Origin: an uncultured Lachnospiraceae bacterium | GTDB lineage: Bacteria > Bacillota > Clostridia > Lachnospirales > Lachnospiraceae | DNA length: 64,000 nt | Assembly (NCBI GenBank): GCA_947577185.1 | Contig: CANPUE010000003.1 | Span: 62,001-126,000 of the forward strand | Direction: 5' to 3' | Shown: positions 1-64,000 of the stretch, one piece after another | Layout of the letters: each line of letters starts with the position of its first letter | How positions within the stretch are numbered: the stretch's first letter is position 1 | Made by a program: the position numbers and the translations under genes | The notes under the pieces: model-generated | Told to the model about the DNA's origin: nothing | The model's input: the letters and a program-made list of their open reading frames with translations, nothing else | The model's database searches: none

Positions 1-126
1 CCGTTTTACTGCTCGGCCTGGTCTAATATCCGTTCGGCCAGAAATGCGGTAAAAAGCGGATTTATCCCCGCGTGGGCGGAAATGACCGCAAAACCGCAGG
101 CGGTGATTGATGAAATAAATTCATGA
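1..126 (+). CDS. GNAT-like acetyltransferase, C-terminal fragment (cut by window edge)
   Basis: Only the last 41 codons lie in the window, in the frame starting at base 1 and ending at TGA 124-126. The fragment reads ...AWSNIRSARNAVKSGFIPAW... followed by a short tail. The pattern N-x2-S-x2-A-x3-G-F is typical of the last helix and strand of GNAT (FR47-like) N-acetyltransferases, where the Asn/Ser and Gly-Phe contact acetyl-CoA. The opposite strand is also open here, but that frame resembles nothing and is taken as a shadow. Substrate cannot be told from this piece. The assignment rests on a short motif, so it is moderate. Confidence 0.6.
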   Translation, partial: PFYCSAWSNIRSARNAVKSGFIPAWAEMTAKPQAVIDEINS

Positions 127-189
127 CGGAAACTTTGCTGTTGGTGACAACACCCTTTATTTTTCGCGGGAACTTTCGATATAGTAAGC

Positions 190-201
190 AAGAACGTTCT
201 T
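190..201. promoter_or_regulatory. 12-bp perfect palindrome in the leader of the FliD-like gene
   Basis: AAGAACGTTCTT is a perfect inverted repeat about 110 bases before the next start codon. No clear -35/-10 pair was found around it. It could be an operator. It is not a Gram-positive LexA box because the GAAC and GTTC halves touch instead of being four bases apart. Confidence 0.25.
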
Positions 202-308
202 AAAAGAATACAGTCTGTGAATGTGGAATGGTTCGATTCGGTTCCATCATCCGGACCGCATCATAAAAGATGCATCAGACTGTGGGAATAGGAGAAAGGG
301 GTGCTACT

Positions 309-965
309 ATGAGAGTCACACGCAATTTTATGAGTTCACTGCTTGGACTTAATAACAAAAGTACAGGAAGCAGAATGAGGATGTCAAACAGGTGGCCTGT
401 ATCTACGGCCAGTCGTTTTCAAAATACAAGGACGGCCGGCAAAACGGGCAGCACACAGACTTCCTACCTGAATATGAAAAACAATGCGGGAGAATTGCAG
501 AACGCGGCTTTGAAACTGACAAATACAGGAGAGGATTCCATTTTTGCCAGGGCAAAGGAGAGCGGTTCTACGGCAGAGGTGACAAAGCAGGTCAAAGAGT
601 TTGTAAACAGGTATAACACGGTAGTCCGCAATTTGAAGAGCGGCGGCAGCAGGGTGGATAACAGCTATCTGAACCAGCTGAATGCAAGTGCTTCGATGCA
701 CAGGACTGCTTTACGGGCGAGCGGTGTCACCAAAAATTCGGACGGTACGCTTTCCATAGATGAAAAGGCACTGAACGGCGCCAGCCTGGAACAGCTTGAA
801 AAAGCCTGGAACGGCAGTTCATCCTTCGCGGGAAAATCAGCTTCTGCGGCAGTCAATGTGGAGGCAAATGCGGTTAATGAATTAAACAGCATGGTGAATA
901 ATTCTTACAGTAATCTGCTGCGCGGCTACGGGTCGAGAGGGAACTATTTTAATTTCTGGTCTTAA
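309..965 (+). CDS. FliD C-terminal-like protein (orphan, function unknown)
   Basis: A 218-residue protein. ATG 309 follows GGAGAAAGGGG at good spacing, so it is preferred to the upstream ATG at 270. The N-terminal 60 residues are basic and Ser/Arg rich. Residues about 95-200 resemble the C-terminal part of the flagellar cap protein FliD: a VKEFVNRYNTVV-like helix, then a segment ending in S-x-DGTLSIDEKAL, then a long helix with many Asn and Ala. FliD itself is at least twice as long and usually sits beside flagellin and FliS; neither is here. There is no signal peptide or membrane helix. It forms a close run with the next two genes. It may be a coiled-coil, filament-like or structural protein; no function is claimed. 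Confidence 0.55.
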   Translation: MRVTRNFMSSLLGLNNKSTGSRMRMSNRWPVSTASRFQNTRTAGKTGSTQTSYLNMKNNAGELQNAALKLTNTGEDSIFARAKESGSTAEVTKQVKEFVNRYNTVVRNLKSGGSRVDNSYLNQLNASASMHRTALRASGVTKNSDGTLSIDEKALNGASLEQLEKAWNGSSSFAGKSASAAVNVEANAVNELNSMVNNSYSNLLRGYGSRGNYFNFWS

Positions 966-992
966 TGGTCCAGATCGCAGGGAGGCATTTTT

Positions 993-1730
993 ATAAGAAC
1001 ACATTGGGTACAGGAAGAACAGCCGATTCAGTATCATGTGATCAAATGGCGCAACAGCGTTTTTCACAATCATGATACGGTACAAAAAAGAAAGCTGCTG
1101 GGCGGGGTATCCTTTGACGGCGGTGCAGGGGGCGGCGCAGGAACGACCGCCTCATCACAGACGGGTGTGCAGACAGCACAGCCGTCTTTTTCCCTTGGAT
1201 CGGATTTGGGACCGGGAATCGGCACAGGTATCACAGGGTGGCAGACGGCGGGAAACGCGGCTGATGAAAAAAGCGGGACATCCGGTGTAAAAGACAGGAA
1301 TGAGACCCAACGGGATACCGTCAGTATTCGGGCGGCATCTGTTCTGCCGGGGCATGAAGCGGTTTATTCGGATAAAATTACAATGGTTATTGATGAAAAA
1401 ACTGGTAATAACGGACGTTTTGAAATTTTGAAAAAAAGGATTGGCAGGCTTGCCGACGGGATACAGACTTTCCTGCAGGGGACAGGAGCACGGGCGGATA
1501 CGGGATACGGCCGCAGGCAAAAGAAGAAGGAAGGAGCGGGTACCAGACAGATCCGGAAAGAAAATGTGCTGGAAGCGACAGCAGAGGCGGATTATCTGTT
1601 GGATTCTTATAACCGGTATGGTGAGAGAAGCACGCTCGGAAAGCAGCAGGCTCCTGCAAAAAAGCAGGGACTCTATGAAACAGAAACAGATCAGACACAG
1701 ATGAGAGAAAGGGCAGATCAGCCGCGATGA
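993..1730 (+). CDS. Hypothetical protein with probable non-standard start
   Basis: The frame is open from before 993 to the TGA at 1728-1730. The only good ribosome binding site is GGAGG at 981-985, and seven bases later the in-frame codon is ATA (993). The first standard start in frame is GTG 1038, which lacks a well-placed site. The protein (about 245 residues from 993) has a Gly-rich stretch near residues 40-55, a low-complexity Ser/Thr/Gly part, and a basic, helical C-terminus. There is no signal peptide, membrane helix or family I recognise. Its stop overlaps the start of the methyltransferase gene (ATGA), so the two are probably translationally coupled. If the start is really 1038 the protein has 230 residues. 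Confidence 0.55.
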   Translation: MRTHWVQEEQPIQYHVIKWRNSVFHNHDTVQKRKLLGGVSFDGGAGGGAGTTASSQTGVQTAQPSFSLGSDLGPGIGTGITGWQTAGNAADEKSGTSGVKDRNETQRDTVSIRAASVLPGHEAVYSDKITMVIDEKTGNNGRFEILKKRIGRLADGIQTFLQGTGARADTGYGRRQKKKEGAGTRQIRKENVLEATAEADYLLDSYNRYGERSTLGKQQAPAKKQGLYETETDQTQMRERADQPR

Positions 1731-3178
1731 CAGAAAAGAAAGAAAATGCGATCAAAATAGAAAAAATTTCGCTTCCGGCGCCGTTTCAGGAACGGATGCA
1801 AAACCTCCTGCAGGAAGAATACGATGACTTTATAGCGTCTTATGAAAGAAAAAGGTGGTACGGACTGCGCTATAATCCACTCAAATTTGGACAGCAATCC
1901 CAATATGAAACGGAAAAAGAGGCGTTCTTAAATGCGGTTCCTTTCACGCTGGAGCCGGTCGTATGGACAAAAGAGGGATTTTATTATCATCCGGAACAAC
2001 AGCCGGGAAAGCACCCGCTTCACGAGGCGGGTTTATATTATATTCAGGAGCCGAGCGCAATGGCGGTCGTGGAAGTGCTTGCGCCAAAACCGGGGGAGAA
2101 GATTCTGGATTTATGTGCCGCGCCGGGCGGAAAGAGTACGCATATCGCAGGGAAGATGAAGGGAGAGGGCCTTCTCGTCTCCAATGAGATCAATGCCGGC
2201 AGGGCCAGGATCCTGTCTCAGAATATTGAACGGATGGGCATTGCCAATGCGGTGGTCTGCAGTGAGACGCCTGAACGGCTGGCGGAAGCGTTTCCGCAGT
2301 TTTTTGACAGGATCGTGGTCGATGCGCCCTGTTCCGGAGAAGGAATGTTTCGTAAGGAAGAAAATGCCATACAGGAATGGAGCCCGGAGAATGTCACGAT
2401 GTGCGCTGACAGACAGAAAAAAATTCTGGAACAGGCGGCGCTCATGCTAAGGCCGGGCGGTGTTCTGGTATACTCGACCTGTACCTTTTCCGCCAAAGAG
2501 AATGAGGGAGTGATCAGTGATTTTTTAAACCGGCATGAGGATTTTTTCATTGAGAGGGCCGATCAGGAAGCCTTTTTTTCACCGGGGCAGGCGGCGTGGA
2601 TTCCTAATCCTGCGCCGGGGCTGGAACATGCGATGCGCCTGTGGCCGCATAAAATAGCGGGAGAGGGACATTTTATCGTCAGACTGCGAAAAGAGGGCAC
2701 TGCGTATGCTCTGCCGCCGGCAATATCGTCCGGGGGTGCGGAAAGCATAAGAACGTGTATGGATTTTCTGAGAAATGACCTTGGCCTATCAGCGCAGTTG
2801 ATCGAAGACCTTGCCGGAAAGGGGCGTTTTTTCACCTTTGGGGAACAGATCTATCTACTTCCAAAACAGATGTTATCTATAAAAGGGCTGAAGGTGGTCA
2901 GACCCGGCCTTCATCTGGGAACGAATAAGAAGAACCGTTTTGAGCCGGCCCACGCGCTGGCGCTGTACCTGCAAAAAGAGCAGGCGCAGGCTGTCTGCGA
3001 ACTGTCAGAAAATCAGACGGCAGGTTATCTGAGAGGAGAGACTTTTGCGTGCGATGCCTGCCTGAAAGGATGGACACTCTTAACAGTAGAGGGCTTCACG
3101 ATCGGATTTGGCAAAGCGGGAGGGGGCGTGATGAAAAATCACTATCCCAAAGGCCTGCGGAAATGCTATAATGGATAA
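1727..3178 (+). CDS. rsmF: rRNA cytosine-C5 methyltransferase, RsmF (RsmB/NOP) type
   Basis: A 483-residue SAM-dependent RNA m5C methyltransferase. The SAM-binding motif DLCAAPGGK is at about residues 128-136. The two conserved cysteines of this family are present: motif IV DAPCSGEG (Cys202, product release) and motif VI YSTCTF (Cys252, the expected catalytic nucleophile). The N-terminal 100 residues match the extra domain before the Rossmann fold. The C-terminal 150 residues match the RsmF-type RNA-binding tail, including the FTFGEQIYLLP segment. Length fits the Firmicutes RsmF-like group. Start ATG 1727 overlaps the stop of the upstream gene. The likely target is 16S rRNA; the exact base cannot be read from sequence. 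Confidence 0.9.
   Translation: MTEKKENAIKIEKISLPAPFQERMQNLLQEEYDDFIASYERKRWYGLRYNPLKFGQQSQYETEKEAFLNAVPFTLEPVVWTKEGFYYHPEQQPGKHPLHEAGLYYIQEPSAMAVVEVLAPKPGEKILDLCAAPGGKSTHIAGKMKGEGLLVSNEINAGRARILSQNIERMGIANAVVCSETPERLAEAFPQFFDRIVVDAPCSGEGMFRKEENAIQEWSPENVTMCADRQKKILEQAALMLRPGGVLVYSTCTFSAKENEGVISDFLNRHEDFFIERADQEAFFSPGQAAWIPNPAPGLEHAMRLWPHKIAGEGHFIVRLRKEGTAYALPPAISSGGAESIRTCMDFLRNDLGLSAQLIEDLAGKGRFFTFGEQIYLLPKQMLSIKGLKVVRPGLHLGTNKKNRFEPAHALALYLQKEQAQAVCELSENQTAGYLRGETFACDACLKGWTLLTVEGFTIGFGKAGGGVMKNHYPKGLRKCYNG
3164..3172 (+). promoter_or_regulatory. Extended -10 promoter for the GH13 gene
   Basis: TGCTATAAT is a perfect extended -10 (TGnTATAAT), located inside the last codons of the methyltransferase gene about 30 bases before the next start. 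No good -35 is present, as expected for an extended -10 promoter. Confidence 0.5.
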
Positions 3179-3201
3179 AAAATGGATCAGGGAGGTATAT
3201 T

Positions 3202-4752
3202 ATGCCAAAATGGTTAGACGATGCAGTATTTTATGAGATCTATCCGCAGTCATTCAAAGACGCAAACGGAGACGGGATCGGAGATTTTGACGGGATCATA
3301 GAGAAGCTGGATTATATTAAGGAACTGGGCTGTAATGCGATCTGGATGAATCCCTGCTTTGATTCACCGTTTCGCGATGCAGGGTACGATGTGAGAGATT
3401 ATAAGAAAACAGCAAAGCGGTACGGAAGCAATGAGGATCTTGTGCGTCTGTTTAACGAGGTACATAAAAGACAGATGCATATTCTGCTTGATCTGGTGCC
3501 CGGTCACACATCCGAGGAACATGCATGGTTTCAGGAGAGTAGGAAAGCAGAGAAAAATGAATTTTCAGACCGCTATATCTGGACTGATAACTGGTTTCAT
3601 TCCCCGGAAGGTCTTAATTATGTGGCGGGTGAAAGCGATCGAGACGGCGTTTACGTGCTCAATTTTTTCAAATGCCAGCCGGCGCTCAACTATGGTTTTT
3701 TAAAGCCGGAGAGGCCGTGGCAGAAAGGGATTGATTCGCCGGAAGCCCTTGCGACGAGAGAAGCGTTAAAGGATATCATGCGTTTCTGGCTGGATCTGGG
3801 GTGCGATGGTTTCCGCGTGGATATGGCGGATTCTCTGGTCAAAAAAGACGATGAGAAGAAGAGCGGGACGGCCATGATCTGGCAGGACATCCGCCGGATG
3901 CTTGATGAATCCTATCCGGAGGCGGCGCTTGTTTCTGAGTGGAACAGGCCATATCTGGCGATACCTGCCGGATTCCATATGGATTTTTGTCTCGACTGGA
4001 AAGGAAACTGCTATAATCTTTTGATGCGGGATCTGGAAGACGGAAAGAACAACAGTTTTTTCCATAAAGAAAGCAGCAGGTCGGTGCTTGACTTTTTTGA
4101 TGAATATCTGGACAGCTATGAAAAAATAAAAGAGATTGGTCATTACTGTCTGATCACGGGCAACCATGATACCATTCGTGCGGCCTATTATCTGGAAAAC
4201 AGAGAATTAAAACTTGCTTATGCATTTTTGTTCACGATGCCGGGCAATCCGTTTTTGTATTATGGGGACGAGATCGGCATGCGATATCTTTCCCTTACGT
4301 CAAAAGAGGGCGGCTATACGAGAACCGGTTCCCGCACGCCCATGCAGTGGGATCACACGCGCAACCTCGGATTCTCTTCGGCGGATCAGGATGCATTGTA
4401 TCTGCCTGTGGACGCGTCGGAGGATGCGCCGACAGTGGAAGTGCAGATGCAGGATCCGGATTCTTTATGGAATGTCGTGAAAGAGATATTGGCCATTCGC
4501 AGACAGCAGGCGGCGCTGCAGGAAAATGCCAATCTGGAACTGGTATATGCGAAAAGAGACGAGAGAACTTTCGCATACAGACGGGGAAATTTACTGATGG
4601 TGTGCAATCCGTCAGGAAAAGAGGCTGTCATTGAAGAAGCGGTGCTGAAAGAGCCGGAAAAACTATTTGAGATCGGCACAGCGTCTTACCAGGATGGGCG
4701 TTATGTGATGGGCGCGCAGTCGTTTGGCATCTGGGCGAAAAAAATGAGGTAG
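3202..4752 (+). CDS. Glycoside hydrolase family 13 alpha-glucosidase-like enzyme
   Basis: A 516-residue cytoplasmic GH13 protein with no signal peptide. The (beta/alpha)8 barrel motifs are all present: YEIYPQSF with the calcium-loop-like DANGDGIGD at residues 20-28, the DLVPGHTS region at 97-104, GFRVDMAD with nucleophile Asp207, VSEWN with acid/base Glu246, and TGNHD with Asp323. A C-terminal beta domain follows. The opening resembles oligo-1,6-glucosidases and trehalose-synthase-like hydrolases that cleave short alpha-glucans. Position 102 is His where many relatives have Asn, so exact specificity is open. It stands alone, with no sugar transporter or regulator next to it. The start has GGGAGG at good spacing. 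Confidence 0.88.
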   Translation: MPKWLDDAVFYEIYPQSFKDANGDGIGDFDGIIEKLDYIKELGCNAIWMNPCFDSPFRDAGYDVRDYKKTAKRYGSNEDLVRLFNEVHKRQMHILLDLVPGHTSEEHAWFQESRKAEKNEFSDRYIWTDNWFHSPEGLNYVAGESDRDGVYVLNFFKCQPALNYGFLKPERPWQKGIDSPEALATREALKDIMRFWLDLGCDGFRVDMADSLVKKDDEKKSGTAMIWQDIRRMLDESYPEAALVSEWNRPYLAIPAGFHMDFCLDWKGNCYNLLMRDLEDGKNNSFFHKESSRSVLDFFDEYLDSYEKIKEIGHYCLITGNHDTIRAAYYLENRELKLAYAFLFTMPGNPFLYYGDEIGMRYLSLTSKEGGYTRTGSRTPMQWDHTRNLGFSSADQDALYLPVDASEDAPTVEVQMQDPDSLWNVVKEILAIRRQQAALQENANLELVYAKRDERTFAYRRGNLLMVCNPSGKEAVIEEAVLKEPEKLFEIGTASYQDGRYVMGAQSFGIWAKKMR

Positions 4753-4755
4753 CAC

Positions 4756-4784
4756 TTGTAAATTAACTCTGTCTGGAATATACT
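4756..4784 (+). promoter_or_regulatory. Sigma-A promoter of the MBOAT-SGNH operon
   Basis: TTGTAA (4756-4761), a 17-base spacer and TATACT (4779-4784), ending 35 bases before the chosen start of the acyltransferase gene. Confidence 0.65.
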
Positions 4785-4819
4785 ATATCTGGAGTGGTTT
4801 GTACGGGGAGCCTATAGAT

Positions 4820-6208
4820 ATGCTATTTTCCAGCACAGAGTTTTTGTTCCGGTTTTTGCCGGTTTTTATGATATTATATCTGTCAGTTCCCGAAAAATAC
4901 CGTAATCTTGTGTTGCTTTCGGGGAGTCTGATCTTTTACGGAGTGGGAGAACCTTATTATGTTCTGCTGCTTATTTTTTCTGTTCTGGTAAATTATGGAA
5001 TTGGCAGGCTGATTTTCACAAAAGAAAAGAAAACTGCAAAAATCGTACTGATTTTGTCCTTAGTCTATAATTTTGGTGTTTTATTCCTTTTCAAATACTG
5101 GGATTTTGTCGCGGAGGATCTCAACAGACTGCTTTCGGGAGAGAAAATTCCGATTTTATCGCTTACCCTGCCGCTGGGGATCAGTTTTTATACGTTTCAG
5201 ATCGTTTCGTATTTGCTGGACTGCTATCGCGGAAAGATCAAAGAAGAACCGTCCCTTACCGCATTTGCCGCATATGTGGCGATGTTCCCGCAGCTGATTG
5301 CAGGGCCGATCGTCAAATATGAGGAAGTCGCCAGGCGGATGAAGGAACGCAGAATCAGGATCAGGGCGATCGAAAGCGGATTAAAGCTTTTTAGCATCGG
5401 TCTGGCTTTTAAAGTCTTGCTGGCGAATCAGATCGGCACGCTCTGGAACCATATCATGACAGCGGGGGCGGGGAATCTGTCTGCACCGGCAGCGTGGATG
5501 GGCGCCTTTGCCTATTCGTTCCAGATTTATTTTGACTTCTGGGGATATTCCCTGATGGCGAAAGGCCTCGGACGGATGTTGGGTTTCCGGATCCCTAAGA
5601 ACTTTAATGATCCGTATGCATCCAGGTCGATTTCTGATTTCTGGAGAAGGTGGCACATCACCCTCGGCAGGTGGTTCAGAGAATATCTGTATATTCCGCT
5701 GGGAGGGAACCGAAAGGGTTTTTGGCGGACTCTGTTTAACCTGTTTTTGGTATGGACGCTGACGGGAATCTGGCATGGTGCAGGCAATAATTTTGCATTG
5801 TGGGGATTTTCTTTCTTTGTACTGATCGCTGTCGAGAAGCGCGGCTTTGGAAAGTGGCTGGAGCATACAAAAGTGGCGGGGCATCTTTATGTGATGCTTC
5901 TGATACCGGTCACGTGGGTGATCTTTGCCATCGATGATATGCGGCAGCTGGGACACTATTTGCAGAATATGGCAGGGATTCATGCCAATGGAGCGATCGT
6001 TGGCGGGACGCAGGTACTGCGGTATCTCAAAGAATACGGGGTGTTATTTATTTTCTGTATTTTGTTTGCGACGCCTTATCCGATGAAATTTTATCAAAAG
6101 CATAAATATAAATGGTATACTGTATTGGTAATCGTAATGATCTTCTGGCTTTCCGTCTATGAGATTATGATGGGGAGCAACAATCCGTTCTTATACTTCA
6201 GATTTTAG
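4820..6208 (+). CDS. MBOAT family O-acyltransferase (AlgI/PatA/DltB-like)
   Basis: A 462-residue polytopic membrane protein. ATG 4820 is preferred because GGGGAG lies nine bases upstream and the protein then begins MLFSSTEFLFRFLPVF, the typical AlgI-like start. Around ten hydrophobic segments are visible. The MBOAT core includes the ISDFWRRWHITLGRWFREY motif (His279) and LTGIWHGAGN with the expected catalytic His319. AlgI-like proteins carry acetyl groups across the membrane to an extracellular polymer. The next gene encodes an extracytoplasmic SGNH protein, the usual partner that finishes the transfer. The polymer (wall polysaccharide, capsule or peptidoglycan) is not indicated: no glycosyltransferase genes are nearby. 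Confidence 0.9.
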   Translation: MLFSSTEFLFRFLPVFMILYLSVPEKYRNLVLLSGSLIFYGVGEPYYVLLLIFSVLVNYGIGRLIFTKEKKTAKIVLILSLVYNFGVLFLFKYWDFVAEDLNRLLSGEKIPILSLTLPLGISFYTFQIVSYLLDCYRGKIKEEPSLTAFAAYVAMFPQLIAGPIVKYEEVARRMKERRIRIRAIESGLKLFSIGLAFKVLLANQIGTLWNHIMTAGAGNLSAPAAWMGAFAYSFQIYFDFWGYSLMAKGLGRMLGFRIPKNFNDPYASRSISDFWRRWHITLGRWFREYLYIPLGGNRKGFWRTLFNLFLVWTLTGIWHGAGNNFALWGFSFFVLIAVEKRGFGKWLEHTKVAGHLYVMLLIPVTWVIFAIDDMRQLGHYLQNMAGIHANGAIVGGTQVLRYLKEYGVLFIFCILFATPYPMKFYQKHKYKWYTVLVIVMIFWLSVYEIMMGSNNPFLYFRF

Positions 6209-6231
6209 GATTTTATTCATGGAGGATTGGT

Positions 6232-7359
6232 GTGAAAAAAAAGATAAAGAAAATTGTACATAATTGCCCTTATATAACAGCGTTGCTGGGGACATGGCTC
6301 TTTCTGACAGCAGGTGGTATCGCCCTTTTGATCTATCGCGGTCATGGAGAGCATGACCCGAAAACATTCTGGGAACACCCGTTTTTTGCAGTTATTATGG
6401 AACAGGAAATACATGGCAGTGCTGGAAGCGCCTCGAAGGTGGAGGCGGCGATGGCCGGTGCGGACAGACCGGAAAAAAGCGACGGCGATCAGAATATAGA
6501 TAAAATAACAAAAGTTACCTTAGATGAGACAGGGGATGGACCGTCCGGGATACGACAGACGGGAAACGTAAGAGAAAAGGAAGCAGATCCGGATCGGGCA
6601 GAGCCTGATACAGAACCGGGGCTGGTGCGGGAAAAACAAGTCAGAGGCAGAACGATTTTTGCGACTTACACACCGGTAGAGACGCATTCTATCTATTATA
6701 CGGATGTGGGTGAAGTCGCGCTGACGACTGACTACCCTTATACGACGGTGGGGGAGGACTACTTTGAAGATGCAGCGTTCATAGGGGATTCGAGGACGCT
6801 TGGCATCTCGGATTATTCAGGGCTGGACGCCGATTTTTACTGTGAAAACGGCATGACAATCTATAAGATGTTTGATGAGAAGGGTATCGTTTATCAGAAG
6901 AGCGGCGAGAAGGTCAATTTACTTGAGGCTTTGCAGCAGAAGAAGTACGGAAAAATATACATCATGCTTGGTATGAATGAACTTGGATACCGGGACACTA
7001 ATTATTTTATGGAAAAATACAAAGAGATTATTGAGCAGATCAGGGCGCTGCAGCCGCAGGGGATCATTTATGTGATGGCCAATCTGCATGTGAGCGAACA
7101 GAAAAATAATAACGAGACAGAGTTTAACAATATTAATATCAATGCAAAAAATGACGCGGCGGCAAAACTGGCGGACGGGGTGCAGGTTTTTTATCTGGAC
7201 TGCAATCCGCTCTTTACCGATGACAACGGATTCTTAAAGGCGGATCTGACTTTTGACGGCGTGCATCTGTATGCGGACAGTTATACAGTATGGAAAACAT
7301 TTTTGATGGAACACGGAGTAATCAGACAAGAAGATGGAAAAGCAGAGAAAAAATCCTGA
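6232..7359 (+). CDS. Membrane-anchored SGNH/GDSL hydrolase-like protein, MBOAT partner
   Basis: A 375-residue protein starting at GTG 6232, six bases after GGAGG. A membrane anchor spans residues about 15-35, then comes a charged low-complexity linker (60-140) and an extracellular SGNH domain from about 175. Catalytic blocks are visible: GDS (Ser187), the GMNE block with Asn249, and DGVH with Asp342 and His345. SGNH proteins coupled to MBOAT proteins act as acetyl transferases or esterases on polysaccharide (AlgX/AlgJ, PatB and DltD-like logic). It lies 23 bases behind the MBOAT gene in one operon and overlaps the next gene by 26 bases. Confidence 0.85.
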   Translation: MKKKIKKIVHNCPYITALLGTWLFLTAGGIALLIYRGHGEHDPKTFWEHPFFAVIMEQEIHGSAGSASKVEAAMAGADRPEKSDGDQNIDKITKVTLDETGDGPSGIRQTGNVREKEADPDRAEPDTEPGLVREKQVRGRTIFATYTPVETHSIYYTDVGEVALTTDYPYTTVGEDYFEDAAFIGDSRTLGISDYSGLDADFYCENGMTIYKMFDEKGIVYQKSGEKVNLLEALQQKKYGKIYIMLGMNELGYRDTNYFMEKYKEIIEQIRALQPQGIIYVMANLHVSEQKNNNETEFNNININAKNDAAAKLADGVQVFYLDCNPLFTDDNGFLKADLTFDGVHLYADSYTVWKTFLMEHGVIRQEDGKAEKKS

Positions 7360-8110
7360 CAGGGATCAAAAGGAAGCGGTGCGGCTAAATAAATATCTGG
7401 CGTTATGCGGATACTGTTCGAGGAGGGACGCGGACCGGCTGATCGGACAGGGTGCGGTGACCGTCAACGGGGAAACCGCACAGTGCGGTATCCGGGTAAC
7501 GAAAGAAGATCTCATTGCGGTATATGGAAAAGCGCTGCAAAGTCCTGAAAAAAAGGTGGTTCTGGCATATTATAAGCCAGTCGGCGTAGTCTGTACGCAG
7601 CGTGATAAACATGCAAAGGTCAAAGTGAGTGATATTTTAAAATATCCGGTACGGCTCACCTATGCGGGCAGACTGGATAAAGATTCCGAAGGCCTTCTTC
7701 TCATGACAAATGACGGAGATCTGATCGATGCGATGATGCGGGGAGCGAACGGGCATGAAAAGGAGTATTATGTGAAGGTGGATAAAGCGCTGACAAAGGA
7801 GGCGCTTTCGAAGCTGCAGGCAGGCATTTACTTAAAAGAACTGGGTCAGACGACAAGAGCCTGCAAGATCACGCAGCTTGGACCGGATACGATGCAGATG
7901 ACCATAACGCAGGGACTCAACAGACAGATTCGCAGAATGTGCCGGGCGGCAGGATATGAAGTAAAAAAATTAAAGAGAACGCGCGTTATGAGTGTTACGC
8001 TTGCAGGCCTGAAACCGGGTGAATACCGCGAATTGTCTGAAGAAGAGACAAAACTCTTATACACAATGGCAGAAAGGAATATGGGACCACAATGCAGAAT
8101 CAAAAAATAG
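7334..8110 (+). CDS. RsuA/RluB/RluF family rRNA pseudouridine synthase
   Basis: A 258-residue protein with an N-terminal S4 RNA-binding domain (RLNKYLALCGYCSRRDAD, residues 17-34) and the pseudouridine synthase core. The catalytic signature AGRLDKDSEGLLLMTNDG places the catalytic Asp at residue 115. The late motif QGLNRQIRRMC is also present and typical of the RluF/RsuA branch. The start lies inside the end of the SGNH gene. Length and motifs fit RluF-like enzymes of 23S rRNA, but the target base cannot be decided here. Its end overlaps the start of ligA by 19 bases. Confidence 0.88.
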   Translation: MEKQRKNPDRDQKEAVRLNKYLALCGYCSRRDADRLIGQGAVTVNGETAQCGIRVTKEDLIAVYGKALQSPEKKVVLAYYKPVGVVCTQRDKHAKVKVSDILKYPVRLTYAGRLDKDSEGLLLMTNDGDLIDAMMRGANGHEKEYYVKVDKALTKEALSKLQAGIYLKELGQTTRACKITQLGPDTMQMTITQGLNRQIRRMCRAAGYEVKKLKRTRVMSVTLAGLKPGEYRELSEEETKLLYTMAERNMGPQCRIKK

Positions 8111-10053
8111 AGCGGATGAAAGAGCTGGCGGCTTCATTGAACGCTGCTTCAAAAGCGTATTATGCGCAGGATATGGAAATCATGAGCAACTTCGAATACG
8201 ATAACCTGTATGATGAGCTGTCTGCTTTAGAGAAAGAAACAGGCGTGACACTTGCGAACAGCCCTACAATACAGGTCGGCTATGAGGCGGTGGAGGAACT
8301 GCCCAAAGAACGGCATGAGAGCCCGATGCTCTCTCTTGGGAAAACGAAAAACAGAGAAGAGTTGCGCGATTGGCTCGAAGGAAAAGAGGCGCTTTTATCA
8401 TGGAAACTCGACGGACTTACCGTTGTTTTGACATTTTCTGCAGGAAAACTTGCAAAGGCGGTCACGAGAGGAAACGGAGAAGTCGGAGAAGTCGTCACCA
8501 ACAATGCAAAGGTTTTTCAGAATATTCCCCTGTCCATTCCTTTTCAGGGGGAACTGGTAATCCGGGGCGAGGCAGTGATCTCGTATTCTGACTTTGAAAA
8601 GATTAACAGCCAGATCGAGGAAGCAGAGAACAGATATAAGAATCCGCGGAATCTCTGCAGCGGTTCTGTGCGCCAGCTCAATAATGAGATAGCAGCGAAC
8701 CGCAATATCATGTTTTATGCGTTCAGTCTCGTGCGGGCAGAGGGGGCGGACTTCCAAAATTCAAGAGAAAGACAGTTCGAATTCCTTGCAGAGCAGGGAT
8801 TTGATGTTGTGGAATACCGTAAAGTGACACCGGAAACGATTCTGGAGGAAGTCGATTATTTTGAAAACCAAATTGAACATTTCGACATTCCCTCCGACGG
8901 TCTTGTACTCATCTACGAAGACATCGCCTACGGTCTTTCTTTGGGACAGACCGCCAAATTTCCCAGAGACGCGATCGCATTTAAATGGGCGGACGAACTT
9001 CGGGAGACGGTCTTAGAAGAGATCGAATGGAGCCCGAGCCGTACCGGGCTGATCAATCCGGTCGCGATTTTTGAACCGGTGGAACTCGAAGGAACGACGG
9101 TCAGCCGTGCCTCCGTACACAATATCAGTATTATGCGCAGTCTGAAACTCGGAATCGGTGACAGAATCAAAGTCTATAAGGCCAATATGATTATTCCGCA
9201 GATTGCGGAAAATCTGACCGGAAGCGATTCCATCGAGATACCCGACACCTGCCCGGTCTGCGGACAGCCCACAGAAATTCGTCAGATCAACGATGTGCAG
9301 TCGCTGTACTGTACGAATCCGCACTGTGAGGCGAAGCGGATCAAGTCTTTCACACTGTTTGTAAGCCGGGACGCGATGAACATTGAAGGCCTTTCGGAAG
9401 CGACGTTAGAAAAATTTATCGGCCGCGGTTTCGTTCATGAATATGCAGATATTTTTAAGCTGCACCGGTTTTCGGAAGAGATCGTGGAGATGGAAGGATT
9501 TGGAGAGAAATCCTGTCAAAATCTGCTTGCAAGTATTGATGCGGCGAGAAAGACGACGCTTCCACGCGTGATCTATGGACTCGGCATAGCCGGGATCGGT
9601 CTTGCGAACGCGAAAGTGATATGCAGATATTATCAGGATGACATCGAGATGATGAAGACGGTTCAGGCGGAGGAGTTAAGTGAAATAGAGGGGATAGGAG
9701 AAGTGCTTGCGGGTGCTTTTTGTGAATTTTTTCAAAAGGAAGAGAATCTGAACCAGCTCGAGCATCTGCTGGATGAGATAGAGATTGAAAAAGAAACAGT
9801 AGACGAGACCGGACAGACGCTGAAAGGAAATACATTCGTGATCACGGGCAGTCTTACCCACTATGAGAACCGTAATGAATTGAAAGCGGTCATCGAGACA
9901 AAGGGCGGAAAGGTAACAGGCAGTGTCACCTCGAAGACAACCTGCCTGATCAATAATGATGTCACATCCAATTCCTCCAAAAATAAAAAGGCAAAAGAAC
10001 TTGGCGTCAGGATACTTTCGGAGGAAGATTTTATGAGGGAGTATCTGGAATAG
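8092..10053 (+). CDS. ligA: NAD-dependent DNA ligase LigA
   Basis: A 653-residue ligase. In order: the NMN-binding Ia domain (about 1-65), the adenylation domain with the KLDG motif (Lys105, AMP-carrying), the OB fold, a four-Cys zinc finger (CPVCG...YCTNPHC near 385-410), helix-hairpin-helix repeats, and a C-terminal BRCT domain from about 578. It joins nicks during replication and repair. Compared with the E. coli enzyme, the Ia domain carries Tyr24 and Asn33 where the NMN-contact residues His23 and Asp32 are expected; the flanking Tyr and Asp are kept. The gene overlaps the pseudouridine synthase gene and ends two bases before metA, which runs the other way. Confidence 0.95.
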   Translation: MQNQKIERMKELAASLNAASKAYYAQDMEIMSNFEYDNLYDELSALEKETGVTLANSPTIQVGYEAVEELPKERHESPMLSLGKTKNREELRDWLEGKEALLSWKLDGLTVVLTFSAGKLAKAVTRGNGEVGEVVTNNAKVFQNIPLSIPFQGELVIRGEAVISYSDFEKINSQIEEAENRYKNPRNLCSGSVRQLNNEIAANRNIMFYAFSLVRAEGADFQNSRERQFEFLAEQGFDVVEYRKVTPETILEEVDYFENQIEHFDIPSDGLVLIYEDIAYGLSLGQTAKFPRDAIAFKWADELRETVLEEIEWSPSRTGLINPVAIFEPVELEGTTVSRASVHNISIMRSLKLGIGDRIKVYKANMIIPQIAENLTGSDSIEIPDTCPVCGQPTEIRQINDVQSLYCTNPHCEAKRIKSFTLFVSRDAMNIEGLSEATLEKFIGRGFVHEYADIFKLHRFSEEIVEMEGFGEKSCQNLLASIDAARKTTLPRVIYGLGIAGIGLANAKVICRYYQDDIEMMKTVQAEELSEIEGIGEVLAGAFCEFFQKEENLNQLEHLLDEIEIEKETVDETGQTLKGNTFVITGSLTHYENRNELKAVIETKGGKVTGSVTSKTTCLINNDVTSNSSKNKKAKELGVRILSEEDFMREYLE

Positions 10054-10055
10054 CG

Positions 10056-10973
10056 TTATTCGATCGCCCTGATATCATACGGCGTCGTCTGGTACACATA
10101 ATAATTCAGCCAGTTAGAATACAATAACTGTCCGGTGGAGCGCCAGTTGACGATCGGCGCTTTCGACGGGTCGTCATCAGGGAAATAGTGTGCGGGAATT
10201 TTCGGGTTCATGCCCTTTTCCAGATCCCGGTAATATTCTTTGGCTAACGTGTCAGAATCGTATTCGGGATGGCAGGTGACAAATAAATGACGGCTGTCGG
10301 TTGTCTTTACGATCGTTACTCCGGCTTCATCGGAAACGGCCATTAGTTCAAGTTCGGGAACGGATGCGATCAGATCCGGGTCGATGCTCATGGCACGTGA
10401 CTGGGGGGCATAAAAGACATCATCGAATCCGCGAAACAGCGGAGAGGTTTTCTTCAACACTTTATGGGCATAGACGCCGGATAATTTCTCTTCCAGGTCA
10501 TATCGGTTTAATCCATAGAGATAATACAGCCCGGCAAAGGCACCCCAGCAAAGATGGAGGGTGCAGTGAACGTGTGTCCTGCCCCATTCCATGATGGTGC
10601 ACAATTCCTGCCAGTAAGTGACATCCTCGAATCTGACATAATCTAACGGTGCACCGGTAATGATCATGCCGTCAAATTTCCGGTCTTTGATCTGATCAAA
10701 GGTTGTATAAAAAGACTCCAGATGACTGGAATCAGTATGCTGTGGGATATAGCTTGCGGTCTGTAAAAATTCCACGCTTACCTGCAGGGGAGAGTTGGAA
10801 AGCTTGCGCAGAAGCTGTGTTTCCGTGATAACTTTTGTGGGCATCAGATTTAAGATAAGTACATTGAGCGGACGGATATCCTGATGGATCGCCCGATATT
10901 TGGTCATGACAAAAATATTCTCGCCTTCTAAAATTTTCCTCGCGGGGAGGGAATCCTGTATTCTGATCGGCAT
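10056..10973 (-). CDS. metA: Homoserine O-acyltransferase MetA
   Basis: A 305-residue enzyme that acylates homoserine as the first step of methionine synthesis. The family catalytic residues fall at the usual numbers: Cys142 in the THVHCTLHLCWG segment, His235 and Glu237 in CHPEY. Residue 111, known to set acyl-donor choice (Gly for succinyl-CoA, Glu for acetyl-CoA), is Asp here (GAPLDYVRFED). An acidic residue favours an acetyltransferase, but Asp is not the usual choice. The gene reads toward ligA with only two bases between. No SAM riboswitch is visible in the 166-base divergent region upstream. Confidence 0.93.
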   Translation of the reverse strand: MPIRIQDSLPARKILEGENIFVMTKYRAIHQDIRPLNVLILNLMPTKVITETQLLRKLSNSPLQVSVEFLQTASYIPQHTDSSHLESFYTTFDQIKDRKFDGMIITGAPLDYVRFEDVTYWQELCTIMEWGRTHVHCTLHLCWGAFAGLYYLYGLNRYDLEEKLSGVYAHKVLKKTSPLFRGFDDVFYAPQSRAMSIDPDLIASVPELELMAVSDEAGVTIVKTTDSRHLFVTCHPEYDSDTLAKEYYRDLEKGMNPKIPAHYFPDDDPSKAPIVNWRSTGQLLYSNWLNYYVYQTTPYDIRAIE

Positions 10974-11004
10974 AATGATTCTCCATTCTACGGGCGTATG
11001 TTCA

Positions 11005-11018
11005 CAGATTCAAATCTG
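11005..11018. promoter_or_regulatory. Inverted repeat in the metA leader
   Basis: CAGATT-CA-AATCTG is a six-base inverted repeat with a two-base centre, lying between the divergent promoters and metA. It may be an operator for metA; too short to assign a regulator. Confidence 0.25.
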
Positions 11019-11055
11019 CGGCCCAAGAATAACGATAACATAAAATGGTGCATTC

Positions 11056-11067
11056 TGCAAGCTTGCA
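11056..11067. promoter_or_regulatory. Palindrome overlapping the -35 element between metA and the small + gene
   Basis: TGCAAGCTTGCA is a perfect 12-bp palindrome. It overlaps the -35 (TTGCAC) of the + promoter and also supplies a TTGCAG on the - strand that could serve as a -35 toward metA. A protein bound here could affect both directions. Confidence 0.35.
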
Positions 11068-11091
11068 CAATTTTACAAAAAGGGATATAAT
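11063..11091 (+). promoter_or_regulatory. Sigma-A promoter of the 11140 gene
   Basis: TTGCAC (11063-11068), 17-base spacer, perfect TATAAT (11086-11091), 48 bases before the start codon. Confidence 0.75.
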
Positions 11092-11139
11092 AAAACAGAC
11101 TGAAATTCAGTACGAAATTTACTTATGAGGTGTTGAGGG

Positions 11140-11430
11140 ATGGAAACAGCATATCAAAAAGTCAAAGTACACAATGAATTAGAATGGTGTCAGGTTACGG
11201 ACATGGAGACGAAGGAGCGCATTGAGAAGCTTTTGTTAAAAAACAGAGTTTCTTATTATGTAAAATGGGAGAAACCCGGATTTTTTTCCAGAGACAAATT
11301 CGGTACCTGCGTGTTTTGTGTCAACCAGCTTCAGAAAGAGATCGCGGATGAGGCGATACATTCCATGGTGGAAGCGGATAAGGAAAGGATTAAATTCATA
11401 AACCGTAAGCTGGACAAGATCTTTTATTAA
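11140..11430 (+). CDS. Small conserved-type hypothetical protein
   Basis: A 96-residue soluble protein starting at ATG 11140 behind TGAGGTGTTGAGGG. It has no signal peptide or membrane helix. The middle has two cysteines (GTCVFCVNQL, about residues 64-73); both ends are charged and probably helical. I do not recognise the family. It has its own strong promoter and is followed by another small Cys-bearing gene, which together end at a strong terminator, so they form a two-gene unit. Confidence 0.75.
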   Translation: METAYQKVKVHNELEWCQVTDMETKERIEKLLLKNRVSYYVKWEKPGFFSRDKFGTCVFCVNQLQKEIADEAIHSMVEADKERIKFINRKLDKIFY

Positions 11431-11482
11431 ATTTTTGTATAACGATCAGTTTTAGACGTACTGCGGGGAAATGAGGAAGATT

Positions 11483-11659
11483 ATGAGCAGTCATTGTGAT
11501 AGCTGTAGTCATTATGCTTATGATGAGGACTATGAATGTTATGTCTGTATGGTAGACCTGGATGAAGACGACATGGGACGGTTTCTCAGTGGAGGAAACT
11601 TTGACTGTCCGTTTTATCAGGCGGATGATGAATACAGGATCGTAAGAAAGCAGATGTAG
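11483..11659 (+). CDS. Small Cys-rich protein (DUF6472-like)
   Basis: A 58-residue protein. ATG 11483 is preferred to ATG 11471 because GAGGA sits five bases before it. The sequence has a CDSCSHY motif at the start and further cysteines in YECYVC and FDCPFY, five in total, in an acidic background with many Asp, Glu and Tyr. This looks like the small family named DUF6472 in Lachnospiraceae, a likely metal-binding protein of unknown role. The family name is from memory. Its stop codon lies in the stem of the following terminator. Confidence 0.7.
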   Translation: MSSHCDSCSHYAYDEDYECYVCMVDLDEDDMGRFLSGGNFDCPFYQADDEYRIVRKQM

Positions 11660-11687
11660 CCGGAACGCGCCGGTACATCTGCTTTTT
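11650..11687 (+). terminator. Rho-independent terminator of the two small genes
   Basis: GCAGATGTA-g-CCGG pairs with CCGG-TACATCTGC, followed by TTTTT (11683-11687). The 5' arm includes the stop codon of the 11483 gene. On the other strand the stem is followed by CTTTCTT, so it may weakly stop the convergent gene as well. Confidence 0.8.
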
Positions 11688-11692
11688 ACGTC

Positions 11693-11708
11693 TGCCCATG
11701 CATGGGCA
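11693..11708. other. 16-bp perfect palindrome between convergent genes
   Basis: TGCCCATGCATGGGCA is self-complementary over 16 bases and sits between the terminator and the end of the activase-type gene. No T tract follows on either strand, so it is not a standard terminator. Confidence 0.4.
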
Positions 11709-11718
11709 AAAGATCAGA

Positions 11719-14700
11719 TCATCTGTCTTTCAGATTCTTTTGTGCCGTGGAGAGCATCAGCTTAATACGGTTGAGCTGGTTTACTTCGCTGGCGCCGGGA
11801 TCGTAATCGATCGCTACGATATTAGATACAGGATAGCGTTTACGCAGTTCTTTGATAACGCCTTTTCCAACGACATGGTTTGGCAGACAGCCAAAAGGCT
11901 GTGCACAGACAATATTGTTGACGCCGTTTTCGATCAGTTCTACCATTTCTCCGGTAAGAAACCACCCTTCGCCGGTCTGATTGCCGATATTGACGATCGG
12001 TTTTGCATAGCCGACAAGGCGGTGAATGCTTACAGGCGGTTCAAAGTGCCGGCTTTTCTCAAAGGCTTTTGCGGCGCTTGAGCGCAGGGATTCGAGTGCG
12101 CGGATGCCCAATCCGGAGAAGATGGCTGTTTTCCTGCTTTTTCCCAGATGGTCAGCTTTATAAATCTGATTATAGAAACAGTAGAGCAGGAAATCAAGCA
12201 GGTCAGGGACGACAGCCTCAGCGCCTTCTGACTCTAATAATTCCACGAGATGATTGTTAGCCGCAGGGGCAAATTTCACAAGAATTTCACCGACAATACC
12301 GACACGCGGTTTTTTCTCATCCGTGACTGGGATGGTATCGAAGTCATGAATGATCTGGCGGCACATCTTACAGAAGGTAAAATAATTCATATGTTTTCCG
12401 GACACAAATTCACAGCAGCGCGATACCCATTTTTCATGCATGGCATTTACGGAGCCGGGCTCTTTTTCATAAGGGCGCATCCGGTAGACGCAGCGCATAA
12501 AGATATCTCCGAATACGGCGGCATAGGCGGCTCTGATCAGCAATTCGGCATTCAGATGAAATCCCGGATTGCTCTCGATGCCTGCAAGGTTCAATGAGAT
12601 GACCGGAACCTGCGGCATACCGGCCTTTTCCAGAGCTCTTCTGATGAAACCGACATAATTGGTGGCACGGCAGCCGCCGCCTGTCTGTGTCATGATGATT
12701 GCGACCTGATTGACGTCATATTTCCCGGAGAGCAGAGCATCCATGATCTGTCCGACGACGATCAGTGAAGGATAACAGGCGTCATTATTTACATATTTCA
12801 GACCGGTATCTACCGCGTGCCGGTTATCATTGCCCAACACTTCAAAGTGATAACCACAGGCGCAGAAGGCGGCCTGCAGAACGTCAAAGTGGATCGGAGA
12901 CATCTGGGGACAGAGAATGGTATAATTTTTGCGCATTTCTTCTGTAAAGACTGTCTTTTGGATCGCACTGGATCCGATTGTACGTTCTTTGCTTTGCTGT
13001 TCTTTTACCCTGATGGCGGACAACAGAGAACGTATGCGGATCCTGGCGGCGCCGAGGTTATTCACTTCATCTATTTTTAAACACGTATAAATCTTGCCGG
13101 AGCCGGATAAAATATCATTTACCTGATCCGTAGTGACGGCATCAAGGCCGCAGCCGAAGGAGTTCAGCTGGATCAGATCCAGATCATTTCTTGTCTTGAC
13201 AAAACTTGCAGCGGCATAGAGTCTGGAATGATACATCCATTGATCCGAAACGATGAGCGGTCTTTCCGGTGCGGCCAGATGGGAGACGCTGTCCTCTGTC
13301 AAAACGGCAATATCGTAGGAAGTGATCAGTTCCGGGATACCGTGGTTGATTTCCGGATCGATATGATAAGGCCGCCCGGCCAAAACGATCCCTCTTTTAT
13401 GATTTTCTTCCATATAGCGCAGGGCTTCCTCGCCTTTTGCGCGCATATCTGCTCTTGCGTGTTCCAATTCATCCCAGGCAGTCCGGCATGCGTCAATAAC
13501 GTCTGCTATTGGTATGGATTCAAATTCTTTTGCAAGAGCATCCGTGACGGTCTGAAGGTCTTTGAAGGACAGGAACGGATTGCGGAAAAGCACCTCTCCG
13601 CGGCCGATCTCCTCCACGTTATTTTTAATGTTTTCGGAGTAGGAGGTTACGATCGGGCAGTTATAGTGGTCATTTGCCTCCGGAAATTCGTTGCGCTCAT
13701 AAAATAATGCCGGATAGAAAATGAAGTCAACACCCTGTCTGATCAGCCAGGTCACGTGCCCGTGTGCCAGCTTTGCCGGATAACATTCTGATTCGCTCGG
13801 GATCGATTCAATACCAAGTTCATAGATTTTGCGGTTCGAACTTGGAGAAAGGATGACACGGTAGCCGAGCTTTGTAAAAAAGGTGAACCAGAAAGGATAG
13901 TTTTCATACATATTTAAAACTCTGGGAATCCCTACGGTACCTCTTGGCGCTTCATCCGCGGGCAGCGGTTCATAGGAAAAGAGGCGCGTCAGCTTATAAT
14001 CGAATAAATTTGGGATGTTATTTTTCTTTTTGCTCCGGCCGAGCCCTCTTTCACAGCGGTTTCCGGAGATGTACTGACGTCCTCCCGTAAATTTATTGAT
14101 GGTGAGGCGGCAGTTGTTGGTACAGCCTTTGCACTTTGCCATGCTCGTTTCGAACTGCAGGGTATTGATCTGATCGAGAGAGAGCATGGTCGTCTTTACA
14201 CCTTCGTGGTAATTCTCCCTTGCAATCAGCGCCGCGCCAAAGGCGCCCATGATACCTGCGATATCAGGACGGATAGCCTCGCAGTCGGCAATCTTTTCAA
14301 AACTTCGCAAAACGGCGTCATTGTAGAAGGTGCCGCCCTGCACGACGATATTTTTGCCCAGTTCTGAAGCATCGGAGACTTTGATGACCTTAAAAAGCGC
14401 ATTTTTGATCACGGAATAGGCAAGTCCCGCTGAAATATCGGAAACGTCTGCGCCTTCTTTCTGTGCCTGTTTCACTTTGGAATTCATAAAAACCGTACAG
14501 CGTGTGCCGAGATCGATCGGATGTGCGGCAAACAGAGCGGCATTGGCAAAATCTTCTACGCTGTAGTTTAATGACTTTGCGAAAGTCTCGATGAAAGAGC
14601 CGCAGCCGGAAGAGCAGGCTTCATTTAACTGTACGCTGTCCACGGTCTGGTTTTTGATCTTGATACATTTCATATCCTGACCGCCGATATCTAAAATACA

Positions 14701-15954
14701 GTCCACTTCGGGATCAAAGAAGGCGGCGGCATGGTAATGAGCCACCGTTTCCACCTCTCCGTCATCCAGCAGAAAAGCTGCTTTCATCAGAGCTTCCCCG
14801 TATCCGGTAGAGCAGGAGCGGACGATCTCCACGCCTTTTGGCAGGAGAGAATAGATCTCTCTGATCGAGCGGATCGCTGTCTTTAACGGACTGCCGTCGT
14901 TACTGCTGTAAAACGAATACAGCAGAGAACCTTCTTCGCTTACGAGAGCAATTTTCGTGGTGGTGCTCCCGGCGTCGATGCCGAGGAAGCATCTGCCCTG
15001 ATATGCGGCAAGGTCGGCGGTTTTTACATGATGGACGGAATGCCTTTGTGCGAAAGCATTGTAATCTTCTTTGGAAGCAAACAGGGGTTCCATACGTTCT
15101 ACTTCAAATTCCATTTTGATATCGCCGGAAAGTTTTTCCGTCATTTCCTGCATGGAATAACATGTGTTTTCACTGGCGTTTAAAGCAGAACCAATCGCGG
15201 CGAACAGATGTGAATTCTCTGTGTCGATAATGTGTTCATCATCCAGTTTTAATGTACGGATGAACGAGCGCTTCAACTCCGACAGGAAATGAAGCGGGCC
15301 GCCCAGAAAGGCGACATGACCTCGGATCGGTTTGCCGCAGGCGAGCCCGCTGATGGTCTGGTTGACAACCGCCTGAAAAATGGAAGCGGCCAGATCTTCT
15401 TTGGTGGCGCCTTCGTTGATGAGCGGCTGAATATCGGATTTGGCAAATACACCGCATCTTGCAGCGATTGTATAAAGCGAGTGGTAATTTCTGGCATACG
15501 CATTTAGACCGGAGGCATCCGTCTGTAAAAGCGCGGCCATCTGGTCTATGAAAGAGCCTGTGCCGCCGGCGCAGATACCGTTCATACGCTGTTCCACATT
15601 GCCGCCTTCAAAATAGATGATCTTCGCGTCTTCTCCGCCCAGCTCGATTGCGACATCGGTGACTGGGGCAAGCTCTTTGAGCGCAGTGGATACGGCGATC
15701 ACTTCCTGTACGAAAGGGATGCCCAGGTGGTTTGCCAGCGTCAGACCGCCGGAACCGGTTATCACAGGGTGCAGGGAGAAGTTTCCCAATTGTTCATAGG
15801 CACTTTGTATTAATTCGGATAAAGTCTCCCGGATGTTGGCAAAATGTCTTTTATAGTCAGTAAAAAGAATCTGATGTCTGGCATCCAGAATTGCTATTTT
15901 GACTGTTGTAGAGCCAATATCAATACCGAGAGTATACTGTATCATCTGATTCAC
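11719..15954 (-). CDS. Giant acyl-CoA dehydratase activase-type fusion protein (two ASKHA domains, DUF2229, dehydratase-like part)
   Basis: About 1,411 residues. Two HgdC/BadF-type ATPase domains come first: the first opens with [10 protein letters not shown], the second (about 325 residues in) with [10 protein letters not shown]. Each has the paired cysteines that hold a shared 4Fe-4S cluster in HgdC-type activators ([19 protein letters not shown] and TRCTVF). Then follow a Cys cluster KCKGCTNNC, a DUF2229 part ([10 protein letters not shown]), and a C-terminal half with [15 protein letters not shown] and CKMCR motifs like dehydratase or double-cubane reductase subunits. The predicted role is ATP-driven low-potential electron transfer to a difficult substrate, in the cytoplasm of an anaerobe. 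The start is uncertain: GTG 15954 has the best spacing to AAAGGAG; GTG 15966 and ATG 15945 are alternatives. Confidence 0.85.
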
Positions 15955-16159
15955 TGAATCGATCACTCCTTTAAAGATTCGGAAGATTTTTCTGACATGT
16001 GTCTGGATAAATCTACCTAATTAAATGCATTTTGACATGCTAAGTCATTATACGACAGTAATTTTGAAAAAGCAATCAGCACTTTACTGGAATTTTATGA
16101 AGATTTTAAAAGAGAAATATTAAATTTTTATGACTTTTGTGAATTTCGTCCGGGCGGCG

Positions 16160-16188
16160 TTTACTTTTAAAATAAGGGATGATAAAAT
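16160..16188 (+). promoter_or_regulatory. Sigma-A promoter of the rhomboid-like gene
   Basis: TTTACT (16160-16165), 17-base spacer, TAAAAT (16183-16188), 53 bases before the start. The region 15967-16159 before it is AT-rich and holds no other feature I can support. Confidence 0.55.
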
Positions 16189-16241
16189 ATATTCATCTTT
16201 ACAGCAGGTAATGCAGACTTAGAAAAGGAGCAAGGTTATCA

Positions 16242-17111
16242 ATGATGAGTCCATTTGAAAAAAAGTTTGGAAAATATGCAATCAAAAATCTGTCTGTCGT
16301 GTTGATCATCTGTTATGCGGTCGGATATGTCCTGCAGATGATGTCTCCGTGGATCGCCGGCCTTTTATCCCTAAATCCGTATGCGATCCTTCATGGACAG
16401 GTCTGGCGGCTCGTGACATGGGTTCTGATCCCGCCGGCTGAATCCAATATTCTTTTTATGCTGATCATGCTGTATTTTTACTGTTCGATCGGTACGGCGT
16501 TAGAGAGAACCTGGGGAACTTACCGCTATAATGTCTATATTTTCGGAGGAATGCTTTTTACGGTCGCAGGCAGTTTCCTGCTGATGGGCTTTTCCTATCT
16601 GTTTTTACCGGAAGTGATCGAGTCAGGGGGCGGCGGGAACCTGTTCTTTGCGAGGGCGGCCGTTTATTTCAGCACATATTATATCAATATGTCCATCTTC
16701 CTTGCTTTTGCGGCGACCTTCCCGGATGTATCCGTACTGTTAATGTTCATCATTCCGGTGAAAGTAAAGTGGCTCGGCGTGATTTACGGTGTGATGTTAG
16801 TATTTTCTTTCCTGCAGGGAGGACTTTTTACCAGATTTGCGATTGCTGCGTCACTGCTTAATTTTGTCGTATTCTTCCTGACATCGAGGAACATGATGCA
16901 CTTAAATCCGAAGCAGATACACCGCAGACAGGAGTTTAAACGGGATATCAGACGAAACATGGGCGGAATCACGAAGCACAAATGTGCGATCTGCGGCAGG
17001 ACGGAAGTGGACAGTCCTGACATGCAGTTCCGGTTCTGCTCAAAATGCGATGGTAATTATGAGTACTGTGAAGAACATCTGTACACACATATGCATGTAA
17101 AAAAACAATAG
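16242..17111 (+). CDS. Rhomboid-like membrane protein with C-terminal zinc ribbon, catalytic residues missing
   Basis: A 289-residue protein with about six membrane helices between residues 18 and 225. The HGQVWRLVTWVLIPP segment matches the WR loop of the rhomboid superfamily, and the GTALERTWGT segment fits the next helix. The rhomboid serine motif GxSG and its partner histidine are not seen, so it is probably a pseudoprotease. After a basic stretch comes a cytosolic zinc ribbon with Cys248, Cys251, Cys266 and Cys269, followed by more Cys and His residues. It may bind and hold membrane proteins rather than cut them. It is separate from its neighbours, with its own promoter. Confidence 0.7.
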   Translation: MMSPFEKKFGKYAIKNLSVVLIICYAVGYVLQMMSPWIAGLLSLNPYAILHGQVWRLVTWVLIPPAESNILFMLIMLYFYCSIGTALERTWGTYRYNVYIFGGMLFTVAGSFLLMGFSYLFLPEVIESGGGGNLFFARAAVYFSTYYINMSIFLAFAATFPDVSVLLMFIIPVKVKWLGVIYGVMLVFSFLQGGLFTRFAIAASLLNFVVFFLTSRNMMHLNPKQIHRRQEFKRDIRRNMGGITKHKCAICGRTEVDSPDMQFRFCSKCDGNYEYCEEHLYTHMHVKKQ

Positions 17112-17141
17112 AAACAGTAAATGTTACGGAAGGGGTGTTTC

Positions 17142-17879
17142 ATGGACCGGGAGATTTTGTTTGCACAGGCTTTAGAGCGTGTGAAAAAAACTGCAAAGGA
17201 ACAGGGAAACTGTATCTCAAAAGAGCAGGTGGAAGAAGCGTTTTCCCTTCTTTCGCTGGGGGATGAGCAGTTTCGGATGGTATATGATTATCTGCACAAA
17301 CATAAGATCGGGATCGGAGAGCCAGTGAACCTCGATGATTATTTAAACGATGAGGAAGCAGATTATCTGGAAACCTATCTTCGGCAGTTACAGGAGCTGC
17401 CGGAGTTTTCCGAGGGTGAAAAGGAGGCGGTCACGCTTTCTGCCATGGCAGGGGATCCCGATGCGCAAAAGTGTCTGATCCAGATTTTTCTGCCGCAGGC
17501 TGCGGAGATCGCCAAACTATATGCAGGGCAGGGCGTGTTTCTGGAAGATCTGATCGGTGAGGGCAATGTGGCGCTCACGATGGCAGTCACCATGTTAGGG
17601 GCGCTTGAGCATGCATCAGAGGCGCAGGGAATGATCGGTAAGATGATCATGGATGCAATGGAGGAGTTGATTGCGCAGAACATTGAAGAGGCCGGTAAAG
17701 ACCGGAAATTTGCCGACAAGGTCAATCAGGTTGCTGATAAGGCAAAGGAACTGTCGGAGGAACTGCGCCGTAAGGTGACGGTCGAGGAACTGGCGGACGA
17801 GACCGGAATGAGCAAAAAAACGATTCTGGACGCAATGCGTATCAGCGGAAATAAGATCGATACCATTCAAATCAAATAG
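17142..17879 (+). CDS. Sigma-70-like protein lacking region 4 and a clear region 2.4
   Basis: A 245-residue protein; ATG 17142 follows GGAAGGGGTG. Residues 20-60 look like sigma region 1.1, 65-85 like region 1.2, and the segment AKLYAGQGVFLEDLIGEGN (about 130-148) like regions 2.1-2.2, which bind RNA polymerase beta-prime. The aromatic-rich part that melts and reads the -10 (regions 2.3-2.4) is not recognisable. A region-3-like helix pair follows (VTVEELADETGMSKKTILDAM), and the protein ends without the -35-reading region 4. It may bind core polymerase without ordinary promoter recognition. The call as a sigma relative is good; the function is not known. Confidence 0.7.
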   Translation: MDREILFAQALERVKKTAKEQGNCISKEQVEEAFSLLSLGDEQFRMVYDYLHKHKIGIGEPVNLDDYLNDEEADYLETYLRQLQELPEFSEGEKEAVTLSAMAGDPDAQKCLIQIFLPQAAEIAKLYAGQGVFLEDLIGEGNVALTMAVTMLGALEHASEAQGMIGKMIMDAMEELIAQNIEEAGKDRKFADKVNQVADKAKELSEELRRKVTVEELADETGMSKKTILDAMRISGNKIDTIQIK

Positions 17880-17881
17880 CA

Positions 17882-17901
17882 GGCCGCTGTAAGCGGCCTT
17901 T
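17882..17901 (+). terminator. Weak hairpin terminator after the sigma-like gene
   Basis: GGCCGC-TGTAA-GCGGCC followed by only TTT. Strong stem, poor T tract, so read-through into the next gene is likely. Confidence 0.4.
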
Positions 17902-17932
17902 GGCGCGTGGATGAAGCTGTATGGGGGTAATC

Positions 17933-18376
17933 ATGGAAGCAGGACAGATGGAATACCAGGAGAATGATTTTAAATATTATATGCAGGATGTCAGTAATCT
18001 GTATCTGGGAGCGTGCTTCCAATATCGGGAACTGATGGAACATGAGATGGTTCCCTTTAAATTAAAAAGCATTATTGAGCATTACATCATGAAAGATACA
18101 CAGATTGACAGCAGTACCTCGCTGGAGAGCCATTTTTATTATATCACACCAGATATGTTTTCGTATAAGACCTGGCAGCAGCTGAAAGCAAAGGTGAAGG
18201 TGTGTCTGCTGGTGTCAAAAAAACCGCTTTTTGGAAAAGAGAAAGTCGTATATCAAAGCCGTGTGATCCCATTGGACAAATTTGCACAGATGAATCTGGC
18301 GCAGAAGAAAAAGCAGGGGATCAAAATACAGGAGATCAGTGTCTCAAAACTGGCGCTAATGTCATTCAGTGTATGA
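17933..18376 (+). CDS. Hypothetical protein
   Basis: A 147-residue protein from ATG 17933, which follows GGGGG; ATG 17921 four codons upstream is an alternative. It is rich in Tyr, Lys and Met, with no signal peptide, membrane helix or metal-binding motif. A central SSTSLESHFYYI segment and a basic C-terminal third are visible. I do not recognise the family. It lies 53 bases behind the sigma-like gene with only a weak hairpin between, so co-expression is possible, and it ends before a strong terminator. Confidence 0.65.
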   Translation: MEAGQMEYQENDFKYYMQDVSNLYLGACFQYRELMEHEMVPFKLKSIIEHYIMKDTQIDSSTSLESHFYYITPDMFSYKTWQQLKAKVKVCLLVSKKPLFGKEKVVYQSRVIPLDKFAQMNLAQKKKQGIKIQEISVSKLALMSFSV

Positions 18377-18496
18377 ATTTGACGGATCGTGCGATAACTT
18401 AAACTTGATTTAGCGCGGAAACTACTTGATTTTGACAATCGTTTCTGATAAACTGACATTGCCTAACAAATTATGGTAAAATTCCCCTTTTACACT

Positions 18497-18536
18497 GAAC
18501 AGGTAGAAACGGTTTTATGTTTTTACCTGTTCTTTT
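18497..18536 (+). terminator. Strong rho-independent terminator
   Basis: A 14-bp stem (18497-18510 with 18519-18532, one G-T pair), 8-base loop, then TTTT. It separates the 17933 gene from the peptidase gene. The remaining bases between 18377 and 18662 hold this, the next promoter and nothing else I can support. Confidence 0.8.
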
Positions 18537-18552
18537 ATCATATTTTGTGTAC

Positions 18553-18582
18553 TTTACTATTTTTTGCAGGAAGTGATATACT
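18553..18582 (+). promoter_or_regulatory. Sigma-A promoter of the M16C peptidase gene
   Basis: TTTACT (18553-18558), 18-base spacer, TATACT (18577-18582), 80 bases before the start codon. Confidence 0.6.
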
Positions 18583-18662
18583 AGTATATCAGATCATTGC
18601 AAGACAAAAAATGGAATGACAATGGAATCAAAATTGAAGCATATAAAGAAAGGTAAGAAAAA

Positions 18663-21584
18663 ATGCAGATAGAACAATTAAAGGCCTACACGATACTGGA
18701 GAAAAGAACAATAAAAGAGTTAAACTCCGAAGGCATGATACTGAAACACAACAAAACAGGGGCCAGAGTCGTACTGTTATCCAATGATGACAAAAATAAG
18801 GTGTTCTATATCGGCTTCCGTACGCCGCCCAAAGACAGTACGGGGGTTGCACATATCATTGAACACACCGTGCTGTGCGGTTCCGACAAATTTCCGGTTA
18901 AGGATCCCTTTATTGAACTGGCAAAGGGTTCTTTAAATACGTTTCTCAATGCCATGACCTATCCTGATAAGACAGTGTATCCGGTGGCAAGCTGCAATGA
19001 CAAAGATTTCCAGAACCTGATGGATGTCTACCTGGATGCGGTTTTTCATCCGAATATTTATCATGAAGAAAAGATTTTTAAGCAGGAAGGCTGGCACTAT
19101 GAGATGGAGAGCGTCGAAGACGAACTTACGATCAATGGTGTCGTCTATAATGAGATGAAGGGTGCCTTTTCTTCTCCCGACGATCTGCTTGAGCGGGAAA
19201 TCATGAATTCACTGTATCCGCATACTTCTTATGCTGTGGAATCCGGCGGGGATCCGGATGTGATACCGGAACTTACCTATGGGGATTTTCTGGATTTCCA
19301 CCGGAAATATTATCATCCGTCCAACAGCTATATCTATCTCTACGGTGATATGGATATGGTGCAGAAGCTTGCATTTCTGGATGAGGAATATCTTTCTGCC
19401 TATGACGCGCTCGAAGTGGACTCTGCACTTGCAGTAGAACCGCCTTTTGAACAACCGGTGACGGTATATAAGGAATATCCGGTCATGGAGAATGAATCGG
19501 AGGAAAACAGCACTTATCTGTCTTATAATATTTCTCTGGGAGACAGTCTGGACCAGACGCAGTATATCGCGTTTCAGGTGCTTGATTATGTGCTTTGCTC
19601 GGCGCCGGGTGCACCGTTAAAGCAGACGCTGATTGACAGAGGGATCGGCAAAGATGTCTACAGCATTTATGAAAGCGGGATCAAACAGCCTTATTTCTGT
19701 GTGGTTGCCAAAAACGCCAATAAAGGGCAGCTGCAGGAGTTTACGGATACCATTATCGAAACCCTGCAAGAGCTTGTTCAACAGGGAATTGATAAGAAAG
19801 CGCTGCGGGCAGGGCTGAATTATTATGAATTTAAGTTCCGTGAGGCGGATTTTGGTTCTTACCCGAAAGGACTGATGTATGGTTTGGAGATGCTTGACAG
19901 CTGGCTCTATGACGATGCCCGGCCATTTATCCATGTGGAAGCGGATGCGACCTATAAAACGCTCAAAGAAGCTGTGGATACAGATTATTATGAGAAGCTG
20001 ATACAGGATAAGCTGCTGCACAATCAACATAAGACAAGGGTTATTGTAGAGCCTGTGAAAGGGCTGACGGGACGCAAAGAGAAAGAACTTGCCGACAGGC
20101 TTGCGCAAATCAGGGCAGAAATGTCAAAAGAGCAGCGAGAGGAAATCGTGGCGCAGACAGTGGCCTTGAGACAGTATCAGGAGGAAGAGGATACAAAAGA
20201 AAATCTGGCGAAAATACCGCTTCTTACACGGGCAGACATGAAAAAAGAGGCCGAGGGATATATCAATGAGGAGAAAAAAGTTGACGACACGGTACTTTTA
20301 TACCATGATGTTTTTACAAACGGTATCGGATATCTGCGTTTCCTGTTTGACCTGCGGCAGGTTCCGGAAGCGTTGTTTCCCTATGTGGGATTGTTGAAGG
20401 CAGTTTTGGGACTTGTGGATACCACAAATTACACGTATGGAGAATTGTTTAATGAGATCAATATACAGACGGGCGGGATCAGCCCGGTAGTCAATACCTA
20501 TCTCAATGCCGGGAATCTGACAGACTATACGGTTACGCTGGAGATCAAAGCGAAGGTGTTGTATGAAAATCTGGAAAAGGCATTTGCGCTTGTAAAAGAG
20601 ATCGTGACGGGATCAAAATTCGATGACGGAAAACGTCTGCATGAGCTGGCAGCAGAATTTAAGTCTCAGAAGCAGGCAAATATGATGTCGGCAGGGCATT
20701 CCCTCGCCGCAGTACGCGCCCTGTCTTATCAGTCCAAAACGGCGGCGCTTGCCGATCAGATTAACGGGCTTCCGTTTTACCGAATGCTGGAAGAACTGGA
20801 TCTTAATTTTGAAGACAAAAAGGAAGAACTGTCAGAAAACTTAAAACAGCTGGCGGCCTGTATCTTCCGTCCGGAAAATCTGATGGTCGATTATACGGCA
20901 CAGCAGGAGGGACTCCGCGGTATTGAGCCGCTGATCCGAAATTTTCGGGACGGTTTATGTCATGGACCCGTACCGGCACAGACCTATGAGCCGAAACCGG
21001 TTAAAAAGAACGAAGGACTCATGTCCTCTTCACAGGTACAGTATGTCTGCAGGGCCGGCAACTTTACCCATAAGGGACTTGCCTACACCGGAGCACTGCG
21101 GGTATTAAAGGTAATGATGGGGTATGATTATCTCTGGACACAGGTGCGTGTGAAAGGCGGTGCTTACGGCTGTATGTGCCAATTCGGCCGGTCAGGAGAG
21201 AGCTATTTTGTTTCCTACAGGGATCCGAATCTGGAAAAGACGATCGAGGTCTATGAGAAAGCGGCGGATCATATCGGGAATTTTGATGCGGACGAGAAAA
21301 CGATGACACAGTATATCATCGGCGCAGTCAGTGAGCTGGATATGCCGATGACGCCCGCGGCAAAGGGAATGTATTCTCTAAACGGTTATATGACACATTA
21401 TACGTTTGATCAGGTACAAAAGGAGCGTGATGAACTGCTCGCAGCGCAGCCGGAGACGATTCGGGCATTGGCAGATCATATCCGTGCATTTATGGCGGAC
21501 GACTGCCTGTGTGTTGTGGGAAATGAAGAAAAGATAAAGAAGCAGGAAACGCTGTTTGGAGAAACGGATTATCTGTTTCATTAA
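18663..21584 (+). CDS. Insulinase-family zinc metallopeptidase (M16C, PreP-like)
   Basis: A 973-residue protein with the inverted zinc motif HxxEH at residues 64-68 (HIIEH) and the distal zinc ligand Glu164 in YNEMKG. Two halves with related folds are joined by a helical linker near residues 480-530, as in the pitrilysin and presequence-protease group, which digest peptides inside a closing chamber. The C-terminal half has the R/Y-type contact region (VRVKGGAYGC, about residue 830). There is no signal peptide, so cytoplasmic peptide turnover is likely. Length fits M16C enzymes of Firmicutes. It has its own promoter and is 72 bases before a lipoprotein gene. Confidence 0.93.
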   Translation: MQIEQLKAYTILEKRTIKELNSEGMILKHNKTGARVVLLSNDDKNKVFYIGFRTPPKDSTGVAHIIEHTVLCGSDKFPVKDPFIELAKGSLNTFLNAMTYPDKTVYPVASCNDKDFQNLMDVYLDAVFHPNIYHEEKIFKQEGWHYEMESVEDELTINGVVYNEMKGAFSSPDDLLEREIMNSLYPHTSYAVESGGDPDVIPELTYGDFLDFHRKYYHPSNSYIYLYGDMDMVQKLAFLDEEYLSAYDALEVDSALAVEPPFEQPVTVYKEYPVMENESEENSTYLSYNISLGDSLDQTQYIAFQVLDYVLCSAPGAPLKQTLIDRGIGKDVYSIYESGIKQPYFCVVAKNANKGQLQEFTDTIIETLQELVQQGIDKKALRAGLNYYEFKFREADFGSYPKGLMYGLEMLDSWLYDDARPFIHVEADATYKTLKEAVDTDYYEKLIQDKLLHNQHKTRVIVEPVKGLTGRKEKELADRLAQIRAEMSKEQREEIVAQTVALRQYQEEEDTKENLAKIPLLTRADMKKEAEGYINEEKKVDDTVLLYHDVFTNGIGYLRFLFDLRQVPEALFPYVGLLKAVLGLVDTTNYTYGELFNEINIQTGGISPVVNTYLNAGNLTDYTVTLEIKAKVLYENLEKAFALVKEIVTGSKFDDGKRLHELAAEFKSQKQANMMSAGHSLAAVRALSYQSKTAALADQINGLPFYRMLEELDLNFEDKKEELSENLKQLAACIFRPENLMVDYTAQQEGLRGIEPLIRNFRDGLCHGPVPAQTYEPKPVKKNEGLMSSSQVQYVCRAGNFTHKGLAYTGALRVLKVMMGYDYLWTQVRVKGGAYGCMCQFGRSGESYFVSYRDPNLEKTIEVYEKAADHIGNFDADEKTMTQYIIGAVSELDMPMTPAAKGMYSLNGYMTHYTFDQVQKERDELLAAQPETIRALADHIRAFMADDCLCVVGNEEKIKKQETLFGETDYLFH

Positions 21585-21656
21585 GCAGGAAGCAGTGAGT
21601 GCAAAGCCGACGGGACGGGGAAAGCGAAAGCGTCCGCGGCCGGGGAGGAAATAAAT

Positions 21657-22691
21657 ATGAAAGAACGCAGGAAAGACAGGAAACATTTCTGGCTGGCCGC
21701 AGGTCTTATTTTGACTGCGGCGCTTTTCACAGGCTGCGGCAGTACATACAGCGATAAGAATGCCGAAGCCAAATCCGGAGGGGGCCAATATGCCTCGGCG
21801 GATTTCGCAGCGCCTGCAGAAGAGGCCGTTAAGACAGAAAGTATGGAGGCAGATACTTTTGAACAGGAAGCAGGCGGGCAGACACTGGAAGAGAATGCGC
21901 AGGTATCGGAGCGGAAGCTGATCAAAACGGTTGACCTTTATGTGGAGACAGAGCATTATGACGAACTGCTCGCCGGTCTGGAAGCACAGGTCACGTCACT
22001 TGGGGGATATATCGAATACCAGTACCAGAATAACGGGAGCAGGTATTCCGGCTATGAGCAGTTGCGCGACGCCAGCTTAAACATCCGTATCCCGGCCGCG
22101 CGTCTGGATGAGTTTGTGGGAAAAGTAGGGGAAGTATCCAACATTACGAATAAAGAGGAACGAGTGGAGGATGTCACCTTACAGTATGTAGATCTGGAAA
22201 GCCGCAAAAAATCGCTTACGACACAGCAGAAGCGGCTCTTGGAATTGCTGGAACAGGCACAGACGGTAGAAGATATCATTGCGATTGAGCAGCGGCTTTC
22301 CGATGTGCGCTACGAACTTGAGAGCATGGAGTCACAGCTTCGGACACTGGATAATCAGATTGATTACAGTACGGTTCATATGAATATACAGGAAGTGAAA
22401 AGAATCACGCCGACACAGGAAAAATCGGCCTGGGATAAGATGAAGAGCGGATTTGTGCGGACAGTTTACCGCATTGGGGATGATATTGAGAACGGCTTTA
22501 TCTGGTTTGTGATCAACATTCCCTATCTCATCATCTGGATCGTGATTCTATTCGCAGCCGTGCTGCTCATCAGAAGGATCGTCAGGAAAAGAAGACGTCA
22601 GGCTGTCTCCGGTAAGCGGGGCAGCGGACAGGAGATTCATATGCAAAAAGAAGAGGAAAAAGATGACAATGGACATGGAACAGAGCAATAA
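21657..22691 (+). CDS. DUF4349 lipoprotein
   Basis: A 344-residue lipoprotein: basic N-terminus, hydrophobic core and lipobox LFTGC (Cys23). A low-complexity acidic linker is followed by a DUF4349 domain (about residues 88-265) with a long coiled coil (SRKKSLTTQQKRLLELLEQ). A C-terminal membrane helix lies near 285-315, then a basic tail. DUF4349 proteins are envelope proteins of unknown function. The gene ends inside era: the two overlap by 29 bases, suggesting translational coupling. Confidence 0.85.
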   Translation: MKERRKDRKHFWLAAGLILTAALFTGCGSTYSDKNAEAKSGGGQYASADFAAPAEEAVKTESMEADTFEQEAGGQTLEENAQVSERKLIKTVDLYVETEHYDELLAGLEAQVTSLGGYIEYQYQNNGSRYSGYEQLRDASLNIRIPAARLDEFVGKVGEVSNITNKEERVEDVTLQYVDLESRKKSLTTQQKRLLELLEQAQTVEDIIAIEQRLSDVRYELESMESQLRTLDNQIDYSTVHMNIQEVKRITPTQEKSAWDKMKSGFVRTVYRIGDDIENGFIWFVINIPYLIIWIVILFAAVLLIRRIVRKRRRQAVSGKRGSGQEIHMQKEEEKDDNGHGTEQ

Positions 22692-23586
22692 GCAGTTTAA
22701 GTCAGGTTTTGCGACACTGATCGGAAGACCGAACGTGGGGAAGTCTACTCTGATGAACCGTCTGATCGGACAGAAGATTGCAATCACTTCCAATAAACCA
22801 CAGACGACCAGAAACCGGATTCAGACAGTATATACTTCGCCGGCCGGACAGATTGTGTTTCTGGATACGCCGGGCATTCATAAGGCGAAAAATAAGCTTG
22901 GAAGCTATATGGTGAATGCTGCCGAACGGACGCTCAAAGAAGTAGATGTAGTGATGTGGCTTGTGGAGCCGACGGACTACATTGGAGCCGGGGAACAGCA
23001 TATTATCGGACAGCTGAAGAAAATAGAAACACCTGTTATACTTGTTATCAATAAGATCGACACGGTAAAGAAGGAAGAAATTCTGCGTTTTATCGATATA
23101 TACAGGAAACAGATGGATTTTGCGGAGATCGTGCCGGTGTCAGCGAAGCGTGGTGATGGGACGGATGAATTAATATCGTGTGTTATGAAATATCTTCCGT
23201 ACGGGGAGGCTTTTTACGATGAAGATACGGTCACGGATCAGCCGGTCAGACAGATTACGGCTGAGCTGATCCGGGAGAAGGCGCTTCGCTGTCTGGAAGA
23301 AGAGATACCGCATGGAATTGCAGTTGTTATTGAATCTATGCAGTACAGGAAACATATTGTGAATATCGAGGCGACAATTATCTGCGAGAAGGAATCCCAC
23401 AAGGGGATCATTATCGGTAAGCAGGGACAGATGTTAAAAAAGATCGGGTCCCAGGCAAGGCCCGATATAGAAGAACTGGTGGAATCTCAGGTGAATCTGC
23501 AGCTTTGGGTCAAAGTGAAAAAAGACTGGCGGGACAGTGATTTTCTTCTCAAAAACTTCGGCTACCATTCAAAGGAGAACGAATAA
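22663..23586 (+). CDS. era: GTPase Era
   Basis: A 307-residue ribosome assembly GTPase. Motifs: G1 GRPNVGKST (residues 21-29), switch I region SNKPQTTR, G3 DTPG, G4 NKID, and a C-terminal KH RNA-binding domain (KGIIIGKQGQMLKKIG). Era binds 16S rRNA near its 3' end during 30S maturation. Start ATG 22663 follows AAGAAGAGG; later ATGs at 22669 and 22675 are possible. It is followed by the YqzL-like gene and recO, the usual Firmicutes order. Confidence 0.96.
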   Translation: MTMDMEQSNKQFKSGFATLIGRPNVGKSTLMNRLIGQKIAITSNKPQTTRNRIQTVYTSPAGQIVFLDTPGIHKAKNKLGSYMVNAAERTLKEVDVVMWLVEPTDYIGAGEQHIIGQLKKIETPVILVINKIDTVKKEEILRFIDIYRKQMDFAEIVPVSAKRGDGTDELISCVMKYLPYGEAFYDEDTVTDQPVRQITAELIREKALRCLEEEIPHGIAVVIESMQYRKHIVNIEATIICEKESHKGIIIGKQGQMLKKIGSQARPDIEELVESQVNLQLWVKVKKDWRDSDFLLKNFGYHSKENE

Positions 23587-23626
23587 AAGCAGATGGAAAA
23601 CGAATAGAAAAAACAAAAAAAGCGAA

Positions 23627-23651
23627 CCCTAATAGCATCAGTTGGTTAGGG
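23627..23651 (+). promoter_or_regulatory. Hairpin that can cover the ribosome binding site of the YqzL-like gene
   Basis: CCCTAA (23627-23632) can pair with TTAGGG (23646-23651), part of the ribosome binding site TAGGGGG at 23647-23653. No T tract follows, so it is not a terminator. Confidence 0.4.
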
Positions 23652-23659
23652 GGCTTAAG

Positions 23660-23890
23660 ATGAAAGAGACAAATTACTGGGACAGATTTCTTGCGACCGG
23701 GAGCATAAACGACTTCCTTTCCTACAAAAATCTGTCATTTGAAAATGCGGGAAATGTAGCAGGGAAAGAAACAGCAGCAGGGACAGATGTGAAAGACGGC
23801 AGGGCGGACGATCCTGTCACAGGAATGAGATCAGGTGGACATTCTCATGCAGGAGTATACAGAGATTACGGGAATGATTTTGAAGGCTGA
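23660..23890 (+). CDS. YqzL-like small protein overlapping recO
   Basis: A 76-residue protein starting at ATG 23660, six bases after TAGGGGG. The first 25 residues (W-x-x-F-x-x-TGSIxxFLxYK pattern) resemble the short YqzL family, found between era and recO in Bacillus and relatives. YqzL proteins are only about 45-50 residues; here the frame continues for some 30 residues that overlap the beginning of recO in another frame and look like low-quality sequence. The real functional part is probably the N-terminus. Its role is unknown. The overlap suggests coupling with recO translation. Confidence 0.65.
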   Translation: MKETNYWDRFLATGSINDFLSYKNLSFENAGNVAGKETAAGTDVKDGRADDPVTGMRSGGHSHAGVYRDYGNDFEG

Positions 23891-24494
23891 GCCGATCGGC
23901 GAATATGATAGAAGAATAGTGATCCTGACGAAGGAAAAGGGAAAGATATCTGCCTTTGCGAAAGGCGCAAGAAAAACGAACAGCAGATTTCTGGCGGCGA
24001 CCAATCCCTTTTCTTTTGGTCATTTTAAACTCTATGCGGGCAGAAGCTCTTATAATCTGCTTGAGGCGGATATCAGCAATTATTTTGAGGGACTCAGAAA
24101 GGATTTTGAGGGCGCCTGTTACGGGATGTATTTTTTAGAGGTGATGGATTATTATACGAGGGAGAATAATGAGGACAAAGAGATGTTAAAGCTCCTGTAC
24201 CAATCCCTGCGTGCGCTGATGCACGAAAAGCTTCCCGACAGGCTTGTGCGCTACATATTTGAGATAAAGGCGATGGTTTTAAACGGTGATTTTCCCGGAA
24301 TGCCCCAGGGGAAAAACTATGATGAATCAACAGGATATGCGGTGCATTATATCATGGCTTCTTCTGTGGAAAAACTCTATACGTTCACCGTAACAGACAA
24401 TGTGCTGGCACAGATGAAAGAAATAGCCGATGATTACCGGATTCGTTTCATGGACAGACCATTTAAGAGTCTTGAAATCCTCGATAATCTGTAA
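23847..24494 (+). CDS. recO: DNA repair protein RecO
   Basis: A 215-residue protein. ATG 23847 (eight bases after AGGTGG) gives MQEYTEITGMIL, the normal RecO start; GTG 23835 is less likely. An N-terminal OB fold covers about 1-80 with the typical GARKTNSRF segment, then a helical domain follows. The four-Cys zinc site present in many RecO proteins is missing: there is only one Cys (in the helical domain), so this is a shorter, zinc-free form. RecO helps RecA load on SSB-coated DNA. Confidence 0.9.
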   Translation: MQEYTEITGMILKAEPIGEYDRRIVILTKEKGKISAFAKGARKTNSRFLAATNPFSFGHFKLYAGRSSYNLLEADISNYFEGLRKDFEGACYGMYFLEVMDYYTRENNEDKEMLKLLYQSLRALMHEKLPDRLVRYIFEIKAMVLNGDFPGMPQGKNYDESTGYAVHYIMASSVEKLYTFTVTDNVLAQMKEIADDYRIRFMDRPFKSLEILDNL

Positions 24495-24502
24495 GATGCG
24501 TG

Positions 24503-24531
24503 TTGAAAATATTCTTTAAGTCGGCTATAAT
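24503..24531 (+). promoter_or_regulatory. Sigma-A promoter of the 24619 lipoprotein gene
   Basis: TTGAAA (24503-24508), 17-base spacer, perfect TATAAT (24526-24531), 87 bases before the start codon. Confidence 0.75.
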
Positions 24532-24618
24532 AGCTAAAGTATCTGAATTTGATCTGATGAAATCAAGGTATGGAAAAAGGTAATGATATGTCCGCTTTTT
24601 ACGGACGGAGGAGATATT

Positions 24619-25212
24619 ATGCGGAGAGGAAAAAGAATGGCTGCGGCGGCAGTGCTGGCATGTGCGCTGATCCTGACCGGCTGCGGCAAAGAGAAAACGC
24701 CTGAGATGGATACGGTTTCCATTCAGACGGACGGTTCGATCAGGCAGACGATCATTGGGCAGTTTGAGAAACATTATTATGATGTAGACGAACTAAGCAG
24801 CATGGCAAAAGAAAAGGCGGGCCGGTACAGTGATGGTGCGGAAGAGATTGTCTGTGAGTCGGTGGAAAATCAGGACGGGAAGATCGTGATTCAGATGGTC
24901 TACCAGTCGGGAGAGGACTATACCAGATTTAATAACAGGGAATTTTTCTGCGGAACGGTTGCCGAAGCATGTGCGCAGGGATATTCTTTTGGCGGGATGG
25001 TCGGAAAAGACGGAGACAGTATAGCGGAGGATGAAATCACCTCTGCGGGAGACAATCAGGTAGTCATCGTGCAGACAAAGCCCGGCGAAGAACTGGATGT
25101 CAATGTGTACCGCAAGATTTTGTATGTGAGCGGGGATATTACGCGTTCCGGCAAGACGGATGCGGTCATTGCCGGAAGTGAAGAAACGAAAATTTCCTAT
25201 ATCATATTCTAG
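24619..25212 (+). CDS. Lipoprotein of unknown function
   Basis: A 197-residue lipoprotein. ATG 24619 lies seven bases after GGAGG and gives a basic N-terminus, hydrophobic segment and lipobox ILTGC (Cys23). The mature part is acidic and probably a mixed alpha/beta fold, with the segment SIQTDGSIRQTIIGQFEKHYYD near its start. I recognise no catalytic motif. It has its own promoter and stands alone before glyS. Confidence 0.75.
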   Translation: MRRGKRMAAAAVLACALILTGCGKEKTPEMDTVSIQTDGSIRQTIIGQFEKHYYDVDELSSMAKEKAGRYSDGAEEIVCESVENQDGKIVIQMVYQSGEDYTRFNNREFFCGTVAEACAQGYSFGGMVGKDGDSIAEDEITSAGDNQVVIVQTKPGEELDVNVYRKILYVSGDITRSGKTDAVIAGSEETKISYIIF

Positions 25213-25279
25213 TATATTAGCATATTCTGAAATTTTCTATTAGTATAAATATCATTTTCTGATGAGGAAGGAGACAGTT

Positions 25280-26668
25280 ATGGAAAAAACAATGGAGAAA
25301 ATCGTGGCGCTGGCAAAGGCGAGGGGATTTGTGTATCCCGGTTCGGAGATTTACGGCGGTCTTGCCAATACGTGGGATTTTGGAAATCTGGGCGTGGAAC
25401 TGAAAAACAATATCAAGAAGGCATGGTGGCAGAAGTTTGTGATGGAAAGCCCTTACAATGTGGGTGTGGACTGCGCGATCTTAATGAATCCTCAGACATG
25501 GGTGGCGAGCGGCCATCTGGGAAGTTTTTCTGATCCGCTCATGGACTGCCGGGAATGTCATGAAAGATTCCGTGCCGATAAGATCATAGAGGATTACGTG
25601 GCCAATGAGGGGATTACGCTGGAAAGTTCTGTGGACGGATGGAGCCAGCAGCAGATGAAGGACTTTATTGAGGAGCACCAGATTGCCTGTCCTACCTGCG
25701 GAAAACACAATTTTACGGATATCAGGCAGTTTAATCTGATGTTTAAGACCTTTCAGGGTGTCACTGAGGATGCGAAAAATACAGTTTATTTAAGGCCTGA
25801 GACCGCGCAGGGTATTTTCGTTAATTTCAAGAATGTACAGCGTACTTCCCGCAAGAAGATCCCGTTCGGCATCTGTCAGGTGGGCAAATCGTTCCGGAAT
25901 GAGATTACACCCGGTAATTTTATTTTCCGTGTCAGAGAGTTTGAGCAGATGGAGATGGAATTTTTCTGTGAACCCGACACAGATCTGGAATGGTTCGCAT
26001 ACTGGAAGAAATTTTGCATTGATTTCCTGAAGAATCTGGGCATGAAAGAAGAAGAGATGCGTGTCCGTGATCATGATCCGGAAGAACTGTCTTTCTATTC
26101 TAAGGCAACTACGGACATTGAGTTCCTGTTCCCGTTTGGATGGGGGGAACTGTGGGGAATCGCTGACCGGACCAACTATGATCTGACACAGCACCAGAAT
26201 ACTTCGGGAGAAGATCTGTCTTATTTTGACGATACGAAAAATGAAAAATACATTCCTTATGTCATAGAGCCGTCCCTGGGTGTGGAGAGGCTTTTCCTGG
26301 CGATGTTATGCGGGGCCTATGATGAAGAAGAGATCGGAGAGGGCGACGTGCGTACAGTACTGCACTTCCATCCGGCGATTGCGCCTGTCAAGATCGGTGT
26401 GCTTCCATTATCCAAGAAGCTTAACGAAGGTGCGGAGAAGATTTTTGCACAGTTATCCAAAAAGTATAACTGTGAATTTGATGACAGGGGAAATATCGGC
26501 AAACGTTACAGAAGACAGGATGAGATCGGGACGCCTTTCTGCGTTACATACGATTTCGATTCGGAGAATGATCATTGCGTGACGGTGCGTTTCCGTGATT
26601 CCATGGAACAGGAGCGTGTGGAGATCGAGAAACTTTCAGACTATTTTGCGGATAAATTTGATTTTTAA
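25280..26668 (+). CDS. glyS: Glycyl-tRNA synthetase, dimeric (class II)
   Basis: A 462-residue enzyme. ATG 25280 has GGAAGGAG six bases upstream; ATG 25262 is less likely. Class II motifs are present: motif 1 around the [14 protein letters not shown] opening, motif 2 [25 protein letters not shown] (about 210-235), and motif 3 with [11 protein letters not shown] (about 332-342). A zinc-ribbon-like insert has C-x2-C pairs near residues 90 and 140. The C-terminal anticodon-binding domain is complete. This is the eukaryote/archaea-like alpha2 form used by many Firmicutes. No T-box leader is seen; only 67 bases separate it from the gene before. Confidence 0.95.
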
Positions 26669-26709
26669 CGGCTGTGAAGTTTAGGAAGCATGGAGGATAG
26701 GAACAAGTG

Positions 26710-29352
26710 ATGAAAAAATATGGTGTGAATGAACTGCGGCGGATGTTCCTCGAATTTTTTGAAAGCAAGGAACATTTGAAGATGAAGAGTTTTTCTCTGG
26801 TGCCGCACAATGATAACAGTCTTTTGCTGATCAATTCCGGTATGGCGCCGCTAAAGCCCTATTTTACGGGACAGGAAATCCCGCCGAGGCGCAGGGTGAC
26901 GACGTGCCAGAAGTGTATCCGTACGGGCGACCTGGAAAATGTCGGCAAGACGGCCAGACACGGCACCTTTTTTGAGATGCTTGGCAATTTCTCGTTTGGG
27001 GATTATTTTAAGCACGAGGCGATCGCGTGGTGCTGGGAGTTTTTGACAGAGGTTGTGGGACTGGATGCGGACAGACTGTATCCGTCAATCTATCAAGAGG
27101 ATGAAGAGGCGTTTGAAATCTGGAATAAAGAGATCGGGATCGCACCGGAGAGAATCTTCCGTTTTGGCAAAGAGGACAATTTCTGGGAGCACGGTTCCGG
27201 TCCCTGCGGTCCCTGTTCGGAAGTCTATTATGACCGCGGGGAAAAGTATGGATGTGGGAAACCGGACTGTACGGTAGGATGTGACTGCGATCGTTACATG
27301 GAGATCTGGAACAATGTCTTCACCCAGTTTGACAATGACGGTAAAGGGAACTATACGGAACTGGAACAGAAAAACATTGATACCGGCATGGGACTGGAGC
27401 GTCTTGCATCGGTTGTGCAGGATGTGGATTCCATCTTTGATGTCGATACGGTATGTGCGCTCAGAACGAAAGTGTGTGAAATAGCAGGCGTTACTTATAA
27501 AGAAGATTATGACACGGATGTTTCGATCCGTATCATCACAGATCATATCCGTTCTGCTACTTTTATGATTTCCGACGGTATCATGCCCTCTAACGAAGGG
27601 CGCGGCTATGTTCTGCGCCGCATTATCAGAAGAGCAGCGAGACAGGGCAGAAAGCTGGGCATTCAGGGGACGTTCCTTGCGAATTTGAGCAGTACTGTGA
27701 TTGAAGGTTCCAAAGACGGTTATCCGGAACTGGACGAAAAGAAAGAGTTTATTTTCAATGTGCTCACACAGGAAGAAAATAAGTTTAACAAGACGATCGA
27801 TCAGGGTCTGAATATTTTGCAGGAAATGGAAGAGAAACTGTCAGAAGCGGGAAAGAAAGAACTTTCCGGCGAGGATACCTTTAAACTATATGATACTTAC
27901 GGATTTCCGATTGACTTGACGAAAGAGATTCTGGAGGAAAAAGGGTTTGCCGTCGACGAGGCAGGTTTTGCGGCGGCCATGAAAGAACAGAAGGAGAAAG
28001 CGCGCAAGGCACGGAAAGCGACGAATTATATGGGTGCGGATGTGACGGTATATGAGTCCATTGATCCGAACGTGACTTCTGTGTTTGTCGGTTACGATTC
28101 TCTCGTGCATGAATCTGAAATTTCCGTACTGACAACGGAGACGGAACTGGTGGAGGCGCTCACGGACGGGGAGACCGGTACGATCTTTGTCAATGAAACG
28201 CCCTTTTATGCGTCGATGGGCGGGCAGGCTGGTGATGTGGGTGTGATCCGCAGTAAAGACGGCGAATTTAAGGTAGAAGATACCATTCATCTGCTCGGCG
28301 GCAAGGTGGGACATATCGGCCATGTTGTTTCCGGCATGTTCAAAACAGGAGATACTGTCACTCTGGAAGTAGATGAGGCGAGAAGAGGTGCGACATGCAA
28401 GAACCACAGTGCGACGCATCTGCTGCAAAAAGCGCTGCGCATGGTGCTCGGTACGCATGTGGAACAGGCGGGATCCTATAATGACGGGGAGAGACTGCGT
28501 TTTGACTTCTCTCATTTCTCAGCCATGACAGCGGACGAACTGGCTAAAGTGGAGCAGATCGTCAATGAGAAGATTGCAGAAAATATAACAGTTGTTACGG
28601 AAGTGCTGACGATAGAAGAAGCAAAGAAGACCGGGGCGATGGCGCTCTTCGGTGAAAAGTACGGGGAAAAAGTGCGCGTCGTGGAGATGGGTGACTTTTC
28701 CAAAGAGTTCTGCGGCGGTACGCATGTTAAAAATACAGGTGTTATCTCTGCGTTTAAGATCCTTTCCGAGAGCGGTGTTGCGGCCGGTGTCAGAAGGATC
28801 GAGGCTTTGACCGGGGACGGCGTCAGAAAATATTATGCGGGACTGGAGACAAGGCTGGAGGAAGCTTCCAGAATCTTAAAAACGACACCGGCGGCGCTGA
28901 CTGAGCGGTGCGCTCATCTGATGAGCGAAATGAAGGCTTTGCAGAGTGAGAACGAATCTTTAAAGAGCAAAGCGGCCAAGGACGCATTGGGCGACGTCAT
29001 GAACAAAGTAAAAGAAGTAAAAGGAATCAAATTGCTGGCGGCGAAAGTATCCGGCGTGGATATGAACGGTCTGCGCGATCTGGGAGACCAGCTGAAAGAA
29101 AAATTGGGTGAAGGCGTTATTGTCCTGGCATCGGATCAGGACGGGAAAGTGAATCTGATCTCCATGGCAACGGATGGTGCGATGGCTCTTGGCGCCCATG
29201 CAGGCAATCTGATCAAAGGGATCGCAGGGCTTGTCGGCGGCGGCGGCGGCGGAAGGCCGAATATGGCGCAGGCAGGCGGCAAGAATCCGGCAGGCATCGA
29301 CGCGGCGATTGAAGAGGCGGAAAACGTATTAGGGGCACAGGCGAAGAATTAA
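26710..29352 (+). CDS. alaS: Alanyl-tRNA synthetase
   Basis: An 880-residue enzyme; ATG 26710 follows AGGA, and GTG 26707 directly before it is an alternative. The class II core is N-terminal (FFESKEHLKMKSFSLVPHND, then KCIRTGDLENVG and FFEMLGNFSFGDYF). The editing domain has the zinc motifs HSATHLL and FCGGTHV. A C-terminal coiled coil and a Gly-rich DHHA1 domain (GLVGGGGGGRPNMAQAGG) complete it. It charges tRNA-Ala and clears mischarged Ser. No T-box leader is visible in the 41 bases after glyS. Confidence 0.97.
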   Translation: MKKYGVNELRRMFLEFFESKEHLKMKSFSLVPHNDNSLLLINSGMAPLKPYFTGQEIPPRRRVTTCQKCIRTGDLENVGKTARHGTFFEMLGNFSFGDYFKHEAIAWCWEFLTEVVGLDADRLYPSIYQEDEEAFEIWNKEIGIAPERIFRFGKEDNFWEHGSGPCGPCSEVYYDRGEKYGCGKPDCTVGCDCDRYMEIWNNVFTQFDNDGKGNYTELEQKNIDTGMGLERLASVVQDVDSIFDVDTVCALRTKVCEIAGVTYKEDYDTDVSIRIITDHIRSATFMISDGIMPSNEGRGYVLRRIIRRAARQGRKLGIQGTFLANLSSTVIEGSKDGYPELDEKKEFIFNVLTQEENKFNKTIDQGLNILQEMEEKLSEAGKKELSGEDTFKLYDTYGFPIDLTKEILEEKGFAVDEAGFAAAMKEQKEKARKARKATNYMGADVTVYESIDPNVTSVFVGYDSLVHESEISVLTTETELVEALTDGETGTIFVNETPFYASMGGQAGDVGVIRSKDGEFKVEDTIHLLGGKVGHIGHVVSGMFKTGDTVTLEVDEARRGATCKNHSATHLLQKALRMVLGTHVEQAGSYNDGERLRFDFSHFSAMTADELAKVEQIVNEKIAENITVVTEVLTIEEAKKTGAMALFGEKYGEKVRVVEMGDFSKEFCGGTHVKNTGVISAFKILSESGVAAGVRRIEALTGDGVRKYYAGLETRLEEASRILKTTPAALTERCAHLMSEMKALQSENESLKSKAAKDALGDVMNKVKEVKGIKLLAAKVSGVDMNGLRDLGDQLKEKLGEGVIVLASDQDGKVNLISMATDGAMALGAHAGNLIKGIAGLVGGGGGGRPNMAQAGGKNPAGIDAAIEEAENVLGAQAKN

Positions 29353-29379
29353 AATTATTAATATAACAGGAGGTATCTC

Positions 29380-30585
29380 ATGAATATTTTGGTCATTAAC
29401 TGCGGCAGTTCTTCGTTGAAGTTTCAGTTGATTGACGCGGTGACAGAGGAACTGATCGCAAAGGGGTTATGCGAGAGGATCGGGATTGAAGGCAGTAATC
29501 TTGTTTATCAGCCGACAGGAAAGGAAAAGGTAGAGACACAGACGCCTATGGAAGATCATACACAGGCGATCAGGCTCGTGTTAAACGCCCTGACGGATGA
29601 AAAAACGGGTGTTGTCAAATCCTTGTCGGAAATCGGCGCGGTAGGCCACCGGGTGGTACACGGCGGTGAGAAATTTGCTTCTTCCACGGTCATTACCGAT
29701 GAGGTGATACAGGGGATCACAGACTGCAATGATCTGGCTCCGCTACATAATCCGGCCAATCTGATCGGCATTGCGGCATGCAAAGAGCTGATGCCTGATA
29801 CGCCGATGGTGGGTGTGTTTGATACGGCATTCCATCAGACAATGCCAAAGGAAGCCTATTTATATGGATTACCGTATGAATATTATGATAAATATAAGGT
29901 GAGAAGATACGGTTTTCATGGAACGAGCCATTCCTATGTTTCCAAACGTGCGGCAGAAGTTTTGGGACAAAAGTATGAGGACCTGAAGCTGATTGTCTGT
30001 CATCTGGGAAACGGCGCCAGTGTATCTGCGGTAAAGAACGGGAAATGTATCGATACTTCCATGGGGCTTACGCCGCTTGAAGGACTGATTATGGGAACAC
30101 GCTCCGGTGACATAGACCCGGCAATCATTGAGTTTATAGCCCATAAAGAGGGGAAATCCATTGATGAGGTCATGGCGCTCTTAAATAAAAAGTCCGGTGT
30201 GCTGGGACTCTCCGGCGACCTTTCTTCAGACTTCCGTGATCTGCAGAAAGCCTATGAGAACGGGGATGAAGCCGGTATCCGAACGATGGAGACATTTGCC
30301 TACCGTGTGGTTAAATACATCGGCGCTTATGCGGCGGCGATGAATGGCGTGGATGCGATCTGCTTTACAGCCGGCCTTGGTGAGAACAGTCCGTTTATAC
30401 GTGACATGATCTGTAACAGACTTGGCTACCTGGGTGTGACATTGGAGGAAGAACAGAATGCAAAGCGCGGAGAAGACCTGATCATTACGACACCGCAGTC
30501 AACTACGAAAGTACTGATGATTCCGACAAACGAAGAACTTGCGATCGCAAGAGAGACGTTTGCGCTGGTGAACCAGGCAGGCTGA
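29380..30585 (+). CDS. ackA: Acetate kinase
   Basis: A 401-residue enzyme that makes ATP and acetate from acetyl phosphate. The ASKHA motifs are plain: NCGSSSLKFQ at residues 7-16, VGHRVVHGG, FDTAFHQTMP, RYGFHGTSH, and HLGNGAS. Start ATG 29380 follows AGGAGG at seven bases. The usual partner phosphotransacetylase gene (pta) is not next to it: upstream is alaS, downstream a terminator. It may be transcribed from alaS or from its own unrecognised promoter. Confidence 0.97.
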   Translation: MNILVINCGSSSLKFQLIDAVTEELIAKGLCERIGIEGSNLVYQPTGKEKVETQTPMEDHTQAIRLVLNALTDEKTGVVKSLSEIGAVGHRVVHGGEKFASSTVITDEVIQGITDCNDLAPLHNPANLIGIAACKELMPDTPMVGVFDTAFHQTMPKEAYLYGLPYEYYDKYKVRRYGFHGTSHSYVSKRAAEVLGQKYEDLKLIVCHLGNGASVSAVKNGKCIDTSMGLTPLEGLIMGTRSGDIDPAIIEFIAHKEGKSIDEVMALLNKKSGVLGLSGDLSSDFRDLQKAYENGDEAGIRTMETFAYRVVKYIGAYAAAMNGVDAICFTAGLGENSPFIRDMICNRLGYLGVTLEEEQNAKRGEDLIITTPQSTTKVLMIPTNEELAIARETFALVNQAG

Positions 30586-30690
30586 CCTTTTCTGAGCAAA
30601 TTCCATGATGGCAGAGCAAAATCTGACAGTTTGCCTGCCGTTTAGCGTAAGTCGCCTGGGAATGGAGAAAAAAATACAAAAGCAAATAAA

Positions 30691-30732
30691 ACGGGAGGGC
30701 AGTTTGACGAGAACCCTCCTGTTTTGTTTTTT
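30691..30732 (+). terminator. Rho-independent terminator after ackA
   Basis: ACGGGAGGG (30691-30699) pairs with CCCTCCTGT (30714-30722), then TTTGTTTTTT. It ends the glyS-alaS-ackA region. Confidence 0.8.
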
Positions 30733-30757
30733 CGTTTATATTTTATTTTGAATAGAG

Positions 30758-30786
30758 TAGACTTTTGCATCCGGATATGATATACT
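30758..30786 (+). promoter_or_regulatory. Sigma-A promoter of the heptad-repeat gene
   Basis: TAGACT (30758-30763), 17-base spacer, TATACT (30781-30786), 39 bases before the start codon. The -35 is a partial match. Confidence 0.5.
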
Positions 30787-30825
30787 GCCTTTAACACCTG
30801 CAGACACAGGAAAGGAGGAGACGAT

Positions 30826-31263
30826 ATGACAGAAAGCCAAAAACTGGATCTGCTGCTTGGAACGGCAGAAAAGATTGACCGGAAACTGACAGCTATGGAT
30901 CATAAGATGATGAATCTGGATGAGAAAGTAACTGTTCTGGATGGGAAAGTAACTGTTCTGGATGAGAAAGTAACCGGCCTTGAGAAAAAAGTAACGATTC
31001 TTGAACAAAGAGTAACGGGGCTTGAACAAAAGGTAACAGTTCTTGAACAAAGAGTGACAGGCCTTGAGCAGAAGGTAACAGTTCTTGAACAAAGAGTAAC
31101 AGGCCTTGAACAAAAAGTGGTGGGTCTCGAAAAGGATATGCTTGAAGTGAAAGCTGATTTGAAGCTTTTACATCGGGATGATGTTTTGATTCTTGATGAA
31201 GTGGAAAGAGTACATGCCATTTTGGATCTGCACAAATCCGACACAAAAGCGCATTCGGCATGA
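30826..31263 (+). CDS. Coiled-coil protein with ten heptad repeats
   Basis: A 145-residue soluble protein; ATG 30826 follows GGAAAGGAGG. Residues 33-102 are ten back-to-back seven-residue units of the form (E/Q/G/K)-(K/R)-V-T/V-x-L-(D/E), with Val and Leu at the a and d positions, so a long parallel coiled coil is expected. The ends are a short N-terminal helix and a C-terminal helix with LLHRDDVLILDEVERVHAILD. No membrane helix or enzyme motif is present. The DNA of the later units alternates in a near-identical 42-base pattern, which implies recent unit duplication. Role unknown; it could be a scaffold. It stands alone between a terminator and the ABC transporter. Confidence 0.8.
   Translation: MTESQKLDLLLGTAEKIDRKLTAMDHKMMNLDEKVTVLDGKVTVLDEKVTGLEKKVTILEQRVTGLEQKVTVLEQRVTGLEQKVTVLEQRVTGLEQKVVGLEKDMLEVKADLKLLHRDDVLILDEVERVHAILDLHKSDTKAHSA
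30922..31131 (+). repeat. Tandem coding repeat, 21-bp units (42-bp higher order)
   Basis: Ten 21-base units encode the heptads. From about 31000 they alternate as a 42-base pair of units (GTTCTTGAACAAAGAGTAAC then a GGCCTTGAACAAAA-like unit) with few differences. Confidence 0.85.
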
Positions 31264-31448
31264 CCGTTTTATGAACAGGCATGTTTTTATGCTGTGCGCG
31301 GATGCGCAGACGTGTGATTCTTTCATCTCTGAAAATCTGTGAAGTGTTGTTTTTACGACCACTTATCTGATGATGTCTTTGTGATAACGCAGTTTATTTT
31401 CCTATTATGTAACTTACGATTCATTTTTGCATCTTACCGTGCCCTTTC

Positions 31449-31477
31449 TTGTCAAAAGCAGAAAAGGGATCTATACT
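31449..31477 (+). promoter_or_regulatory. Sigma-A promoter of the ABC transporter operon
   Basis: TTGTCA (31449-31454), 17-base spacer, TATACT (31472-31477). An imperfect dyad (CCCTTT 31442-31447 / AAAGGG 31463-31468) spans the -35 and spacer. The rest of the gap 31264-31568 shows a small hairpin (around 31290-31310) and no gene. Confidence 0.65.
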
Positions 31478-31489
31478 GACCTCAACATT

Positions 31490-31512
31490 ATAACTGCAGG
31501 TGTATAAGTTAT
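31490..31512. promoter_or_regulatory. Inverted repeat just after the ABC promoter
   Basis: ATAACT (31490-31495) and AGTTAT (31507-31512), 11 bases apart, within the first 30 bases of the expected transcript. It may be an operator for the LytTR protein of the same operon or another regulator. Confidence 0.35.
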
Positions 31513-31568
31513 CCGGCTTTTTCAGGCGACAGCAGGGTCTGGCGGGCCGGGACGGATTGGAGGACGGT

Positions 31569-32504
31569 ATGGAGACCATTATCAGTGTACGGAATTTAAA
31601 AAAGTATTATAGAGGAGTCAGGGCGGTAGACGATATCAGTTTTGAGATACATAAGGGTGAGTTGTTCGGCTTCCTGGGTATTAACGGCGCCGGGAAGTCA
31701 ACAACGATCCATATGCTCTGCACGTTGTCGGCACCGACGGACGGTGACGCTGAAATCTGCGGATACAGACTCGGGAGTGAAAATGAGATGATACGGGAGA
31801 AGATCGGCGTCGTGTACCAGAACAATTGTCTGGATCATAATCTGAGTGTGAAAGAAAACCTGATGATTCGGGGTTCCCTTTATGAAAAAAATAAGCGCAG
31901 ATTAAAAAGCAGGATTCTGGATGTGTGTGGGATTCTGGAGCTGGAAGATGTGTATGGGAGAAGATATGCGAAACTTTCCGGCGGACAGAAGAGGCGCTGT
32001 GAGATCGCGCGGGCGCTTTTAAATACACCGGAGATACTTTTTTTGGATGAGCCGACGACAGGGCTGGATCCGGCGACGCGGAAAAATGTCTGGCAGAGCG
32101 TAGAGCGGCTTCGCGGCGATATGAAAATGACGGTATTTCTCACTACACATTATATGGAGGAGGCAGCGTGGGCATCGGATATTGCCATCATTGACAGCGG
32201 GCATATTAAAGAGAAGGGGACACCATATCAGCTAAAAGAAAAATATGCGAAAGATAAGCTGATGCTGATCCCAAAGCAGGCATGCCGGGAGGAATTGTGC
32301 AAAGAACTGCAAAAAGCAGGAAATGGCTTTCTGCAAAAAGAAGACTATGTTGTTCTGGAGATAAAAAACAGTCTGCAGGCAGTGCCGCTCTTACAAACAC
32401 TACAGGGGATGTTAGACGGGTTTGAACTCGTGCAGGGTTCGATGGACGACGTTTTTTTGAATGTGACGGGGAAAAATCGAATAGAGGAAAAGAAAGGTGC
32501 GTGA
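31569..32504 (+). CDS. ABC transporter ATP-binding protein
   Basis: A 311-residue ATPase. ATG 31569 has GGAGG six bases upstream; the upstream GTG 31500 overlaps the predicted transcript start region and is not used. Walker A GINGAGKST (37-45), signature LSGGQKRRCE, and Walker B FLDEPTTGLDP are intact. The C-terminal 80 residues form the extra domain seen in drug and antibiotic exporters of the DrrA/CcmA type. It pairs with the ABC-2 permease encoded next (they almost touch). The LytTR regulator and DUF3021 gene behind suggest export of, or defence against, a membrane-active compound; the substrate is unknown. Confidence 0.92.
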   Translation: METIISVRNLKKYYRGVRAVDDISFEIHKGELFGFLGINGAGKSTTIHMLCTLSAPTDGDAEICGYRLGSENEMIREKIGVVYQNNCLDHNLSVKENLMIRGSLYEKNKRRLKSRILDVCGILELEDVYGRRYAKLSGGQKRRCEIARALLNTPEILFLDEPTTGLDPATRKNVWQSVERLRGDMKMTVFLTTHYMEEAAWASDIAIIDSGHIKEKGTPYQLKEKYAKDKLMLIPKQACREELCKELQKAGNGFLQKEDYVVLEIKNSLQAVPLLQTLQGMLDGFELVQGSMDDVFLNVTGKNRIEEKKGA

Positions 32505-32509
32505 TCGGA

Positions 32510-33424
32510 ATGAGAGCAACAGGAAATCTGGTAAAAAGAAATGTACTGATGTTTGTGCGGGATAAGGGAGCGGTATTTTTTTCTGTTTTGTCGATGTTGA
32601 TTGTGCTGGGGCTTATGGTTCTGTTTCTGGGCGATATGAACAGTAAGGAGATCGTGGATTTACTGGCACAGTTTGGAGGGGAGCGCGATACGGCGGCAGA
32701 CAGGGCGCACGCCGGATATCTGGTGCAGATGTGGACGTTAGCCGGTGTTTTGCTTGTCAATGCGGTGACTGTGACAATGACGGTTATGGGCAGGCTGATC
32801 GAGGATGAGACACAGGGAAAGCTTGCAGGTTTTTATATTACTCCGGTTAAGCGTGTACAGATTGCGCTGGGCTATGTTTTATCAGCATGGCTGATCGGAA
32901 TCGGTGTTTGTCTGCTGACGTTAGCCGTGGCACAGGGCTATATGGCGGCAGTGGGACGTCCGCTGCTTACGGGGACTGCATGGCTGCAATTAACGGGAAT
33001 GATAATATTAAATACGTTTCTCTATGCCTCATTTGCGTATCTGCTGTCGTTTTTCATCCATAGTGAGAGTGCATGGAGCGGCCTGCTCACCGTAGTCGGA
33101 ACGTTAGTGGGATTTGTCGGGGGCGTTTACCTTCCGATGGCGATGCTTCCGGAGAAAGTTGCTGTGTTGCTGAAATATCTGCCGGCATTGCATGGCAGTG
33201 CCATGATGCGCAGCATTTGCGTGAAAGAGGCCGTAAAAATTACGTTTGAGGGTCTTCCGCGGGAAGTGCTTACCGCTTATAATGAAAATATGGGAATCGC
33301 AGTCTCAATGAACGGAGAGACCGTACCGGTCAGCGTACAGGCCGTCAGTCTGTTTTTTCTGAGTATTGTAATGATCGCGGCGGCGGCACTCATCAGCCAA
33401 AAGAGGGAAGTACGGGACCGGTAA
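32510..33424 (+). CDS. ABC-2 type permease
   Basis: A 304-residue membrane protein with six hydrophobic segments: one near residues 22-44, then a large outside loop and five more between about 75 and 295. This matches the ABC-2 permease plan. ATG 32510 is chosen by spacing to AAAGGTG; GTG 32501, which overlaps the stop of the ATPase gene, is an alternative. The typical ABC-2 region LIEDETQGKLAGFYITPVKR (about 95-115) connects to the ATPase. A loop before the last helix is rich in polar residues. It works with the preceding ATPase. Confidence 0.9.
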   Translation: MRATGNLVKRNVLMFVRDKGAVFFSVLSMLIVLGLMVLFLGDMNSKEIVDLLAQFGGERDTAADRAHAGYLVQMWTLAGVLLVNAVTVTMTVMGRLIEDETQGKLAGFYITPVKRVQIALGYVLSAWLIGIGVCLLTLAVAQGYMAAVGRPLLTGTAWLQLTGMIILNTFLYASFAYLLSFFIHSESAWSGLLTVVGTLVGFVGGVYLPMAMLPEKVAVLLKYLPALHGSAMMRSICVKEAVKITFEGLPREVLTAYNENMGIAVSMNGETVPVSVQAVSLFFLSIVMIAAAALISQKREVRDR

Positions 33425-33448
33425 AGGGATTGATGGCGGGAGGAACAC

Positions 33449-33886
33449 GTGAAAATTATCATAGAAGATATTGGCCCGGATGATGAGGAAGAGATCATTA
33501 TCCGGTGCAGGGAAGTGGACGAAACGATCATGCGGTTCGTCAACAGGTTAAAGATAAAGAAAGAAAAACTGGCTGTCAGGCAGGGAGAGAAGATCATGCA
33601 GATAGAACCGGGAGATGTCTACTATTTTGAAGCGGTGGACAATAAAGTTTTTCTCTATCTGGATAAAAATGTGTATGAGACAAGGCTGAAACTTTACGAA
33701 TTGGAGAGACGTTTTGCGGGAACAGATTTTTTCCGCGTTTCGAAGTCCGTGATTTTAAACCTGGTCAAAGTGGAGAATTTTTATCCGGCATTTAACGGAC
33801 GGTTCGAGGCACTGATGAAAAACGGAGAGCGGATCATTATTTCGAGGCAGTATGTACCGCTGTTAAAAAACAAGCTTGGTTTATGA
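33449..33886 (+). CDS. LytTR-type DNA-binding regulator
   Basis: A 145-residue protein starting at GTG 33449 behind GGGAGGA. It has no receiver domain. Residues about 48-143 form a LytTR DNA-binding domain: EPGDVYYFEAVDNKVFLYL, then YELERRF, FFRVSKSVILNLVKVENF and the NGERIIISRQYVPLLK end. Stand-alone LytTR proteins next to a small membrane protein make up LytTR regulatory systems, in which the membrane protein holds back the regulator. Here the membrane partner is the following DUF3021 gene. Likely target: its own ABC operon. Confidence 0.9.
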   Translation: MKIIIEDIGPDDEEEIIIRCREVDETIMRFVNRLKIKKEKLAVRQGEKIMQIEPGDVYYFEAVDNKVFLYLDKNVYETRLKLYELERRFAGTDFFRVSKSVILNLVKVENFYPAFNGRFEALMKNGERIIISRQYVPLLKNKLGL

Positions 33887-33917
33887 AACAGCCAGCAGAA
33901 AGGATGACACGTCAGAT

Positions 33918-34352
33918 ATGTCAGATCTGGTAGATAAAATAAAATCGATGATAAAAACTTTTTCTTATGTGACGACCGGTGTGCTGTTTTCGACGGCTCT
34001 GTTTATTTCTGTATTTAAGCCGCAGGCGAGTCTGGATGTCACATTGCTTTGGCAGATTTTGTGTACAACACTGATCTGCACGCTGGGAAATCTTCTTTAT
34101 CCGTCCAGGGAAATCAGTACAAAGCAGATCGTGATCCGCATGTTCATACATTATCTGTATATCCATGTGGTGATATTCAGCTGTGCGTACTTCTTTGACT
34201 GGTTTGAACTTAATAACGGACAGATGCGTGTTTTCATGTTCATCTGTATCACAGTGGTCTTTGCGGCAGTTTCCTGGTTTACCTGGCATGAGGATAAGAA
34301 GACTTCGGAACTGCTGAACCATTCTCTGGAGAAATACCGGAAGCGGGAATGA
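33918..34352 (+). CDS. DUF3021 family membrane protein
   Basis: A 144-residue protein with four membrane helices (about 18-36, 45-62, 76-96 and 104-122) and a charged C-terminal tail. Its fold and place directly behind a LytTR gene fit the DUF3021 family, often the inhibitory partner of LytTR regulators. ATG 33918 lies 13 bases behind AAAGGA, a slightly long spacing; the frame is open further upstream, overlapping the LytTR gene by a few codons if TTG 33876 is used. Confidence 0.8.
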   Translation: MSDLVDKIKSMIKTFSYVTTGVLFSTALFISVFKPQASLDVTLLWQILCTTLICTLGNLLYPSREISTKQIVIRMFIHYLYIHVVIFSCAYFFDWFELNNGQMRVFMFICITVVFAAVSWFTWHEDKKTSELLNHSLEKYRKRE

Positions 34353-34406
34353 GCCGGAATGGTATTAGCCCGGCCAGTTTCATTGAGTGAAAATAGAATA
34401 TAGTAC

Positions 34407-34435
34407 TTGACAATACCTGTATCATTGTATACAAT
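34407..34435 (+). promoter_or_regulatory. Strong sigma-A promoter of the DRE-TIM synthase gene
   Basis: Perfect TTGACA (34407-34412), 17-base spacer, TACAAT (34430-34435), 37 bases before the start. Confidence 0.8.
34424..34435. promoter_or_regulatory. Palindromic operator candidate over the -10
   Basis: ATTGTATACAAT is a perfect 12-bp palindrome that includes the whole -10. The core GTATAC fits the general half-site form GT-N-AC of FadR-subfamily GntR repressors. No GntR gene is in the window. Confidence 0.4.
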
Positions 34436-34472
34436 CATACGGAAAAGTCAGGGAAAGGGTGGGTACTATATT

Positions 34473-35924
34473 ATGGAAAATAACTTTAATGATTACCTGG
34501 AAGACCGTTTTGAGAATCGTCCTATCTTTTTAAACCAGAAGAACAATCTGTTGGAAATCGAAGAACATATGTATATTCTGGATGATGTCAAAAAACCGAA
34601 TGTCTTCCGCAGGATGTTCCCCTATTCGGAAGTTCCTAAGATTCCGTTTAATGACAGAATCGTACCACATAATATGCCGAAAGAAATCTGGATCACAGAT
34701 ACAACGTTTCGTGACGGCCAGCAGTCGAGAGCGCCGTATACGACTGAGCAGATTGTGACAATATATGATCATTTACACAGGCTGGGAGGCCCTCAGGGAA
34801 AGATCCGCGCCTGTGAATTTTTCTTATACAGTAAAAAGGACAGGGACGCTGTATATAAATGCATGGAACGCGGCTATCAGTTTCCGGAGGTTACAAGCTG
34901 GATCCGTGCTAACAAAGAAGATTTTAAGCTTGTAAAAGAGATCGGTATGAAAGAGACCGGCATTCTGGTAAGCTGTTCCGACTATCACATATTCTTAAAA
35001 ATGAAGATGACGAGACGGCAGGCTATGGATCACTACCTGTCTGTGATTCGTGACTGTCTGGAAGAGGGGATCAGTCCGCGCTGTCATCTGGAAGATATCA
35101 CCCGTGCGGATATTTACGGATATGTGGTGCCCTTTTGCATGGAACTGATGAAATTAATGCAGGAATATCAGATTCCGATCAAAGTCCGTGCCTGTGATAC
35201 GATGGGATACGGCGTGAATTATCCGGGAGCCGTGATTCCGCGTTCGGTACAGGGGATCATTTATGCCCTGAACAAACATGCCGGTGTACCGGAAGAACTG
35301 ATTGAATGGCACGGTCATAATGACTTCTATAAGGCAGTTACAAACTCCACAACAGCATGGCTGTATGGCTGCGCCGGTATCAACACCTCTCTGTTTGGGA
35401 TCGGGGAGCGGACCGGCAACACGCCGTTAGAGGCAATGGTATTTGAATATGCCCAGATTAAGGGGACACTTGACGGCATGGATACGACAGTCATCACGCA
35501 GTTAGCGGAGTATTATGAGAAGGAAATCGGCTATCAGATTCCGGAGAGGACCCCGTTTGTCGGCAAAAACTTTAATGTGACCCGTGCGGGCATCCATGCG
35601 GACGGACTGTTAAAAAATGAAGAGATCTATAATATTTTTGATACAGACAGATTTTTAAACAGGCCGGTGCTGTGTGCAATCTCCAACACGTCCGGACTGG
35701 CTGGTATCGCACATTGGATTAATACCTATTTCAAATTAAAAGGGGATGATCAGATCACAAAGAACTGTGAGCTTGTCAAAAGGATCAAAGAAGAAGTCGA
35801 TGCAGAGTACGAGGGCGGCCGCGTGACAGTTATGACAGATACAGAGATCATAGATAAGATGGAACGCATTTGTGGAGATCTGGGGATCACGGTCGGCGGA
35901 CAGATCGGAAATAAAGAAGAATAA
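34473..35924 (+). CDS. DRE-TIM metallolyase: isopropylmalate/homocitrate/Re-citrate synthase-like
   Basis: A 483-residue enzyme; ATG 34473 follows AAAGGGTGGG. The family signature DTTFRDGQQ (about residues 69-77) and the metal site HGHND (about 281-285) are present, as is GIGERTGN. This fold joins acetyl-CoA to a 2-oxoacid. The protein is shorter than full LeuA and lacks its C-terminal leucine-binding regulatory domain. With Gln-Gln after Asp-Gly and an unusual 65-residue N-terminus, it forms a separate branch. Candidates are Re-citrate synthase, as used by several anaerobes, or a citramalate/isopropylmalate synthase. It is a single gene with its own promoter and no leucine genes beside it. 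Confidence 0.8.
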   Translation: MENNFNDYLEDRFENRPIFLNQKNNLLEIEEHMYILDDVKKPNVFRRMFPYSEVPKIPFNDRIVPHNMPKEIWITDTTFRDGQQSRAPYTTEQIVTIYDHLHRLGGPQGKIRACEFFLYSKKDRDAVYKCMERGYQFPEVTSWIRANKEDFKLVKEIGMKETGILVSCSDYHIFLKMKMTRRQAMDHYLSVIRDCLEEGISPRCHLEDITRADIYGYVVPFCMELMKLMQEYQIPIKVRACDTMGYGVNYPGAVIPRSVQGIIYALNKHAGVPEELIEWHGHNDFYKAVTNSTTAWLYGCAGINTSLFGIGERTGNTPLEAMVFEYAQIKGTLDGMDTTVITQLAEYYEKEIGYQIPERTPFVGKNFNVTRAGIHADGLLKNEEIYNIFDTDRFLNRPVLCAISNTSGLAGIAHWINTYFKLKGDDQITKNCELVKRIKEEVDAEYEGGRVTVMTDTEIIDKMERICGDLGITVGGQIGNKEE

Positions 35925-35932
35925 AAATCCGG

Positions 35933-35961
35933 TTGACAAACTCAGATGTGCTATGTATAAT
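35933..35961 (+). promoter_or_regulatory. Consensus sigma-A promoter of the DUF177-rpmF unit
   Basis: Perfect TTGACA (35933-35938), 17-base spacer, perfect TATAAT (35956-35961), 26 bases before the start. Confidence 0.85.
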
Positions 35962-35987
35962 ATTGGAAGTGTGAATAGGAGCCAACT

Positions 35988-36527
35988 ATGTTCATAAATT
36001 TATCTGACGTATTAACATCCGAAGACAGGGTTCTTACCATGCAGACAGAGACGGATATGACGGAAGTTTCTATCGGCGGGCAAACCTTTCAGATCCTTAA
36101 AAAGTCACCGGTACGATTTGTTTTTACCAATACCGGTAAAAACAAAGCAGTGATAGACGGACAGGCCGAGATGACTTTTGCCATGAACTGTGACAGATGT
36201 TTACAGTCTTTAGAACGGGAAATGAATCTTCAGTTTTCCAGAGAGATTCATGCACCGGAACCGGATGGCGGATTATCCAAAACGGCGGATGCGGCAGATG
36301 ATGACCAGTCCTTTATGGAAGGGTATCAGTTGAACGTTGAGGACTTATTATACAATGAGATCATGATCAACTGGCCACGGAAGGTACTATGTAAGCCGGA
36401 CTGTAAAGGAATCTGCATGCAGTGCGGAAAAGATTTAAATACAGGGAGCTGCGGATGTGATACATTCGTCCCCGACCCCCGGATGGCAGTGATAAAAGAT
36501 ATCTTTAACGCGAATAAGGAGGTGTAA
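35988..36527 (+). CDS. DUF177 (YceD) family protein
   Basis: A 179-residue protein; ATG 35988 follows TAGGAGCC. The DUF177 hallmark CDRCLQ lies near residue 69-74, followed by an acidic stretch and the C-terminal CKPDCKGICMQCGKDL and CGC cysteines, which probably bind zinc. YceD proteins occur directly before rpmF in most bacteria, are linked to 23S rRNA processing and L32 supply, and their plant homologue acts on 23S rRNA. The two genes are three bases apart here. Confidence 0.92.
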   Translation: MFINLSDVLTSEDRVLTMQTETDMTEVSIGGQTFQILKKSPVRFVFTNTGKNKAVIDGQAEMTFAMNCDRCLQSLEREMNLQFSREIHAPEPDGGLSKTADAADDDQSFMEGYQLNVEDLLYNEIMINWPRKVLCKPDCKGICMQCGKDLNTGSCGCDTFVPDPRMAVIKDIFNANKEV

Positions 36528-36529
36528 CG

Positions 36530-36709
36530 ATGTCTATTTGTCCTAAGAACAAATCTTCCAAAGGAAGAAGAGATAAGAGAAGAGCAAATTGGAAAATGAC
36601 TGCTCCTACTTTGGTAAAGTGCAGCAAATGCGGTGCTCTGATGGTACCTCATAGAGTATGTAAAAAATGCGGCACCTATAACAAAAAAGAGATCATTGCT
36701 GTTGATTAA
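36530..36709 (+). CDS. rpmF: 50S ribosomal protein L32
   Basis: A 59-residue protein starting at ATG 36530 behind AAGGAGGTG. It begins MSICPKNKSSKGRRDKRR, then the L32 core KMTAPTLVKCSKCG and CKKCGTYNKKEI. It carries the four-Cys zinc ribbon form, so it is the zinc-binding variant. Too short to be found by a long-frame search but clear by sequence and by its place after DUF177. Confidence 0.96.
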   Translation: MSICPKNKSSKGRRDKRRANWKMTAPTLVKCSKCGALMVPHRVCKKCGTYNKKEIIAVD

Positions 36710-36726
36710 TTGCAGACAGAGCGGAG

Positions 36727-36765
36727 AAATCAAGGGATTGAGAACGTATTCCCTTGATTTTTTTT
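36727..36765 (+). terminator. Strong rho-independent terminator after rpmF
   Basis: AAATCAAGGGA (36727-36737) pairs with TCCCTTGATTT (36750-36760), followed by a run of T to 36765. Confidence 0.88.
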
Positions 36766-36809
36766 AGTTAGACGGAGTTTGGAATTTCCGTCGAAATAGT
36801 CTAAAAAAC

Positions 36810-36838
36810 TTGATTTTTGAACTATGGTTTAGTATATT
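36810..36838 (+). promoter_or_regulatory. Sigma-A promoter of plsX
   Basis: TTGATT (36810-36815), 17-base spacer, TATATT (36833-36838), about 148 bases before the plsX start. No FapR-type TTAGTACC...ACTAA operator is seen. Confidence 0.6.
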
Positions 36839-36845
36839 AGTGTGA

Positions 36846-36944
36846 GAAGTACTTCTATGACTCATGCCAGAGGGCATTTCGTCGGAAATACTACGGCTTG
36901 CGATGCAAGTCTTTCTCGCAGGAAAGACAGGCTCTGCCTGTCTT
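36846..36944 (+). promoter_or_regulatory. Structured plsX leader with several hairpins
   Basis: Small stems follow one another: GAAGTACTTC (36846-36855), ATGCC-agag-GGCAT (36864-36877), GCTTGC-gat-GCAAGT (36896-36910), and the strongest, AAGACAGGC-tct-GCCTGTCTT (36924-36944). A further pairing CTTTC/GAAAG (36911-36926) shares bases with the last stem, so two forms exclude each other. No T tract follows the last stem. Confidence 0.45.
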
Positions 36945-36985
36945 GGGATTGATGTTCAGGATCAGGAAAGGATACGGATAAAGGC

Positions 36986-37996
36986 ATGGGAGAATTTGTA
37001 AATGTGGCAGTAGACGCGATGGGTGGGGACAATGCGCCCAAAGAGATCATCAAAGGCGCTGTGGAAGCTGTTTTGGAGAGCAGTAAGGTCAGAGTATACC
37101 TGGTGGGAAAAGAAGAGGCGATGAAAACAGAACTTGCCGCTTATACTTATCCGCAGGAGCAGGTCGTGCTGGTACGTGCCGATGAGACGATCGAAACCGC
37201 AGAACCTCCCGTTATGGCGATCCGTAAGAAAAAAGATTCCTCGATCGTGAAGGCATTGTATCTGGTAAAAGACGGTACCTGTGACGCCTATGTTTCTGCA
37301 GGAAGCACCGGCGCGTCTTTAGTGGGCGGACAGGTTATCGTGGGACGCATCAAGGGCGTGGAGAGACCGCCGCTTGCACCGCTTATTCCTACGGAAAATG
37401 GCTGTGCGCTTTTGGTGGACTGCGGCGCCAATGTGGATGCGAGGCCCTCTCATCTGGTACAGTTTGCCAAGATGGGATCGATCTACATGGAAAATGTGAT
37501 GGGCATAAAAAATCCGAAAGTCGCGATTGTCAATATCGGCGCCGAGGAGGAGAAGGGAAATGCGCTTGTAAAAGAGACGTTCCCGCTCCTGAAAAACTGT
37601 CCTGATATCAACTTTATCGGCAGCATTGAGGCAAGGGATATTCCGGCAGGCATGGCGGATGTCATCGTCTGTGAAGCTTTTGTCGGGAATGTCATTTTGA
37701 AATTGTACGAAGGTGTCGGTGGCACGCTGATCAGGAAGGTAAAGGCAGGGATGATGACTTCCCTGCGCAGCAAGATCGGGGCGCTTCTGGTGAAACCGGC
37801 TCTGAAGCAGACGCTGAAGGCATTTGATCTCGAGCAGTATGGCGGAGCGCCTATGCTGGGACTGAACGGCCTTGTCGTAAAGACGCACGGCAGTTCGAAA
37901 GCGGTGGAGATCAAAAATTCTATTTTACAGTGCATTACCTTTAAAGAACAGGGCATCAACGAGAAGATTAAAGAGAAAATTACTGTACAGGATTAA
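36986..37996 (+). CDS. plsX: Phosphate acyltransferase PlsX
   Basis: A 336-residue enzyme that turns acyl-ACP into acyl phosphate for phospholipid synthesis (PlsX/PlsY route). Typical segments are AVDAMGGDNAPKEI near the start, AGSTGA in the middle (about residues 106-111) and the C-terminal GAPMLGLNG. Full length for the family. Start ATG 36986 is the only one fitting the family. It is 18 bases before acpP, whose product is its substrate carrier. Confidence 0.96.
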   Translation: MGEFVNVAVDAMGGDNAPKEIIKGAVEAVLESSKVRVYLVGKEEAMKTELAAYTYPQEQVVLVRADETIETAEPPVMAIRKKKDSSIVKALYLVKDGTCDAYVSAGSTGASLVGGQVIVGRIKGVERPPLAPLIPTENGCALLVDCGANVDARPSHLVQFAKMGSIYMENVMGIKNPKVAIVNIGAEEEKGNALVKETFPLLKNCPDINFIGSIEARDIPAGMADVIVCEAFVGNVILKLYEGVGGTLIRKVKAGMMTSLRSKIGALLVKPALKQTLKAFDLEQYGGAPMLGLNGLVVKTHGSSKAVEIKNSILQCITFKEQGINEKIKEKITVQD

Positions 37997-38014
37997 GAAA
38001 GGCTGGCTGTTTTT

Positions 38015-38257
38015 ATGGAATTTGCAAAATTGAAACAGGTCATTGCAGAGGTTCTGAATGTGGATCCGGAAGAGATCACGATGGAAACAACTTTTATGGA
38101 AGACCTGGGGGCGGATTCTTTGGATGTTTTTCAGATCATTATGGGAATCGAGGAAGAATTTGATATTGAAATTCCGGCGCAAAAAGCGGAACATATAGCA
38201 ACGGTGGAAGAAGCGGTTGATCTGATCAAAAGTTCGATCGCGGCCTCTGAGGAATAG
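38015..38257 (+). CDS. acpP: Acyl carrier protein
   Basis: An 80-residue acidic protein with the 4'-phosphopantetheine site DLGADSLD (Ser35). The next residues VFQIIMGIEE are slightly unlike the usual LVELIMALEE but keep the acidic helix II that partner enzymes read. It carries growing acyl chains in fatty acid synthesis; the location after plsX is the common Firmicutes order. A terminator follows directly, so its level can differ from that of rnc. Confidence 0.95.
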   Translation: MEFAKLKQVIAEVLNVDPEEITMETTFMEDLGADSLDVFQIIMGIEEEFDIEIPAQKAEHIATVEEAVDLIKSSIAASEE

Positions 38258-38285
38258 AGAGAAAGCAGAAAGAATAGAGGAACAG

Positions 38286-38313
38286 AAAAACCCTTTCTGA
38301 AAAGGGTTTTTTT
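38286..38313 (+). terminator. Rho-independent terminator between acpP and rnc
   Basis: AAAACCCTTT (38287-38296) pairs with AAAGGGTTTT (38301-38310), with a T run to 38313. It probably limits, not abolishes, transcription into rnc. Confidence 0.8.
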
Positions 38314-38346
38314 GTGTGAGGGAAAGCAGGATCGCCGGAGGAGCAG

Positions 38347-39048
38347 ATGCAGCAAAGATCATTGGAAGAACTGGAAAATAAAATAGCATATCATTTTGAG
38401 AACAGGCTTTTACTCAGGCAGGCGCTTACACATAGTTCGTATGCCAATGAGCAGAAGATTAATAAATTTGACAATTATGAACGTCTGGAATTTCTGGGAG
38501 ATGCCGTATTGGAACTGGTATCCAGCGAATTTTTATATAAAAAAAACAGACAGACGCCAGAAGGGGAGCTCACGAGGCTGCGGGCATCCATGGTGTGCGA
38601 GCAGGCATTGGCGTACTGCGCAAAGGAGTTTGGTCTGGAAGAATATATTCTGCTGGGCAGAGGGGAAGAGATGACTGGCGGCAGGAAGAAAGATTCGATC
38701 GTATCAGATGTCATGGAGGCCATAATCGGAGCAATCTATCTGGACAGCGGTATGGAACAGGCGGCATCCTATATCCATCGGTTTGTTCTCTCGGATTTGG
38801 AACACAAACAGTTATTCTATGATGCCAAGACCATCCTGCAGGAACGCGTACAGCAGAAAAATGAAGGAACGCTTCATTATGAACTGCTGCGTGAGGAAGG
38901 TCCGGATCATGATAAGCTGTTTGTCGTGGAAGCAAAGATCGATGAGAAGAAGATCGGAGAAGGCGCCGGCAGGACAAAAAAAGCCGCAGAACAGCAGGCG
39001 GCTTACCAGGCGCTTAAAGACGGGCACCAGTTTGGGGACTGTTCCTGA
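38347..39048 (+). CDS. rnc: Ribonuclease III
   Basis: A 233-residue endonuclease for double-stranded RNA. The RNase III signature ERLEFLGDAVL is at residues 45-55, and the second catalytic acidic cluster DVMEAIIGAIYLD at about 119-131. The C-terminal double-stranded RNA binding domain (about 157-228) ends with GAGRTKKAAEQQAAYQAL. It processes rRNA precursors and some mRNAs. Start ATG 38347 follows CGGAGGAG. Confidence 0.97.
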   Translation: MQQRSLEELENKIAYHFENRLLLRQALTHSSYANEQKINKFDNYERLEFLGDAVLELVSSEFLYKKNRQTPEGELTRLRASMVCEQALAYCAKEFGLEEYILLGRGEEMTGGRKKDSIVSDVMEAIIGAIYLDSGMEQAASYIHRFVLSDLEHKQLFYDAKTILQERVQQKNEGTLHYELLREEGPDHDKLFVVEAKIDEKKIGEGAGRTKKAAEQQAAYQALKDGHQFGDCS

Positions 39049-39108
39049 TATCCGTACAGGAATGATATTATTGTTGGAAAGATAAATACGGAGCAGTGTG
39101 AGGTATCT

Positions 39109-42100
39109 ATGTATTTAAAAAGTATCGAAGTGCAGGGATTTAAATCATTTGCCAATAAGATCACATTTCAGTTTCATAACGGTATTACAGGAATCGTCGG
39201 GCCAAACGGCAGCGGAAAGAGCAATGTTGCGGATGCGGTCAGATGGGTGCTGGGGGAACAGCGGATCAAACAGCTTCGCGGGGCGTCGATGCAGGACGTT
39301 ATTTTTTCCGGAACAGAACTGCGAAAGGCGCTTGGATCCGCCTATGTCGCAATCACGCTCGATAATACTGACCATCAGCTGGCCATTGATTACGAAGAAG
39401 TAACGGTATCGAGAAGGCTGTACCGTTCCGGTGAAAGTGAATATATGATTAACGGGACGATCTGCCGTCTCAAAGACGTGAATGAATTGTTTTATGATAC
39501 CGGTATCGGTAAGGAAGGATATTCCATTATCGGGCAGGGACAGATCGATAAGATCCTGAGTGGTAAGCCGGAAGAGCGGCGTGAGCTGTTTGACGAGGCA
39601 GCAGGGATCGTGAAGTTCAAGCGCAGAAAATATGCGGCGCAAAAGAAGCTTGAGGATGAGAAGCAGAATCTTGTGCGTGTCAACGATATTTTATCGGAAC
39701 TGGAAAAACAGACCGGGCCTTTGGAAAAACAGTCTGAAAAGGCAAGGATCTATCTGCGGAAAAAAGAAGAACTGAAAACACTGGATGTCAATGTATTTCT
39801 CGTGGAAAATATCAGCATCAAAGAACAGATCGATTCTCTGGAAGAAAAGCTGAAGATTGCAGGGAGCGATCTGGAAGATACAACGTGTAAATATGAGCAT
39901 ATCAGGGAGGAATACGAGCAGATAGAGAGCCACATCGAACTGCTGGATCAGGCGATTGAGCAGGCGCGGGCCACACTCACCGATACAGGCGTCACACAGT
40001 CCAAACTGGAAGGTGAGATGAATGTATTAAAGGAGCAGATCAATTCGGCACAGGGAAATGAGGCGCATCTGCAGACGAGGATCCGTACGATACAGGCATC
40101 CATAGAAGAGAAAAATGAAGAGAAAGCAGGTATTTTACAGCAGAAAGCACAGATCGACGAAAAGCTGACGGCACTGCAGCAGACAAGAGAGGAAGCGAGG
40201 GCCCTCCTGGAAGCGGTACAGGGCAGGATCGAGGATTTGAATAACCAGATCGAAAGTGGTAAGAATACGATCATTGATGCGCTCAATAACAGAGCGACCA
40301 TCAAGTCTAAAATGGGACGCTTTGACACGATGCTGGAGCAGATCCAGATCCGCAAGGCGGAACTGAATTCGAGGCTGCTGCGTGTAAAATCTGACGAAGC
40401 GGTACAGGCAGAAACGATAAAGAATCTGGAGGAAGAATTCGAACAGGTAAACGAGGCGATACGCAATCTCCATGACACGCAGGAGACGCTGGAGGAAAAG
40501 CTGGCCGGTCTGCGCGAAGAACTGGCGGATAAAGACCAGAAGCTCCGTGATACACAGGTTTCCTACCATCAGGAAAAATCCAAACTGGACGCGCTTGCCA
40601 ATCTGACGGAGCGCTATGAAGGGTATGGAGGCGCCGTCAAGGCGGTGATGGAGCAGAAAGCGAAAGAAAAAGGGATCATCGGCGTTGTGGCAGATATCAT
40701 TCAGGCAGACGCCAAATATGAGACGGCGATTGAAACAGCGCTTGGCGGAAGCATTCAGAATATCGTCACGGAAGACGAAGAAACGGCGAAACAGATGATC
40801 TCCTATCTGAAGCGCAGCCGGGCGGGGCGTGCGACGTTTCTCCCGCTTACGAGTATAAAAAATCCGCAGGAATTTAAGAATATGGACGCACTAAGAGAGC
40901 CGGGCGTGATTGGTATGGCGGATGAACTGGTAAAGGTTGACAAAAGGTACCGCAATGTGGCCAAGTCTCTGCTTGGCCGGATTGTGGTCGTTGATCATAT
41001 CGATCATGCGGTAAAAATTGCGGGGAAGTACCATTACAGTATCCGTATGGTAACGACAGAAGGGGAACTTCTTGTTCCCGGCGGTGCGATCAGCGGCGGT
41101 GCATTTAAAAATAACAGCAATCTTCTGGGACGCCGCCGTGAAATGGAGGAACTGGAGAAAAAGGTTAAACAGTATGTGATTCAGATCGATGAACTTCTGG
41201 TAGAGATCGAGAAGACCAAGTCGGCAAGAAATAAACTTCGACTGGAAATCGAAGATATCAAAGGACAGCTGCAGCGCAAATTCATTGAGCAGAATACGGC
41301 GAGACTGAACGTGATCCAGGCAAAGGAGCGTAAGAACGAGGCGGCCGAAGGCTCCGAGGAACTGCAGACCGAAGATCTGGAGATGGAAGCGCAGATTAAA
41401 GAAATCCAGCAGAACAAAGTGGATATTGTAAAGGAGCTGGAAGATTCCGAGACACTGGAAAAGAATGTGGAGGCACAGATCGCGGTATTTCAGGAAAAAC
41501 TGGAAGCAGAGCGCACTGAAGAATCCAGTCAGGCGGCGAAGGTTTCCGAGTGGGATGTGGAAGTCGAAAAAATGCTGCAGCAGGAAGAATTTTACAGGCA
41601 GAATATCGATCGTATTGTGGGAGAAGTGGACCGCCATGAGGCAGAACTCAGGGAAGTAAAAGAGGGATTGCAGCTTAGCAAAGAGGAAGTCGAGAGAAAG
41701 AAAGAAAGTATCATCGAGATCGAGAAAACGATCCTGGCTTCCCACACGACTCAGACTGACACGGAACGGAAATTAAAAGAAGATGTTGCCTCCAAGGAAG
41801 AACTCTCGGCAAAGAAGAAGAACTTTTTTAACGAGAGGGAGGAACTCTCGAAACAGATGAATTCCCTCGATAAAGAAGTTTATCGTCTGAGCGGACAGAA
41901 GGAGAAGATGGAGGAATCCATCGAATCACAGATCAACTACATGTGGGATGAGTACGAGATCACATTATCGGATGCTGCCGGCATGCGGGATGAAGAGATG
42001 ACGGATCTGGCCGCCATGAAAAAAGATATTTCCAGGTTAAAAGATGAGATCAGGAAGCTTGGAGATGTCAATGTCAATGCGATCGAGGACTACAGAAACC

Positions 42101-42669
42101 TGATGGAACGCTACACGTTTTTAAAGACCCAGCATGACGATCTGGTTGAGGCAGAGCAGACGCTTCTGGGGATCATTGAGGAACTCGATACATCGATGCG
42201 TAAGCAGTTCAATGAAAAATTCGCGGAGATCAACAGAGAGTTTGACAAAGTATTTAAGGAGCTGTTCGGAGGCGGAAAAGGAACGCTCGAACTGATCGAG
42301 GAGGAGGATGTGCTGGAGGCAGGCATCCGTATCATTGCACAGCCGCCCGGGAAAAAACTGGTCAACATGATGCAGATGTCCGGTGGAGAAAAATCGCTGA
42401 CGGCGATCTGTCTTTTGTTTGCGATCCAGAATCTGAAACCGTCGCCGTTTTGTCTGTTGGATGAGATCGAGGCGGCGCTGGATGAAAATAATGTAGGCCG
42501 GTTTGCCAAATATTTACATAAACTGACAAAGAGTACGCAGTTTATTGTTATCACCCACAGGCGCGGCACGATGGAGAAGGCGGACAGGCTGTATGGTATC
42601 ACGATGCAAGAGAAAGGCATCTCCACATTGGTCAGCGTAAATTTGATTGATAAGGAATTGGATGATTAA
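39109..42669 (+). CDS. smc: Chromosome segregation protein SMC
   Basis: A 1,186-residue condensin ATPase. Walker A GPNGSGKSN is at residues 31-39, followed by a long coiled coil, the hinge around 515-665 (GYGGAVKAVMEQ through LLVPGGAISGG), the return coiled coil, and the C-terminal signature MSGGEKSL with Walker B CLLDEIEAALDE. It compacts and helps separate chromosomes together with ScpA and ScpB (not in this window). The order rnc-smc-ftsY is the standard Firmicutes cluster. The stop overlaps the ftsY start by one base. Confidence 0.98.
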   Translation: MYLKSIEVQGFKSFANKITFQFHNGITGIVGPNGSGKSNVADAVRWVLGEQRIKQLRGASMQDVIFSGTELRKALGSAYVAITLDNTDHQLAIDYEEVTVSRRLYRSGESEYMINGTICRLKDVNELFYDTGIGKEGYSIIGQGQIDKILSGKPEERRELFDEAAGIVKFKRRKYAAQKKLEDEKQNLVRVNDILSELEKQTGPLEKQSEKARIYLRKKEELKTLDVNVFLVENISIKEQIDSLEEKLKIAGSDLEDTTCKYEHIREEYEQIESHIELLDQAIEQARATLTDTGVTQSKLEGEMNVLKEQINSAQGNEAHLQTRIRTIQASIEEKNEEKAGILQQKAQIDEKLTALQQTREEARALLEAVQGRIEDLNNQIESGKNTIIDALNNRATIKSKMGRFDTMLEQIQIRKAELNSRLLRVKSDEAVQAETIKNLEEEFEQVNEAIRNLHDTQETLEEKLAGLREELADKDQKLRDTQVSYHQEKSKLDALANLTERYEGYGGAVKAVMEQKAKEKGIIGVVADIIQADAKYETAIETALGGSIQNIVTEDEETAKQMISYLKRSRAGRATFLPLTSIKNPQEFKNMDALREPGVIGMADELVKVDKRYRNVAKSLLGRIVVVDHIDHAVKIAGKYHYSIRMVTTEGELLVPGGAISGGAFKNNSNLLGRRREMEELEKKVKQYVIQIDELLVEIEKTKSARNKLRLEIEDIKGQLQRKFIEQNTARLNVIQAKERKNEAAEGSEELQTEDLEMEAQIKEIQQNKVDIVKELEDSETLEKNVEAQIAVFQEKLEAERTEESSQAAKVSEWDVEVEKMLQQEEFYRQNIDRIVGEVDRHEAELREVKEGLQLSKEEVERKKESIIEIEKTILASHTTQTDTERKLKEDVASKEELSAKKKNFFNEREELSKQMNSLDKEVYRLSGQKEKMEESIESQINYMWDEYEITLSDAAGMRDEEMTDLAAMKKDISRLKDEIRKLGDVNVNAIEDYRNLMERYTFLKTQHDDLVEAEQTLLGIIEELDTSMRKQFNEKFAEINREFDKVFKELFGGGKGTLELIEEEDVLEAGIRIIAQPPGKKLVNMMQMSGGEKSLTAICLLFAIQNLKPSPFCLLDEIEAALDENNVGRFAKYLHKLTKSTQFIVITHRRGTMEKADRLYGITMQEKGISTLVSVNLIDKELDD

Positions 42670-43637
42670 TGAGTGAAGAGAAAAAAGGCTTTTTTGCCAG
42701 ATTGAAAGAAGGCTTAACAAAAACAAGAAATAACATCGTGCATGGAATTGATTCCGTGTTCAGCGGTTTCTCTGAGATTGATGAGGATTTTTATGAAGAA
42801 CTGGAAGAGATTCTGATCATGGGGGATATCGGTATCAATGCGACGGAGCAGATTCTGGAGACGCTCAGGGAGCAGGTGAAAGAACACCATATCAAAAAAC
42901 CGCAGGAATGCAAGGAATTTCTGATCCGTAACATCAAAGAGCAGATGCAGACAGGAGAGACTGCCTATGAGTTTGAACACAGACAGTCGGTTGTTTTGGT
43001 GATCGGTGTTAACGGTGTCGGCAAGACCACTTCGATTGGAAAACTGGCGGGCAAATTAAAAAGCCAGAACAGGAAGGTTTTGCTGGCGGCGGCAGATACC
43101 TTCCGCGCAGCGGCGGGCGAACAGCTGACCGAATGGGCACACAGGGCAGGCGTGGATATCATCGGCGGCAAAGAAGGTTCCGACCCGGCCAGCGTCATTT
43201 TCGATGCGGTGACGGCGGCCAGGGCCAGAAATGTAGACGTTTTGCTGTGTGATACGGCGGGAAGGCTGCATAATAAGAAAAACCTGATGGAAGAGCTGAA
43301 AAAGATCAACCGCATCATTGATAAAGAGTTTCCCGGCGTCCACAGAGAGAACCTGGTTGTTTTGGACGGCACGACAGGACAGAATGCCCTCCAGCAGGCA
43401 AGAGAATTTGGTGCGGCTGCAGAACTGACCGGAATTATTTTGACCAAAATGGACGGCACGGCAAAAGGCGGTATCGCGGTGGCGATCCAGTCGGAACTGA
43501 AAATTCCAGTGAAATATATCGGTGTCGGTGAAACCATAGAAGATTTGCAGAAATTTGATGCGGATCAGTTTGTCAATGCGCTCTTTGACGTGAAACCGGA
43601 CAGAGAAGAGGAAGAAGGCGCGCAGGAGGAAGTGTAG
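42669..43637 (+). CDS. ftsY: Signal recognition particle receptor FtsY
   Basis: A 322-residue SRP GTPase. An N domain of helices (1-100) is followed by the G domain: GVNGVGKTT (113-121), the RAAAGEQL segment, DTAGR, and TKMDGTAKGG. The long acidic N-terminal A domain of E. coli FtsY is missing, as is normal in Firmicutes; only a short basic helix (KGFFARLKEGL) remains for membrane contact. It receives SRP-ribosome complexes for membrane protein insertion. Coupled to smc by TAATG overlap. Confidence 0.97.
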   Translation: MSEEKKGFFARLKEGLTKTRNNIVHGIDSVFSGFSEIDEDFYEELEEILIMGDIGINATEQILETLREQVKEHHIKKPQECKEFLIRNIKEQMQTGETAYEFEHRQSVVLVIGVNGVGKTTSIGKLAGKLKSQNRKVLLAAADTFRAAAGEQLTEWAHRAGVDIIGGKEGSDPASVIFDAVTAARARNVDVLLCDTAGRLHNKKNLMEELKKINRIIDKEFPGVHRENLVVLDGTTGQNALQQAREFGAAAELTGIILTKMDGTAKGGIAVAIQSELKIPVKYIGVGETIEDLQKFDADQFVNALFDVKPDREEEEGAQEEV

Positions 43638-43747
43638 GACGGGGCGGATGCATAAATGTGTACAGGACGGTGTAAAAGCGCAGGATGAGAAAGCGGCATG
43701 AGCGACGGCTGCCGGTGTATGAGCAGGGGAAGGAGCAGGATAAGACG

Positions 43748-44971
43748 ATGGAAGAAAGTAAGATGACGTTGGAGAGATTTGAAGAAGCATGTGAAGTCGT
43801 AAAGCGGGTCACGACAGAGACGAAACTGGTATACAGTGACTATTTCAGCGCCCAGACAGGCAGCAAAGTCTATCTGAAGCCTGAAAATATGCAGTTTACA
43901 GGAGCTTATAAACTGAGAGGCGCCTACTATAAGTTAAGTACGCTCTCAGAAGAAGACAGACAAAAGGGCCTGATTACCGCATCAGCGGGAAACCATGCGC
44001 AGGGCGTCGCCTATGCGGCAAAGTGTTATGGCGTGAAAGCGACGATCGTTATGCCGACTACCACTCCGCTCATTAAGGTAAACAGAACCAAAGGATACGG
44101 CGCGGAAGTCGTTCTGTATGGTGATGTATATGACGAAGCCTGTGAGTACGCTTACCGGCTGGCAAAGGAAAAAGGATATACATTCGTGCACCCGTTTGAC
44201 GATCTTGACGTCGCTACCGGACAAGGCACGATCGCGATGGAGATCATCAAGGAGCTTCCGCTTGTGGATTACATTCTCGTACCGATCGGCGGCGGCGGAC
44301 TGGCAACAGGGGTATCTACGCTGGCAAAGCTTTTGAATCCCAAGATTCAGGTGATCGGCGTGGAACCGGCAGGCGCCAACTGTATGCAGGAATCCGTCAA
44401 AGCGGGAAAAGTACTGACGTTAGATCATGTGAACACGATCGCGGACGGCACTGCGGTCAAGACACCGGGGACCGTGATTTTTCCGTATGTCAGCAAACAT
44501 CTTGATGACATTATCACGGTAGAAGATGAAGAACTGGTTGTCGCTTTTCTGGACATGGTGGAAAGTCATAAGATGATCGTGGAGAATTCGGGACTGTTGA
44601 CCGTCGCGGCTTTAAAGCACCTGCAGGTGAAAAATAAGAAAATTGTGTGTATCCTGAGCGGCGGAAATATGGATGTGATCACGATGTCATCCGTCGTACA
44701 GCAGGGGCTTGTGCTGCGCGACAGAATCTTTTCCGTATCCGTACTGCTCCCGGACAAACCGGGCGAGCTTTCCAGAGTATCTGACGTGATCGCGAAGCAG
44801 AGCGGAAATGTCATCAAATTAGAGCATAACCAGTTTGTGTCCATTAACCGCAATGCGGCCGTGGAACTGCGGATTACAATGGAGGCTTACGGAACGGATC
44901 ATAAAAACCAGATCATAGAGGCGCTTGAAGAAAACGGTTATAAGCCGAGGGTGGTGCGCGCAAATATTTAA
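43748..44971 (+). CDS. ilvA: Threonine ammonia-lyase (threonine dehydratase)
   Basis: A 407-residue PLP enzyme. ATG 43748 is chosen since GGAGCAGGA lies upstream; ATG 43685 would add 21 residues without family support. The PLP lysine is Lys55 in GAYKLRGA, the phosphate loop is PIGGGGLATG, and the NMDVI region follows. The C-terminal 80 residues (SVLLPDKPGELSRVSDVI) form one ACT domain, as in the short TdcB/IlvA-like form. It converts threonine to 2-oxobutyrate, feeding isoleucine synthesis or catabolism. Single gene, 110 bases after ftsY. Confidence 0.94.
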   Translation: MEESKMTLERFEEACEVVKRVTTETKLVYSDYFSAQTGSKVYLKPENMQFTGAYKLRGAYYKLSTLSEEDRQKGLITASAGNHAQGVAYAAKCYGVKATIVMPTTTPLIKVNRTKGYGAEVVLYGDVYDEACEYAYRLAKEKGYTFVHPFDDLDVATGQGTIAMEIIKELPLVDYILVPIGGGGLATGVSTLAKLLNPKIQVIGVEPAGANCMQESVKAGKVLTLDHVNTIADGTAVKTPGTVIFPYVSKHLDDIITVEDEELVVAFLDMVESHKMIVENSGLLTVAALKHLQVKNKKIVCILSGGNMDVITMSSVVQQGLVLRDRIFSVSVLLPDKPGELSRVSDVIAKQSGNVIKLEHNQFVSINRNAAVELRITMEAYGTDHKNQIIEALEENGYKPRVVRANI

Positions 44972-44995
44972 GGCAGAATATTTTGCCAGCTAAGT

Positions 44996-45025
44996 CCGCA
45001 TACTGTAGATATGCGGGCTGTGTTT
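44996..45025 (+). terminator. Possible terminator after ilvA
   Basis: CCGCATA (44996-45002) pairs with TATGCGG (45010-45016); the following GCTGTGTTTCTC is a poor T tract. Confidence 0.4.
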
Positions 45026-45096
45026 CTCTATGGGATGCCGGCAGGCATAAAACGTGCCGTCAGGCTTTGCGCGTCAGGCAGGAATGTGAGTGATCT

Positions 45097-45960
45097 ATGA
45101 TAAAAACAAAACAGGAAACAATCAGGCGATATGCGGTCATAACGGTGATGTCTTTTCTCAATGCGATCGCTATCAGTATGTTTATTGATCCCAATGATCT
45201 TGTACCGGGCGGGGTTACGGGAATTGCCATTATCATCAGCAGATTTGTCCCGGTAGAGACCGGTACACTGATTTTTGCCATCAATGTTCCGATTTTATTG
45301 TTCGCCATCTGGCAGTTTGGGATCGGGTTCGCGGTGTCTACGATCTACGCAACGGCGTTTATTTCCTTATTTACCAATATTTTGGCCCCCCTGGGAGCTG
45401 CTACGGATGATATACTGTTGGCAGCATTAGCAGGCGGCGCACTGTATGCAGTCTCCATAGGCTATATTATGAAGGCCGGAGCGACGACCGGCGGAACGGA
45501 TATCATTGTGAAATGGCTGCGTGTCAGGATCCCTTATTTAAAGACAGGCGTGCTTTTTTTCATCACAGATGCTATAATAATAGCAGCGGCCGGGATTGTG
45601 TTCAGGGATATTGATGCCGCCCTGTATGCGGGCATCACGGTGATCGTAGATGCAATCGTGCTTGACATCGTGCTCTATGGCAAAGACGAGGCAAAGCTGA
45701 TCTATATTATCAGCGATAAGCCGGATAAGATCACGAGCCGCCTTTTGGAAGAACTGGATATCGGCGTCACCCATATCGAAGGACGCGGCGCTTACAGCGG
45801 CATAGAGAAAAAAGTACTGATGTGTGCGGCGAAAAAGCCGGTTTCCCCGCAGATTGAAGCGATTGTCAGGGAAGAGGATGCGGAAGCATTCATGGTGGTT
45901 ACGAACGCTACGGAGATTTTTGGAGAGGGATACAAAAGTTATTTTGGTGAAAGGTTTTAA
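45097..45960 (+). CDS. YitT family membrane protein (DUF161/DUF2179)
   Basis: A 287-residue protein with five or six membrane helices in the first 195 residues (FLNAIAISMFIDPNDLVPGGVTGIA and GATTGGTDIIVKWL are family marks) and a soluble C-terminal DUF2179 domain (about 200-287; GVTHIEGRGAYSG). Proteins of this type are widespread in Firmicutes; their transport role is not established. It lies just before a GH25 muramidase gene, 15 bases apart. Confidence 0.9.
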   Translation: MIKTKQETIRRYAVITVMSFLNAIAISMFIDPNDLVPGGVTGIAIIISRFVPVETGTLIFAINVPILLFAIWQFGIGFAVSTIYATAFISLFTNILAPLGAATDDILLAALAGGALYAVSIGYIMKAGATTGGTDIIVKWLRVRIPYLKTGVLFFITDAIIIAAAGIVFRDIDAALYAGITVIVDAIVLDIVLYGKDEAKLIYIISDKPDKITSRLLEELDIGVTHIEGRGAYSGIEKKVLMCAAKKPVSPQIEAIVREEDAEAFMVVTNATEIFGEGYKSYFGERF

Positions 45961-45975
45961 GGGACAGGTAAGCAT

Positions 45976-47088
45976 ATGCAGGATAATAATTTACAGATGA
46001 GGGCAAAAAGAAAAGGAAAAAGAAGGGTTGAAAACGGGATTCTGTTTGGTTCCATTCTCCTTTGTCTGATTACGCTAGCAGCGATTACAGTCTGCCTGAT
46101 TATGGTCTTTAAATACCGTGCCTCGCAGCTGGAAAATGAAACGGTGATGCAGGAACTCGAAGTCATGCAGGAGATGTATACAAAAGAACAGGTGGATGTT
46201 CTGTTAGCGGAAAAAGAACAGGAGAGCGCGCAGGAAGCTTCGCAGCAGACACAGGAGGAAATTCTCACCAGGATGAAAGAGTCCATGCTTTCCGGTGAGG
46301 GAGCAGTCAAAATGCTGCGGCAGTTTTATCCCGATGAAATTGTCATGGTAGACAATAACCAGTACTACTTTATCCCGATTCTGGACACCGTTGCGCATCA
46401 TGACTATAAGCCGGAAAATTTTGTACATACTGTGGATAATCTGATCGAATATTATGAAGACGAAAAACGCATCTCACACAAGGGCATCGATGTCTCAAAA
46501 TATCAGGAGCGCATAGACTGGGAAAAAGTTGCGCAGGACGAGGTCGAATATGCCTTTATCAGAGTCGGTATCCGCGGCTATACCGAAGGGGAGATTCTGG
46601 AAGACGATACCTTTGCTTATAATATCAGACATGCGCTCGAAAACGATATCGCGGTCGGCGTCTATTTCTTCACACAGGCGACGAGTATAGAGGAGGCACA
46701 GGAGGAGGCACAGTTTGTTCTGGATGCACTGGAACCTTATGACGTGACTTATCCGGTGGTCTTAGACGTGGAGGCGGTGACCGGCACGAATGCGAGAGCG
46801 GGGGAACTGACCAAAGAAGAGAGAACGCAGTACTGCATTGCTTTTTGCGATATGATCAGACAGGCAGGCTATACACCGATGATCTATGGAAACCTGAAGA
46901 CTTTCATGCTCATGCTTGACTATGAGAAATTGGAGGAATACGATAAGTGGTTTGCACATTATGATGAACAGGCTTATTTTCCCTATGAATTCAAGATATG
47001 GCAGTATACAGATTCCGGCACTGTGGCAGGGATCAAAGGAGACGTAGATATGAACATCAGCTTTGAGGATTATGCAAATGGCAGATGA
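45976..47088 (+). CDS. Membrane-anchored GH25 muramidase
   Basis: A 370-residue protein. A basic N-terminus (KRKGKRR) and one membrane helix (22-46) place the rest outside. A coiled-coil stalk (50-105) leads to a GH25 lysozyme domain from about 168. Catalytic acids of the family are visible: Asp172 in GIDVSKYQ, and Asp264 and Glu266 in VVLDVEA. It should cut the peptidoglycan sugar chain and probably serves wall remodelling. Its final codons overlap the start of the AraC gene. Confidence 0.9.
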   Translation: MQDNNLQMRAKRKGKRRVENGILFGSILLCLITLAAITVCLIMVFKYRASQLENETVMQELEVMQEMYTKEQVDVLLAEKEQESAQEASQQTQEEILTRMKESMLSGEGAVKMLRQFYPDEIVMVDNNQYYFIPILDTVAHHDYKPENFVHTVDNLIEYYEDEKRISHKGIDVSKYQERIDWEKVAQDEVEYAFIRVGIRGYTEGEILEDDTFAYNIRHALENDIAVGVYFFTQATSIEEAQEEAQFVLDALEPYDVTYPVVLDVEAVTGTNARAGELTKEERTQYCIAFCDMIRQAGYTPMIYGNLKTFMLMLDYEKLEEYDKWFAHYDEQAYFPYEFKIWQYTDSGTVAGIKGDVDMNISFEDYANGR

Positions 47089-47965
47089 GGCAGGCAGAGA
47101 GAGGACTTTCAAAACACAGGAAGGATGGCAGGAACCGTATGAAAAGACCGGTTATCTGACGGAGCCTTTTAAACTGTTCCATATCAAAGACTGCTGTGAC
47201 AGAGAATTTCCATTTCACTATCATGATTTTTATAAAATCATCTATTTTGTGTCAGGCAGGGTCAGCTATAAGATAGAAGGAAAGACTTACCGGTTAAAAC
47301 CACATGATTTCGTTCTTGTCAATTATAATGCAATCCATAAGCCGGAAATAGAAGATGCCGTGCCGTATGAACGATATATCATCTATCTGTCCGGAGCGTT
47401 CATGCGGCTGGAAAACAGACTGGGACAACGTCTGGACCATTGTTTTGCAATGGCAGGGGAAAACAACAATCATGTGGTTCATTTCGTTCCGGGCAGCTAT
47501 GAGAGACTGTTAGACTGCCTGTTGCGGATGGAACGGGCGGCGGGGCAGGAACAGGAATTTTTAAACGACAGAATGATGGAAGCGTCTTTTCTGGAATTTA
47601 TGGTCCTGTTCAACAGGATGTGCATTGCGCAGCCTCAATCGTTTATTACAACTGCCGTCTATAATGAGAAGATCGTGGATATTATTTCTTATATTCAGGA
47701 GCACCTGACAGAACCGATCAGCATCGATTTTCTGTCAGGTCATTTTTATATCAGCAGATATCATCTGATGCGGCAGTTCAAGGAAGCGACTGGCTGTTCG
47801 ATCCACCAGTACATTAATGAAAAAAGAATATTAGACGCAAAACGGAGGATCCTGTCCGGGGTTCCGGCGTCCAAGGCCTGTTATGACTGCGGATTTGCCG
47901 ATTATTCAACCTTTGCGAGACGGTTTAAGGATATTGTGGGGGTGGCGCCGTCGGGGGTGCGGTAG
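47078..47965 (+). CDS. AraC family transcriptional regulator
   Basis: A 295-residue regulator. ATG 47078 is eight bases after GAGGA; ATG 47072 is possible. The N-terminal half is a cupin-type sensor domain (FPFHYHDFYKIIYFVSGRVSYKI, about 43-65). The C-terminal half has the two helix-turn-helix motifs (SIDFLSGHFYISRYHLMRQFKEATG; ASKACYDCGFADYSTFARRFKDIVG, about 210-290). AraC proteins with this layout answer to sugars or similar small molecules. It overlaps the muramidase gene and may control neighbours; the ligand is unknown. Confidence 0.93.
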   Translation: MADEAGRERTFKTQEGWQEPYEKTGYLTEPFKLFHIKDCCDREFPFHYHDFYKIIYFVSGRVSYKIEGKTYRLKPHDFVLVNYNAIHKPEIEDAVPYERYIIYLSGAFMRLENRLGQRLDHCFAMAGENNNHVVHFVPGSYERLLDCLLRMERAAGQEQEFLNDRMMEASFLEFMVLFNRMCIAQPQSFITTAVYNEKIVDIISYIQEHLTEPISIDFLSGHFYISRYHLMRQFKEATGCSIHQYINEKRILDAKRRILSGVPASKACYDCGFADYSTFARRFKDIVGVAPSGVR

Positions 47966-47977
47966 AATGATATGAAA

Positions 47978-48006
47978 TTGACATATGTATTTTATTAAGA
48001 TATAAT
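47978..48006 (+). promoter_or_regulatory. Consensus sigma-A promoter of the zinc-ribbon / type VII cluster
   Basis: Perfect TTGACA (47978-47983), 17-base spacer, perfect TATAAT (48001-48006). The leader up to the first start (48123) is about 110 bases. No terminator is seen between the nine genes that follow. Confidence 0.85.
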
Positions 48007-48122
48007 TTGAGTAACGGGGGAGAAAATTCTACATTTTTCAGTAAAATTCTTATTTTCTTATGAGAAATCCATATAGGACGTTTATTTGCTGTGCATGATT
48101 GTGAGGGAGGATATAGTGAACG

Positions 48123-48563
48123 ATGTCAATTATCGATAAACTGAGCAGTGGAATGAATGAGGCAGGCAACACGATAACGCAGAAAGCAAAGGATATTTCC
48201 GAGCAGACCAGGCTTACCGGTGAAATTGCCAAAAACAAAGCGAGAAGAGAAGAGGAGATCAAAAAATTAGGAGAGGCATATTATCAGGCCAGACGGAAAA
48301 ATGAGCCGGAAAATCTTGAGGAATCCGTTCATGAGATTGAACTGATTGATGGAATTCTTGAGAAACTGACAGAAAGCCTGTGTCGGCTCAAGGGGATTAT
48401 CCTGTGCGGTCAGTGTGGCTCGGAGGTGCCCAAAGGCAGCCTTTTTTGTCCGTCCTGCGGGGCGCAGATCAAACAGCCGTCTGTGATCAGATGCGGCAAA
48501 TGCGGAGCGCAGCTTGATGCCGGCAGCCGGTTTTGTATACAATGTGGGACAAAAATAGAATAG
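48123..48563 (+). CDS. Coiled-coil protein with two C-terminal zinc ribbons
   Basis: A 146-residue cytosolic protein. Residues 1-88 are helical and charged, likely a coiled-coil hairpin. Two zinc ribbons follow: C-x2-C...C-x2-C at about 95-113 (CGQCG...CPSCG) and at 123-142 (CGKCG...CIQCG). It has no membrane helix, unlike most of its neighbours, and no WxG motif, so it is not a WXG100 substrate. First gene after the strong promoter; the kinase gene begins 22 bases later. Perhaps an adaptor for the zinc-ribbon membrane proteins; this is inference. Confidence 0.8.
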   Translation: MSIIDKLSSGMNEAGNTITQKAKDISEQTRLTGEIAKNKARREEEIKKLGEAYYQARRKNEPENLEESVHEIELIDGILEKLTESLCRLKGIILCGQCGSEVPKGSLFCPSCGAQIKQPSVIRCGKCGAQLDAGSRFCIQCGTKIE

Positions 48564-48585
48564 AACATGCTTGAGGGAAACATAG

Positions 48586-50283
48586 ATGGGTAACATTTGT
48601 TATGGGTGTTTTGCGGCGTTAAAGGGGGACGAGAATGTATGCCCGTATTGCGGGTATCGTCTTCATGAAGACACGACGCCGATCCACATTTTAAAACCGG
48701 GTACTGTGCTGAACCAAAAATATACGATTGGTAAGACACTTGGGGAAGGCGGCTTTGGAATTACTTACCTCGCCTGGGATAATAATATGCAGACGAAGAT
48801 TGCCATTAAAGAGTTCTATCCGGCGAATCTGGTCAGACGTGATACTGCTTCGAAAAACAGTACAAAGATCTATACGATAACAACATCGTACAGGGAAGAA
48901 TTTCATACGGGTCTGGAACGTTTCGTAAAAGAAGCTTCTGTTTTGGCCAAATTTTTTAATCTGCCGGGAATCGTTTCCGTAAAAGATTTCTTTTATGAGA
49001 ATGAGACTGCCTACATTGTCATGGAGTACATAGACGGGATAACCCTGAAAGAGTACTTGAAGCGAAAGGGCGGGAAACTCACTGTAGACGAAACGCTTGC
49101 GCTGATGAGACCGGTCATGGAATCACTGGCAGTAGTCCATCGGAGCAAGATGCTGCATCGGGATATCAGTCCGGATAATTTAATGCTGTCATCAGATTCT
49201 CAGATCAAGCTGATTGATTTCGGCTCCGCACGTTATTATGATGCGCAGTCAGATCAGAGTATGACAGTCGTTTTGAAACATGGATATGCACCTATAGAAC
49301 AGTATTCGTCCAACGGGCATCAGGGGGCATGGACAGACGTGTACAGTCTGTGTGCGACCATGTACCGGATGCTTGCGGATAAAGTGCCGGAAGAGGCGAT
49401 CAACAGGGTCAGGGAGGATTCTCTGGCGTCATTGTCATCCTTCGTGAAAAAAATCCCCAAAAACGTAGAATCGGCAATCGTGAAAGGATTGTCAATATTG
49501 CCGGATAAGAGACAGCAGACTGTGGAAGAGCTGTACCGTGACCTTTATATGAGCCCACAGGGAATGCGTGTGGAAAAGAGAAACCGTGCATATCGGAATA
49601 TTAATAAATTTCTGACCAGAATGATTGCGATTCTGCTGTTGTTTATCGTGTGCGCAGCTGTACTCTGGATAAAACGGGACGAGATCCGGGAGTTTCAGGA
49701 CAGAGCAGGCGGTGCTTTGTATGCGGTGCTTGCACCGGGAAAGGAAGAGGCGGAAGAAACAGAAAGACGCATGCAGCGGGAAATAGAATCCGAAGCGGAA
49801 GTAACGGAGCCTGATACAAAAGAAGCAGATCAAACAGAGGATTTGGCAGAAACGGACATAGTGCCGGCAGATCAGAGCAGGCCGGAGAAAGTGTTTGTGC
49901 CGGAGCCGGAGACTGCACAGGAAGATACCAGTGCGGGGACGCAGTCTTATCAGAAGATGCGTTCCGGGGCGGAGTCTGTCCCAGAGACAGATTCTGCGGT
50001 CGTTAAGGTAAAAAACGGACGTTTAAACAATATCGTTTCCGACCATACAGTGGGAGAGATACTGGATATGTATTCCGACAGGGAAGGAACATGGTATACC
50101 TATGAGGAAGCGGAGGGTACTTTTGTATATTATGAAGGTTTAAAAAATGGCGAACCTTTTGTTCTGGAGTTTGAAGTATACGCAAACGATGTGTTTAAAC
50201 TGACGGGCGCTGCACTCAATAACACAGTATTAGAGCGGTATTCTGATTTCTTTCAGGGAATTTTGGACAGTCTTGGATTCTGA
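48586..50283 (+). CDS. Membrane Ser/Thr protein kinase with N-terminal zinc ribbon
   Basis: A 565-residue protein. A short zinc ribbon (Cys5, Cys8, Cys19, Cys22) leads into a Hanks-type kinase at about 47-322: Gly loop GEGGFG (53-58), catalytic Lys75, the HRDISPDN loop with Asp193, and DFG at 211-213, so it should be active. One membrane helix (347-362) puts a ~200-residue part outside: an acidic linker and a C-terminal domain (from about 470) I do not recognise. It lacks PASTA repeats. Probable targets are the Thr/Ser residues read by the FHA domains encoded further down. No phosphatase gene is in view. Confidence 0.92.
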   Translation: MGNICYGCFAALKGDENVCPYCGYRLHEDTTPIHILKPGTVLNQKYTIGKTLGEGGFGITYLAWDNNMQTKIAIKEFYPANLVRRDTASKNSTKIYTITTSYREEFHTGLERFVKEASVLAKFFNLPGIVSVKDFFYENETAYIVMEYIDGITLKEYLKRKGGKLTVDETLALMRPVMESLAVVHRSKMLHRDISPDNLMLSSDSQIKLIDFGSARYYDAQSDQSMTVVLKHGYAPIEQYSSNGHQGAWTDVYSLCATMYRMLADKVPEEAINRVREDSLASLSSFVKKIPKNVESAIVKGLSILPDKRQQTVEELYRDLYMSPQGMRVEKRNRAYRNINKFLTRMIAILLLFIVCAAVLWIKRDEIREFQDRAGGALYAVLAPGKEEAEETERRMQREIESEAEVTEPDTKEADQTEDLAETDIVPADQSRPEKVFVPEPETAQEDTSAGTQSYQKMRSGAESVPETDSAVVKVKNGRLNNIVSDHTVGEILDMYSDREGTWYTYEEAEGTFVYYEGLKNGEPFVLEFEVYANDVFKLTGAALNNTVLERYSDFFQGILDSLGF

Positions 50284-50317
50284 GAGAATGTTGTGATGCC
50301 AACGGGAGGAAGAAATC

Positions 50318-51919
50318 ATGAGATGCCAAAGATGCGGATGTGAAATAAACGAAGGAAGTAAATTTTGTACAGGATGCGGGAGCCCGACTGCGCAGGGGGC
50401 GGAAGAACGAAAGCGCCCGTTCAGGGCGGGGATTTATGTACTGTGTGTCTTGCTGGTGCTGGTTCTGGGAATCATTGTGTTTTTGGCAGGCCTGATCATC
50501 CGGGGCGTGCGCGGGGAAAAAGCGGCATGGCAGGAGGACCGGGGGGAAAATGGTCCGGATGACGGAAAGAGGCATTCAGGACAGGACGAAAATGAAAACG
50601 AGGGAGATGACGGAGAAGAGAATCCATTTGCCTCCGGCGATCTTCTGGTGACGGTGCCGGCTGAATATATGTCGCTTCGTACGGCGCCCGGACTTGGAGA
50701 CGATGTGATTGCTGAACTCCCGCCAGGCGAGTACCTGCTCTGGGCCGGTGAAACACAGACGGTGCAGGAACGTGATTTTTATCGGGTGATGACACAGGAG
50801 AGCGGGGAAATCGGGTATGTCGCCGCAGATTACTGTGTTCTGGTGGACTACCTGGATGACCCGGAATTATTGACAGTCGTAGATTCGACGGATGCACTTT
50901 ATACATATGACAGGATGCAGGAGGACATCAGTACTTTATGCGGTATGTATCCGGACTGCCTGTCTTATGAAACTGTCGGATACAGCCGGGACGGCAGGGA
51001 AATCTGTGAGGTCACACTGGGAAACGGCAGTGCGGGTCACCATATTTTTGTCCAGGCGGCCATTCACGGCAGAGAATACATGACAGCGCAGCTGGTCATG
51101 AAAATGCTGGAGTATTATGCGGCTAATTATCATATTGGCAGCTATCATGGCAGAACCTATGAAACATTATTTGAAAATACAGCGATCCATGTCATTCCCA
51201 TGTCAAATCCGGATGGGGTGACGATCAGCCAGCTGGGTGTGGCGGCAATGAACCACCAGGAAACAGCGGAACTTGTCTATGAATGTTACCTGAGAGATCT
51301 GGAAGATCTGGTACTGGAAGAGGACGTAAACGGTGACAGGAACTGGGCTGACTATTATAAGCAGGAGGATTATGACAGAGAGGCAGAGGGAAAGACGGAC
51401 ATCATTTCCTTTGAGGACTATCAGCATTTGTGGAAAAGCAATGCCGGGGCGGTAGATCTGAATAACAATTTTGACGCGGGCTGGGAGGATGTGCAGGTTA
51501 AGCCGGAGCGCGCCTATGGAAGTTATAAAGGGGATTATGCCGTATCTGAACCGGAGACGCAGGCGCTTGCTGAAACAGCAGCAAAAAGGGAATACGACTA
51601 TTTTATCAGTTATCACGCGAAAGGCCAGCTGATCTACTATGATGCCGAAGGGAATGATGAGCAGACATCAGAACGCTCCCGTGAACTGGCTGCTGCATTG
51701 GAAGGCCTTATCAAGTATAAGCCTGTGAATACAAAGAAAGGATACAATGTGAATCTTGGAGGATTTGGCGACTGGGTGCAGCTAAAACTGCATGGTGCCA
51801 GTGTGACGATTGAGATCGGGAAGCATCCCTGTCCGCTCCAGGCAGGGGAATTTAATGGAATCTGGCATCGCAACAGGGAGTCATGGGCGATGCTTTGCGA
51901 AAAACTATATGATTCATGA
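50318..51919 (+). CDS. Zinc-ribbon, membrane-anchored M14 carboxypeptidase with SH3-like domain
   Basis: A 533-residue protein. Zinc ribbon (Cys3, Cys6, Cys17, Cys20), membrane helix (38-62), acidic linker, an SH3-like domain (about 108-176), then an M14 metallocarboxypeptidase domain. The zinc ligands are His250 and Glu253 (HGRE) and His433 (SYHAKG), with catalytic Glu499 (TIEIGK) and the VDLNNNFDAGW substrate segment, so it looks active. Extracellular M14 enzymes of bacteria often trim peptidoglycan peptides. ATG 50318 follows GGGAGGAAG. Confidence 0.9.
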   Translation: MRCQRCGCEINEGSKFCTGCGSPTAQGAEERKRPFRAGIYVLCVLLVLVLGIIVFLAGLIIRGVRGEKAAWQEDRGENGPDDGKRHSGQDENENEGDDGEENPFASGDLLVTVPAEYMSLRTAPGLGDDVIAELPPGEYLLWAGETQTVQERDFYRVMTQESGEIGYVAADYCVLVDYLDDPELLTVVDSTDALYTYDRMQEDISTLCGMYPDCLSYETVGYSRDGREICEVTLGNGSAGHHIFVQAAIHGREYMTAQLVMKMLEYYAANYHIGSYHGRTYETLFENTAIHVIPMSNPDGVTISQLGVAAMNHQETAELVYECYLRDLEDLVLEEDVNGDRNWADYYKQEDYDREAEGKTDIISFEDYQHLWKSNAGAVDLNNNFDAGWEDVQVKPERAYGSYKGDYAVSEPETQALAETAAKREYDYFISYHAKGQLIYYDAEGNDEQTSERSRELAAALEGLIKYKPVNTKKGYNVNLGGFGDWVQLKLHGASVTIEIGKHPCPLQAGEFNGIWHRNRESWAMLCEKLYDS

Positions 51920-51954
51920 TAACGGGTCAACTACAGCAAATGAGGGAGGAAAAA

Positions 51955-54234
51955 ATGTACTGTAAGAATTGTAGCATGAAACTGGATGACGGGGTATTGT
52001 TCTGCCCCAATTGTGGATGCAGAGTGGAGGAAGAGACGGCAGGCGGCGCAGCAGACGACATGTCAGATAAAACTGTGCTGATAAATGAAAATCAGACCGC
52101 AGAGCAAAATGCGCAGAGCATGGATGCACAGGATACAGCTGCTGCGGTTGAAGCAATGCCGGAAACAGTAGAAGCGCTTCAAATATCACCAACGGGAGTC
52201 GTGGAAACGAACGAGGCCGTAGTCGTGCCGCAGACTCAAAATGTACAGAAAAAATACTGTCCTAATTGCGGCACAGCCAATCATATAAATGATTTATTCT
52301 GTCAGGAGTGCGGCATGTTTTTTGGCAATGCGGCGGATAAAACGCGACAGGAAAATGCCAGTAAGGCTGATCAGAAAAAGAAGGTCTGGAAAATTGCAGT
52401 GCCGGTACTGGCGGGTGCGGCGGTATTTGTCCTCTGCATCTTCTTTTTACCGCGTCTGTTTGCGGCGGTAGGCGGCAGAAAGGCGGAAAAAGAGTATCTT
52501 ATCTATATAAAAGATAATGAGCTGTACATGGCAAAGCCGAATCAGTATGAACCGATTCAGATAGACGATAAGTGCTATGAGGATGAAGATGCTATGGGGA
52601 GCGGGTATTCTTACAATAACCAGGTCAGTGTTTCTCCGGATGGGAAATATCTTTATTATCCAACGGAATACAATATGAAGGAGATGTATAACCCCTACAA
52701 TTTATACTGCAAAAAAATCGGCAGCAAAAAAGCGGAGGAAGAAAAGATCGATTCCGACGTTGTTTTTTATCAGATTATTGACGATGACAGACTGATCTAT
52801 ATCAAAGACAGCGAAGACCGTAAGCTATATTTATACAGTCAGGGAAATTCGGAGAAGATTGCTTCTGACGTTGCAAATGTATCTGTTTCGGAGGATGGAA
52901 AAAATGTGCTCTGGAAATCCAGTGACGGAGAGCAGAGACTGTATATGCAGGATCTGGCGTTGAAGCAGGATAAGGTGAAACTGGACTCTGATGTGGAATG
53001 GTATCAATGTTCGGATGATTTAAACACCATTGTTTACAGGAAGGATGATAATCTGTATCTGCTGAATGACCTGGACGAGAAGGAAAAGATTGCATCCGAT
53101 ATTATGAGCAGTTATGTATACGGAATTAACGATAACCTTCAGATTTACTATATGAAGGAGGGCGATGATGTTGCGTTGTCAAGCTACGATATGATTGAGG
53201 ATGATTTTCTGGCGCAGGATCAGAAGATGACCGAACCCCGGATTGAAGACTATCAGACAAAGACCTATGTGAATGATTTCTTTGGCACACGGGAAAAGAC
53301 AGAGACTGATGACGCTTATTATGAAGCGATGGAGCAGTACCAGCAGAAACTGGCGCGTGATTACATCCGGGAAAGACTTTCCGGTGAAGAGTTGAATCAA
53401 AATGCTGTTGAAATCTATTACTTTGACGGGAAAAAGAGAGAGAGCACAAAAGTAAAAGAAAGCGTCATGATGAACGGATATTCTCTGCAGACTGAAACGA
53501 CAGCACTGATGTATCTGTGGGAGATTGATGCGGATAAAATAGAAGGGATCAAATTATCTTCGTTGATGGAAATGGACGAAGAAACGATACAACGAAAAAT
53601 GACGGAAGTATTGATATCGTCTTTACCGTTTATCTATCTCAAAGACGGAGAAGTTTTTGAAATGCCGCAGATCGACTGGGACGAGATCGATTTGGAAGAA
53701 ATGGAAGATATGTCGGTCAGTGCAGATGAAGCGTCACATAGTATCAGTATCATATTTGAATATAGTAAGTATACAGATACACAGGAATCTTATCATGCGG
53801 AAGTGTATTCATTTGACTATACCGATCCGGAAGCGGAACTTACGCTGCTCACTGATGAGGCGGCAGAAGGGATAGGCTATATTTCAGGAGAATTTTATTA
53901 CATCAATACAGATGGAGATTTGTATCGCAATGATACGAAGGTGGACAGCGATGTATACAGTTTTTCAGTTGTGGAGCAGGAGAACGGAACACTTCTTTAT
54001 CTGACAGATATCGACGAAGACAAACAGGAAGGAACATTAAAACTGTATCAGAATGGCAAAAATAAGAAGATCGCGGATGATGTGCCTACAAACAGTTATG
54101 GTTTCTTTGACAGCGATAAGGTCGCGTTCCTGTCAGACTACAATTTTAAAAAATTGAGGGGTGACCTGAAAGTATATGACGGAAAAGAAGCAGTCAATAT
54201 TGATTCGGATGTGAAGCAGATCGTATTTTATTGA
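51955..54234 (+). CDS. Membrane protein with two zinc ribbons and a propeller-like extracellular domain
   Basis: A 759-residue protein; ATG 51955 lies behind GAGGGAGG. Two zinc ribbons (Cys3-Cys6-Cys17-Cys20 and Cys102-Cys105-Cys116-Cys119) are split by an Ala/Glu-rich linker, and a membrane helix spans about 144-170. The ~590-residue outside part has many repeating short units such as VSVSPDGKYLYYPT, NVSVSEDGKNVLWKS and a recurring IASDV/DSDV element, typical of a beta propeller of the WD40/DUF5050 kind. It has no catalytic motif and is likely a binding or sensing domain. Very acidic and Tyr-rich. Confidence 0.82.
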   Translation: MYCKNCSMKLDDGVLFCPNCGCRVEEETAGGAADDMSDKTVLINENQTAEQNAQSMDAQDTAAAVEAMPETVEALQISPTGVVETNEAVVVPQTQNVQKKYCPNCGTANHINDLFCQECGMFFGNAADKTRQENASKADQKKKVWKIAVPVLAGAAVFVLCIFFLPRLFAAVGGRKAEKEYLIYIKDNELYMAKPNQYEPIQIDDKCYEDEDAMGSGYSYNNQVSVSPDGKYLYYPTEYNMKEMYNPYNLYCKKIGSKKAEEEKIDSDVVFYQIIDDDRLIYIKDSEDRKLYLYSQGNSEKIASDVANVSVSEDGKNVLWKSSDGEQRLYMQDLALKQDKVKLDSDVEWYQCSDDLNTIVYRKDDNLYLLNDLDEKEKIASDIMSSYVYGINDNLQIYYMKEGDDVALSSYDMIEDDFLAQDQKMTEPRIEDYQTKTYVNDFFGTREKTETDDAYYEAMEQYQQKLARDYIRERLSGEELNQNAVEIYYFDGKKRESTKVKESVMMNGYSLQTETTALMYLWEIDADKIEGIKLSSLMEMDEETIQRKMTEVLISSLPFIYLKDGEVFEMPQIDWDEIDLEEMEDMSVSADEASHSISIIFEYSKYTDTQESYHAEVYSFDYTDPEAELTLLTDEAAEGIGYISGEFYYINTDGDLYRNDTKVDSDVYSFSVVEQENGTLLYLTDIDEDKQEGTLKLYQNGKNKKIADDVPTNSYGFFDSDKVAFLSDYNFKKLRGDLKVYDGKEAVNIDSDVKQIVFY

Positions 54235-54279
54235 TGACAGTCTGTCTGCTCATCAGGGAAGAAAAGGTAGAGTTTAATC

Positions 54280-56058
54280 ATGTATTGTACAAAATGTGGC
54301 GCTCAAATCGGCGAAAATATGAAATTTTGTCCCAAATGCGGAAATCCCGTACAGAAAAATGCAGGAGGGACGCCGTCTTTACCGCCTGTACCGCCAATGT
54401 CTTTTCCGTCTGCAGGAGGGGAAGCGCCGGATGGAAATCAGGAGGAGAAACCGGCCGGCAAAAAGCTTATGCTTATCCTGATTCTGTTGATCGTGCTGCT
54501 CCTTGGCGGCATTGGAGGAGGCGCTGTTTATTTCGTGGGACAGTATCAGGATGAGAAGCGTTATGAGGGAGCGGCCGGCAGAGGAGAGGCATCGGAAGAA
54601 TCCGAATCATCACAGGACGATGATGAAGAGGATACGGAAGCAGATGAGTCTTCGGATTCCGACGAGGAAGAGCCGCAGGTCTATGAAGGAGAACGCAGAC
54701 CGCTGAATCTGAATATTCACCAGGTGGACAATTCCAGATTCCCGGAGATCACTTTTTATGCTAGCGCTGTGGATGAGAATAATAATGTTGTGGAAGATCT
54801 GGATGCATCAGATTTCACGATACAGGAAATTGATGTTTCCGGTCAGGTGAAGGAAGTCGAGATCGAAGAAGTATACAGGGTTCTCCATGAAGATACGATC
54901 AGTGTCAATCTGGTGCTGGATGCCAGCGGCAGTATGTCTGACTATAATAAGATGGACCAGGCCAAAAATGCGGCGAACGCGCTGCTTTCACAGATGAATC
55001 TGGAAAGCGGAGATCAGGCCGAGATCATTTCTTTTGATAATTATGTTTATCTGAATCAGGACTTTACCAGCCAGAGGCAGCTGCTGACAGATGCACTTGA
55101 TACGATTGAACCGGGCGATATGACCGCACTGTATGATGCCCTGTATGCGGGTTTATATCAGACGTATTTTGAGTCCGGTGTAAAATGTGTCATTGGTTTC
55201 ACGGACGGTCTGGAGAATTACAGCAGTTATACGTTCGAGGACGTGGTAACGCTGTCACAAAACAGCAGTATTCCCGTTTTTATCATCGGGATCGGGGAAG
55301 AGTATGATGCGGATGCTCTGCGTATGCTGGCAGAGGAATGTTCGGGGGCGTATTATTCCGCCAATGTGGAAGATCTGGAAAGCATACTGACGGATATCTA
55401 TTTGAGCATTTATGAGCAGCAGCAGGACTACTATGTGTTTCAATATACGTCGCCCGATACGGAGAATCAGAACCAGTTTCGGGACATCGTGTTATCGACG
55501 TCTGAGACGACGGAATTTTATGGAACTTATACGAAAGAGTATGTGCCGCAGTCTGATATCAGCGGTGCATTTGCCAGCGATTATATGAATATGGATTATA
55601 TGCTGGAGTTTTCGAGTCAGAGAGAGGTCACTGCGGCCGATCTGCAGGGACTCAGTCTCGCACAGCTGCGGATCGCCAGAAACGAAGTCTTTGCCAGACA
55701 TGGCAGGCAGTTTAAGGACAGTATGCTGAATCAATGGTTCTATTCCAGAGCATGGTATTTGAATCTTCCAATGAAATATTCGCCGGATGATTTCGACCGG
55801 ATAAATCCGAGTCCGCTTACAAAACTGGAATTGCAGAATGTCGAATTTATCAGGAATTATGAGGCAGATCTGATGAATAACAGCGACATTTATCCTGACG
55901 CGGCCAATACGCTTTTATCTGATTATGACCTGGCTTTGAGCAGGATTGTACTCAAAAATGCGCTGGCGCAGATACAAAATTATCCGGATACGGAGATCCT
56001 GCGGCAGAATAAGCAGTTGATCGAGCAGGCTATTAACAAGGAGGACATAAAATATTAG
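54280..56058 (+). CDS. Zinc-ribbon membrane protein with vWA and YARHG domains
   Basis: A 592-residue protein. Zinc ribbon (Cys3, Cys6, Cys17, Cys20), Pro-rich linker, membrane helix (about 63-86), a strongly acidic Ser/Asp/Glu stretch (100-132), then a von Willebrand A domain (about 205-375). The metal-ion site is complete: DxSxS at 214-218 (DASGS), Thr282 and Asp309. A YARHG domain (about 458-530; [15 protein letters not shown]) follows; this domain is found on surface proteins and thought to act on or bind the wall. The vWA may bind a partner protein. ATG 54280 is 45 bases behind the preceding gene. Confidence 0.9.
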
Positions 56059-56063
56059 GGCAT

Positions 56064-57185
56064 ATGAAGGGAAAATGGAAAAAGATTGTGATCTGCGGTA
56101 TCGTATTGAGCATGCTGACAGGCTGCAGCGGCAAAAAGGAAACGATGCAGGATGAGACGGTAGACAGGCAGGCACAGCAGATTGAGATCCCGCAAGACCA
56201 GGAAAAAGAGGATGTGGCGGTTGGGCTGGAAGAAAATACGGATGAGAAGGAAGCACCGCCTGTCATGAAAGAATTTGTCAAGATTACGGCAGATGAAGTG
56301 AATATAAGAGATTATCCTTCTACAGGGAACGATTCTGCCATAATCGGGAAGGCTTTTCAGGGTGAGGAATATCCTTTTATAGCCGGCAATGAGGAATGGT
56401 GCCAGATTAGTTTTGAGGGATCGGAGGCCTTTGTCAGTCGTGATTTCGCTGAGGTATTTCTAAGGGCAGAGGATACTGATGCGGAAGCGGCACAGACAGT
56501 GGAGACAGAGGAAAAAGAAGACGGACTGCGGGAAAACGGACAGGGAAAGCTGATCGTGATCGACGCGGGACATCAGGAAAAAGGAAATTCTGAGAAAGAG
56601 CCTGTTGCGCCCGGAGCCGATGAAATGAAGGCCAAAGTCTCCTCCGGTACGCAGGGCGCGTACAGTGGAGTCGCTGAATATTTGCTGAATCTGGAAGTTT
56701 CATTGAAATTAGAGCAGGAATTAACAGACAGAGGATACCGGGTCATTATGGTCAGGAAAGAAAATGCGGTGAATATCAGCAACAGTGAACGGGCGCAGAT
56801 CGCCAACGATGCACAGGCGGATGCGTTTGTGCGGATTCACGCGAACGGTTCGGAAGACCATTCGGTAAATGGGATGATGACGATCTGTCCAACTGCGGAA
56901 AATCCGTACTGCGGAGAACTCTATCAGAGCAGTAAACTGCTTTCAGAATGTATTCTGGATGCTATGGTGCGCGCAACCGGAGCGGTGAGAGAGAAGGTGT
57001 GGGAAACAGACACCATGAGCGGGATCAACTGGTGTAAAGTTCCGGTAACGATTGTTGAGATGGGCTACATGACAAATGAAAAGGAAGATCTGGCCATGCA
57101 GACGGATGAATATCAATGGAAGATCGTATATGGCATTGCCGATGGGTTAGATGAATATTTTTCAGAATCAGAAAGAAACGGATGA
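56064..57185 (+). CDS. Lipoprotein N-acetylmuramoyl-L-alanine amidase with SH3-like domain
   Basis: A 373-residue lipoprotein: lipobox LTGC (Cys21), acidic linker, SH3-like domain (about 68-135), then an Amidase_3 domain from about 162. Zinc ligands His170 (DAGH), Glu211 (LNLEVS) and His259 (RIHAN), and catalytic Glu332 (VEMGY) are all present, so it should remove peptide stems from peptidoglycan. It is the only outside-facing member of the cluster without a zinc ribbon. Five bases follow the vWA gene, showing tight coupling. Confidence 0.92.
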
Positions 57186-57201
57186 TGAGGAGGAAAAAGA
57201 A

Positions 57202-58455
57202 ATGTTTTGTCCAAAATGTGGAAAACAGCTTCCGGAAGCGGCAAAATTCTGCACAGCATGCGGGGCACAGATGACAGCTTCCGGTTCTGAAAAGCCAGTC
57301 ATGAAAATGAAACCGCAAAAGCCGGCACAGACGCCGGCCGTTCCACCGGCAATGCCGGACAGGGAAGACATTGGACTGCGTTCCGATATGGAGGCAGTTA
57401 CGCAGCGTGACAGGGAGATGGCGGATAAAAATAAACGAACGATGCTGATCCTGTTGTGTGTTCTGCTTGTATTGGTGCTGATAGCGGGCGGGATGGCAGC
57501 ATATTATTTTGTCGTATTAAAAGACAATAGCACCGGGAAAGAAAACGTAACAGCACAGTCTGATGAGGATAATGAGCAGGAAAATATGGAGGAAGAATCG
57601 GACGATACGCAGCAGGTGGACGATAAAACCGAAACGGATCCTGTTTTGGAGACAGGGGAAGCAGACTCCCGGGAAGAAAATTTATCGGAAGAAACTGCAG
57701 CTGCCCAGGCAGACGATCAGGTTGTATCGGATATCAATGAAGTGGTGAATGATGTTATTTTAACGAATGTGCCCAAGGCGCTTTATTCGTATGATTTTGA
57801 GGAAGAACTGGGCGGTGCGCAGGTGGTTGTCAGAAACGCGCCTGAAGCAATGCCTGAGATTACAAATGACGTGGAAGCACAGTATGTAACAGGCATAGAT
57901 GGCAAAGCGGTCTATCTGGATGGAACCTATGGCATCCGGCTGAGTGATGTGGAAAAAATCGGGACATCTTATAGCGTTGCCTTCTGGATGAAGGCTGAGG
58001 AACTGTATGACTGGGCGCCTTTTATCCATATCGGATACAAACTGCTGGATCAGACTCAGAGATGCCGTCTGTGGCTTGGACAAAAGACCGACGGAGCGGC
58101 CATTTCACCGATTCTCAGCTCTGAACATGCAGGAACGGGAGTCTCTTTTGAGATCCGGCCAAACAGAGTGGTCTATGCGATGGATCCGGGTGTCTGGTAT
58201 CATATCGTGTTTACGGTGGATGGCAGTGTGCAGGGCAGCAATGCGAACAGTCTGTATGGTTCGCTGTATGTTGCCGGGCAGTATGCCGGAGGCGGAGACA
58301 TTGCTTTAAATACGATGAATGTGGATGATTTTGATGTGTACCTTGGCATCAACTGCTGGGACGTCTTATATCCGGCAGCTTTTGACGGTGTAAAAATATG
58401 GAATCAGGTATTGGATGCAGATCAGGTGGAAGAATTGTTTAATGCGTACAGATGA
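57202..58455 (+). CDS. Zinc-ribbon membrane protein with LamG-like extracellular domain
   Basis: A 417-residue protein. ATG 57202 follows GAGGAGG. Zinc ribbon (Cys3, Cys6, Cys17, Cys20), Pro-rich linker, membrane helix (80-105), acidic linker (110-185), and a concanavalin A/LamG-type jelly roll (about 192-417) with the usual YSYDFEE opening, SVAFWMKAEE, WYHIVFTVDG and GVKIWNQVLDADQVEELF ending. Such domains bind sugars or proteins. No catalytic residues are evident. It likely recognises a surface polymer. Confidence 0.87.
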   Translation: MFCPKCGKQLPEAAKFCTACGAQMTASGSEKPVMKMKPQKPAQTPAVPPAMPDREDIGLRSDMEAVTQRDREMADKNKRTMLILLCVLLVLVLIAGGMAAYYFVVLKDNSTGKENVTAQSDEDNEQENMEEESDDTQQVDDKTETDPVLETGEADSREENLSEETAAAQADDQVVSDINEVVNDVILTNVPKALYSYDFEEELGGAQVVVRNAPEAMPEITNDVEAQYVTGIDGKAVYLDGTYGIRLSDVEKIGTSYSVAFWMKAEELYDWAPFIHIGYKLLDQTQRCRLWLGQKTDGAAISPILSSEHAGTGVSFEIRPNRVVYAMDPGVWYHIVFTVDGSVQGSNANSLYGSLYVAGQYAGGGDIALNTMNVDDFDVYLGINCWDVLYPAAFDGVKIWNQVLDADQVEELFNAYR

Positions 58456-58544
58456 GATGATAAGCTTCCCTGTTTTTCCTGGATGGTCATTCATTCCAAT
58501 AACCGGGCCGTCCGTCAGGATTGATCTGGAATAACGCTTCGATC

Positions 58545-58553
58545 TGATATTAT
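58545..58553 (+). promoter_or_regulatory. Possible extended -10 before the FHA-like gene
   Basis: TGATATTAT fits TGnTATTAT, in the largest gap of the cluster (58456-58619). No -35 is evident. It may give the FHA-essC part extra transcription. Confidence 0.3.
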
Positions 58554-58619
58554 GGTATTGTCTGCAGGAACTTCCGGCAGTAAATTTGTCAATTTGATAG
58601 AGAAAATGGTGAAGATAAG

Positions 58620-59246
58620 ATGAATGATTTGTTTGCATTTTCAGGAGATAACAACAAAATAATACTGACAGCGGTAATCGTAATTTTTGTCATGACCGCA
58701 ATCATTCTGTTCAGCAGACTGATCCGGAAAAAACAGAAGAAAAAGGAACTGTCGCAGGCGGCGGAAGATAAGATGCGGGATGAGAACCTGAATCAGGTCA
58801 TCTTAAATCAGCACAGAAGCGGCGGGCGCTTCAAAGAAGTACATAAACCCTATGATGTGGATTACAGCAGGCCAAATGGCACGGGTGGTAAGAACAATAC
58901 AGATTCTCAATGGGCGGGGGAAGAAGGCGTCATGGTCCAGATGATCGAGAGGACCGAACTTTCTACCCGCAAATTCATGATGAATCCCGCGAAACCAATC
59001 CGTGTCGGCAGCGATCTGCAGGATAATGATATTAATGTGCTGGCGGAAGGGATTTCGGCACATCAGTTTGAAATCTTTGCAGTTCGGGATAAAGTCTTTG
59101 TCAGAAATATAAGTTCTGAAAACAGGACGATCCTGAAGCGAAAAAGAGAACAGGCCATCGTTGATGAAAAAGGCATTAGAATGCTTTCGGAAGACGCGAT
59201 TCTTGCAGGCTGTGTCTCTTATGACATTACGATTGTACAGCGATGA
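58620..59246 (+). CDS. Membrane-anchored FHA-like protein
   Basis: A 208-residue protein with one membrane helix (14-35) followed by a basic stretch, so the rest is cytosolic. Residues about 120-208 resemble an FHA domain: IRVGSDLQDNDINV, ISAHQF and VRNISSENRTIL. The Ser-x-His element is kept, but the phosphothreonine-contact Arg after the first Gly is Ser (VGSD instead of GRS/GRN), so phospho-binding may be weak or lost. It sits directly before the EssC-type gene, as FHA proteins often do in type VII loci. Confidence 0.78.
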   Translation: MNDLFAFSGDNNKIILTAVIVIFVMTAIILFSRLIRKKQKKKELSQAAEDKMRDENLNQVILNQHRSGGRFKEVHKPYDVDYSRPNGTGGKNNTDSQWAGEEGVMVQMIERTELSTRKFMMNPAKPIRVGSDLQDNDINVLAEGISAHQFEIFAVRDKVFVRNISSENRTILKRKREQAIVDEKGIRMLSEDAILAGCVSYDITIVQR

Positions 59247-59290
59247 TAAGCAGATCATATACCAGAGAAGCCTGACGGGGGGACAAAAAT

Positions 59291-62200
59291 ATGAGCATGA
59301 TTCTTTCAGTACACAGCACAAAAGCGTTTCAGGAGTTTTTGCTGCCTGCGGTCAATAACGCGGAAAATTCCATCATTCTGGACAATCAGATTTTTTCATT
59401 GGAGAAAGACATCGAACTGCGCATGGAAGTGATCGAAGGCTGCTGGCATTTTCTGCATTCGGAAGTTTACCGGATTGAAGATACGGTAAATCATGTTGAA
59501 TATTTCGGGATTACCTTGCGCGATGGAGACCTTCTGACAGTTCTTCTGCCGGGAGCGGAGCGGATTTCTGTCATGATCGATGAGACCGAAAGCTGCTTCA
59601 AAGTTTTTGAAAAATATGACATACAGGGGATAGACAGGATCACAGTCGGCAGGAACGAGACGAATGATATTGTTTATAATACCAGAAACCTGATTTCCGG
59701 GGAACATGCCGTGCTGCGCCAGACGGGGACACAGTGTATTTTGGAGGACAGGAGTGCAAACGGCGTCTTTGTCAATTCGCGCAGGATCGTCGGCTCCAGA
59801 CAGTTGGAATTTGGTGACTGCGTGAGTATATTCGGACTCAGCATGGTGTATTTGTCCAATATTCTGGCGGTCAATTCGCAAAATGACGGCTTTCATGTGG
59901 ATCATGAGAAACTGAAAAGACATGAAAGTGAGAGAATAGAGAGTAATGAGGCAGGATGTTCGGAAAAAGCCCACAATAAAAAAGTTTATCATCGTTCGCC
60001 GAGACAGATTTACAGGATCGATAATGATACTGTGGAAATCGAAGCACCGCCGCAGCCCAGAGATTTGAATAAAAAACCGATTGGCATGCTGATCGGACCA
60101 TCCATGACGATGGCGCTGCCGATGCTTCTTGGCTGCGGTCTTTCGATCTACAGTACGAAAGTGAGCGGCAATTCTGGAAGCGCATTTATGTATACCGGGC
60201 TGGTGACGGCCGTATCCTCAGCACTCATCGGAACCGTGTGGGCGCTTGTGAATCTGCATGTAGAGAAAAAGAAAAACAGGGAAGAGGAACTTCACAGGTT
60301 TGAAGCGTATGGAGAGTATCTCATCAGATGCTCTAACCAGATCAAGGAAAAATATGAGAAAAATACGAACAGTCTGAACAGTATGTATGACTCGGCGCAG
60401 GCGTGCTGCGGATACGATGAGAAAAACCCTCTTTTGTGGAACAGAAATGCCAATCATGAGGATTATCTGAGTTACCGGCTGGGAACCGGGGAGATTCCCT
60501 TTCAGGTGCAGGTGTCCATTCCAAAAGAGCGTTTTACGCTTGTAAATGACTCCCTGGCAGAAAAACCCGCGATGATACGGGACAGCTTTAAAGAACTTCA
60601 TAATGTACCGATCTGTGTCGATTTACACACGCACAGGCTCGTCGGGATCATAGGCGGCGGAAAGAAAAAAGGCGCGGTGGAGATTATGCACATCATGGTG
60701 TCTCAGATTGCTGCCTCCAACTGTTATACGGACGTTAAGATGGCGTTTCTCTATGACGAAGGCAGGGATGATTCGGACGACTGGGAATATATGAAATGGT
60801 TTCCGCATGTCTGGTCGGAAGACAAAAAGAGCAGATTTGTGGCGAAGAACAAAGTAGAGGCAGGGGATGTTTTATATGAAATCACGAAAGTCCTGCGGAC
60901 AAGAGCGGAGAACAGATCTGTAATTTCATCAAAAAAGGAAAAGCTGCCATCACCGCAGTTCATTCTGTTTTTATCTGATCCGGAATTGTTGGAGAGCGAA
61001 CTGATCACCAAATATATTACGAATGAGGACAACCAGGATATTACTACGGTCTTTTTGACAGATCATTATGAGAACCTGCCGAACGAATGCGGCTATATCA
61101 TACAGAATGACGAAACTTTCACCGGAATGTACGGTATTGAGGATGATACGGAAAACAGGAAACAGATCGCCTTTGACAGCATTTCCAATGTTCAGCTGGA
61201 AAAGCTGGCGAGAACACTGGCGAACATAGAAGTGCGTGAGACGCAGTCCGGCGGGGACATTCCCGCATCGCTTACCTTTTTTGACATGTATGGAGTACAG
61301 CGTCTGGATGAGTTTAACGTACTGGACAGATGGCGTAAAAACCGTACTTACGACAGTATGAAAGCCCTGATTGGTCAGCGTGCCGGGGAAAGCAGCTGGT
61401 ATCTGGACATCCATGAGAAGTACCACGGGCCGCATGGTCTGATTGCGGGAACGACCGGATCCGGTAAGAGTGAAACCCTGCAGACATATATTTTATCGCT
61501 GGCGCTGAATTTCAGCCCGGATGATATCGGTTTCTTTCTGATTGACTATAAAGGAGGGGGGATGGCCAATCTATTTAACGGCCTTCCGCACATGATCGGA
61601 CAGATTTCCAATCTCTCCGGCAATCAGGTGAAACGTGCCATGGTTTCGATCAAGAGTGAGAACAAGAGAAGACAGCGCATTTTTAACGAGCATGGTGTGA
61701 ACAATATCAACCTGTACACCAGACTGTACAAAAACAACGAGGCGAGTGTCCCGGTACCGCATATGTTTATCGTGATCGATGAATTTGCGGAACTGAAACG
61801 GGAGGAACCCGATTTTATGCGTGAACTGATCAGTGTCGCGCAGGTCGGAAGAAGTCTCGGCGTGCATCTGATTCTGGCGACGCAGAAGCCGAGCGGAACG
61901 GTGGATGATAACATCTGGAGCAATTCCAAGTTCAGACTGTGCCTGCGCGTTCAGGACAGGCAGGACAGCAATGATATGCTGCACAGACCGGATGCCGCGT
62001 ATATCACGCAGGCCGGACGCTGTTACATGCAGGTGGGAAACGACGAGTTATTTGAATTATTTCAGTCAGGATTCAGCGGGGCAGTTTATGATGAGGAAAA
62101 CGGAAACATGAAATCCGACATCGCCCATATGCTTTCCACGACAGGCAAGGCGGCGCTGATCGGAAACCGTTTGAAATTAAAACAGACAGCACTGATTAAA

Positions 62201-64000
62201 AAAAGATGGATAGAACAGTTATTGGGAATTTTGTCTCAAATTGAGCTGCCGGCCGGATATACGCTGGAAATGCTGTTAAACGACGGCAGTCTTTTGGAAA
62301 CCTGGATACAGGGGGCATTCACGCAGCTGTCTGCGGCAGGTATTGATTTTCCTTACAGTGAGTACAACGCGCAGCGGATCAGAGATCTGATGAGCGCATG
62401 GGCGGCAGTGCGGGAAGATTCCGACAGGACGGCGGAACAGATTCTTGCATATGCGGATCAGAACAGACTGAAATTACCGGAAAAGAAGCTAAAGACACAG
62501 CTTGACGCTGTCGTTGAATATCTGGCGGGAATCGCCAGAGAGAACGGATATCTTCATAATCTGCAGCTATGGCTCCCGGTGCTTCCTGTTTCGCTGTACT
62601 TAAATCAGCTTCCGTCTTATCAGAAAGAAGCATACTTTAACGGACACGAGTGGCCAAAGCCGCATAAAGAATGGAAGATTGAAGTGGATATGGGTCTGTA
62701 TGATGATCCGGTCAACCAGATGCAGGATAGTTTCGTCATGAACCTGTCGCATAATGGACACCATGCCATCGTGGGTACGGTTGTCAGCGGAAAGAGTACA
62801 TTTTTACAGACCTTTGTCTATGGACTGGTCAATAAATACACACCTGAGCAGGTTACTGTCTATGGGATCGATTTCAGCGCTAAAATGTTGTCAGCGTTTG
62901 AAAAGATGCCGCATGTGGGCGGTGTGATGTATGAGAATGATGAGGACAGACTGGCGAAGTTTTTCAATATGCTGGGTACGATGCTGGAAGAGCGCAAACA
63001 ACGTTTCAAAGGCGGAAACTACAGCCAGTATGTGCGGGTCAACGGAGTCTCCTTACCGGCTGTCGTCATTGTGATCGACAATTATTCTAATTTTAAAAAT
63101 AAAACGAACAATATTTATGAAGAAATGATCCTGCAATTATCCAGGGACGGTGTAGGCTATGGAATCTTTCTTGTGATCACGGCCGGAGGATTCGGGGCGT
63201 TAGAGATACCAAACCGTATCGGAGATAATCTGCGGACGGTCATCTGTCTTGAAATGAGTGATAAATTTCAGTATGCGGAGGCCATGCGGACGATGCATAT
63301 AGAAACACTGCCGGAAGTGAATATAAAAGGACGGGGACTTGCCAGAGTCGGCGAGCAGCTTTTAGAGTTCCAGACTGCTTTAAGTTTCGAAGCAGGAGAT
63401 GATTTCAAGCGGATGGAACAGATCGAACAGCTTGCGGAAGTGATGAGAGAAAAATGGAGCGGACGGCCCGCAAAACCGATCCCGGAGATACCGCAAAAAC
63501 CTGTATGGTCAGAGTTTTCCAGACTGGAAGACGTCGGAAAGCTTCTTGAGGACGACAGGCATCTTCCGATTGGCTATAATACCCAAAATGCTGCGGTCTA
63601 TGGGATTGATCTGAGCAGACTTTATTGTTACCTGATCACCGGCAAGCCGCGAAGCGGTAAGACAAATCTGCTCAGGATCATGATAAATGCGGCATTATTG
63701 CGGGGAGGCAGCGTTACTATCATCGATTTTGGCGGCGATTTTACGAATCTGGAAGAGAATTCTCCGGTGGATGTGATCAATACCGACATGAAAATGTTCC
63801 AGTTTTTCTCTGATCTGCTTCCGGAGTTTAAGAAACGCAACATACAGAAAAAACAGGCAGCGCGGGAAGGGATGTCAGATGAGGAGATTTATCAGGAGAT
63901 GCGTTCAAACCGTGCACAGTTCATTTTCATTGCCAACCTGGCAGATTTTGTGCAGCATGTGGCGCATCCTAAGGATGCGGCTGATGTGAAAGCCTTTGTA
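59291..64000 (+). CDS. essC: EssC-type FtsK/SpoIIIE ATPase of type VII secretion (3' end outside the window)
   Basis: 1,570 codons are open to the window edge with no stop. ATG 59291 follows GGGGGGACA. Two N-terminal FHA-type domains: residues 1-100 divergent; 100-185 canonical, with Gly120-Arg121, Ser136, His139 and Asn157. Two membrane helices lie near 264-320. Three FtsK/SpoIIIE ATPase domains follow: Walker A at 720-727 (GTTGSGKS), with IDYKGGG and the FIVIDEFAEL Walker B; 1162-1169 (GTVVSGKS); and 1451-1458 (GKPRSGKT). A ~180-residue helical segment separates the first and second. This is the motor that selects and exports WXG100/LXG-type proteins in Firmicutes. It is missing only the last part of the third domain. 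Confidence 0.93.
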   Translation, partial: MSMILSVHSTKAFQEFLLPAVNNAENSIILDNQIFSLEKDIELRMEVIEGCWHFLHSEVYRIEDTVNHVEYFGITLRDGDLLTVLLPGAERISVMIDETESCFKVFEKYDIQGIDRITVGRNETNDIVYNTRNLISGEHAVLRQTGTQCILEDRSANGVFVNSRRIVGSRQLEFGDCVSIFGLSMVYLSNILAVNSQNDGFHVDHEKLKRHESERIESNEAGCSEKAHNKKVYHRSPRQIYRIDNDTVEIEAPPQPRDLNKKPIGMLIGPSMTMALPMLLGCGLSIYSTKVSGNSGSAFMYTGLVTAVSSALIGTVWALVNLHVEKKKNREEELHRFEAYGEYLIRCSNQIKEKYEKNTNSLNSMYDSAQACCGYDEKNPLLWNRNANHEDYLSYRLGTGEIPFQVQVSIPKERFTLVNDSLAEKPAMIRDSFKELHNVPICVDLHTHRLVGIIGGGKKKGAVEIMHIMVSQIAASNCYTDVKMAFLYDEGRDDSDDWEYMKWFPHVWSEDKKSRFVAKNKVEAGDVLYEITKVLRTRAENRSVISSKKEKLPSPQFILFLSDPELLESELITKYITNEDNQDITTVFLTDHYENLPNECGYIIQNDETFTGMYGIEDDTENRKQIAFDSISNVQLEKLARTLANIEVRETQSGGDIPASLTFFDMYGVQRLDEFNVLDRWRKNRTYDSMKALIGQRAGESSWYLDIHEKYHGPHGLIAGTTGSGKSETLQTYILSLALNFSPDDIGFFLIDYKGGGMANLFNGLPHMIGQISNLSGNQVKRAMVSIKSENKRRQRIFNEHGVNNINLYTRLYKNNEASVPVPHMFIVIDEFAELKREEPDFMRELISVAQVGRSLGVHLILATQKPSGTVDDNIWSNSKFRLCLRVQDRQDSNDMLHRPDAAYITQAGRCYMQVGNDELFELFQSGFSGAVYDEENGNMKSDIAHMLSTTGKAALIGNRLKLKQTALIKKRWIEQLLGILSQIELPAGYTLEMLLNDGSLLETWIQGAFTQLSAAGIDFPYSEYNAQRIRDLMSAWAAVREDSDRTAEQILAYADQNRLKLPEKKLKTQLDAVVEYLAGIARENGYLHNLQLWLPVLPVSLYLNQLPSYQKEAYFNGHEWPKPHKEWKIEVDMGLYDDPVNQMQDSFVMNLSHNGHHAIVGTVVSGKSTFLQTFVYGLVNKYTPEQVTVYGIDFSAKMLSAFEKMPHVGGVMYENDEDRLAKFFNMLGTMLEERKQRFKGGNYSQYVRVNGVSLPAVVIVIDNYSNFKNKTNNIYEEMILQLSRDGVGYGIFLVITAGGFGALEIPNRIGDNLRTVICLEMSDKFQYAEAMRTMHIETLPEVNIKGRGLARVGEQLLEFQTALSFEAGDDFKRMEQIEQLAEVMREKWSGRPAKPIPEIPQKPVWSEFSRLEDVGKLLEDDRHLPIGYNTQNAAVYGIDLSRLYCYLITGKPRSGKTNLLRIMINAALLRGGSVTIIDFGGDFTNLEENSPVDVINTDMKMFQFFSDLLPEFKKRNIQKKQAAREGMSDEEIYQEMRSNRAQFIFIANLADFVQHVAHPKDAADVKAFV

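Follow-up and report, generated by a model that had tools for sequence, protein, structure and literature searches.

In an uncultured bacterium of the family Lachnospiraceae, a block of seven genes, six of them with zinc ribbons, lies just ahead of the genes for a TM-FHA protein (TM, transmembrane segment) and for EssC, which belong to a type VII secretion system (T7SS). The core of this system consists of an FHA-bearing EssC, which a LytTR gene usually follows, together with YukD and a number of WXG100 genes. That core does not include the ribbon block, which is accessory to it; yet in the family, zinc-ribbon genes, and most of all the ribbon kinases, show a linkage with EssC loci beyond chance. 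The explanation that we put forward, and to which we give about even credit, is that of a variant T7SS coupled to threonine phosphorylation, beside which an optional set of zinc-ribbon membrane proteins is encoded.

The DNA comes from assembly GCA_947577185.1 (2.49 Mb, 67% complete; hereafter the own genome, G000). The window, that is, the whole stretch of 64,000 nucleotides that was analysed, corresponds to positions 62001-126000 of contig CANPUE010000003.1 (C3), and the gene block and EssC under study occupy window positions 48123-64000. Relatives of EssC were sought among 397 genomes of the family at E ≤ 1e-190, and at least 34 of these, own genome included, carry an EssC akin to that of the window; the genus mates within the set, G060 and G370, gave no such EssC at that threshold. 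Neighbourhoods were examined in 33 relatives and at three named Lachnospiraceae loci, the latter being all that a contig scan with the EssC query yielded. Many of the relatives' contigs stop near EssC, and genome counts are lower bounds because few candidates were scored per genome (up to nine for kinases, up to three or two for EssC).

The Zinc-Ribbon Block

A sigma-70-type promoter, TTGACA-N17-TATAAT (47978-48006; 12 of 12 consensus bases, 17-base spacer), is followed by nine open reading frames on the same strand, as the sequence-only reading of this DNA had proposed; promoter and genes, like the other window features described below, are on the forward strand. That reading had given gaps of 5 to 45 bases with one of 164. 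The 164 and the 45 are correct but the minimum is not, the actual range being -4 to 45, with a 4-base overlap between 50318-51919 and 51916-54234. Just upstream of the promoter (45976-47965) lie genes that, judged from the sequence, resemble a GH25-type lysozyme and an AraC-type regulator.

Domains were assigned by Pfam and TM segments by hydropathy. The first gene, ZRcoil (48123-48563), encodes 146 aa with two C-terminal zinc ribbons and no TM. ZRkin (48586-50283) combines a zinc-ribbon motif, recognised by CxxC spacing only as Pfam makes no call, with a Ser/Thr kinase domain in which HRD and DFG are both present, a single TM after the kinase domain, and an outer domain that has no Pfam match. 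In ZRM14 (50318-51919), a zinc ribbon and a TM are accompanied by a weak SH3_3 match and an M14 carboxypeptidase with HxxE, while ZRprop (51916-54234) carries two zinc ribbons, a TM and a large outer domain, putatively a propeller, which gave no DUF5050 match in Pfam at E 0.01. ZRvWAYARHG (54280-56058) has a zinc ribbon, a TM, a vWA domain with DxSxS present, and YARHG. Ami3 (56064-57185) is an N-acetylmuramoyl-L-alanine amidase (Amidase_3) with no ribbon and with an LTGC that by eye is lipobox-like. The last gene, ZRLamG (57202-58455), encodes a zinc ribbon, a TM and Laminin_G_3; its start is more likely at 57202 than at 57151, and AGGAGG precedes the former, which lies 16 bases past the end of the amidase gene.

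One TM follows the ribbon in ZRM14, ZRprop, ZRvWAYARHG and ZRLamG, and the domains beyond the TM segment would face outward. The earlier description of the set as wall-facing fails for ZRcoil, which is not wall-facing because it is without a transmembrane segment. Pfam recovered each of the kinase, FHA, EssC, M14 carboxypeptidase and amidase domains that had been proposed. As for the three outside binding modules, it found vWA with YARHG and Laminin_G_3, but at the supposed propeller it shows zinc ribbons only. Seven of the 12 PF13240 matches in the own genome fall inside the ribbon block, and GC and GC3 per gene gave no sign that the block was acquired separately from the core.

The Junction and EssC

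Between the block and the TM-FHA gene there is a gap of 164 bases (58456-58619; synteny, sequence scan). A terminator or good promoter was sought there and none was found, so that the genes on its two sides may be co-transcribed. The gap is likely the edge between the accessory block and the T7SS core, and it looks like a synteny edge because the closest relative, G076, whose EssC is 73% identical, has no ribbon genes in the 6.3 kb examined upstream of EssC; its TM-FHA and EssC genes stand about 1 kb behind genes unmatched at the own locus.

The TM-FHA protein (58620-59246; Pfam, hydropathy) has one N-terminal TM and a degenerate FHA motif, with VGS in place of the phosphate-binding GR. EssC (59291-64000, truncated by the window end; 1663 aa at full length) contains FHA and FtsK/SpoIIIE ATPase domains; it scores 1108 bits against TIGR03928, the NCBIfam model of Firmicutes EssC (cut-off 778.4), and also matches PF01580. 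Its FHA domain keeps GR, SxxH and SxNGxxVN intact. Across the alignment, the phosphate-binding arginine is retained in 4 of 33 readable rows, the others having mostly K, S or another residue at that position (K by eye in G090). In one relative (G147:C73:4357-9315) the EssC gene holds one in-frame TAG and appears as two open reading frames.

A Type VII Secretion Locus

Beyond the window, EssC is followed by LytTR, a 243-aa orphan, YukD (31.2 bits against a cut-off of 27), a 121-aa orphan and five WXG100-like genes, the fifth at L008:10926-11246; one of the five scores below cut-off, and C3 has four WXG100 matches above it. After a gap of about 660 bases come a TPR protein, a 481-aa protein, two DUF4176 proteins, a vWA-TM-FHA protein, two PP2C phosphatases, an 816-aa kinase and a 785-aa kinase-TPR protein in which DFG was not found. 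It is the presence of YukD, WXG100-like, DUF4176, vWA-TM-FHA, PP2C and kinase genes to the right that identifies the locus as a T7SS. Type VII secretion had been proposed from the window; the locus is genuine and rich in kinases, phosphatases and FHA domains. The 481-aa protein and the two DUF4176 proteins (L008:12877-14990), a pairing that recurs in several relatives, may be a secreted substrate and its partners, respectively. In the gap that separates the TPR gene from the WXG100 genes, the minus strand holds a 179-aa open reading frame with a TTG start (L008:11320-11859).

The sequence-only reading had suggested that YukD and WXG100 genes may lie to the right together with EssB and EsaA, and the last two were not recovered: neither exceeds its curated cut-off in any of 15 genomes (own plus 14 relatives, these 81-99% complete), in a search whose Bacillus subtilis positive control scored above cut-off. 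The matches below cut-off, one weak for EssB in G147 and others for EsaA in G090 and G148, lie on contigs other than those of EssC. One could still think of a canonical T7SSb whose EssB and EsaA were missed through incomplete assembly, since the own assembly is 67% complete, EssC passes the Firmicutes EssC model and YukD is present. However, the same two components fall below cut-off in the more complete relatives, and in place of EssB and EsaA the loci have genes for kinases, PP2C and FHA proteins, so this idea is largely refuted and we regard it as highly improbable.

In the relatives, LytTR directly follows EssC in 27 of the 35 loci whose stretch extends past EssC, 12 of the 22 loci whose downstream stretch covers 8 kb or more have a long match to vWA-TM-FHA, and PP2C and kinase genes are common in EssC neighbourhoods. 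The recurrence of LytTR raises the question of whether the locus represents T7SSi in its Lachnospiraceae form, for which a LytR-like regulator (TsiN), an FHA-bearing ATPase and an EspG-like component are described in the available text of PMC11217815. LytTR would then be TsiN, and the 243-aa orphan between LytTR and YukD an EspG-like chaperone. Yet neither a profile of the 243-aa family against PDB nor its members against Pfam gave anything convincing (a homologue search from a relative of the protein returned two proteins). The EssC FHA motif is intact in the own genome, with variation among relatives, whereas that of T7SSi is described as poor (PMC11217815, available text), and the same text, as far as it goes, mentions no PPM phosphatase or separate FHA component for T7SSi. 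Altogether, we find the T7SSi reading improbable.

In a quick EssC tree with several long branches, 37 rows stand apart from a second group of 7 rows (SH-aLRT 100), which comprises a further T7SS of the own genome, on contig C20, and T7SSe-like systems. The C20 system (L010:726-13851) has a 1489-aa EssC, three WXG100-like genes, kinases and PP2C, with no zinc-ribbon kinases in the stretch examined.

An Accessory Block Linked to EssC

Among the matches listed, 28 of 33 relatives have no PF13240 ribbon within 5 kb of EssC. With the ribbon-free upstream region of G076, this led us to reject an obligatory ribbon/EssC operon. The sequence-only reading had itself named the occurrence of ribbon genes independent of essC in most genomes as evidence against its integrated module, and on these same figures this is largely the case: one fixed module is not supported, while a link between ribbons and EssC beyond chance stands.

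That link appears in separate tests. At least 6 of 34 genomes have a PF13240 gene no more than 5 kb from EssC, where 0.82 would be expected (P 1.4e-4), and with the limit at 20 kb at least 7 do, against 2.17 expected (P 0.004); excluding the own genome, the figures are at least 5 of 33 against 0.80 expected (P 0.001) and at least 6 of 33 (P 0.015). These distance counts cover 150 of 163 PF13240 matches, the other 13 being absent, and include some EssC ends inferred from open reading frame lengths, and their chance expectation ignores contig ends and takes genomes as independent. Ribbon kinases occur in at least 16 of 38 EssC genomes against at least 16 of 112 others (Fisher p 9e-4), and are absent at cut-off from 22 of the 38, among the candidates scored. 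At least 7 of the 16 genomes having both hold a ribbon kinase within 20 kb of any EssC, where 0.31 would be expected (P 1.1e-7 without the own genome), a limit of 20 kb that was picked once the positions were known. As to vWA-YARHG, 17 of the 397 genomes contain a relative (E ≤ 1e-30, mostly over the vWA part); at least six of these hold the EssC of the locus, and in at least four (own, G013, G137 and G253) the two are linked.

The arrangements themselves are diverse. In G013, the only genome of 150 besides the own to match all three ribbon proteins over the greater part of their length, a run with gaps of 27-92 bases comprises vWA-FHA, PP2C, ZRkin, ZRvWAYARHG and ZRprop. The G253 run includes vWA-FHA, PP2C, kinase-TPR, TPR, ZRcoil, two ZRprop, ZRcoil, ZRvWAYARHG, another ribbon gene and M14; that this cluster might be free-standing was rejected, EssC being on the same contig in one run. 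ZRcoil stands 36 bases ahead of EssC in G239. In the second EssC group, G012 and G017 show EssC, YukD and, further on, two PP2Cs, another gene and two ribbon kinases. One of the G012 ribbon kinases contains four PASTA repeats. The T7SSe-like locus of G012 also has a gene for a DUF6382-FHA protein, and beside it one for an 84-aa TM protein (L092:10946-11197) that bears a CxxC ribbon motif and has a 97-aa counterpart in G017. Tandem zinc-ribbon kinases with PP2C also occur in G063 (L054), G067 (L056) and G124 (L057), with no EssC in the stretch examined and with FHA-like genes beside the kinases in G063 and G124; these may be phospho-signalling clusters that stand on their own, or else T7SS loci truncated where a contig stops.

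The block could also be an independent module for wall sensing and trimming that stands beside the T7SS by chance, maybe co-transcribed with it, its kinase acting on wall growth and not on export. Several observations are consistent with this: ribbon clusters in G191, G260 and G037 are without T7SS genes in the stretch examined, 16 of 32 ribbon-kinase genomes lack EssC at cut-off among the candidates scored, and 58456-58619 looks like a synteny edge. In G076, contig C78 carries ribbon genes and a 64% identical amidase with no T7SS genes; this contig and that of EssC are both about 13 kb long, and as only 1.6 kb extends beyond EssC, C78 could adjoin there. Against such independence stand the linkage, far beyond chance expectation in two separate tests, the direct contact of the block with the T7SS vWA-FHA and PP2C genes in G013, and the distribution of the linked loci in the EssC tree, where the eight labelled ribbon-bearing are scattered over its branches, as would be expected of a block repeatedly gained or lost. 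The label test on this tree compares ribbon rows with the second EssC group alone and not with ribbon-free rows. We hold an independent module to be a real possibility, though less likely than not.

A Possible Phosphorylation Switch

FHA domains bind phosphothreonine and PP2C removes the phosphate from it; PASTA repeats bind wall fragments, and M14 and Amidase_3 enzymes cleave peptidoglycan. In the proposed T7SS variant, sensing of the surface or the wall would fall to the outer domains (vWA-YARHG, LamG, ZRprop and the outer part of ZRkin), and the kinases would phosphorylate a threonine for recognition by the FHA domain in either EssC or vWA-TM-FHA. PP2C would reverse this, thereby switching export, while the M14 peptidase and the amidase may trim peptidoglycan near the export site and the cytosolic ribbons perhaps serve as common docking tags. 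The EssC FHA motif and the kinase and peptidase motifs, all intact in the own genome, speak for such a switch; against it speak the TM-FHA protein without the GR arginine, the kinase-TPR protein without DFG, and the few EssC rows that retain the arginine. The explanation as a whole also has against it that the block is missing near EssC in most relatives. The switch may differ between species or have been lost in some. A broader proposal, in which zinc-ribbon kinases and wall-facing ribbon partners form a recurrent and unrecognised input layer of T7SSs in the family, with a shared ribbon dock, FHA-read phosphorylation and M14/amidase opening of the wall, appears doubtful to us.

How T7SSs pass through the thick wall, and which cue fires them, are largely open problems in non-model Bacillota. 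If EssC is controlled via FHA domains by a kinase that senses the wall, each gene of the switch can be put to the test in turn, and the linkage of zinc-ribbon kinase, EssC and PP2C provides a simple way to find such systems in genomes.

Comparison With Known Systems

Among literature titles and abstract starts, none describes the locus or a ribbon-EssC link, and the words "zinc", "PASTA" and "Lachnospir" are absent from the main text of PMC11217815 as available. The locus is treated as a variant because the published subtypes, as described, do not fit it. It resembles T7SSb in its EssC (by the NCBIfam model), YukD and WXG100, but it is not a canonical T7SSb because EssB and EsaA were not found above cut-off in the own genome and 14 relatives.

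T7SSe is described, in the available text, as having an FHA-bearing EssC, WXG100, YukD, a membrane Ser/Thr kinase, a PPM phosphatase and an extra FHA protein (Garrett et al., 2024, PMC11217815), all of which the locus shares. The mark of T7SSe and T7SSj in that text is the DUF6382-FHA component TseJ/TsjJ, together with a large Ig-like envelope protein, TsxI (PMC11217815). Unlike T7SSe, the locus has LytTR and vWA-TM-FHA in place of a DUF6382-FHA protein, and the T7SSe-like loci of relatives fall in the other EssC tree group. No DUF6382-FHA occurs anywhere in the own assembly; the domain is present elsewhere in 33 of the 34 genomes, and near an EssC of the locus type in G337 and G101 only. Besides EssC, no open reading frame of TsxI size is among those listed for C3:119001-147000. 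With T7SSj the locus has in common a kinase with TPR repeats, a PPM phosphatase and an FHA-bearing EssC, but TsjJ is absent and the TPR kinase of the locus shows no DFG. Membership in T7SSe or T7SSj was rejected, there being no DUF6382-FHA at the locus.

At the T7SSg locus, TsgL is a possible propeller protein according to the available text (PMC11217815), and ZRprop is a possible propeller too, although it differs in its ribbons, its TM and its lack of a DUF5050 match, and is not core. T7SSi shares the FHA-bearing EssC and perhaps the regulator, LytR-like in T7SSi and LytTR in the locus, whereas the locus adds kinases, PP2C and two further FHA proteins, and its EspG-like component is putative. 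The nearest subtypes are T7SSi, by its LytR-like regulator, a possible counterpart of LytTR, and T7SSj, by the TPR kinase.
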